From Candidatus Melainabacteria bacterium (GTDB lineage Bacteria > Cyanobacteriota > Vampirovibrionia > Obscuribacterales > Obscuribacteraceae): a stretch of 37,772 bases of DNA. The notes under the pieces were generated by a model. It was not told where the DNA came from. It did no database searches and saw only the letters and a program-made list of their open reading frames with translations. The stretch's first letter is position 1; every line of letters starts with the position of its first letter. The position numbers and the translations under genes were made by a program. The stretch is taken from the NCBI GenBank assembly GCA_020854255.1, contig JADZFV010000478.1, positions 1-37,772 of the forward strand. Direction: 5' to 3'. Shown here piece by piece: positions 1 to 37,772 of this stretch.

Positions 1-32
1 ATGAGAGAATCGAAATGAGAGAATTGAAATGA
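1..32 (+). promoter_or_regulatory. two chained five-codon mini-ORFs leading into malQ
   Basis: Two near-identical 14-bp direct repeats (1-14 and 15-28, one difference) each begin with ATG. The ATG at 1 gives Met-Arg-Glu-Ser-Lys-stop, and its TGA at 16-18 overlaps the ATG at 15. The ATG at 15 gives Met-Arg-Glu-Leu-Lys-stop, and its TGA at 30-32 overlaps the malQ ATG at 29. All three starts are therefore linked by ATGA overlaps. The GAGAG within each repeat could act as a weak ribosome binding site. This could be a leader for translational coupling or a tandem duplication of the initiation region. The upstream context lies outside the window. Confidence 0.4.
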
Positions 33-1765
33 GAATAGACCCGACAAAAAAACTCGCGGGAATTCTGATTCCAGTATTTGCGCTCCGCCACAAAGAAGAC
101 CTTGGAGTAGGCGATACAACAGCAGTTAAGCAAGCTGTCGACTTCTGCAAGCGCCACGAGATCGGCGTCTTGCAAACTTTGCCCATCAACGAAACCGGCG
201 GAGATCACAGCCCGTACTCGGCAATTAGTTCGGTAGCACTCGATCCGACTTTCATGACGATTACACCGCAGGCGATACCGTGGCTCAGCGCCGCAGATTT
301 TAACTCGATAGTCACCGAAGTTGTTCGCAGCAGGTTGAATGAAGGGCCGGTAAAATATGACGAAGTAAAAGCGCTAAAACATGCTCTTTTACGAATCGCA
401 TTTGATACATTCAAAACTGACGAAACAAACGCAGCAGAGATAAAACGTTTTGCCGAATTTCGCAAGACAAACGAACGTTGGCTCATTCCGTATGCATTGT
501 TCCGCACTCTTGTAGATCATCACAACGGCAAAAGCGTATGGACTGAATGGGAAGAAGATTTCAGGGATCCCAAACAAGCGATTGCCTGGATAGCGAAAAG
601 CCCGCGCAAAGCTGAATTCGAGAGATTGATCAGCTATTATGAGTTCGTCCAGTGGCAGGCATTCGAACAGTGGCTCGCCGTAAGAAGTTATGCAGACGAA
701 AGCAATGTTCGCTTGATGGGTGATATCCCATTTGGTGTCAGTCGCTACAGCGCCGACGTCTGGGCGCAAAGAGATCTGTTCGAACTGGAATGGTCCGGCG
801 GCGCCCCCCCTGAAGCATATTTTCAGGGAGACCCTTTCACTCAAAAGTGGGGGCAGAACTGGGGAATTCCACTTTACGCCTGGAAAAAGCATAAAGCTGA
901 CAACTACCAGTGGTGGCGTCAGAGAGTCAGAAAAGCAACATCAATTTTTCACGATTTCCGCATCGATCATGTATTGGGGTTTTTCCGCATTTATTCTTTC
1001 CCGTGGATACCGGAGCGCAACTGGGAGTTTACCGAACTGACGGAAGAAGAAGCAATAGAGCGCACCGGCGGCAGGTTGCCGCAGTTTCTGCCGCGCGCGG
1101 ACGACGAACCGGATGATGCAAAAGCAAACGAAAAGGAAGGAAAAGTTTTTCTTGAAGTCGTGATGGAAGCATCGGGCAATGCCTGGATCGTCGCCGAGGA
1201 TCTCGGTTGCGTGCCTAAATACGTTCGCCCGCTTTTGAAATCATTAGGAATGGCCGGTTTTGCAATTCCTATTTTTGAGCGCGACGAAGAAGACCGTTCA
1301 TTCAAACCTAGAGAAGATATGGAGCCGCTCAGCCTGGGCACGTATGGCACTCACGATCATGAACCGCTGCGGGCCTATTACGAGAGGCTGGTCGAGTGGT
1401 GGCATGGTCCTGATGGAAGTGAAGGTTGGAAAGAAGTTCAGCGTTTGATGAATTTCCTTTCTCTTCCAGTTGAAGATCCGCCACTCTCTTTTACACCCGA
1501 GCTGCACAAAACGTTTTTGAAAACCCTGATGGAAAGCCCCTGTTGGTTGGCTCTTTTGATGATCACCGACTTGCTCGGCACCAAACAAAGATTCAACGAA
1601 CCTGGTCAGGGCGGCGACGTAAATTGGAGCCAGCGATTGGAAGCAAGTCTGGACGACCTGGAAAAAATTCCAGAATATGCAGACAACATCGCGGCGTTCC
1701 AAAACTTGATTTCGAAGACCCGCCGTCTGCCAGGTAAAACAGCCGCTGCAAACGCGGCAAAGTGA
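29..1765 (+). CDS. malQ: 4-alpha-glucanotransferase (amylomaltase, GH77)
   Basis: Cytosolic enzyme that transfers alpha-1,4-glucan segments between maltodextrins or to glucose, acting in glycogen and maltodextrin turnover. The 578 residues carry all GH77 landmarks: an early GDIPFGVSRYSADVW block, FRIDHVLGFFR with the predicted nucleophile Asp313, VAEDLG with the predicted acid/base Glu390, and the GTHDHEP block with Asp443. The length is somewhat above the roughly 500 residues of compact bacterial MalQ; the excess includes a charged Asp/Glu/Lys stretch just before the acid/base block. The ATG at 29 is the third of three ATGs chained by ATGA overlaps, and it places the family N-terminus (AGILIPVFALR) a few residues in. 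No other glycogen gene is in the window; upstream neighbours are cut off. Family assignment is firm; the exact physiological substrate is not visible. Confidence 0.95.
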   Translation: MRIDPTKKLAGILIPVFALRHKEDLGVGDTTAVKQAVDFCKRHEIGVLQTLPINETGGDHSPYSAISSVALDPTFMTITPQAIPWLSAADFNSIVTEVVRSRLNEGPVKYDEVKALKHALLRIAFDTFKTDETNAAEIKRFAEFRKTNERWLIPYALFRTLVDHHNGKSVWTEWEEDFRDPKQAIAWIAKSPRKAEFERLISYYEFVQWQAFEQWLAVRSYADESNVRLMGDIPFGVSRYSADVWAQRDLFELEWSGGAPPEAYFQGDPFTQKWGQNWGIPLYAWKKHKADNYQWWRQRVRKATSIFHDFRIDHVLGFFRIYSFPWIPERNWEFTELTEEEAIERTGGRLPQFLPRADDEPDDAKANEKEGKVFLEVVMEASGNAWIVAEDLGCVPKYVRPLLKSLGMAGFAIPIFERDEEDRSFKPREDMEPLSLGTYGTHDHEPLRAYYERLVEWWHGPDGSEGWKEVQRLMNFLSLPVEDPPLSFTPELHKTFLKTLMESPCWLALLMITDLLGTKQRFNEPGQGGDVNWSQRLEASLDDLEKIPEYADNIAAFQNLISKTRRLPGKTAAANAAK

Positions 1766-1848
1766 TACTGCAGGTTCCCAACAATACGATTATCAACCAA
1801 GAGTGAGGCGCATCGCGTGCTCTGTGAACATCTGGTTCGATAGCTTTT

Positions 1849-2049
1849 TTGCCAAAAACGGACGATTCACGGGCAAAAAAATTCCTCAGCCTCTTAGAAT
1901 CCGAAGAGGCGACCTCGAATGTTAAGGCTTCGTATTGCGAAGTCGGTGTAATGGCGGCCGCGTTCTGGCTGCTTTACGAGCCGGCAACCGGAGATGTATT
2001 GCCTGTTTACGATGGATCGCTTATGGAGTGGTCTCACCATTTGATCTGA
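1849..2049 (+). CDS. possible small protein, 66 aa (TTG start), doubtful
   Basis: An open frame between the TGA at 1825-1827 and the TGA at 2047-2049 has TTG as its only plausible start, at 1849. The product would be a soluble 66-residue acidic protein with a hydrophobic middle (VGVMAAAFWLLYEP) and no family I recognise. There is no clear ribosome binding site before the TTG, only a T-run. It lies in the 389-bp gap between malQ and the 319-aa hypothetical gene on the same strand. The amino acid composition looks protein-like, which is why it is listed. It could equally be a chance frame or a remnant of a larger gene. Confidence 0.3.
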   Translation: MPKTDDSRAKKFLSLLESEEATSNVKASYCEVGVMAAAFWLLYEPATGDVLPVYDGSLMEWSHHLI

Positions 2050-2137
2050 CCTTGATTTCGAGCTGCCGGGCCCAGCCTGAAGATGGCTAGATAAGCACTA
2101 TCGGCCCCGCACAGATACAAAGAGCCAGGACACTTGA

Positions 2138-2143
2138 TATAGT
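2138..2143 (+). promoter_or_regulatory. candidate -10 box (TATAGT) for a near-leaderless transcript
   Basis: TATAGT matches the sigma-70 -10 consensus at five of six positions and ends 11 nt before the ATG at 2155. A start site about 7 nt downstream would leave a leader of only a few nucleotides, which fits the absence of any Shine-Dalgarno sequence before this gene. No convincing -35 hexamer lies 16-18 bp upstream, so this is tentative. Confidence 0.3.
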
Positions 2144-2154
2144 CTTATCTGACT

Positions 2155-3114
2155 ATGCATCCAGCATTTTTGATTAGAGCAGGAATTGATTGGGTCAGGC
2201 ACCGTCCTGACCTGAAAGAGTCGAACCCGTATTCGCGTTGCGAAGAGACGCTTAAGGCCGTGCAGATGCTGTGGCAACAGCAAATCGGACGCACGGAGCC
2301 GCCCCTTCTCGAGCAGGCGATTGTCACAGCTTACTGGGCCGAATTTTTCCATGCGGAAGACTCGACGCCTGATGAGAGAGAATGGCGCGACGGGCTCAAC
2401 AAACGCTCCGGCCAGTATGATTCTTTCGAGGATTGGCAAGACTGGTTCAAAAAGAGCTACGCCAAGGTTTACCGAGACAACGCTATTTGGCTGAGCGTAT
2501 TAATGACCTCCTGGGCATATACACATCAATTCGATGTTGTATATGGCGAGGAAAGCTGGGAATTCGTCCCCTCCCTCTCATACATGCCGACGACTGAGAT
2601 GTGGCGCCTGGAACCGCATATGGTCACACTGCAAGAAGTGATTCGTGAGTTCTGGCACGAAGAACTGCGCGCATACGAAGAAGCCGGCTTCACCATCGAA
2701 GAGAAGACCTCCACACATTTGGGCAGAGTCGAGTGCCTGGGCTTCGATACAAAGGTCTACACTCTAAATTGGCCGCCCCGGGCCAATCGGCAGCCGGCTC
2801 AACTGGAGGTGGGTGACCTTGTCGCCGACATCATCGTGCCGGCAGGCGACGACTGGTACAGGCACCCGGACAACATCATTTTTGCTCATGATTGCCTGGA
2901 TGTGACTGCTTTGTTCAATCGAGCACAATACATGTTCGGCAGCCGCAGAAGGCTTATGGAGCTGTCTATAGACGGCGATTTCGAGAAAGCTCGTGCGCAG
3001 GCCTCAGCGGAAGGCTGGCTGGTGCCTCCATCGGTCGACGAGGAAGACAACACAGAGTGGACAACACCGGGCGGAACCGAGCCCAGCAACTGGGCTGCAC
3101 CAGCCGGCGGTTAG
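2155..3114 (+). CDS. hypothetical protein, 319 aa
   Basis: I do not recognise the family. The protein is acidic and rich in Trp and aromatic residues, with no signal peptide or membrane segment, so it is probably cytosolic. Residues about 1-190 look mainly helical (DWQDWFKKSYAKVY, VIREFWHEELRAYEEAGF). Residues about 205-270 look like a beta-rich module (ECLGFDTKVYTLNWPP, VGDLVADIIVPAGDDWYRHPDN). The last 35 residues are disordered, with Pro, Gly, Thr and Ala. The ATG at 2155 has no ribosome binding site but sits 11 nt after a TATAGT box, so a leaderless mRNA is possible. It converges on rsmG across a 64-bp gap. The long unbroken frame and codon use like its neighbours argue that it is real. 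Confidence 0.75.
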   Translation: MHPAFLIRAGIDWVRHRPDLKESNPYSRCEETLKAVQMLWQQQIGRTEPPLLEQAIVTAYWAEFFHAEDSTPDEREWRDGLNKRSGQYDSFEDWQDWFKKSYAKVYRDNAIWLSVLMTSWAYTHQFDVVYGEESWEFVPSLSYMPTTEMWRLEPHMVTLQEVIREFWHEELRAYEEAGFTIEEKTSTHLGRVECLGFDTKVYTLNWPPRANRQPAQLEVGDLVADIIVPAGDDWYRHPDNIIFAHDCLDVTALFNRAQYMFGSRRRLMELSIDGDFEKARAQASAEGWLVPPSVDEEDNTEWTTPGGTEPSNWAAPAGG

Positions 3115-3178
3115 TTTTCTTCCATCCTGGCAACACCCACGAAATACTACCCGCCTCGGCATAGCCGCGCCCCTAAAA

Positions 3179-3943
3179 TCAGTCGCGTTTAATTCTTGAC
3201 CAGGGGCGCGGATAACCGTCCGGGGTTTGTCTGTGTTTCTTCAAGACCAGGACCACGCGCTCGGTTTCATCTTTGCCTGGCTCGACATTAACCATCTCTT
3301 CTATGCCCGCACCCATTTGCTTTAGCCGCTTTTCAGCCTCGCCCATCTCCTGATCGAGCTGGCTTTTGGTCTTTTGCAAAAGGGCGTAGCCTCCCACCTT
3401 CACAAGAGGGATGAGCAATTCGCTGACCAGCGCGGTGGAGCCCAGGGCACGCGCGGTCGCCAGGTCGAAGCTGCCGCGAAGAACCGGCAGAGTGCCCAAT
3501 TCTTCAGCCCGCCCATTGATAACCGCCATTTGATTGTCCAATTTGAGAAAATCACCGGCCGACTCGAGAAACCTGCACTTTTTGGCAGTTGCTTCCACCA
3601 GCGAAACTTTCAGGTCGCTCAAAGCGATGGCCAGAATAACCCCCGGAAAACCGCCACCGGTCCCGACATCGACCAGGCTGACCGGTCTTGCCTCGGGCAT
3701 AAAACGGCTGATAATTGGCAAAAGGGTCAATGAATCCACCACATGCCGTTCGATCAGTGTTGAAGCCTCAGCTTTGGCGACCAGATTGGTGTGAGAGTTG
3801 TAGACGATCAAAGATTTGAGAAACTCCCTGAGCTTCTCGAATTTATCGGAATCTAGAGCGGAGAGTACGTCCCTGTTTAACTCCAGGGCTTCTTGCAGGC
3901 TGTCTTTAATCACGTTGGCTTCCCGAAAGACCGATAACTTCAT
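3179..3943 (-). CDS. rsmG: 16S rRNA (guanine527-N7)-methyltransferase RsmG (GidB)
   Basis: Transfers a methyl group from S-adenosylmethionine to N7 of G527 in 16S rRNA. The 254 residues match the family: an N-terminal helical part with the conserved NSHTNLVAKAE and ERHVVDSL blocks (about 50-72), then a Rossmann methyltransferase core with the SAM-binding loop VDVGTGGGFPG at 91-101, followed by VEATAKKCRFLE and RAEELG. Length is at the upper end for RsmG (usually 205-250), with about 25 extra residues at the C-terminus ending in a basic tail. The ATG at 3943 gives a normal family N-terminus. It is transcribed away from the J-like-domain gene across 278 bp and is not next to gidA/mnmG here, unlike its classical location. 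Confidence 0.95.
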   Translation of the reverse strand: MKLSVFREANVIKDSLQEALELNRDVLSALDSDKFEKLREFLKSLIVYNSHTNLVAKAEASTLIERHVVDSLTLLPIISRFMPEARPVSLVDVGTGGGFPGVILAIALSDLKVSLVEATAKKCRFLESAGDFLKLDNQMAVINGRAEELGTLPVLRGSFDLATARALGSTALVSELLIPLVKVGGYALLQKTKSQLDQEMGEAEKRLKQMGAGIEEMVNVEPGKDETERVVLVLKKHRQTPDGYPRPWSRIKRD

Positions 3944-4221
3944 CTGTCAATTGTATTGGCAAATACCTCATAAATTCGCCGCCGGTTTCCTCAAGGGCAA
4001 TTGGTTTAGATGCCAAGGAACCCCGAATCGCATAAGAAATTACATTAAGTGTTTAATACAACATCTGAAAGGCATAATGAGTTTGTCGGCCCTATACGGA
4101 TTGACCCCTCGCCCGGAGAAACAACCGGCGAGATTACTACGGGTCCTGAGGGTCCGGTAGCTTTCCGGTCAAGGTCGACAGACAACAGAGGAAAACAAGT
4201 GAGGGCGCGGAACTAAAGCGA

Positions 4222-7200
4222 ATGACAGGCAAAGAGTCGCCTCTTTCTGACATTTACACTCTCCTGGGCGTCTCCCAGATGTCCCCTATGGAGGGCGTCC
4301 GCACGCAATTTTACAAGTTGACAAGGCGGATTCACCGAGAGCTGGCAACTGCTGTCGATCTCGATCAGCGCAAGAAGCTGCTCTACGATTTAAAGTTCAT
4401 CTGTATTGCCTACGACATTCTTTCCGACCCAGTTACAAGGACCGACTACGACTTAAGAACAATGGGCTTAAGAGGCGTGGCCATGCCGCAGACGCCTGAA
4501 GAGAAGAAGCCCGGAGAGCTCGGTCAGAGGCTGCACCTCAAGATTGGCGAGCTTTTGAATGTAGCCGGGCTTTTGGAAACATCCGAACTGGAAATAGCTT
4601 GCGACATGCACAAAGCCATGCCGGAAATGCAATTTGGAAGTTTTCTGGTCAAGCAGGGATTTATTGAAGAATATCAACTGGAAGCTGTTCTGTTTGCGCA
4701 AAAACTCTTGCGCAAAGGGCTTATCACCATTGTTCAATATCAGGCAGCGATGGAAGAACTCGAATCAAGTGGTGTCAGTGTATCGGAAACAGTCGTTGAG
4801 CGTGGCTATGTAACGCAATCCGATCTGGATCACCTGGAAGAAGTGGAAGCAGAAGCGGAAGCGGAATTGAATCGTCCGGCGACTGCGCCTGTTTACACGC
4901 AGCCGCCCCTGCAGGAAAAACCTGTCGATCAAGTTACAAGCCATTCCAATTTGCTCGCTCAGATGTTGCCTCCCGGTGCATCGGATGCGGTATCAGCGCG
5001 CACCGGCGGCAACGGCGAAAAATCGGCTGGAATGCTGCACAAACTTCTTTCCGGAGCGCAGGATGGAGACATAACAGCACCGCCCTCAACCATGGGCGGA
5101 TTGCTCAAAGGCAAGGGAACAATCTCTTCCGGAGCCGCTGCCGCTGCTGAAGCTGTTTCAGCCGCCGATGCTTATGCTGCGGTTGAAACATCTTCCCCCC
5201 CTGGCAATCCGCCGCCCGAAGCAAAAGATCATAAAGAGCCCAGAGAGCACAAAGAACACAAAGAACAAAAAGAGCAGAAAGAAAGCGGCCGAAAGAAAAA
5301 GAATATTGAATTGCACGAAGTGCCGGCAGCTTTTGATCCTAACCTCAGTCGCGGTGTCAATGACATCGCTTCGGATACTTACGAAGGGGCGGCATACAAG
5401 GACGAACTGCTCAAGCCGGAAGATATAAAGGACACCGATGAGCTCAGCCAACCTGCAGAATCCCATCTTGCAGCGGATCAGGACAATTTTATCAGCAGGC
5501 AAGACGGATTGCTTACCGCTGATGAAAGCGAAAGCAATGAGCCGTACAGCGAAATAATGTCAGCGGCCCAAAGTGATAGCGCCTCCGGCGATGAGTTCGG
5601 ACTGATTGATGCAGGGACAAGCGGCGTTGAATTTCAAGGCTTCGTCGACAGCGACGAACGAGCCGCAGGTACAGATGAAGATGAAAACGAGGAAGACGAA
5701 GATGAAGACGAGGAAGACGAAGGCAATATCACTCTCATAGATGCCGACGGCACGCAACTTGTGGAGGCGAGTCTGCCGCCATCGGAAGTTGAGCGCGAAG
5801 CACAAGTAAGGGTGGGAAGCAAAAACAAAACTTCCGATGCCACACACGAGCGTATTCCTGCATACACATGGCCAGATAGTCCTCTAATGACAGGGGATGC
5901 TGCCGGCGCGACGACATCGCCGAGGGCTGAGATTGGCCAGGACAGTGCAGACAACGAAAGTAAAATTCCCAATTCCTCCAAAGTTGATCCTTCCCTGGTT
6001 ACTACCCGCGACAGGATACCGGCGTTCAGACCGCCATTGCACAACACTTTCCAACTCGATGAAGAGGCTACTCAGCAAGGTGGAGAGCCAAAACCTGAAG
6101 GCGAAGGCGATTCAGGCGAACGCCAACTGGTGATATCGAATGCAGTACCAAGCTGGAAGGATCAACTCGATTGGACTGCGCCGGAAGAGGAAGAAGAAGC
6201 CAGAAAACAGCAACAACCGCCAACCGCAAGCCAGGAAAGCGAACCCATCGTCGACATCAGCCGACACCTTGATCTCGAAGCAATAGAACCTCAAAACAAA
6301 GATGACGGCGACGACGAGCTGAAGTCGTTCCTTGGCAAAGAGTACAAAGAAGATTTAACCGAACTCAACGAAAGCGGGCGGCCGCTATGGGATGTTGAGG
6401 ATGATGAATTCATTGTGCCTTCTTCGCAAAAGAAAAACGCACAGCACGCTAAAGAAGAGGAAGAACGTCAGCAAAAAGAAAAGAAAACCTCGGGCGGCTG
6501 GCAGCGGCTGAAAAATCCATTTGAGTTACAGATAGGCACAGGCGGCAGCTCCGGCCAAATCACCGGAGAAGAAGCTGTTGTTGAAGTGCCTGAGCAAGAA
6601 GCGCTCGACATATCGAGAAGCATAACAGCAGAATTTCTTCGACCCGATTTTCTTCGAGAAGATCAATCGGCTGAAGCGGCAGGCGCAGCAGCGAGCTCTA
6701 CCGATTCATTCATTGAACCAAATGATTCACTCGCGGCGGGTGAAGATTCTTTCCAGGCATCATTGCAAGCAAGCAGCAATCCGCAAATTGTCATCGGCTT
6801 GGAAGATGCCGATCATTGCGGTGAAGTGGAGGCGGAAGAAAAATTTGTTGCTTTTGGCGAATCGGCGAAAACTGGATCATCCACGGCGGAAGAACTGATA
6901 ATTGAGGAGCCGCTTTCGAAAAAAACCTCTCCAAAGGATTCTTCCATGGAACATCAATCTATCCATGAACCGCCTGCCCTTGAAAAGAACATAGAAGTCG
7001 AAGAAGCAATCGTGGATAAGAAGACTATTGAAGAGTCGGTTATTGAAGAGTCGACTATTGAGCCCGCGGTTGCAGAGGGAGCGATTGTAGAAGAGTCGGT
7101 TATTGAAGAAGCAGCGCTCGACGACGCAGCAGCCGCTGAGCCAGTATTGCAAGAGTCGGTTGAAGTTGAAACCGTGGTAGTAGAACCGTTTGCGGAAACC

Positions 7201-7587
7201 CTTTCTGAAGAAGCGATATTGGAAGAAGAATCTGCCGTAGATACAGTCGACGAAGCAGTAGTCGCTGCAGAAGCGACAGGCGATGAGGAATCCGCCGCAG
7301 AAGAAGCTACCGAAGACAGATCAAAAGCTGAAGACGTCTCTACACCGGCAAGAAATGATGAAGTCGCGCAGCCTGCACTAGCAGACGATAAAGAGCAACC
7401 TGCCGACACCGCAGAGCAAGAAGTAACTTTGACATCAGGCGATAACGGAGCCGTTGCTCAAGATGCTGATGACGACACTACAGGCGATGACAAAGCTGCA
7501 GCTTCGGCAGCCGGCGCGGCAGAAGAAACACCTCTGGAAAGAAGACGAAGAATGTTGGGCAGACGCCACCACAAAGGCAAGCCGTAA
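4222..7587 (+). CDS. J-like domain protein with MshEN-like units and a long acidic tail, 1121 aa
   Basis: Residues about 10-82 have the J-domain plan (YTLLGV at 12-17, then AYDILSDPVTRTDYD at 63-77), but the HPD motif that stimulates DnaK is replaced by HRE at 38-40. Residues about 107-207 contain helical units like the MshEN (GspE/PilB N-terminal) module; the best is residues 137-160, with FG, LV, G, I, L and a final Gln at motif positions. The rest, about 210-1121, is disordered and strongly acidic: a KEHKEQ run, a Glu/Asp run near 490, three decaying 20-residue repeats at 938-997, and a basic end (ERRRRMLGRRHHKGKP). No membrane segment or signal peptide is visible. The ATG at 4222 is chosen because the upstream GTG at 4200 hits a stop. 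CATAAT at 4073-4078 could be a -10 box. Function unknown; a cytosolic scaffold or adaptor is my inference. Confidence 0.85.
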   Translation: MTGKESPLSDIYTLLGVSQMSPMEGVRTQFYKLTRRIHRELATAVDLDQRKKLLYDLKFICIAYDILSDPVTRTDYDLRTMGLRGVAMPQTPEEKKPGELGQRLHLKIGELLNVAGLLETSELEIACDMHKAMPEMQFGSFLVKQGFIEEYQLEAVLFAQKLLRKGLITIVQYQAAMEELESSGVSVSETVVERGYVTQSDLDHLEEVEAEAEAELNRPATAPVYTQPPLQEKPVDQVTSHSNLLAQMLPPGASDAVSARTGGNGEKSAGMLHKLLSGAQDGDITAPPSTMGGLLKGKGTISSGAAAAAEAVSAADAYAAVETSSPPGNPPPEAKDHKEPREHKEHKEQKEQKESGRKKKNIELHEVPAAFDPNLSRGVNDIASDTYEGAAYKDELLKPEDIKDTDELSQPAESHLAADQDNFISRQDGLLTADESESNEPYSEIMSAAQSDSASGDEFGLIDAGTSGVEFQGFVDSDERAAGTDEDENEEDEDEDEEDEGNITLIDADGTQLVEASLPPSEVEREAQVRVGSKNKTSDATHERIPAYTWPDSPLMTGDAAGATTSPRAEIGQDSADNESKIPNSSKVDPSLVTTRDRIPAFRPPLHNTFQLDEEATQQGGEPKPEGEGDSGERQLVISNAVPSWKDQLDWTAPEEEEEARKQQQPPTASQESEPIVDISRHLDLEAIEPQNKDDGDDELKSFLGKEYKEDLTELNESGRPLWDVEDDEFIVPSSQKKNAQHAKEEEERQQKEKKTSGGWQRLKNPFELQIGTGGSSGQITGEEAVVEVPEQEALDISRSITAEFLRPDFLREDQSAEAAGAAASSTDSFIEPNDSLAAGEDSFQASLQASSNPQIVIGLEDADHCGEVEAEEKFVAFGESAKTGSSTAEELIIEEPLSKKTSPKDSSMEHQSIHEPPALEKNIEVEEAIVDKKTIEESVIEESTIEPAVAEGAIVEESVIEEAALDDAAAAEPVLQESVEVETVVVEPFAETLSEEAILEEESAVDTVDEAVVAAEATGDEESAAEEATEDRSKAEDVSTPARNDEVAQPALADDKEQPADTAEQEVTLTSGDNGAVAQDADDDTTGDDKAAASAAGAAEETPLERRRRMLGRRHHKGKP
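7033..7212 (+). repeat. three decaying 60-bp tandem repeats inside the acidic-tail gene
   Basis: The string AAGAGTCGGTT recurs exactly every 60 bp (7031, 7091, 7151), and a 20-bp exact repeat links the first two copies (7030-7049 and 7090-7109). In the protein this gives three 20-residue units that each start Glu-Ser-Val (residues 938-957, 958-977, 978-997) and then diverge. This looks like a tandem duplication that has since drifted. Confidence 0.7.
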
Positions 7588-7599
7588 TCTTAAAACAGC

Positions 7600-8532
7600 T
7601 CAGCTCGATAGCACAGAACCTTCACGCTGTTGATGCGAGCGGAACAAGCGCAGCACAATCGACAATTGCTCGGCAATCAACCTGACGACTTTCTGGTCTC
7701 CTGGTTTGTAAGCTTGATTGGGATAAGGAATGACGATCAACAATCCCAGCCGCAAGCCGGTTATGTCAATCGGCTGCGTCAGCGCGTTTTCAATCAAACC
7801 ACCAGCTTTAATCCCTTCTTCGCGCATCGGCGGCAAGCCTAATTGCAATGCCAATTTCGACACGTAGGACTTAACCATACTCTCTTGCGTATCGTCGTTG
7901 AGATCCAATTGCAAGCTTGAGAAGGCGCCCTGATTGACGACAACCGCACACGATTGATAATTCAAAATCGACGACAACAAGGCAAACAATCTTTCTGTGA
8001 TCAAATCGAGATCGAGAAGATCTTCCCCAATTCTGCGAACCTCGTCTATTATTGTTGCTTCAAAAAGCAGTCTTTCCAAAAGCTGATTGAGCCTGCCATT
8101 GATTTCTTCAGGAGCCGGCGCCCGGGATGAGTCCGGCAAAATGCGCAAACGTGGCTGGACTTTTGACTCGGCAAGTACTTCTCGTATAGCCAAAATCAAA
8201 TTTTGAAATCCTGGCTCCTTCGGAATGTATCTGTCTGCGCCCGACTTCAGTCCCCAGAAACGATCGATAGAGCCGTCCAGTTTCGTCAAAAGAATTACAG
8301 GCGTCCCGGACAATTCCGAGTCATTCTTGACCAGGCGGCAGAGCTGATAACCGTTTATGCCGGTCATCACGACATCGGAAATAATCAAGTCAGGCAATTC
8401 ATTGTAAGCGCGCACAAGTCCTTCAGCGCCGTTACGCGCCTCGAGAATCGTATAGCCCTCCGCCTCAAGGTTCCTTCTTATCGTAAGAAGTTGCGTCGGG
8501 CTGTCTTCAATTAGCAACAGTCGATAGCTCAT
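7600..8532 (-). CDS. response regulator: receiver plus GAF-like output domain, 310 aa
   Basis: Residues 1-120 form a CheY-like receiver with the acidic pair Glu9/Asp10, predicted phospho-acceptor Asp53 in LIISDVVM, Thr83 in VILLT and the conserved Lys105 in YIPKE. Residues about 135-300 lack any DNA-binding signature and resemble a GAF fold (a helix with LLERLLFEATIIDEVRRIGEDLLD, then LNYQSCAVVV, then GLLIVIPYPN and a closing helix QKVVRLIAEQLSIVLRLF). It may therefore sense a ligand or control a partner protein and not transcription. It lies 75 bp downstream of the 999-aa membrane/synthase gene on the same strand and converges on the acidic-tail gene with a 12-bp gap. No cognate histidine kinase is adjacent. 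The hybrid kinase at 18.9 kb, which has an Hpt domain, is a speculative partner. Confidence 0.88.
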   Translation of the reverse strand: MSYRLLLIEDSPTQLLTIRRNLEAEGYTILEARNGAEGLVRAYNELPDLIISDVVMTGINGYQLCRLVKNDSELSGTPVILLTKLDGSIDRFWGLKSGADRYIPKEPGFQNLILAIREVLAESKVQPRLRILPDSSRAPAPEEINGRLNQLLERLLFEATIIDEVRRIGEDLLDLDLITERLFALLSSILNYQSCAVVVNQGAFSSLQLDLNDDTQESMVKSYVSKLALQLGLPPMREEGIKAGGLIENALTQPIDITGLRLGLLIVIPYPNQAYKPGDQKVVRLIAEQLSIVLRLFRSHQQREGSVLSS

Positions 8533-8536
8533 TGGC

Positions 8537-8596
8537 TTACCGCTTTCCGTCCCACAGCCATGCGCCTATTGTACCCTGTACTTTCAGATCGTTCAT
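8537..8596 (-). CDS. possible 19-residue mini-ORF before the response regulator
   Basis: In the 75-bp gap between the 999-aa gene and the response regulator, the minus strand reads an ATG at 8596 to a TAA at 8537. It encodes 19 residues, including a Trp-Leu-Trp triplet. An AGAGGG on the minus strand lies about 8 nt before this ATG, which is a reasonable ribosome binding site. The TAA ends four bases before the response regulator ATG (8532), so it could couple translation of the two cistrons. It is too short to judge by composition. Confidence 0.3.
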   Translation of the reverse strand: MNDLKVQGTIGAWLWDGKR

Positions 8597-8607
8597 CTTG
8601 ACACCCT

Positions 8608-11607
8608 CTAGTGTCTCGTTACTTCCACGCTAGTTTTGCAATCTTCAGCGGTTTTCGGCAAACCCTCAGATGCAGTCGACGGTTTCAAACCATTCAGCAA
8701 CTTGGTCAATTCCTGGGTCTGGGGGCCACCTTTCCTGACACCCTGGCTAAACACCTCAATCGCCCGATCTTTGTTTCCTTTTAAAGCCTCAGCTTGACCT
8801 ACCCAAAAACATTGTCCCTGGGTCATTGCTTCCAGTTTGAGAGGTGGCTGCACCACCTGCCTGGCTGTATTGAAGCGACCGGTCATGTAGGCAATTACAT
8901 CACACGCTGCAGCGGTCGCTTGCGACTCGGACAATGTCCAGGCCTCGTAGGCCGCGGCAAGCGCCGCATCGTCGAGGCTCTCTGCCGGGTGTTTCTGAGA
9001 AAAAGCCGCCATGGACAGCGCCACTCGATCAAGAAATTCTGCCCTTTCCCCAACGCTGTTTGGAATGTTCTTAAAACAAGGCAGGAGGTTGGCCCGGCTC
9101 GAATACAGCACGGCAAGATTTTTCTCGATGCCGTCATCCTTATCCAGAAGTTGATAGGGCAAAGCGTATTCACTTCTCAGATTGTCATCCGTATTGAATA
9201 AGACTCGCTGCGAACCTAATTTTTTCCACAGCAATTCGTCCAGTGACTGAGGTGTCAAAACAAGCATGGAGAGAAGATCTGGCACAGATATAATTCGGCA
9301 GTATTGAAGTTTTGCCGAGAGGGCTGCTTCGCCCATTGCAGCCTTGATACCTCTCATATCAAGTTTGGCCTCCTCAGCTATTTCCTCTATCGGCTGGTCT
9401 TGATGCTTCCTGTCACTTGTTTCAGATTTAACTGCAACAATCAAAATCTCGCCTGAGCCGTGCGGATGAAAAACATAGGTTGAAGGAAAGGCGCTTTGAA
9501 TGGTGTTCAGCAAAACAAGCAGCATCTTTTCGTCGATTGCATAAAGCTGCAACCACTGACAGAAAACACCACCTTTGTTAAGGCGCGAAAAAGCAAGCTG
9601 AAAGAACTCTTTCGTGTAAAGATCCGCAGCTCCATTCACCCAGGGCTCAGCAGGCTGAGAGACGATTAAGTCATATGTTTCGGGTCCAAACGCAAGTTGG
9701 CTGCGCGCATCGCAAATGAGTTTGCGAATATCGGCTCGCTCCTTATTTTTCTGCTGAGGAAGAAAGAATCGACTGGCTTCGAAGACTGCCTTTTCGATCT
9801 CGGCCACCGTCAAGCTCGCAATATTTTTCTGTTCGGCAATAGCACCATATGTGATACCACTACCGCATCCGATCACCAGACAATTTTTTTTCTCTTTTGA
9901 CGACAAAACGTAAGGAAGGCAAGCAAGCAAGATCTGAGTTGTGTAATCGCTGGTCGGCGCCGGACGAGCGAGATTGAGGGGTATGGCAGCTTCCGCCTTT
10001 CCATCGTTCTTCAAAACTCTAACATTGTGCTTTGGAAAGTCCTGTACGGTCACCGTGGTGTTTAATCCTTCTCGGTAGAAAACGATCGGGGAATTTTTTC
10101 TCGCTTCAGCCAATGATGCAAGCTCACTTTTTTCACCCCCGCTGACCGGGGTTAAGCCCAACCCTTGCGAAAGCATGAACTTATCTGCATGCGGCGAATA
10201 GACTACTGCAAGTAATCCTATGATGGCAGAGCAGCTCAAAAAAGCAACGCCGCTAATTTTTGCTTTCTTTGGTTCCACCATAATTTGAAATGCCGCTGCC
10301 AATGCTGCGATGAACAAACACACCGCAGCAACAACGATCAAACTTGTAAGCAATCCGCTTTCGAATTTCTCGCTCAAACCGGGAATCAAGAACAAACCCG
10401 CACCAAGAGATCCAACCACGCATCCCAGAGTACTGGCGACATACAGCCATCCAGCTCTGGTTGTTTTCGAGTAAACTTCTTTCAGACTGCCTGCCAAAAT
10501 CATGGGAAAAACAGCGCTGACAAAAAAGACTGGGATAACCACAAAAAGCATGCACACCATCGCCCGCGCAATGACAAAACTGTTCAGCGTCGAAACGTTT
10601 TGCAGACCCGCAGCGTTCTGGGAAAAATGATAAACCATCTCCGGCATGTAATTCAACAAACAGGCTTCGGTAAAAATCACAACTGCCGCACCGGAGGCAA
10701 AAAGCGCGACGCCGGTTTTGGCGTCGGCAATGTTTTTGGCCGATAGGCCGACCATCTGTGCCGACCAGTAGATGCCCAGCAGTGCTCCCACAAGCACTGT
10801 TGCGACGCTGTAAGTAGACGAACCGACAACCAGAGTAAAGAGTCTGGTCAGAGTCACTTCCAGGGCAAGCGTAGCTGCCGCGGAAAGAAAAACGAGAGCA
10901 CAGTCAATTTGCGGCACCACCGTATCCGGTGCTTTAGACGCGGCAATTTCGATCGAATTGCGAGGGCAGATCAGTTTGACGGCCGCAAAGGACAGTACTA
11001 ATGCCGTCACTCCACTGACAATGTTCACCCCTCCGGAAACTCCCAGAGACAGAGACAGTCCACCTGTCGGAATCAAAAGGAAGGCACCGCCGGCGGCGCC
11101 GACTACAGCACCTAGCAAATTTGCAGTATAAAGCGACACAATCGCCGAATCGAGATCGAGAGCAATTCTTTCTGCGGCGGCAACAGCAGCAGGCCAGGTC
11201 GCGCCCATGAATAATGACGGCAGAAGAGCAATTAAAAATGCCAGTGCCAGACGGGTCGATTCGTCGCCCAGACAGGACATCTGGAAAAGCACGCCGCCTG
11301 AGAACACAAAAGCATAAGCAAAAGCGCAGGCACAAGTAAGGACTTCCAGCATGGCAAAGAAACGCAGCGGATTGAGGGCGCCAAGCGGCCCGCCTCCTCT
11401 GGTCAAGAGTGCATTACCAAGCAGTGCTCCGGCACCCAATCCGGCCATCACGCCGGCATAGACAACGGCGCTGGCCGGCGTCGTCGCCCCGACCAGCCGC
11501 AAAAGTTCGCGCTGCCAGACGCTTTGAGCAATAAGAGCGGCGCCGCCGGAAAGCGCAACACTCAAAAGCAGCGCGACCTCAATTGTTTTTCGCCCCGAAC
11601 CCGGCAT
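8608..11607 (-). CDS. membrane protein fused to a spermidine synthase-like domain, 999 aa
   Basis: The first about 480 residues are hydrophobic, with roughly a dozen predicted membrane segments (for example LLLSVALSGGAALIA near the start, then VVYAGVMAGLGAGALLG). Residues about 560-800 form a Rossmann/spermidine-synthase-like domain with LVIGCGSG near 577-584 and YDLIVSQPAEPW near 645-656. The C-terminal 150 residues are helical and contain one TPR-like unit (GQAEALKGNKDRAIEVFSQGV). This layout matches the 'fused MFS/spermidine synthase' family. In true SpeE enzymes the second motif carries a catalytic Asp (as in VDSSDP); here it is SQPAEP, so polyamine synthesis is doubtful and the substrate is unknown. 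ATG at 11607 is preceded by AGAAGAG. It is the first gene of a minus-strand pair with the response regulator and is divergent from sbcC. Confidence 0.85.
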   Translation of the reverse strand: MPGSGRKTIEVALLLSVALSGGAALIAQSVWQRELLRLVGATTPASAVVYAGVMAGLGAGALLGNALLTRGGGPLGALNPLRFFAMLEVLTCACAFAYAFVFSGGVLFQMSCLGDESTRLALAFLIALLPSLFMGATWPAAVAAAERIALDLDSAIVSLYTANLLGAVVGAAGGAFLLIPTGGLSLSLGVSGGVNIVSGVTALVLSFAAVKLICPRNSIEIAASKAPDTVVPQIDCALVFLSAAATLALEVTLTRLFTLVVGSSTYSVATVLVGALLGIYWSAQMVGLSAKNIADAKTGVALFASGAAVVIFTEACLLNYMPEMVYHFSQNAAGLQNVSTLNSFVIARAMVCMLFVVIPVFFVSAVFPMILAGSLKEVYSKTTRAGWLYVASTLGCVVGSLGAGLFLIPGLSEKFESGLLTSLIVVAAVCLFIAALAAAFQIMVEPKKAKISGVAFLSCSAIIGLLAVVYSPHADKFMLSQGLGLTPVSGGEKSELASLAEARKNSPIVFYREGLNTTVTVQDFPKHNVRVLKNDGKAEAAIPLNLARPAPTSDYTTQILLACLPYVLSSKEKKNCLVIGCGSGITYGAIAEQKNIASLTVAEIEKAVFEASRFFLPQQKNKERADIRKLICDARSQLAFGPETYDLIVSQPAEPWVNGAADLYTKEFFQLAFSRLNKGGVFCQWLQLYAIDEKMLLVLLNTIQSAFPSTYVFHPHGSGEILIVAVKSETSDRKHQDQPIEEIAEEAKLDMRGIKAAMGEAALSAKLQYCRIISVPDLLSMLVLTPQSLDELLWKKLGSQRVLFNTDDNLRSEYALPYQLLDKDDGIEKNLAVLYSSRANLLPCFKNIPNSVGERAEFLDRVALSMAAFSQKHPAESLDDAALAAAYEAWTLSESQATAAACDVIAYMTGRFNTARQVVQPPLKLEAMTQGQCFWVGQAEALKGNKDRAIEVFSQGVRKGGPQTQELTKLLNGLKPSTASEGLPKTAEDCKTSVEVTRH

Positions 11608-11720
11608 ACTCTTCTAGTTTCCCTTCCTTTCTCTTCTTTCGCCGCAGGTCCTGGCTCTTTCAGCAGAGCTACACCTGATTATGCCAGTGATGGGCTCTTT
11701 CGGGCGCCTATTCAACCGCG

Positions 11721-11739
11721 TATATAACTTAGTTATATA
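11721..11739. promoter_or_regulatory. perfect inverted repeat TATATAAC-TTA-GTTATATA, candidate operator
   Basis: Two 8-bp arms in perfect inverted symmetry around a 3-bp centre lie in the 224-bp divergent region, 93 bp before the sbcC ATG and 114 bp upstream of the 999-aa gene start. The AT-only context also makes it a possible -10 region for either strand. A dimeric repressor site is the simplest reading. Confidence 0.45.
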
Positions 11740-11831
11740 AATTACTCATGACATTCAATAAGAGTTAGAATCAAAAGTTAAGCATCCGGTACTAGCCTGT
11801 TTTGTCGCCGCTTTCATGAGGCCGCAACGAG

Positions 11832-14800
11832 ATGATTATCATCTCCATCACCTTGCATAATTTCATGAGCTACGCCGAAGCCACGCTCGACTTGACGACG
11901 GTGCCTGTGGCCTGCCTTTCCGGGCTGAACGGCGCCGGCAAGTCGGCAATTCTCGATGCGGTAACCTGGGCGCTGTGGGAATCGGCGCGAGCGCCCTCCG
12001 ACGAGCTGATGCGCATCGGCGAGAAAGAAACATGGGTGGACCTGACATTTTTACACGAAAATCGCACTTATCGCGTCAGGCGGCAGCGCATCAAAGGCGG
12101 CGGCAAATCCGGCGGAAAAACAACTGCCAAGGGCACGCTCGAATTTCAAATATTGGCCTCCGGTGAGGCAGAAAAGGAAGCAAGCGCAGAAGAAACGGAA
12201 AGCGGCAAAAACGGTCACGGAAACAGTCACGGCAGCGCGCAGGCGGAAGCGCTGGCACACGAGCAAGGTCAAAGACATCTCAACGCCACCCTTACAAAAG
12301 ACCTGCCGCGCGAGAGGGACGTCTGGCGCAGTTTGACAGGCAACAGCATGAAAGACACACAAAAACACATTTGCGAATTGCTGCGCATGGACTACGACAC
12401 TTTCATAAACAGCGCATACCTGCGCCAGGGCAAAGCCGATGAGTTTACAATGCGGGCCGCGTCCGACCGCAAGCAGGTTCTGGGCGAAATTCTGGGCTTG
12501 TCCTATTTTGAAAAATTGAAGGACCAGGCTCGCGATCATGCGCGCACATTGAAGGTGAAAAGGGAAGCCATGGAGATGACTCTCTCGCGCCTGCCCGCCT
12601 GTGAGTCCGAACTCGAGCAGGCTGACTCAGACCTGATCGCCGCCAGATCTGAGCTGACGCGCTTGAGCGAGAAATTAAACGCCCAGGAAGAGGCGGCAAA
12701 ACTTCTCAGCGATCAAATTCAGTCGCTTATGCTCAACAAGCAAAAGATGGAGTCGACAGCGTCGCAGATTGAAGAACTAAACTCATTGCTGGTCGGGCTA
12801 GAAGAGAAGACCGCCAGACTCTCCGGAAAGCTGGACATGATAGCCAGTCTTGCCTCTGAGTCACCGGCGATTGAAGAGAAAGCAACAAAATACGAAAAGT
12901 TGCGCTCCGCCATTGAGGAGATGGAGCGTAAAGCTCTGATTCAGCAGGAATTGACGACCAGGCGGATGGACTTGCAGTCGACACTTGCCACATTGAGAAG
13001 CCGCCTGGAGCTGCAAGTCGAAAACGTCGAAAGCCGGCTTAAGGAGCTGGAGAAAAAGCACAAGAAATTGAGTGCGGAAACTGAGGATTGGAACAAAGTA
13101 CAAAAACAGTTTGAAGAATTTCGCGAGCTTTCTCAAAAGGAAGCAGAACAGTCGAAGAATCAAGAAGCTCACACCCGGCTGACTGAGCGCGCTGCCGAAT
13201 TGAGCGTGCAAGTGACTGAAGAGAAAATCCGGCTGGAGGCTAAAGTCTCGCAGAAAGAATTGCAACAGACAGAATTGGCGTCCATTCTCACCAGCAAAGA
13301 AAGTCTGGATGAACAGCACCAGTCGATCGAGAAAGAATCACATCATCTCGATGCTCTGGAGGCGGAATTCGAAATAGTCGAACAGCGCGGTCTGGAAATC
13401 AAGTCTGAAATCGAAGGGCTGGAAGCTCATGTTTCCACCCTGTCCGGGCGCCAGAAGGAAAATCTCGAAAAAATCAAAGAGCTGGAAGAGCATGTGCACA
13501 GCTCAGTCTGCCCGTTGTGCTGTGCTCCAATCGTCGATCGCAAAGCTGTTATAACTCGCTATTTGAAGCAAAACGATGATCTCGATAGTGAGATTGCCGA
13601 GACTAAAAACCGCAAGAGCAAGCTCGAATCAGAACGCGCCGATTTGCGACGCAAGTATTCGGAATTGAAGAAGCAGCTGGAAAATCGCAAAGAATTGGAT
13701 AAGCGCATCGGTCAACTGAATGAACGAAGAACGGCTGTCGAAAGGGCTGAAGAAAACTTCCAGGCTGTCAAAAACGAGCTTGCGCTGTTCAAAAAACAAT
13801 GGCAAGACAGTGACTATGCTCAGGTGGAAAGAGAGTCTTTGATAGCTGTAAAAGCGGAGATTCATAAGCTGGATTTCGACCCGATTTCTTATTCCAGTTT
13901 GAAGGGCCAGGTGCGAGCGCAGCGGCACATTGAGTCCCGATACAATCAGATGAAACGCGACCGGGCGGACCTCAAAGAATTGGAAATTGAGCTGCCTCAC
14001 AGGCAAGATGAATTTACGAAACTGACTGCCGACCTTAAGGGCGAAACCTACGGGCAAGAAGCGCGAGAGGCTCTCAAAGAAGTCAAAGAAAAACTGGACG
14101 AACTCAAGTACAATCGGCAAGAGCACTTGTGTATGCGTGAGGAATTGGAGGCGCTTGCTCCAGCGCTGGAGCAAGTCAGGGAGTTAAAACGCGCGCTGGA
14201 GGAAAAGCCGCTTCTGAAGGAGAATCTCGACGAGTGCTTGAGTTTGAAAGCTGGCAAACAAGCCCAGCTGAAAGAGTTAAAAGCCGCTTTGACTGCGTTT
14301 CAAGAGCAAGTGGAAAAATTGCCTGAACGCGTCGAAGCACTGGAGGCTTTAAAGCCGGAATTGGAAGCTCTGCGCAAAGACAAAGAGCAAGTGTCCAACC
14401 GCTCAGCCATCTGCCAGGCGCGTTTGGACACTCTAAATAATGAAATCGCACAGATGAAAGATCGCCGCCGCGAACTCAAAGACCTCGATGCAGACATCGA
14501 AGATTATCTCTTTCTCTCTGAATCTTTCGGACGAAAAGGCATTCAGGCGGTCATTATCGAAAATGCAGTGCCGGAAATAGAGAGCGATGCAAACAGAATA
14601 TTGTCGAGACTGTCCGATAACCGAATGCACGTAGCGCTGATTACCCAGCAAAAAACCAAGGCCGGCTCAATGGTTGAGACTCTGGATTTGATGATCGCCG
14701 ACGAAGTGGGCACCCGCAGCTATGAACTCTATAGCGGCGGCGAAGCATTTAAGGTAAATTTCGCCGTCCGTGTCGCCCTGTCCAGACTGCTCGCCCGGCG

Positions 14801-15017
14801 CTCAGGCGCCAAGCTGGAGACCCTGATTATCGATGAGGGTTTTGGCTCCCAGGATGAGGTCAGCCGCGACCGTCTGGTAAAAGCGATTCGCTCCATTCAA
14901 AACGACTTCGCCAGAATCCTCGTGATCACGCACATGAGCGACATTAAGGAGATGTTTCCCGCTCACATTCAAGTGACCAAACAGAATGGGACCTCGAAAT
15001 TACAGCTAATGTCATAA
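11832..15017 (+). CDS. sbcC: SbcC/Rad50-type SMC-like ATPase
   Basis: Large subunit of the SbcCD (Mre11-Rad50-like) nuclease complex, which opens DNA hairpins and processes double-strand ends. The N-terminal ATPase half carries FMSYAEATLD and the Walker A GLNGAGKS at 31-38, with Lys37. A long coiled coil (about 220-870) is centred on the zinc-hook motif CPLC at 560-563. The C-terminal half carries the ABC signature YSGGE and Walker B TLIIDEGFGSQDE. Residues about 100-165 contain a low-complexity Glu/Gly/His insertion not typical of SbcC. The 1061-residue length is usual for the family. The start ATG at 11832 begins at the expected first strand (MIIISITLHNF). No sbcD nuclease gene precedes it, which is unusual since the two are normally adjacent; it may be elsewhere. 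Probably transcribed with the next gene (48-bp gap). Confidence 0.93.
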   Translation: MIIISITLHNFMSYAEATLDLTTVPVACLSGLNGAGKSAILDAVTWALWESARAPSDELMRIGEKETWVDLTFLHENRTYRVRRQRIKGGGKSGGKTTAKGTLEFQILASGEAEKEASAEETESGKNGHGNSHGSAQAEALAHEQGQRHLNATLTKDLPRERDVWRSLTGNSMKDTQKHICELLRMDYDTFINSAYLRQGKADEFTMRAASDRKQVLGEILGLSYFEKLKDQARDHARTLKVKREAMEMTLSRLPACESELEQADSDLIAARSELTRLSEKLNAQEEAAKLLSDQIQSLMLNKQKMESTASQIEELNSLLVGLEEKTARLSGKLDMIASLASESPAIEEKATKYEKLRSAIEEMERKALIQQELTTRRMDLQSTLATLRSRLELQVENVESRLKELEKKHKKLSAETEDWNKVQKQFEEFRELSQKEAEQSKNQEAHTRLTERAAELSVQVTEEKIRLEAKVSQKELQQTELASILTSKESLDEQHQSIEKESHHLDALEAEFEIVEQRGLEIKSEIEGLEAHVSTLSGRQKENLEKIKELEEHVHSSVCPLCCAPIVDRKAVITRYLKQNDDLDSEIAETKNRKSKLESERADLRRKYSELKKQLENRKELDKRIGQLNERRTAVERAEENFQAVKNELALFKKQWQDSDYAQVERESLIAVKAEIHKLDFDPISYSSLKGQVRAQRHIESRYNQMKRDRADLKELEIELPHRQDEFTKLTADLKGETYGQEAREALKEVKEKLDELKYNRQEHLCMREELEALAPALEQVRELKRALEEKPLLKENLDECLSLKAGKQAQLKELKAALTAFQEQVEKLPERVEALEALKPELEALRKDKEQVSNRSAICQARLDTLNNEIAQMKDRRRELKDLDADIEDYLFLSESFGRKGIQAVIIENAVPEIESDANRILSRLSDNRMHVALITQQKTKAGSMVETLDLMIADEVGTRSYELYSGGEAFKVNFAVRVALSRLLARRSGAKLETLIIDEGFGSQDEVSRDRLVKAIRSIQNDFARILVITHMSDIKEMFPAHIQVTKQNGTSKLQLMS

Positions 15018-15065
15018 TCAAAACCTACAGGGCATATAGAAAAAGGCTACCTATAGAAGAGTCTT

Positions 15066-16595
15066 ATGCAGCAATCCCAACCACCTAGCAAGACCGGCAA
15101 CCGTCTCAGACTGGATATCCAAAGCCAGTTGCCGCCTTATCACATGATCGATCTTGCCTATACCGAGTCGAAAACGCGGCGCGGCTGCCTGGTCGAGATC
15201 CCGTGGAGAACCAAGAAGCCAGGTCAGATGTTCACCCTCACTTGCCAATGGGAAGATGGCGCGGAGTTGCCGGTCTGGTCACTGTATGAACAGTCAGGCG
15301 AAGACTCCAAATTACACTGGAGCAAGCCTTTTGGGTCAGCCGACCTGCAACTTTTGTATGACATGGCAGCAATGTCTGCGGTCGATACCGACGGTGCCAA
15401 AATTCCTGACACTTTGAAAGCAAAAGATAGCCAAAAGATTGAAGTGACGCCGCCGTCGCAACCAGGCTATGCGGCGCCTCCAGCTGGTTATGCCCCGCAA
15501 GGGCCCGCGCCTGGCGGAACAGATTTTACTCAGGGCGCGATACCTGCGTATCAGAACCCGTACGGTGGATATCCTCCGCCCGGTTATGCGATGCCGCAAC
15601 AAATGTATCCGCCGCCGATGCCGGGTTATCCGCCCATGCCCGGCTATCCGCAGATGCCGCAACAGATGTATCCCGGAATGCCCGGCATGATGCCGGGTAT
15701 GCCCGGAATGCCAGGCGATCCGAATGCCTGGATGCAGCAAGGAATGGCACAGGGAATGGCTCCCGGTATGATGCCTGCAATGGCAGCCGGTGTGGCTCCC
15801 GGCACGGCTCCACCTCAGCCAGCGCCTCCGCCCCAACAACCTCAGGCACAGACAGCGATCACACCTCTGGTGGGCGGAAGCGGGTCCTTCAAGCGCATCG
15901 ACATGAGCCTTATCTCCAAGACCCAGACGCTTGACATAGGAACGTTGCTCCTCAACGCTCACTTGATCAAACAAAACACTCTGGAAGCAGCGCTGAAAAT
16001 TCAGGGCATGGTGGATGACGGTAAATTAGATCCAGAAATCGCTCCGGCGGCTCTCGAGCGATTCCATGGCGAAGGCTCGAAAATCGATAATTATTTGACA
16101 GGTGATGTGCTCGAGAAAATGCGCGACAAGGCAAAACAGGCACCGGCAGCGCCACCATCAAGACCGGCAGAGCCTACTGCCAGCGCGCCTCAATCTGGAG
16201 CTGTCGCAGCTGCCGAAGGCGACAAACAGGCAGCTCCTGTCAAGAAAGGTCAGAAGTCTCCGGAGGAAATCCAAAAGATCCGCAACGCTTTCGATTTGCT
16301 CAAACAAGCTGGAATTATCTCGGACACCGATATCCAAACAGCGCAAACAGTACTGAGAAAACACGGCGGAGATATTGTTGAAATTCTCGTTTCGGCAGGC
16401 AAATTCGACAGGAATACATTTGAGGCAGCCCATATCGTAAGACCGCTTATTGACGCCACTTTGATGAAGCTGGAACAAGCAATCATCGTGCTCAATTATT
16501 GCTGCCGCAGCCGCGTTGACTTCGATACGGCAATCGATGAAATGGGTTGGCAAAACCCGCGCAAGCTCCGAACCGATTTGAATTTGGAAAAATAG
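15066..16595 (+). CDS. hypothetical protein with Met/Pro/Gly-rich linker and MshEN-like helical units, 509 aa
   Basis: Residues about 10-120 form an unrecognised beta-rich domain (RRGCLVEIPW, MFTLTCQWEDGAELPVWSLYEQ). Residues about 135-262 are a disordered Pro/Gly/Met/Gln linker of short PGY, PGM and QQMYP-type units. Residues about 285-345 and 395-500 are helical and contain units of the type IGTLLLNAHLIKQNTLEAALKIQ and LLKQAGIISDTDIQTAQTVL, close to the N-terminal module of GspE/PilB/MshE ATPases. No Walker motif follows, so it is not a pilus ATPase. The same type of unit occurs in the 1121-aa protein at 4.2 kb. The ATG at 15066 lies 48 bp after sbcC and is preceded only by a weak AGAAGAG. 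No signal peptide, so cytosolic. Function unknown. Confidence 0.82.
   Translation: MQQSQPPSKTGNRLRLDIQSQLPPYHMIDLAYTESKTRRGCLVEIPWRTKKPGQMFTLTCQWEDGAELPVWSLYEQSGEDSKLHWSKPFGSADLQLLYDMAAMSAVDTDGAKIPDTLKAKDSQKIEVTPPSQPGYAAPPAGYAPQGPAPGGTDFTQGAIPAYQNPYGGYPPPGYAMPQQMYPPPMPGYPPMPGYPQMPQQMYPGMPGMMPGMPGMPGDPNAWMQQGMAQGMAPGMMPAMAAGVAPGTAPPQPAPPPQQPQAQTAITPLVGGSGSFKRIDMSLISKTQTLDIGTLLLNAHLIKQNTLEAALKIQGMVDDGKLDPEIAPAALERFHGEGSKIDNYLTGDVLEKMRDKAKQAPAAPPSRPAEPTASAPQSGAVAAAEGDKQAAPVKKGQKSPEEIQKIRNAFDLLKQAGIISDTDIQTAQTVLRKHGGDIVEILVSAGKFDRNTFEAAHIVRPLIDATLMKLEQAIIVLNYCCRSRVDFDTAIDEMGWQNPRKLRTDLNLEK
15580..15800 (+). repeat. Met-Pro-Gly low-complexity repeat tract in coding sequence
   Basis: Irregular repeats of ATGCCGGGN- and CCGCAACA-type units encode a run of PGY, PGM and MPQQMYP motifs. 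Strong inverted repeats such as CCCGGCAT-G-ATGCCGGG near 15683 follow directly from the repeated Met-Pro-Gly codons. The tract forms the flexible linker between the N-terminal domain and the helical units. Confidence 0.75.
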
Positions 16596-16721
16596 AAAAT
16601 GCGACAGCGCTCGCCGACACGACGCGACCGTGGTTCCTTCACTCCATTTTCATCGCGAAAACACCTGTATCTTAAATTCAGGTGGTTAATTAGTGCGTTT
16701 TTCGTGAAATCAAAGCGAAGT

Positions 16722-18038
16722 TCAATACGGTTTCAGTTTTACACCAAACATCGAAAAGAGCATTACGATCGAGAAGAGCAGCGTAATTGCATTACCAAGG
16801 GTGAAGGAAAAGACCAGCCATTTGCCCCACTTTCTACCGAGACCTGCCAGTCCAAAAAGAATGAGAGCCATGAAAGCAATTTCACTCGGGAAAAGATAAC
16901 GTCCTTGAGGTCCTCCCAAATTTTGCACCGCAGCATACAAAAGTCCCGCCCCGCTCATTGCGATGGAAAAGCAGAGACTGAGCCAGGCAGCTTGTTCTTT
17001 CACCAGATCTTCCTGACCATCCTCAGGTCGTCTAAAAAACACAATTGGCAGCCTTTTTTCTTTCATCGTCTGTGAAACTTGTGTGAAAGTGCCGGACAAT
17101 GAGATCACAATCGACAATAAGTATCCAATGTAGAAAACGGCTGGCAGATAGTGTTTTTGATATCCGTAGACGCCCCAAAAACTGCAAAATAGTTGTTGCC
17201 ACCAGACCTTTTGTTTCAAAACAGACATCAAACTCTGCGATTCGATCGAGCGATTGAAAGTCTTTGCCCAACTCTCTTTCATTGTCCTTACACCCGACCA
17301 ATCGCCGCCGAAAACAGAGGCATTGCGAGCAAACCAGGGAAGAGTCAATATGAAGACGACGGCAAATGTAAGACCTAATCGCATTGCGGTCTCAAGCAGG
17401 TTCATTCGATAAATCCAACAGGCCGCCGCAATTGCAAAAAAGAAAACCGGCACGACCGCGAGCGCTGAGTATTTGCTCAAGGCAATGCCCGCGCATAAGA
17501 CGCCGGCCCAGGCGGCATAGCGAAGGCGCGGCCCGCGAAATATTGCGGTCAAGGCCAAAAGAAGCAATAGTGAAGCCAGTGCGCAGGCGGTCGAATCGCT
17601 ATTGCAATAGGCATTGACAAAAACAAATTGAGGATGAATCGCCACTGTAAGAGGCAAAATCACCTGCAACCATTGACAGGAGTGGCGGGCAAAGAGCATG
17701 GCGCCAATTTTGAAAGCGGCAAAAACAGTGACCAGCCCGCCCAAAATGCTGCCTGCGCGTTCGGATAAGGAAATATCAACAACTGGAATCAGATGCGAGA
17801 AAAACGCGTGAGGAAGATAAGCGAAAGGCGGCAGAGAACCGTACACCGCAGACGGACCGCCGGCAATTACCTGCTCGGCATTGGGCGCGCAAAGTCTTTC
17901 GCTCAGAAATTTCGTCACCCAGAAGTGTGCAAACTCATCGGGAGCTTCTACCATAGGGACAATGAAAAGAAAGGGCACGCGCACGACAAGCGCAATCAGA
18001 AGCAACAATAAAACAATCTGTTTTTTCATAGCTTTCAC
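16722..18038 (-). CDS. DUF2142-family polytopic membrane protein, 438 aa
   Basis: About ten to eleven hydrophobic segments span the whole protein. The N-terminal signature VRVPFLF...EAPDEFAHFW (about 23-45), the AVYGSLPP motif after it and the late GGPQGRYLFPS motif are typical of the DUF2142 family, which has the architecture of GT-C glycosyltransferases. The acidic DE after the first membrane segment is where GT-C enzymes carry catalytic acidic residues, so transfer of a sugar from a lipid carrier at the outer membrane face is a reasonable inference. Its GTG start at 18038 overlaps the TGA of the uridine kinase-like gene (GTGA), which implies translational coupling; an ATG at 18029 is an alternative. 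A diverged paralogue lies at 30430-31770. Confidence 0.85.
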   Translation of the reverse strand: MKAMKKQIVLLLLLIALVVRVPFLFIVPMVEAPDEFAHFWVTKFLSERLCAPNAEQVIAGGPSAVYGSLPPFAYLPHAFFSHLIPVVDISLSERAGSILGGLVTVFAAFKIGAMLFARHSCQWLQVILPLTVAIHPQFVFVNAYCNSDSTACALASLLLLLALTAIFRGPRLRYAAWAGVLCAGIALSKYSALAVVPVFFFAIAAACWIYRMNLLETAMRLGLTFAVVFILTLPWFARNASVFGGDWSGVRTMKESWAKTFNRSIESQSLMSVLKQKVWWQQLFCSFWGVYGYQKHYLPAVFYIGYLLSIVISLSGTFTQVSQTMKEKRLPIVFFRRPEDGQEDLVKEQAAWLSLCFSIAMSGAGLLYAAVQNLGGPQGRYLFPSEIAFMALILFGLAGLGRKWGKWLVFSFTLGNAITLLFSIVMLFSMFGVKLKPY

Positions 18039-18601
18039 AGCGAAAGGCCGCCGCGCATCTCTTCGCCCATCAAGATCAGATCGGCGAGCTCACGCATCGG
18101 CTCGACATAACGCGAATAAGCCTCTTCCACATGCAGGCTGTATTTGATCGTCTCCAGCGTGGAGCGACCGCGCTCCACGTCTCGGCGCAAACGCCGCGCC
18201 ATGCGCTGATCGATTGGGGTATCTATAAAGATGCGCAAAGTGGCGATGTCGTTGAGCGGGCTGTGAAAGGAATAGATGCCTTCAATTATTACGATGGAGT
18301 TTTTCGGAGCCGGCACAAGTTGCGTACCGACTCGCTTGCCGCTTCGCATTTCATAGACGGGAATCATTATGTCTTCCCCGTCGGCAAGTTTTATGCAGGC
18401 ATCGGCGCAGCCTTCCAGATCGACGGCGTCCGGATGATCGAAATCGAAAGTTCCGTCTTCCTTGGGTGAAAGATCGTCAATATCCTTGTAGAAGCTGTCC
18501 GTGGCAAGCACCGCCGCGCCGACAAATTTGCGCGCCAGGGTCGACTTGCCCGAACCCGAGCCTCCACAGATGGCAATTATTTGAGCGGGACGACGGCGCA
18601 T
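18035..18601 (-). CDS. udk: uridine kinase-family P-loop kinase, 188 aa
   Basis: Phosphorylates uridine and cytidine to UMP and CMP in pyrimidine salvage, if it is a true Udk. Evidence is the Walker A GGSGSGKST at 13-21, the TDSFYKDIDDL segment (compare DNYYKD in Udk), the family motif FDFDHPDAVDL, and EGIYSFHSP, where Udk has EGILLF. A lid-like Arg-rich stretch follows (RMARRLRRDVERGRS). The length is slightly below the usual 205-215 residues; the C-terminus is short. ATG at 18601 is preceded by GGAAAC, a weak ribosome binding site. The stop overlaps the start of the DUF2142 gene. That pairing is unusual and might mean that the kinase acts on a nucleoside for activated-sugar supply, but this is only inference. 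Confidence 0.8.
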   Translation of the reverse strand: MRRRPAQIIAICGGSGSGKSTLARKFVGAAVLATDSFYKDIDDLSPKEDGTFDFDHPDAVDLEGCADACIKLADGEDIMIPVYEMRSGKRVGTQLVPAPKNSIVIIEGIYSFHSPLNDIATLRIFIDTPIDQRMARRLRRDVERGRSTLETIKYSLHVEEAYSRYVEPMRELADLILMGEEMRGGLSL

Positions 18602-18666
18602 TGAATATTGTTTCCAAATAGCAGTACTTACTCTAAAACTTCCGGCATAAATAAGATGGAGCTACC

Positions 18667-18757
18667 CGACAACCAGTTAACAAGTAGGTCGGTTTAGATT
18701 TCTTATAAAATGTAGCGATCTTGCCGGGCAAATTCATTAATAGATACGACAACCGGT
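18667..18757. promoter_or_regulatory. 11-bp direct repeat CGACAACC(A/G)GT in a divergent promoter region
   Basis: CGACAACCAGT at 18667-18677 and CGACAACCGGT at 18747-18757 differ at one base and start exactly 80 bp apart, close to eight helical turns. Between them lies TATAAA at 18704-18709. The region is shared by the divergent uridine kinase-like and hybrid kinase genes. It may be a pair of regulator sites; two copies are too few to be sure. Confidence 0.3.
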
Positions 18758-18790
18758 CAGGTAAGCTATGCTGATTATGCGGAGAGCAAT

Positions 18791-18829
18791 TGGAATTCCA
18801 TACTTCAACCGAATTTTCGATAGAAAATT
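18791..18829. promoter_or_regulatory. two palindromes just upstream of the hybrid kinase start
   Basis: TGGAATTCCA (18791-18800) is a perfect 10-bp palindrome. AATTTTC-GATA-GAAAATT (18812-18829) is a perfect 7-bp inverted repeat with a GATA loop. They lie 65 and 36 bp before the ATG at 18865. They could be operator sites, or the second could be a hairpin in the 5' leader. There is no clear ribosome binding site before the ATG. Confidence 0.35.
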
Positions 18830-18864
18830 GAGTCTATTCCGGCGCCTGGTACTCCGACCATTAA

Positions 18865-22604
<3,740 letters not shown>

Positions 22605-22608
<4 letters not shown>

Positions 22609-22633
22609 GGGCGATGCACGGCATCGCTTCCAC
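22605..22633 (+). terminator. 13-bp hairpin starting at the hybrid kinase stop codon
   Basis: Left arm 22605-22617 and right arm 22621-22633 enclose a 3-nt ACG loop. The inner seven pairs (GCGATGC/GCATCGC) are perfect; further out there are two G-U pairs and one mismatch. The TAG of the kinase (22606-22608) lies inside the left arm. There is no T-tract, so it is an atypical terminator. The GTAGGGGCG beginning also recalls palindromic intergenic repeats in other genomes, so a REP-like element is an alternative. Confidence 0.5.
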
Positions 22634-22782
22634 AGCGGCTATACAACCGGACATCGACTGGCCTGCAAAGTATGCCGATCGACTATGTGCGGCTCTTCTA
22701 AAATTGGTGGCCGCCAAAGCTTCATAAGTGGCTCGCTTCATGCCTCTTCTAATATAATTGTGGCGGTCAGAAGGGGCACATC

Positions 22783-25413
22783 TTGAGCCCTTGTAAGGAG
22801 CGGACGCTCCTTTTCATGGCTGGCTCCACAGATGGTGTCATAGTGCTGAGAATCCTAACGATCGTTCTTGTCCTGCTTGTCCTGGCTACTCCGATAACCG
22901 GTTGGTGGCTATGCCAGCGCGCACTGCCCGTCACCGACGGCGTCGTCACCCTGGAGCCCTTGATGCACAGCGCACAAATCAGATTTGACGACCGCGGCAT
23001 ACCCTACATCGAAGCGTCATCAGACCGAGATCTGTGGCTGGTCGAAGGCTATGTTCACGCCTCAGATCGCATTTTCCAGATGGACATGCTGAGACGGGCC
23101 GCCCGCGGGCAGATGTCGGAAGTCTTTGGCGACCAATGCTTGATAGACGACAAGCTCATGCGCACTGTCGGCATCTCTCACCTGGCAGATGCCGAATTGA
23201 AAAAACTCTCGCAAGACGTGCGCGCTTATCTCGATGCTTATGCCATGGGCATCAACGAGTACCTGAGGCGCAATGTGAAAACACTGCCCCTGGAATTCGC
23301 TACCCTGGCATACAGACCGGCACCATGGAAACCGGTAGATACTCTGTGCATACTCAAGTATCTGCAATTCGAGGCTGATGAATCATGGCGTCTGGATGAT
23401 CTGCGCCAGCGTATTCTCGACAAACAGGGCACCAAGATCGCCTCTGAAATTTTTGAAGAGCAATTGCGCTCTGCCATTGAACAACCGCCCGCACCCATTG
23501 CCCCGCCGACTGAAGCGCCACCGCCGGCTGTCACTCCGGCAGAATTACCGCGTGCACCGGCAGCGGATTCGGCTGCCACTCGCGAAGCTGCAGGCGGTGC
23601 TGACAGCACAGCGAAAACGGCGGGCCCCGGTTTGCGCCCCTCCAGCCCCTCTAATCAGTTAGCACCAAAAGTTTCTCCGCCAAAGCCGAACACGCCGTCG
23701 CGTCCAACCTCTCCAACCGGATTTGTTCCATCGCTTGATTCATACAGGAAGGCGATGTCCAGCATCGATCCACGCATCGGCAGCAACGCCTTTGCCATCG
23801 CCGGTGCATTGTCCGATACCAGAGGAGGCCTGCTTGCCTGCGATAAGCATGCATTCTTTACAGTGCCAGATCGTTATTATCAAATCTCACTTGCCTCTCC
23901 ATCCACGCATCTGGCAGGCGCCACTATCCCTGGAGTGCCGGGAATTCTTGCCGGTCGCAATGAATTTGTTTCTTTCGGTTCTGCAAATCTAAAAGCCGAT
24001 ACTCAAGATCTGATTTTGGAAGAATTCTCCACGCAGTTTCCCAACAAATATAGAACCGCCGACGGCTGGCAGAACGTCACCGAATCAATTGAAGCGATTC
24101 CGGTGCGCTTGAAGAAAGACCTCTTGCACAAGGTTTTGCTCACCAAACATGGCCCGATTCTGACTCGCAATGAATCATCCGGCGTAGCTCTCAATTGGAC
24201 GGGTTCTCGACCATCTAAGCCCTTGATCGAAGCGATCTGGAAAATGAACAAAGCCAGGGATCTGGCTTCCTTTTCCCTGGCGCTGGATGACTATCAAGGT
24301 AATCCCCAGACCTTTGTCTTCGCCGACAAGAAAGGGGGCGCCGGCTATAAAGTTGCCGGCGCCGTTCCTGACCGTCGGCGTTTTGGCGGTGGCAGTGTGA
24401 TGGTGCCCGGCTGGCTGGTCAGGCAGGATCCCCCATTGATGAAACCGGCGGAATTGCCGCAAGAAATCTTTAGTAAAGAAGGTTTTGTCATTGCCGGAGA
24501 GCAACGCATTCCCGGACACCCAAGCATCGGCAGCCCTTACAATACGATGCGCATCAGGCAAATTTTGTCTTCTTACAAGCGCAGTGGACAGCGGGCGGGC
24601 TTGCCGGAATTGGGTCTTTTGCAAAGCGATCAAACTGCGCCACTTTTAGAGCTGGTCAAATCAGAGCTGAAACGGGCCACCGATAAAACCGAATTGATCG
24701 ACAAAACCCAGCTGACCGCACTCGAACAATTGAAAAATTGGGACGGTCAGGTAGGTGCAGGCAGTGTTCCTGCTGCAATTTACGAGAGTTTTGTAAGCAC
24801 GCTGGCACACCGGCTACTCGAGCCCAAATTGGGCGCCGATGCCACCGTGGAATATTTGGAGCGCTGGCCGCGCTCAACAGTTTTTGTCGAGCGCGCTTTG
24901 CGCGGACATCCGAATCTATGGCTGCCTCCTGGTGAGCGCAGCTATGATGCATTTTTGATCACCACATTCGGTATGGCGCTTAAAGGCGTTCGTGTCTCGG
25001 CAGAAAAGGAAGACGCAAAAACAGTCGCGTGGGGCACGTTGCACAAAGCGACATTCCGTCATCCTATCGTCAAGTATGTCGCCAGCCTGGAAAAATTGGC
25101 ACCATTTCTTGACGTCGGACCTTCCGCTGTGGGCGGCGATCAGGACACCGTCAACGCGTGCAACATCAAAGCGTCGAAAGATGCCTGGAATTTCGCGTCT
25201 TCGATAGGACCGACTCTGCGCGTGCTTCTGGACATGTCTGACGACGAAAAGATATACGTCAATCTGGCCCTGGGCGAATCGGGACAATTGATCTCGGCCA
25301 ACCGAGCCGACCAGCTCAAGGCCTGGCTGGGCTTTGAACCACATGCGGTGGCATTCTCGAGCAAACAACTGGAAAAACAAGCGCTACACAAGCTGATTTT
25401 GACAAATCAGTAA
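22783..25413 (+). CDS. penicillin acylase-family Ntn hydrolase, membrane-anchored or exported
   Basis: Family members cleave amide bonds of acylated substrates such as beta-lactams or acyl-homoserine lactones; the substrate here is unknown. The TTG at 22783 is preceded by AAGGGG at a 6-nt spacing; an ATG at 22816 is the alternative. A hydrophobic segment (ILTIVLVLLVLATPITGWWL) serves as signal or anchor. The alpha part is about 60-235. A Pro/Ala-rich spacer (about 235-320) replaces the normal short linker. The beta part starts at the predicted autocatalytic nucleophile Ser334 in GSNAF and carries the family blocks GVPGILAGRNEFVSFG, TKHGPI, WGTLHKATFRHP and GGDQDTVNA. The spacer, removed or exposed during self-processing, is unusually long. 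First gene of a tightly spaced five-gene run; serA starts 18 bp after it. Confidence 0.9.
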   Translation: MSPCKERTLLFMAGSTDGVIVLRILTIVLVLLVLATPITGWWLCQRALPVTDGVVTLEPLMHSAQIRFDDRGIPYIEASSDRDLWLVEGYVHASDRIFQMDMLRRAARGQMSEVFGDQCLIDDKLMRTVGISHLADAELKKLSQDVRAYLDAYAMGINEYLRRNVKTLPLEFATLAYRPAPWKPVDTLCILKYLQFEADESWRLDDLRQRILDKQGTKIASEIFEEQLRSAIEQPPAPIAPPTEAPPPAVTPAELPRAPAADSAATREAAGGADSTAKTAGPGLRPSSPSNQLAPKVSPPKPNTPSRPTSPTGFVPSLDSYRKAMSSIDPRIGSNAFAIAGALSDTRGGLLACDKHAFFTVPDRYYQISLASPSTHLAGATIPGVPGILAGRNEFVSFGSANLKADTQDLILEEFSTQFPNKYRTADGWQNVTESIEAIPVRLKKDLLHKVLLTKHGPILTRNESSGVALNWTGSRPSKPLIEAIWKMNKARDLASFSLALDDYQGNPQTFVFADKKGGAGYKVAGAVPDRRRFGGGSVMVPGWLVRQDPPLMKPAELPQEIFSKEGFVIAGEQRIPGHPSIGSPYNTMRIRQILSSYKRSGQRAGLPELGLLQSDQTAPLLELVKSELKRATDKTELIDKTQLTALEQLKNWDGQVGAGSVPAAIYESFVSTLAHRLLEPKLGADATVEYLERWPRSTVFVERALRGHPNLWLPPGERSYDAFLITTFGMALKGVRVSAEKEDAKTVAWGTLHKATFRHPIVKYVASLEKLAPFLDVGPSAVGGDQDTVNACNIKASKDAWNFASSIGPTLRVLLDMSDDEKIYVNLALGESGQLISANRADQLKAWLGFEPHAVAFSSKQLEKQALHKLILTNQ
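22795..22812 (+). promoter_or_regulatory. perfect palindrome AAGGAGCG-GA-CGCTCCTT at the acylase start
   Basis: An 18-bp palindrome with 8-bp arms holds the Shine-Dalgarno-like AAGGAG and is followed 3 nt later by the ATG at 22816. If translation starts at that ATG, the hairpin would mask the ribosome binding site. If it starts at the TTG at 22783, the palindrome lies in codons 5-10. Confidence 0.45.
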
Positions 25414-25431
25414 AACAGGGGGAGAAAGACA

Positions 25432-27087
25432 GTGCCCGCCAAAGACAGGACAGCAACAAAGGATGCAAAAGCAGTGAGTGCTGAATCGAAGACAGATCGC
25501 ATACTGGTGGCCGATGAGATCAGCCAGGAAGGCATCGACGTTATGTCCGTCGCACTGTCGGTCGACTACTTGCCGAAGATCACTGCCGAGGAATTGCTGA
25601 AAGTCATCCCCGATTATCAGGGTTTGTTGGTCCGCAGCAGGACAGTCGTGACGCCTGAGGTGATCAAGGCAGGCAAAAATTTGAAAGTAATAGGCCGGGC
25701 CGGAGTCGGCGTCGACAATATTGATATCGGCGCCGCCACAGAAGCCGGCGTTCTTGTCGTCAATTCGCCGGAAGGCAACACCGCATCCGCTGCAGAACAC
25801 ACCGTCGCCTTGATGATGGCCCTGGCGCGAAATGTAGCTCCTGCCGATCGCTCAATGAAAGACGGCAAATGGGAGCGCAGCAAATTCGTCGGCACCGAAT
25901 TGTTCAACAAAACACTGGGCGTCGTCGGGCTGGGCAAAGTCGGGCAACGAGTTGCCCAAACGGCGCAAGCGCTGGGCATGAAAGTGATTGTCTACGACCC
26001 CCTGGTAAGCCAGGATCGGGCCACGCAATTGCACATGCAAAGCGTCTCTTTGGAAGAAATTTGGCGCCGCGCTGATTTCATCACCCTTCACACACCTAAG
26101 ACGCGCGAGACCACCAACTTGATCAGCGGCACCGTTCTTTCGCGAGTAAAGCCAGGCGTGCGCATCATCAATGCAGCTCGAGGCGGCATCATCGACGAAC
26201 AGGCACTTGCCAAAGCAATTATAGACGGTCGCGTCGCCGGAGCCGCGCTCGATGTTTTCGACAACGAGCCGCCCACAGATTCTCCGCTGTACGCATTAGG
26301 CGACAAAGTGGTTTTGACACCGCACCTTGGCGCCTCCACAATCGAAGCGCAATTCAATGTGGCGATAGATCTGGCCGAGCAAATGCGCGATTATCTCACT
26401 ACCGGTCTGGCCAAGAGTCCCGTCAATTTGCCTTTCATGCGACCCGAAATCCTCAAGAGCCTGGGACGCTTTGTCTGGCTTGCCGAGGCAATGGGCGCTA
26501 TTGCCGGCGAGCTCAGTCAGGGCACAGTCAAAGAATTGGAAACAATCGCCTACGGCGGTCTGGCGACGAAAGACACCGCACCACTGACGGTGACGGCGCT
26601 GCGTGGCATGCTCTACTCAAAAATGGAAGGGGTTACATATGTCAACGCCTCTTTGATTGCCAGACAGCACGGCATTCAAGTAAGAGAAAGCAAGTTTGAG
26701 GAAACCAGCCAATTCGGCGACGAACTCTCGATCATTCTTTCGACCGAGACAGGCATCACCTCAATGTCCGGAACCATTCTCGCTCACGACGAGCCGATTA
26801 TCACGAAAATAAACGACTACCCGATCAATCTCACTCCTGCGCGCTACATGCTTTTCACCATGCACCGCGATCAGCCGGGTATGGTTGCGAAAGTAGCAGG
26901 AATTCTTGGAAAATACGACATCAACATCAGCACTATGTCGGTTGCCAGAAAAGGCATACGCGAGGACGCCGTCATGGTGATGACGCTCGACGATCCGGTC
27001 GAGCACGAGTTGATTACCGAACTTATCGAAGTGGCGGGCATACACATGGCTCGCTTCGTATCGTTGATTCCGCAGAGCCGCCGATGA
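25432..27087 (+). CDS. serA: D-3-phosphoglycerate dehydrogenase (long form with ACT domain)
   Basis: Oxidises 3-phosphoglycerate to 3-phosphohydroxypyruvate with NAD+, the first step of serine synthesis. The GTG at 25432 follows a strong GGGGGAG ribosome binding site. About 22 residues precede the conserved ILVADEIS start of the family. The substrate domain has LLVRSRT and RAGVGVDNID, and the NAD-binding loop is GLGKVG at 166-171. Catalytic residues are predicted as Arg250 (NAARGG), Glu279 (DNEPP) and His298 (LTPHLG). The C-terminal half contains the intervening (ASB) domain (about 335-475) and an ACT domain (about 477-551, FTMHRDQPGMVAKVAGIL), which gives serine feedback in related enzymes. 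Length 551 is slightly over the usual 525-530 because of the N-terminal extension. It sits between a hydrolase and an envelope-type gene, an odd place for a biosynthetic gene. Confidence 0.97.
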   Translation: MPAKDRTATKDAKAVSAESKTDRILVADEISQEGIDVMSVALSVDYLPKITAEELLKVIPDYQGLLVRSRTVVTPEVIKAGKNLKVIGRAGVGVDNIDIGAATEAGVLVVNSPEGNTASAAEHTVALMMALARNVAPADRSMKDGKWERSKFVGTELFNKTLGVVGLGKVGQRVAQTAQALGMKVIVYDPLVSQDRATQLHMQSVSLEEIWRRADFITLHTPKTRETTNLISGTVLSRVKPGVRIINAARGGIIDEQALAKAIIDGRVAGAALDVFDNEPPTDSPLYALGDKVVLTPHLGASTIEAQFNVAIDLAEQMRDYLTTGLAKSPVNLPFMRPEILKSLGRFVWLAEAMGAIAGELSQGTVKELETIAYGGLATKDTAPLTVTALRGMLYSKMEGVTYVNASLIARQHGIQVRESKFEETSQFGDELSIILSTETGITSMSGTILAHDEPIITKINDYPINLTPARYMLFTMHRDQPGMVAKVAGILGKYDINISTMSVARKGIREDAVMVMTLDDPVEHELITELIEVAGIHMARFVSLIPQSRR

Positions 27088-27111
27088 AGTTGTAGACGCC
27101 GTATTTCATAA

Positions 27112-29661
27112 ATGAATTCATTAATGGTAAAGTCCAATCAAAAAAAATTGTCGGGCGCTGCCGCCCTTCTGATTCTTCAATCTGGACTCCTGCCTTTGTG
27201 CGCTCAGGCGCAGCTTTCCGAGTCTACGATCACTCCGATTCGATTGCCTGCAGGCATGACCAAACATCCCAGCCTGGAAAAAGACTCGAGCCTGGAAGCA
27301 ATTTTAAAACCACAAGAATTGCCGACCACTCCTGTCGCTCCGATTTCGCTTTCCGGAGTAAAGATCCCCGGCGTCACTGCCAGTACGACCAACCTCCTGG
27401 GGATGAATCATTTCGTCGTTATCAACAACACCAATTTCGAGACGATGGGTGACGTCTACAGGGACAATCGCCTTAAAGGCAAACCAAATTTCGTCACCCT
27501 GGACAGCATTGTTCATCCTTACTTCGCAACCACAAACGGGCTGATGGCCGCCGTTATCGAAGAGCACGCCATTAGCGAGCTCAAGCAGATCTTGAGCGCC
27601 ATGCTGAAGGCGTCGGTTGAAGATTACCGCAATTGCCAGGACGCGGAAATCAAAGACGATATTCAACGCAATCTGGCTTTCCTTATTGTCGCTTTGCGTT
27701 TGCTCGAGCCCTCAATCAAGCTGCCGGACATGGGCGGTGCCAGCGATCTTGCTGACAGAGAAATGAAAAATATCGAATCCGGTTTTAAAGCCAGATCACA
27801 AATTTTTGACCGCGAGGAAAATTTCGAAGCAATTGCTCCCTCAGGGTGGTTTGCAAAACGCGAAAAACTTTCTTGCTTCTACCGCTCAGCGCAGTGGATT
27901 TCCAGAATGGACTTCCCTCTCACTGACGTGACGGTGGACACGGAGACAGGCAGCGGCAACTTGTTTCGCCGATCTGTGCTGCTCTACAGAGCGTTAGACC
28001 GCGCCGCCTTCGCCGGAAAGCCGGCTTTCGAATCATGGCAAAGACTGATATCAGTCTGGGAACTCTTCGCCACCAGTTCGATCAGAAACAGGCAAAAGAC
28101 GCTTCTCTATACAGACTTCAAAGCAGTGGTGCCGGGTGGACCGCAAGACCTAAAATCCACTCTCAACAACCTGGCCAGCCCGTTTTTCCGCGCCAAGCTA
28201 TTGTTGTCCGTGCGCAAGCAAAAACCGGTCGGACTTGGTGCAACTTCGATTTTCGATCTGGCGGACTCGTCCGGCACAGGAGATCAGACAACATCATTTC
28301 GGTTGATGCCACTGATTGAAGATCCGGAAATGCCATGGCTTCGAGCCCGCGCCGGCAGCTATGCCGACGACGAAAAGGGCAGCGTCTGGTGCCCGCTTTC
28401 CTTGCTGATCTTGCACGCGCGAGGCGCGCAGGCCGCCACCAACATTCTATACAACGGTGTATCCACACTGCAGCCGGATTTGAATAAATTGATTCCGGAA
28501 TTAGAGCGCCTGGTGGCAAAGCCAAAAGCAGGACAAGCCATAACAACTGTGTCGGAGCGCTCATGGCAGATATTGAGCGGGTATTTCAGACAATTCCCTG
28601 CCGAAGCTCAAGCACCGCTCAAAACTGACCTATGGATGTCTCGGCATCTCGAAAGCGCATTTGGCGGCTGGATCGACGCCCATCTGGCATTATCGGATTT
28701 AAGCGCGTACGCAGGACCGCCGTCAAACGAGACCGCGACTCAAGCGACATCGACCTCACCTGCAGCGGCAGCGGCTGATGGAAAAGGCATTGCTGCGCAG
28801 GACGGAAATACGACCGCGGCTGCCGACCTTAAGACCACTTTGCCGGCAAGTGAATCGACGGCAAAGCTTCCTGCCGGAGCGCCAATTGTAAAACCGGCAG
28901 CATACCATTATCTAGAACCAGTGCCGGCTGTTTTTCGAGCCATTGAAACCGACGCCAGGAATCTTCAAGAAAAACTCACAGCCCTTGGATATTTTCCTGC
29001 ACGCTATGCTCAGCGCCTGAATGATTTCATGCGTTTGGCTCAGAGACTCGCGCAAATCGCAGACAAAGAAATCGCCGGGCAGCCGACAAGCCCGGTGGAT
29101 TTCAAACTGCTTGCAGGCATCGACTTTGTTCTCGATCAAGTTTCCACTCCGCTGGCCGGATCGCTTAGCATCGTAGCGCCGACAGACGCTCCCACGCCGA
29201 CTCTCAATATGCCCGCGCACTCGCTGGCCATGACACCGGGTGCGGCGATGGGGAGCGGCAGCAGCATTTTGAAGAGCGGCGCCAATGCTTTGACCAAAAC
29301 CGCCAAAAGTATCATGACTGCCGCCTCCACCATCAGTGCCAAGCCGCAAACGGCCGGGTCGAGCGCGGCAGCCGCCAAACAACCTGTCCAGGACACCATT
29401 TACAAACGTCAACTCAAGGCTGCCAATCTTGTCCTGGGAAAACCGGGACTGGTGCTCATGCTCTGTCAGACTTCGCAAGGTGCGATGCTGGTGCGAGGTG
29501 GCGTCTATACATATTACGAGGTGAGCGGCACACCGATGCGCGCCGAGCATTTGAAGAGAAAATTGCAATATGATCTCCTGCGCCCGCCAATCTGGGCGCG
29601 AACTTTCGACGTGGTTCAAGAAGCCGCCGGCAAAGAACAGATGTTTCAGAAAACACAGTAG
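27112..29661 (+). CDS. secreted DUF3160-family protein, 849 aa
   Basis: An N-terminal signal peptide (about 1-34, basic start, hydrophobic core, ending near LCAQAQ) directs export. The mature part follows the DUF3160 plan: a block with FVVINNTNFETMGDVYRDNR, then KPNFVTLDSIVHPYFA (family pattern: F-V-T-x-D-s-L-x-H), then NLAFLIVALRLLEP, then a long helical region, and at the end a block that reads LVRGGVYTYYEV. Two Ala/Thr/Pro-rich inserts, about residues 540-600 and 690-765, are probably flexible. DUF3160 proteins are typically exported and uncharacterised. The ATG at 27112 has no good ribosome binding site and lies 24 bp after serA; an ATG five codons on is possible. Part of the acylase-serA-DUF3160-DUF2142 run, followed 11 bp later by another exported protein. 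Confidence 0.85.
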   Translation: MNSLMVKSNQKKLSGAAALLILQSGLLPLCAQAQLSESTITPIRLPAGMTKHPSLEKDSSLEAILKPQELPTTPVAPISLSGVKIPGVTASTTNLLGMNHFVVINNTNFETMGDVYRDNRLKGKPNFVTLDSIVHPYFATTNGLMAAVIEEHAISELKQILSAMLKASVEDYRNCQDAEIKDDIQRNLAFLIVALRLLEPSIKLPDMGGASDLADREMKNIESGFKARSQIFDREENFEAIAPSGWFAKREKLSCFYRSAQWISRMDFPLTDVTVDTETGSGNLFRRSVLLYRALDRAAFAGKPAFESWQRLISVWELFATSSIRNRQKTLLYTDFKAVVPGGPQDLKSTLNNLASPFFRAKLLLSVRKQKPVGLGATSIFDLADSSGTGDQTTSFRLMPLIEDPEMPWLRARAGSYADDEKGSVWCPLSLLILHARGAQAATNILYNGVSTLQPDLNKLIPELERLVAKPKAGQAITTVSERSWQILSGYFRQFPAEAQAPLKTDLWMSRHLESAFGGWIDAHLALSDLSAYAGPPSNETATQATSTSPAAAAADGKGIAAQDGNTTAAADLKTTLPASESTAKLPAGAPIVKPAAYHYLEPVPAVFRAIETDARNLQEKLTALGYFPARYAQRLNDFMRLAQRLAQIADKEIAGQPTSPVDFKLLAGIDFVLDQVSTPLAGSLSIVAPTDAPTPTLNMPAHSLAMTPGAAMGSGSSILKSGANALTKTAKSIMTAASTISAKPQTAGSSAAAAKQPVQDTIYKRQLKAANLVLGKPGLVLMLCQTSQGAMLVRGGVYTYYEVSGTPMRAEHLKRKLQYDLLRPPIWARTFDVVQEAAGKEQMFQKTQ

Positions 29662-29672
29662 AGGAGAAAGAA

Positions 29673-30428
29673 ATGAAGTCTCACCAAGTTGCCGAAGCAA
29701 GAAAAACGAGCAAACGGATGCGCTTTTCGCTTTCGATCCTCGCGGCTCTGCTCACTCTCGCTTTTGCTGCGGCTTTTATTGGCCGAGCAGACTACGCAGC
29801 GGCATACGCCGCCGATTCTTCGCAATCTTCAGATCCGTCGCAAACCAGCGATAAAGAGCCATTTAAGGTGAACAAGGCGCCACCGGATATGGTGGTCGAT
29901 GAAAGAACAGAAATAGAAATGCTGCGCGACCTGGGCGACAGTCTAAAAAAACTCGACCATGCCGCCACAGAAACGGTCAAAGAAGTAAATCGCCACGCCC
30001 CTGCTCCTCTCGGAATGCAGGACATTGTCGAAGAACAGATTATGAATCCATTCGGCTACGATCCCTGGGATCCCGCTTTGAACGCGTCGTTGAGAAATGG
30101 ACCATTGCTTCCGCCGCGAAAAAAATGGCTTGACTTTGATGTAAATCAGGTCGGGCAGGTGGCCTGTATCTTGCAGCATGAAGTTTCATCTTTGTGCCCG
30201 CCGGTTGCTCTCTCGACCACGGCAAGAGATACTTTCAAGGTCGAGTTGGGATTGATGACGGAAGCAAACGGCAGGATCCAAACCGCCAGCGATCGACTCA
30301 AGCAACTTGCTCAAGGTCCGACCTATGACAATGACAAAATCGGCAAGGCCGCTCACGACATTCGCACGTCTGCAAAAACTATTGAAGAATGCAGAAAACG
30401 CGCGGTAAAGGCGTTGTCCAAGAAATAA
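29673..30428 (+). CDS. secreted hypothetical protein, 251 aa
   Basis: A signal peptide or anchor (about 15-45: RMRFSLSILAALLTLAFAAAFIG, then an AAAYAA region that could be cleaved) is followed by a mature part of about 200 residues rich in Asp, Lys and charged helices. I recognise no family. Visible stretches include a disordered Ser/Gln/Asp segment (about 48-70), an acidic helix (EMLRDLGDSLKKLDHA), an aromatic block with FGYDPWDPALN and a C-terminal helical part with ECRKRA. One Cys pair is possible (ACILQHEVSSLCPP). The ATG at 29673 has a GAGGAG ribosome binding site. The DUF2142 gene begins 1 bp after its stop, so the two are almost surely cotranscribed. Confidence 0.8.
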   Translation: MKSHQVAEARKTSKRMRFSLSILAALLTLAFAAAFIGRADYAAAYAADSSQSSDPSQTSDKEPFKVNKAPPDMVVDERTEIEMLRDLGDSLKKLDHAATETVKEVNRHAPAPLGMQDIVEEQIMNPFGYDPWDPALNASLRNGPLLPPRKKWLDFDVNQVGQVACILQHEVSSLCPPVALSTTARDTFKVELGLMTEANGRIQTASDRLKQLAQGPTYDNDKIGKAAHDIRTSAKTIEECRKRAVKALSKK

Positions 30429-30429
30429 G

Positions 30430-31770
30430 ATGAAGGTATCGGCCGGCCTCTGGCAGAACTCGAAGTTTCTATTGGCAATTTGCATCTTGTTGTATCTTGT
30501 TGTGCGCTTGCCGTGGGTTTTTACACTGCCTACAACGGAAGCACCAGATGAAGGCAATCACTTCTGGGTCTGCCAGTTTCTCACCACTCACTTGCGCTTA
30601 CCATCAGGGCAAGAAGTTCTAGCCGCGGGCGGACCTGCCGAGTATGGCTCGCTTCCACAATTCGGATATTTGCCCAACGTTGTCATCTCGCTCTTTGGCA
30701 ACGAAATGACCATGCCTGTGCTTTCCCGCACAGGCAGCGTTATTGCAGGGATTCCAACCCTGCTTGCCGCGTTTTTTACAGGCAAACTAATCTTTCCGAC
30801 TTGCCAATTCAGAGCGCTGGCATTGCCACTTTTAGTGGTGCTTCACCCCCAGCTGGTTTTCACACAAAGTTATACCAACACAGATGCCACCACTGTATCT
30901 TTAGCGAGCGTTTGTATCTATCTTGTCGTGCGCGCCATCAAGAACGGACTGACAATGAAAGTTTCACTGATACTGGGTTTTCTCCTGGGATGGTTGGCCC
31001 TGTCCAAACACACCGGACTCTCCATTGTTCCGGCCATTGGCTTAGGCGTCATAGCGGCAACATTCGGACGAGGGGAAGCCGCTCAGTCGGCATTGAAAAA
31101 AATTGCAGCGGCCTTCAGCGTTTTCACCGCCACCTGTGGATGGTGGTTCGTCCGCAATTATTTCGAATTTTCAGGCGATGTCCTCGGCTCGCGCACGATG
31201 TATGAAACCTGGTCGAAAATCCTGCCGCGCAAGAACGGATTGATAGTGCATCCGTGGCCAGAGGTTCATCAATTAGGTTGGTGGCGTTTTGTCTTCTTCG
31301 ATTTTTTCGGCTTGTTCGGATACATGAACAGGTATATCTACAGGCCCGCCTATGTAGCCTATTTGCTTTACGTTGTTTCGGCCTTAGCAGGCTGGATTGG
31401 TTTATTAAAACTCCAGAAAAAATCTTCCACTGGGCAGGGTTCAACGAAAGAACAAGCGTCAATTGACGACCCGCGTTTTAACAGTCTCGATAACGAAAGC
31501 TCAGATAAGCGATTGGAAAAAATGATCTGGCTTATCTTTCTTCTTTGCCCGTTGCTGAATCTTGCTGCCATGGTCACCGCCACCTTGCTCAGAATCACAG
31601 GACCTCACGGTCGCTATCTTTTTCCGTCCATCATTCCGATTGACGCGATTTTGATTGCCGGTTTCTTCAGACTGGGCGATAAATTCGGCACATGGGCCAC
31701 CTTAAGCCTGCTTGCCTTGCATCTGGCGGTTACCGTCGGGTCATGGCTGGTTTTCTACCCGCCTCGCTAA
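30430..31770 (+). CDS. DUF2142-family polytopic membrane protein, second copy, 446 aa
   Basis: Like the copy at 16722-18038, this has ten or so membrane segments, the TEAPDEGNHFW signature (about 35-46), GGPAEYGSLPQFGYLP and the late GPHGRYLFPS motif. A cytosolic or loop segment of about 35 charged residues (KKSSTGQGSTKEQASIDD) separates two membrane blocks. The family has the GT-C glycosyltransferase architecture; catalysis on a lipid-linked sugar at the outer face is an inference. It follows the secreted hypothetical gene by 1 bp and is the last gene of the plus-strand run. The two copies are clearly diverged, so this is not a recent duplication. Confidence 0.85.
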   Translation: MKVSAGLWQNSKFLLAICILLYLVVRLPWVFTLPTTEAPDEGNHFWVCQFLTTHLRLPSGQEVLAAGGPAEYGSLPQFGYLPNVVISLFGNEMTMPVLSRTGSVIAGIPTLLAAFFTGKLIFPTCQFRALALPLLVVLHPQLVFTQSYTNTDATTVSLASVCIYLVVRAIKNGLTMKVSLILGFLLGWLALSKHTGLSIVPAIGLGVIAATFGRGEAAQSALKKIAAAFSVFTATCGWWFVRNYFEFSGDVLGSRTMYETWSKILPRKNGLIVHPWPEVHQLGWWRFVFFDFFGLFGYMNRYIYRPAYVAYLLYVVSALAGWIGLLKLQKKSSTGQGSTKEQASIDDPRFNSLDNESSDKRLEKMIWLIFLLCPLLNLAAMVTATLLRITGPHGRYLFPSIIPIDAILIAGFFRLGDKFGTWATLSLLALHLAVTVGSWLVFYPPR

Positions 31771-31814
31771 CTGCCGGGTAAAACCTGCTCCAACACGTCC
31801 CCCGAAACGCCCGA

Positions 31815-31833
31815 CCCCCTTGTCGCACGGGGG
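31815..31833 (+). terminator. weak hairpin CCCCC-(9 nt)-GGGGG after the DUF2142 gene
   Basis: Five C and five G face each other across a 9-nt loop 45 bp after the stop at 31770. No T-tract follows, so termination here is only a possibility. Confidence 0.3.
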
Positions 31834-31844
31834 CTGCAACAAAA

Positions 31845-31873
31845 TTGAAACACCCATTAATTAGAGTTATCTA
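31845..31873 (+). promoter_or_regulatory. candidate promoter of the thioredoxin-like gene
   Basis: TTGAAA (31845-31850) resembles a -35 box. A 17-bp spacer leads to TATCTA (31868-31873), a poor -10 (three of six). A ribosome binding site AGAGG lies 8 nt before the ATG at 31908. The -10 match is weak. Confidence 0.3.
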
Positions 31874-31907
31874 ACACCCCATAGTCTCCATTTCAGAGGA
31901 ACACACG

Positions 31908-33707
31908 ATGGGCAGAGGCCGATTTTGTTCGCCATGCAATACTCCGCAGTCAGACGCTTACCAGCTGGATGGTGGGTCTTGCAACAGCAGCGCGAACTTC
32001 AATCCAAATGATTTCCAGAGAGGCGGCAGTTGCGCAACGCGCGGCGACGGGGTCGTTATACGTCCTGAGGCAAATGCTTTCGCTTCGCCTGAACAGTACG
32101 ACGCCGCCGTAAAGGGCGCCTGCAAATACACGGACCAGAATTACGACCAGGCGTTGAAAGACGCGGCAGCCAAAGGACAGCCGGTCGTCGCCATCTTCGG
32201 CTCGAGAAATACGCCGGACACGCAAAAGCTGCTTGCCACGGTCCAAGCCGCTCAGAAAAACGGCGCCGACGGTGCGACCTACGTTTATATAGATATGGAC
32301 CGATTGGCGCAAAATCCGAATTCGGGTCTGGCGAAATTCGTGGACCAGAATGTTCGCGGGCACAACCTTGCGCACACAATGCTGTTTACGCAACGACCGG
32401 ACGCAGCCGGTAATCCGGTTCCCGAATCGGCGATGATGACTGCCTGGGGCGGTCGCGATCAGATCCAGGGTCTGCTTAGAGATCATGTGAAATACGGTCA
32501 GGATTCGATGAGAGGGCGGCAGTTCAATATCAAGCCTTCAGATGCCGTTGCGCCCGAAGCCGCTGTTACGGATCAAGCTCAACCGGGCGCCAGAAAAAAC
32601 CAGGACCTCCTTAAGGACATCCAGAGCGGGCTTGAGGACGGCAAGAAAGCGACCGATTGGCGCGAAGGAGAAAAGCACTATCTGAAGGCGCTGCGGGCTG
32701 CCGATCAGATCGATCAAACTGCTGTGAAAGCAGATATGGCAAAAACGCAAGAAGCGATCAAAGCCGCTGAGGCGAAAGGCGATGTAAAACAAGCCGGTGA
32801 ATTGCAGAAGCAAATGGATCAATTGCAGACGATGCAGGATGCGCCATGGAAGTCGCGCATGGAGTTCGGCTTCAATTGCATGAAGTGGAATCCCAACTAT
32901 AAGGATGTCGGCGAACAATGGCTGATGTCTGCTGGTGACCGAAATCCCAATATGTATATGACTCCGGAATTCCGCGCCAGGCTGCGCGAGGCCGGGTACA
33001 CAGCACAAACTGAAAATGCATTTGCAAAACGAGTGGCGCAACATGAATTGAACAAGATTGGTCCGGTTGGACCCAATCAACAAAGAGATGTCGGTCCGGA
33101 TGGAAAACCAAGACAAAACCCAGCGGATAGAGTTAACCCGCCCCTGCAAACGGATCGGCAGAAATTTCCTGATGATCGCCCACCCATCAATCCGGATCTG
33201 AGACCACCCTTGAGGCCTCAGATAAAACCGGAAGTGCGGCCACAGGTGAGACCAGATGTGCAACCAGCCATCCGGCCCGAAGTGAAACCGCCGGTCAGAC
33301 CTGAGGAGCGTCCGGAGCAAAGAGTGGCGCACCCGGAAATTCCCAACCTTTTGAGAGCCGGTCACGGAATGACTGCTGATGCCGCAGAGCACAATGCCCT
33401 GGTCAAAGCAGCTGATGAAGGGCTGACCTTGAAAGCTGCCTGGGGCGCCACGTGGTGTCCGAAATGTCCGGCACAGTTAGCAAGTTTCGAGCGTAACGCC
33501 CAGGGAAGAAAGGACGCCGTCTATTTCACGAATCACGACTTCGACAGTTCGTCATTAGCCAACCAGACTCGCATGAACAGAGACAGTGCACCGCAATTCC
33601 ACAGTTATACGGTGCAAAGAGTTTCGGAAAACGAATTCAAAGTAACACCTGTGGGAAGTCGCAATGCTTACACGGTGCGCACCAACGTAAGAAGGAAAGC
33701 AAGCTAG
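31908..33707 (+). CDS. protein with two thioredoxin-like domains and an Arg-Pro linker, 599 aa
   Basis: Residues 1-45 are Cys-rich (FCSPC at 6-10) without a signal peptide. Residues about 55-195 look like a thioredoxin fold (PVVAIFGSRNTPDTQKLL, then YVYIDMDRL), but the CXXC is absent. Residues about 205-395 are helical, with coiled-coil-like repeats (KADMAKTQEAIKAAEAKGD). Residues about 405-475 are Pro/Arg rich and include ten [R/K/Q]-P-x-x tetrapeptides. The C-terminal domain (about 485-599) is a second thioredoxin-like fold with an active-site-like WCPKC, Cys517 and Cys520. The CXXC points to disulfide exchange or to a thioredoxin-like reductase role, with the first domain acting as a binding module. 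No similar full-length architecture comes to mind. It is preceded by a good AGAGG ribosome binding site and is convergent with the SGNH-like gene. Confidence 0.85.
   Translation: MGRGRFCSPCNTPQSDAYQLDGGSCNSSANFNPNDFQRGGSCATRGDGVVIRPEANAFASPEQYDAAVKGACKYTDQNYDQALKDAAAKGQPVVAIFGSRNTPDTQKLLATVQAAQKNGADGATYVYIDMDRLAQNPNSGLAKFVDQNVRGHNLAHTMLFTQRPDAAGNPVPESAMMTAWGGRDQIQGLLRDHVKYGQDSMRGRQFNIKPSDAVAPEAAVTDQAQPGARKNQDLLKDIQSGLEDGKKATDWREGEKHYLKALRAADQIDQTAVKADMAKTQEAIKAAEAKGDVKQAGELQKQMDQLQTMQDAPWKSRMEFGFNCMKWNPNYKDVGEQWLMSAGDRNPNMYMTPEFRARLREAGYTAQTENAFAKRVAQHELNKIGPVGPNQQRDVGPDGKPRQNPADRVNPPLQTDRQKFPDDRPPINPDLRPPLRPQIKPEVRPQVRPDVQPAIRPEVKPPVRPEERPEQRVAHPEIPNLLRAGHGMTADAAEHNALVKAADEGLTLKAAWGATWCPKCPAQLASFERNAQGRKDAVYFTNHDFDSSSLANQTRMNRDSAPQFHSYTVQRVSENEFKVTPVGSRNAYTVRTNVRRKAS
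33201..33320 (+). repeat. ten tandem 12-bp units encoding [R/K/Q]-P-x-x tetrapeptides
   Basis: Ten consecutive 12-bp units each encode a basic residue or Gln, then Pro, then two variable residues that often end in Val or Ile. DNA identity between units is loose while the amino acid pattern is strict, so the pattern seems selected at protein level. It forms a stiff, positively charged linker before the CXXC thioredoxin-like domain. Confidence 0.8.
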
Positions 33708-34966
33708 TCAGTTGCTTGAGGTTTCTTGGAGCTGAGCATCGACTTCTGCAGCACGGACGAAAGCTGCCGGCGGCGCGCGATTTCGTCGGCAATTTTATTC
33801 AACAGCTTAGCGCCACCGCGAAAGCTGACATGCACAGTGTCGACAAAATCTTTCTTGACGAAATCCTCGCTTGCTGAAAGGAAAAGATATTCCGCACTTT
33901 GCCGAGCACAGATGTCGTTGATTTTCGTCGTGTAATCGATCCAGAAAGGAATCGGCAGCATCGCGCGGTTCTTCGCCATCGTCGGCATATCGACGACCAA
34001 AACCTTGATGTCTTGCGCTTTCATACGCTTCAACATCGCCTCGAAAAAGAAAAGCTGGTTTTTGAAATGTTCGGGATGCGGATTTTTATACCGGCTGGCG
34101 TATTCGGCACTGTTGTCGAAACACCCCTCAGGGACAAGGGCAGGCACGACTATGTCACCCGGAAAAACGCGCAGAGCACTGTTGGACAGCGCCAGGCGCA
34201 GCTGATTGCCCGATTGTTTGCGCGTTTTTTGAATATCGCCATCAACGGTTAAATGCCCGGCTACAGCCGAGTGAAAACGCCTCAACGGCAGGCGTCCGAT
34301 TCTCCATTCAATTTCGCCCATAGCCTTCAAAAATGGATTCGTGTACGCGCGCGCGACGGCATCATCGAAATTGACGTAGCGCAGGTAAAACATAAATGGT
34401 TCTGTGTCGCCCAGATTATGAATCTTGTTGTCGATGAAATCGCGCGGAGCGATGCCCAATACAAGGACCTTTGGTTTACGAGGACCTTCCATCAAGCCGC
34501 GGGTCATCATGTAGTAATCACAGGCGCCGGCGCCTTGAACTGAAACATTGAGCACGGTCGGGTCGCTCAAGAACAACTTCTCTTTGAGGTGCTTTTCCAG
34601 AGTGACTACTCGATGGTGCAGCGCGCAGTCGATTGGAGACTTCGTTGTGACGGCGTCGGCGGCCCAGCAGGCAGAATTAACGAGCGAGCTGCCCATCAGC
34701 ACCACATCGGGTGACTTCTTCTCAGCGAAATAGCCTCGCGCCGCCCACCATGTCCAGGTTCCATAGCATGGGCTCTGGCTGAGATTTTTGGAAAGCACAT
34801 CCTGGTCTATGGATCCGCCCGGAAATGACCAATTGGTCGAAGCCACAAACGAGAAGATAGCCGCATTAACAGCCGCAAAGCCAAGCACCGACATGCCCAA
34901 TTGGCCGCCGGGAAAACGGAATTTCTTTTGTGTTTCTGGCTCGGCCAGGTTTTTGTAGGTATCCAA
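33704..34966 (-). CDS. membrane-anchored SGNH-like hydrolase/acetylesterase-type protein, 420 aa
   Basis: A short cytosolic N-terminus (1-22) and one membrane segment (about 23-44, GMSVLGFAAVNAAIFSFVAS) place the rest outside the membrane. The extracytoplasmic part carries SGNH-type blocks: VVLMGSSLV with possible nucleophile Ser93, GAGACDYY as a second block, and a C-terminal DTVHVS with Asp376 and His379 as the usual Asp-x-x-His pair. Related proteins modify polysaccharides or lipids by O-acetyl transfer or removal; whether the activity is retained is not clear. Two Cys (67 and 100) could pair. The ATG at 34966 has no clear ribosome binding site. It is tail-to-tail with the thioredoxin-like gene, sharing CTAG as both stop codons. 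Confidence 0.72.
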   Translation of the reverse strand: MDTYKNLAEPETQKKFRFPGGQLGMSVLGFAAVNAAIFSFVASTNWSFPGGSIDQDVLSKNLSQSPCYGTWTWWAARGYFAEKKSPDVVLMGSSLVNSACWAADAVTTKSPIDCALHHRVVTLEKHLKEKLFLSDPTVLNVSVQGAGACDYYMMTRGLMEGPRKPKVLVLGIAPRDFIDNKIHNLGDTEPFMFYLRYVNFDDAVARAYTNPFLKAMGEIEWRIGRLPLRRFHSAVAGHLTVDGDIQKTRKQSGNQLRLALSNSALRVFPGDIVVPALVPEGCFDNSAEYASRYKNPHPEHFKNQLFFFEAMLKRMKAQDIKVLVVDMPTMAKNRAMLPIPFWIDYTTKINDICARQSAEYLFLSASEDFVKKDFVDTVHVSFRGGAKLLNKIADEIARRRQLSSVLQKSMLSSKKPQATD

Positions 34967-35474
34967 TCAGATCTCTGTTTGAATTCCCGGGAACAAATCC
35001 TATTCCCTACCCTCCTGTCGAGTTTCCAACAGGACACCTCAATGATATTCCTGTGGCGCAAGGGCTGTCCAGACAACTACTTTTAAGGATGCTTAGAACT
35101 GGCTTATAAATGGCTGAAATTTTTTCAGATTGGCGCGAAAATGATCTTCGCCTGCGAATTCTCATTACTTTCGTTCACTGAATACAGGTGCGCCTCAGCT
35201 CAGATTTTGTAATTTCGGCATGTAACTTAAAAGCTACTCTTTTTGCGAAATTATCTAGATGTAATGATCATATATTACGTTGTCATGCAACTGAAGGAGT
35301 CAGGCTTTTCATGCGGGTTTTCCAGCGATATACGCGTTGGACATACTTGTCATCAGGCTACCTCCTGCCTATTATTGAACTGCGCAATAAAAGCTTCCCG
35401 CAGTTCCCTGGTTTCACTCAGCACAAACAAGGTGAATCACTGGAATATACACGCCCCCAGAGAGGCCCCAGGCG
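34967..35474. other. 508-bp intergenic region between divergent genes
   Basis: Between the SGNH-like gene (minus) and the TPR gene (plus). A stretch at about 35195-35290 is markedly AT-rich and includes the palindrome ATGATCAT, so promoters in both directions are likely there. A small candidate ORF with an AAGGAG ribosome binding site (35311-35478) occupies the right end. I see no RNA gene and no repeats elsewhere in it. Confidence 0.45.
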
Positions 35475-35478
35475 ATGA
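35311..35478 (+). CDS. possible 55-aa upstream ORF coupled to the TPR gene
   Basis: ATG at 35311 is preceded by AAGGAG (35294-35299) at an 11-nt spacing. The frame runs 55 codons to a TGA at 35476-35478, which overlaps the TPR gene ATG at 35475 in an ATGA arrangement typical of coupling. The product is basic (Arg/Lys/Gln) with no recognised domain. A longer GTG start at 35188 in the same frame exists but lacks a ribosome binding site. The good ribosome binding site and ATGA overlap speak for it; the composition and the lack of a known family speak against it. Confidence 0.35.
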   Translation: MRVFQRYTRWTYLSSGYLLPIIELRNKSFPQFPGFTQHKQGESLEYTRPQRGPRR

Positions 35479-36452
35479 TTACAAACGCCCCCACTCGCCA
35501 GCATTCGCGACACAAACGTCACGAACCGGCGATCACCTGTGCAGAGATTGAAAATTACTACAGTAAAGAAACCGTCGAATTAAAAGTCGATCCAGCCAAG
35601 ATGGCGCAAAGATTCCTGGAGCAAGGGCGTAATGCTGATGCTGAGCGGCTCTTCCTCTCAGCGCTCGATATGAAAATCGAAGCACTGGGTGAGGAACATC
35701 CTGAGACAGAGAAGTGCCTGGAGGATGTCACCGCTTTCTATACCAATTTCGGCCGTTATCAGCTGGCTGAAGAATTCGCCGAAACCCTTCTTCGCATCAG
35801 GTCTTTGACCACATCACCTATCGACGAAATCTACAACAAAACAGTCGAGCAACTTGCCAATATCTACGAGAAAGTGGGCAAACCTGACGCAGCCGAAGCG
35901 CTTTATCGCTTCCTCGTCACACTGCAGGAAGAAGTGGTCGGCTCCGACAGCCTGTCCATGGTTTTTGCTTTCAATCGGCTGGCTGAATGCTATACAAGAC
36001 AGGGTGATTATCTGGCAGCGCTGCCGATTTACGAGCGCGCCCTGGCTGTTGAGGAAGCAGCATATGGTCCCTTTGCTGTCGAAACCAACAACACTCTTAC
36101 CGAATTAGCGCGAGTCCACCAGGCTCTTGGCAAGTTCGAAAAAGCTGCCGAGATTTTGAAACGACAGGTAATCATCCTGGAAAGCATTCACGGACCGAAC
36201 GGTTTGAGCGTGGCAAGTTGCGTTGCGAAAATGGCTGAAGTCTTCGAACAAGCAGGCAACAGGCCGGAAGCTGAAGCACTCTACCAGCGAGTGATCCAGA
36301 TTTACGAACAAGCATACGGCAAGCATTCCGGCACGGTGCAAGAGCTTTATCGCAAAATGGATCAATTCCGCATGGACAAAGCGCGCACGCAGCAAAGCGG
36401 ATTCGTCGCGATGACGCCTATAATGGCGGACACCGTCATGGGTGTCTGGTAA
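35475..36452 (+). CDS. tetratricopeptide (TPR) repeat protein, 325 aa
   Basis: Residues about 43-300 are kinesin-light-chain-like TPRs with a period near 42 residues (AQRFLEQGRNADAERLFLSALDMKIEALG, then LAECYTRQGDYLAALPIYERALAVEEAAYG, then LARVHQALGKFEKAAEILKRQVIILESIHG, then MAEVFEQAGNRPEAEALYQRVIQIYEQAYG). About six repeats are visible. It lacks a signal peptide or membrane segment, so it is a cytosolic protein-protein scaffold with no enzymatic domain. The ATG at 35475 gives a 40-residue unstructured N-terminus. An ATG at 35601 is a possible alternative. No partner can be named from context. It converges on the membrane/TPR gene across 147 bp that hold the 30-bp repeats. Confidence 0.85.
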   Translation: MITNAPTRQHSRHKRHEPAITCAEIENYYSKETVELKVDPAKMAQRFLEQGRNADAERLFLSALDMKIEALGEEHPETEKCLEDVTAFYTNFGRYQLAEEFAETLLRIRSLTTSPIDEIYNKTVEQLANIYEKVGKPDAAEALYRFLVTLQEEVVGSDSLSMVFAFNRLAECYTRQGDYLAALPIYERALAVEEAAYGPFAVETNNTLTELARVHQALGKFEKAAEILKRQVIILESIHGPNGLSVASCVAKMAEVFEQAGNRPEAEALYQRVIQIYEQAYGKHSGTVQELYRKMDQFRMDKARTQQSGFVAMTPIMADTVMGVW

Positions 36453-36504
36453 AAGGGCGACTATCTTCCTAAAAAACCGGGCGAAGAAGGGCTTTGTCCC
36501 TTCG

Positions 36505-36597
36505 AAAACAGGCGCATGCAATGTGCTTGTACGAAAAACTGGCGTAGGCGCAATGCGCAACTGCAAAAAAGCAGGCGCATACAATGTGCCACTTCGA
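36505..36597. repeat. three 30-bp tandem repeats with internal hairpins
   Basis: Units at 36505-36534, 36535-36564 and 36565-36597 share an A-run, a GGCGCA block and an ATGYGC block. The first and third share CAGGCGCAT(G/A)CAATGTGC (36509-36526 and 36572-36589). GGCGCAT-ACA-ATGTGCC in the third forms a 7-bp stem with one G-U pair; the first and the middle unit fold similarly but less well. They lie between convergent genes and could be a bidirectional terminator or a REP-like element. Confidence 0.65.
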
Positions 36598-36599
36598 CA

Positions 36600-37511
36600 C
36601 TATTTCAGCTTTTCTAGCTCGGTTTGAACAGCAGGATCGCTTGGGTCCATCCGATAGGCGATTTCGAGCTCTGCCTTGGCATTTTTCTTGTCGGAATCGA
36701 GTAGCAACACTCCGAGGTGGTAGTGCGCGTTTTCGAGACTAGAGTTGGCGCCTGCAGCCGTTGTGCTGGCAGAAGTGATAACCGCGTTTGTCGTCAAGGC
36801 GCTGGCTGCATCGCGTCCGGCCTTCACAACCTCGGCATCGGCGGCTGCGATTGCTTTTTCGTAGGTCTCTTTGGCTTTATCTTTCAATCCGCATTCTTCG
36901 TATGCCAGGCCCAGTCCGGTAAGAACTACAGGCGAATCAGGCAATTCTTTGGCAATTTGTTCGAATGCAGCAACACTATCCTGCTCTTTTAAGAATAAAG
37001 CATCAGTGATGCGAGCTTGAATGTCGCCCGGAAGTTTTGACTTCTCGGCAATTACGGCCCCTGTCAGATCAACGTGCATCTTGCCTGGCACGCCTGTGAT
37101 GGCTCCAAGCGGGACGGCGGCGAACTTGCGTTCGTCGGCCGCCGGCACCAGCGTGGCTATTTTCGCAACGCCTTTGGCGACGTTATTGCCGGAGGCACCG
37201 TCTATGGTGTAGCTCACCTCAAAATTCTTGACTGGAAATGGATTATTGTTGCGAACGACTATGTCAACGGTCGCTTGCCCATTCTTGGTTGTCGGGCTAT
37301 CCAGGATCAGTTCGACATTTTTCATCATGGCGATGGTTTCGTAGTTCATCAAGAACTCCGCGACCTTATAGCCCCCAAAACTCACACCGGCCAGCAAGAA
37401 AATCGCAAACGCGATGATCGGTCCCTTGGACATTTTTTTGTCGGAAACTTCCCTGGCTTGATTCTCAAGAAAGTTAGTTTTGATGCGGGTTTCGCCTGTT
37501 TGGCTGGACAT
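36600..37511 (-). CDS. membrane-anchored beta-sandwich/TPR protein, 303 aa
   Basis: A cytosolic N-terminus of about 30 residues precedes one membrane helix (about 31-52, IIAFAIFLLAGVSFGGYKVAEF). Residues about 62-165 look like a beta-sandwich of the LEA14/FxLYD type (VELILDSP, ATVDIVVRNNNPFPVKNFEVSYTIDG). Residues about 180-300 are helical TPR-like (VLTGLGLAYEECGLKDKAKETYEKAIAAAD, then AHYHLGVLLLDSDKKNAKAELEIAYRMDPSD). The ATG at 37511 follows GAGGAG with 5 nt between, a strong ribosome binding site. The family cannot be named. The fold implies an anchor for protein-protein contacts, probably on the outer side of the membrane. Cotranscribed with the partial gene to its right (39 bp). Confidence 0.8.
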   Translation of the reverse strand: MSSQTGETRIKTNFLENQAREVSDKKMSKGPIIAFAIFLLAGVSFGGYKVAEFLMNYETIAMMKNVELILDSPTTKNGQATVDIVVRNNNPFPVKNFEVSYTIDGASGNNVAKGVAKIATLVPAADERKFAAVPLGAITGVPGKMHVDLTGAVIAEKSKLPGDIQARITDALFLKEQDSVAAFEQIAKELPDSPVVLTGLGLAYEECGLKDKAKETYEKAIAAADAEVVKAGRDAASALTTNAVITSASTTAAGANSSLENAHYHLGVLLLDSDKKNAKAELEIAYRMDPSDPAVQTELEKLK

Positions 37512-37550
37512 GTTCGCTCCTCGGAGATGCCTTAGTGCTGTATCCTGATT

Positions 37551-37772
37551 TTACTCTTCATCTTTCTTCTCTTTATCCGTATCACTCGGCTCTTCTTCCT
37601 CGGCGGTTTTCTGTGGCTGAGCAGACTGCCCGCGGACGCGCACATAGGGATTGCGATATCTGGCAGCAGCCGCAGCGGCTGCCGCTGCCCAACTTGAGCG
37701 GTCGATAAATTCCAGACGTAATTGTCCGTCGGGATCCTGATAATAGTGCTGCAAAATTTGTTCGTAGCGCCA
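37551..37772 (-). CDS. C-terminal part of a protein, running off the window
   Basis: The frame stays open to the right edge, so the 5' end is missing and only 73 residues are seen. It begins WRYEQILQHYYQDPDGQLRL, then a run of nine Ala, an Arg/Tyr-rich patch (RYRNPYVRVRG) and an acidic Lys/Glu tail to the stop at 37551-37553. The tail is probably disordered. The visible part is too short to name the family. It lies 39 bp upstream of the membrane/TPR gene on the same strand, so it is likely the preceding cistron. Confidence 0.6.
   Translation of the reverse strand, partial: WRYEQILQHYYQDPDGQLRLEFIDRSSWAAAAAAAAARYRNPYVRVRGQSAQPQKTAEEEEPSDTDKEKKDEE

Follow-up and report, generated by a model that had tools for sequence, protein, structure and literature searches.

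The window, by which we mean the whole stretch of 37,772 nucleotides analyzed here, encodes a 1121-residue protein in which a J-like domain devoid of the HPD tripeptide is wired to a c-di-GMP-receptor-type (MshEN) module and followed by a long acidic tail. The protein probably acts as a non-chaperone adaptor, and the fuller reading which we favor, and to which we would give an even chance, is that of a J-like adaptor specific to the Obscuribacterales, possibly gated by a nucleotide, with a tail that docks a partner. The host belongs to the Ca. Obscuribacterales, within the non-photosynthetic Cyanobacteriota, a group which is experimentally almost uncharacterized and in which this gene is held at one place throughout an order. 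The features to which the following account refers are listed below, all on the forward strand of the window.

4222..7587, +, gene for the J-like/MshEN protein, 1121 amino acids (open reading frame, coding evidence and syntenic orthologues in approximately 25 genera)
4249..4461, +, J-like domain, residues 10-80 (Pfam DnaJ; AF2; Foldseek TM on target 0.77-0.87)
4333..4341, +, HRE replacing HPD, residues 38-40, in an extended helix II (alignment)
4540..4701, +, MshEN-type two-motif module, residues 107-160 (NF053729, 5htl_B superposition, pocket table)
4609..4611, +, His130, invariant (40/40 aligned), at the ligand-binding Gln position of motif I
4702..4830, +, degenerate further half-unit, residues 161-203 (weaker second NF053729 stretch; AF2 helices)
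4837..7584, +, acidic tail of disorder type, residues 206-1121, its length differing from orthologue to orthologue (sequence)
6142..6174, +, tail motif AVPSWKDQLDW, residues 641-651, kept in most tailed orthologues
7540..7584, +, basic C-terminus RRRRMLGRRHHKGKP, with the basic end ETPLERRRRMLGRRHHKGKP (sequence)

Comparison with the nearest orthologue (L051) identified 14, 2, and 74 changes at codon positions 1, 2, and 3 of the core and 192, 150, and 450 at those of the tail; as third-position changes dominate in both parts, the open reading frame is coding over its whole length. The gene order malQ-F2-rsmG(<)-gene-RR(<)-speE-like(<)-sbcC, where RR is a response regulator gene and < denotes the opposite orientation, is conserved in nearly all family loci that were read, and the gene adjoins rsmG in the sister family f2 as well (L048). 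The divergent and convergent orientation of the neighboring genes suggests that the gene is monocistronic, and the synteny accordingly carries no functional link. A scan of 84,980 species, based on a few peptide patterns which distant relatives could escape, returned 39 loci that share this core, the majority labelled Obscuribacterales or Melainabacteria and a few belonging to metagenome-assembled genomes labelled otherwise, while the contigs of close orthologues carry the labels Obscuribacterales, Melainabacteria, or Obscuribacter. Together with the shared synteny, these loci suggest a single gene passed on by vertical descent. A search of 292 genomes of the phylum yielded no protein combining the two domains outside the order. 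Two observations on the locus may be added. Within the genus, the only clear insertion at the junction with the response regulator is that of L055 (G006:C1), where three extra open reading frames (229, 87, and 278 amino acids) separate the regulator from the gene described here. In the window, positions 8608 to 11607 of the reverse strand encode a 999-residue protein which is syntenic in nearly all relatives and in which the spermidine-synthase-type domain occupies only residues 554-712, approximately, the remainder being without assignment.

A preliminary description of this DNA had assigned the J-domain plan to the N-terminal 80 residues, had read HRE in place of HPD, and had considered stimulation of DnaK unlikely, and all three points are supported here. 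The Pfam DnaJ model matches residues 10-77 with 28.7 bits (cut-off 27.8) and is matched by 25 of 40 aligned sequences at E<=0.001, while a profile built from 40 family sequences reaches J domains among PDB chains at E=8e-7. The AF2 model of residues 1-213 (pLDDT 85.3, pTM 0.79) places J-like helices at residues 7-15, 23-43, 47-68, and 70-80, and Foldseek superposes it on J domains such as 6rzy (rmsd 1.8 A, TM 0.86 on target), with the TM on target reaching 0.87 for small J domains. Helix II (23-43) retains basic residues and passes through the HPD position, and none of the 40 aligned sequences possesses HPD between helices II and III. Because a helix occupies the HPD region, stimulation of DnaK is unlikely and, as modelled, the domain is J-like and not a J domain. 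The J fold without HPD is shared with ARC6/ZipN, CJD1, and Pam16, in which it serves as a protein-docking domain; these proteins differ from the one described here in bearing membrane segments or other partner domains. We know of no HPD-less J-like protein with either an MshEN module or a WKDQLDW-type tail motif. For ARC6/ZipN and CJD1, the function of HPD-less J domains as protein-docking modules has been described previously (PMC6391411, PMC3196505).

Beyond the J-like domain, the sequence had initially been read as MshEN-like units at approximately residues 107-207 that lack the secretion or pilus ATPase which they normally precede. This reading is substantiated in the form of one full two-motif unit and a degenerate half. 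NCBIfam model NF053729 (MshE-related c-di-GMP motif) covers residues 107-160 end to end (50.5 bits, E=1.3e-13, cut-off 38) and is matched by 40/40 family sequences at E<=0.001, whereas the Pfam MshEN model PF05157 reported no match in this protein. Foldseek aligns 54 columns of the module with MshE in complex with c-di-GMP (5htl_B) at an rmsd of 1.1 A, 31% identity, and a probability of 0.98. The region of the half-unit is modelled as three helices (170-183, 187-193, and 199-212), and a full-length NCBIfam scan identified no ATPase family, the remainder of the protein being the disorder-type tail.

The module consists of motif I (107-130), the six-residue spacer KAMPEM, and motif II (137-160), and shares the two 24-residue motifs and four-helix bundle of the MshEN/GSPII domains of Vibrio cholerae MshE, Thermus PilF (GSPII-A, -B, and -C), and NfrB. 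In contrast to those systems, it is fused to a J-like domain rather than to an ATPase or glycosyltransferase, and its spacer is six residues long and conserved (KAMPE) where theirs has five variable residues. MshEN domains have been described in numerous fusions, with REC, HD-GYP, CheA, and other domains, in a source which makes no mention of a J-domain fusion; a full-text search combining MshEN with DnaJ returned no such fusion, only a paper on PilZ proteins with a single mention of DnaJ, so that the domain order appears to be undescribed, as had been supposed. The pocket positions vary less than the remaining module positions (mean entropy 0.49 versus 1.00 bits, one-sided p=0.015), and Gly109, Gly139, Leu123, Leu153, Gln160, His130, and Phe138 are invariant in 40/40 sequences. 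Both pocket Gly residues and the motif II Gln are therefore kept throughout, and the Arg position of motif I holds Arg or Lys in 37/40 sequences (Lys in the window). The departures from the MshEN/GSPII pattern are the replacement of the motif I Gln by His and of the motif II Leu by Phe (each 40/40), of the last Leu of motif I by Ala, Cys, or Val (37/40), and the loss of the motif II Arg in 39/40 sequences, 38 of which carry Gln, Met, Leu, or Pro at this position. The non-binding GSPII-A domain of Thermus thermophilus PilF likewise ends motif I in His and has a replaced motif II Arg, but its motif II Gln (Arg62) and a Gly (Ala41) are gone as well, both of which this protein keeps.

Binding of c-di-GMP by the module is plausible, and a low-micromolar or better affinity may be put forward tentatively, at somewhat below even odds. 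The genome holds 34 GGDEF matches (33 of them above cut-off) and 70 matches to NF053729 in roughly 30 open reading frames, which indicates the probable presence of c-di-GMP and its extensive read-out; its MshEN-type genes exceed 22, the maximum given by Wang et al. 2016. A literature search for Obscuribacter with c-di-GMP returned nothing. The MshEN-type expansion of this genome (e.g., C266, C203, C537, C179, and C425) comprises mostly proteins of approximately 400 amino acids with up to four tandem units and, in some cases, tetratricopeptide repeats. These arrays share the helical unit of approximately 95 residues with the protein described here, yet they possess no J-like domain and have other residues at the motif I Gln and motif II Arg positions. 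Elsewhere in the window (15066 to 16595, forward strand), a 509-residue protein with a middle part rich in Pro, Gly, and Met bears divergent MshEN-type units near its end.

The acidic tail of roughly 900 residues and the basic end on which the preliminary description had remarked are both present in the window protein, the tail comprising 916 residues with a net charge of approximately -137. The tail is, however, no fixed part of the domain order, as its length ranges from 0 to approximately 1000 residues among orthologues, which themselves extend from 211 amino acids without a tail (g3) to 1457 amino acids; it cannot, therefore, represent the core function and is regarded as an elaboration. 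Outside of the WKDQLDW motif and short islands, the tails cannot be aligned among orthologues, while low-complexity tails and similar basic patches at the end of the protein recur in several genera. The motif, with the consensus [NHKS]A[VLAI]PxWKDQLDW and variants thereof, is found in most tailed genera at 25 to approximately 470 residues beyond the core. A motif score of at least 57 is attained in 27/39 genome loci and in the window; for each tail with a strong match, 0/200 shuffled tails reached the score, and 2000 pairs of C-terminal-tail 13-mers exceeded the threshold compared to 24 after shuffling. An exact DNA-pattern search of 38 genomes located WKDQLDW at 13 sites in 11 genomes, exclusively in this gene. 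Codons vary within the motif through third-position changes while the peptide remains constant, which points to selection on the peptide, and it is proposed from these sequence comparisons that the motif is a short docking-type motif under constraint. The preliminary description had noticed neither this motif nor the N-terminal hairpin which most relatives carry. L054/L072 carries a damaged copy, the motif is absent from L065, L067, and L070 and from the tailless forms, and weaker islands close to the C-terminus (e.g., of WQIV type) recur in some genera. Since the motif or the entire tail is missing from some orthologues, docking by the tail cannot be a universal function of the family. In an AF2 model of L084 comprising the N-terminal hairpin, core, and motif, the motif was not placed confidently on the core (pLDDT 55-64), and a partner in trans is consequently no more than inferred. 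The 1457-residue orthologue (L057, G020:C3) has 933 residues ahead of its J-like domain and contains WKDQLDW three times.

In the adaptor reading, the J-like domain would provide a protein-docking surface instead of activating DnaK, and approximately 20 flexible residues, a feature supported by the computation, join it to the one MshEN-type module. The module would function as the sensor, its pocket holding c-di-GMP or a closely related cyclic dinucleotide at a site which His130 and Phe138 may have re-shaped; alternatively, the site of the pocket may have become a surface for binding proteins. The WKDQLDW motif would tether one specific partner with a variable reach, the state of ligand or partner at the core would gate the complex held by the tail, and the basic end may contribute a contact with nucleic acid or membrane. 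A narrower version of this mechanism, in which His130, Phe138, and the spacer have re-tooled the pocket for a cyclic dinucleotide besides or instead of c-di-GMP, which then controls the HPD-less J domain and the recruitment of the AVPSWKDQLDW partner, is in our view rather unlikely. Were the module to bind a cyclic dinucleotide, this would constitute the first link known to us between such signaling and a J-like docking protein; were it not to bind, it would be an example from nature of the conversion of a nucleotide sensor into a protein-interaction surface, directly testable by virtue of the work on PilF. The conserved tail motif, as peptide SNAVPSWKDQLDWSSPEE, offers a ready bait for the partner.

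The main alternative view of the core is that the module binds no nucleotide and that, together with the J-like domain, it is purely structural, the protein being a constitutive scaffold, which we hold to be a serious possibility while short of probable. The universal His in place of the motif I Gln and the near-universal loss of the motif II Arg argue in its favor, as the GSPII-A domain of PilF, with His at this site and without the second Gln, one Gly, and the Arg, does not bind c-di-GMP (PMC12002112). A spacer which is conserved where it normally is not suggests a new surface, and the sister paralogue and f2 orthologues retain the arrangement with still less of a pocket. Against it, the pocket positions, including Gln160 and both Gly residues, surpass the remainder of the module in conservation, and the window protein scores above the NF053729 cut-off. 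The GSPII-B domain of PilF, moreover, binds c-di-GMP although Lys and Leu occupy its two Arg positions (PMC11731258), and loss of Arg alone is thus tolerated there.

The remaining explanations concern the other parts of the protein. That the acidic tail forms a condensate or scaffold, as was originally suggested, would suit its length and charge, its oppositely charged end, and the low-complexity tails and basic ends of several genera, but in the orthologues of 211-315 amino acids, which are essentially tailless, the tail does not exceed 14 residues, and conservation of the tail is limited to short islands; the suggestion has fared poorly and is judged improbable. A cell-division tether of the ARC6/Ftn2/ZipN kind is brought to mind by the J-like domain, given that the protein comes from the cyanobacterial phylum, and by the requirement of the J-like region of ZipN for interaction with FtsZ (PMC6391411), yet an MshEN module is no part of ARC6/ZipN, and neither an ARC6-like IMS domain (PF13355) nor an obvious membrane helix was found in the sequence, rendering this identity very improbable. 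It was rejected, the sole PF13355 match of the genome lying in a separate gene at C653. Least credible of all is a true J-protein co-chaperone without the canonical HPD: the above-threshold Pfam DnaJ match and the basic residues of helix II are what such a protein would present, but the loss of HPD is universal in the alignment, helix II spans its position, and the HPD-less CJD1 domain cannot complement dnaJ/cbpA (PMC3196505).

Ahead of the J-like domain, most genera and f2 possess an N-terminal helical hairpin (RLELExRVLAAALKQSxExGDxxGxxLAHxQL), which is modelled confidently by AF2 at residues 16-69 of L084. The hairpin-bearing form is the probable ancestral architecture; in the genus of the window and in g3, this gene lacks the hairpin. 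A sister paralogue of approximately 270 amino acids, which was read in ten Obscuribacterales genomes, comprises the hairpin, a degenerate J-like region, and an MshEN-type unit in the same order as in this protein; its J region and pocket are more degenerate, and it has neither the long tail nor the WKDQLDW motif. The J-like region of this paralogue (L179-L188; G011, G006, G009, G013, G036, and others) contains LRKPRLRLSHDL, and the paralogue family is kept from f1 to f2.

Immediately upstream of the gene, a 97-nt stretch of the window (4044-4140, forward strand) is 92-98% identical to the corresponding sequence of five genus members and 77% identical to that of L056, compared to approximately 60-81% identity to the same genus members in its flanks and 59% at the third codon positions of the core. 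An Rfam scan of the window and of this stretch yielded nothing useful, the stretch having no match. A 58-residue, in-frame upstream extension, apparent in five members of the genus, was dismissed as a coding sequence: it lies in another frame in the window, indels break it in L056, and its conservation is above that of third codon positions. The 97-nt stretch, which is single-copy and genus-specific and, in the window, does not share the reading frame of the gene, is on these sequence comparisons possibly a regulatory RNA leader, the stem of which reads CTCG/CGAG and is replaced by TTCG/CGAA in L056.
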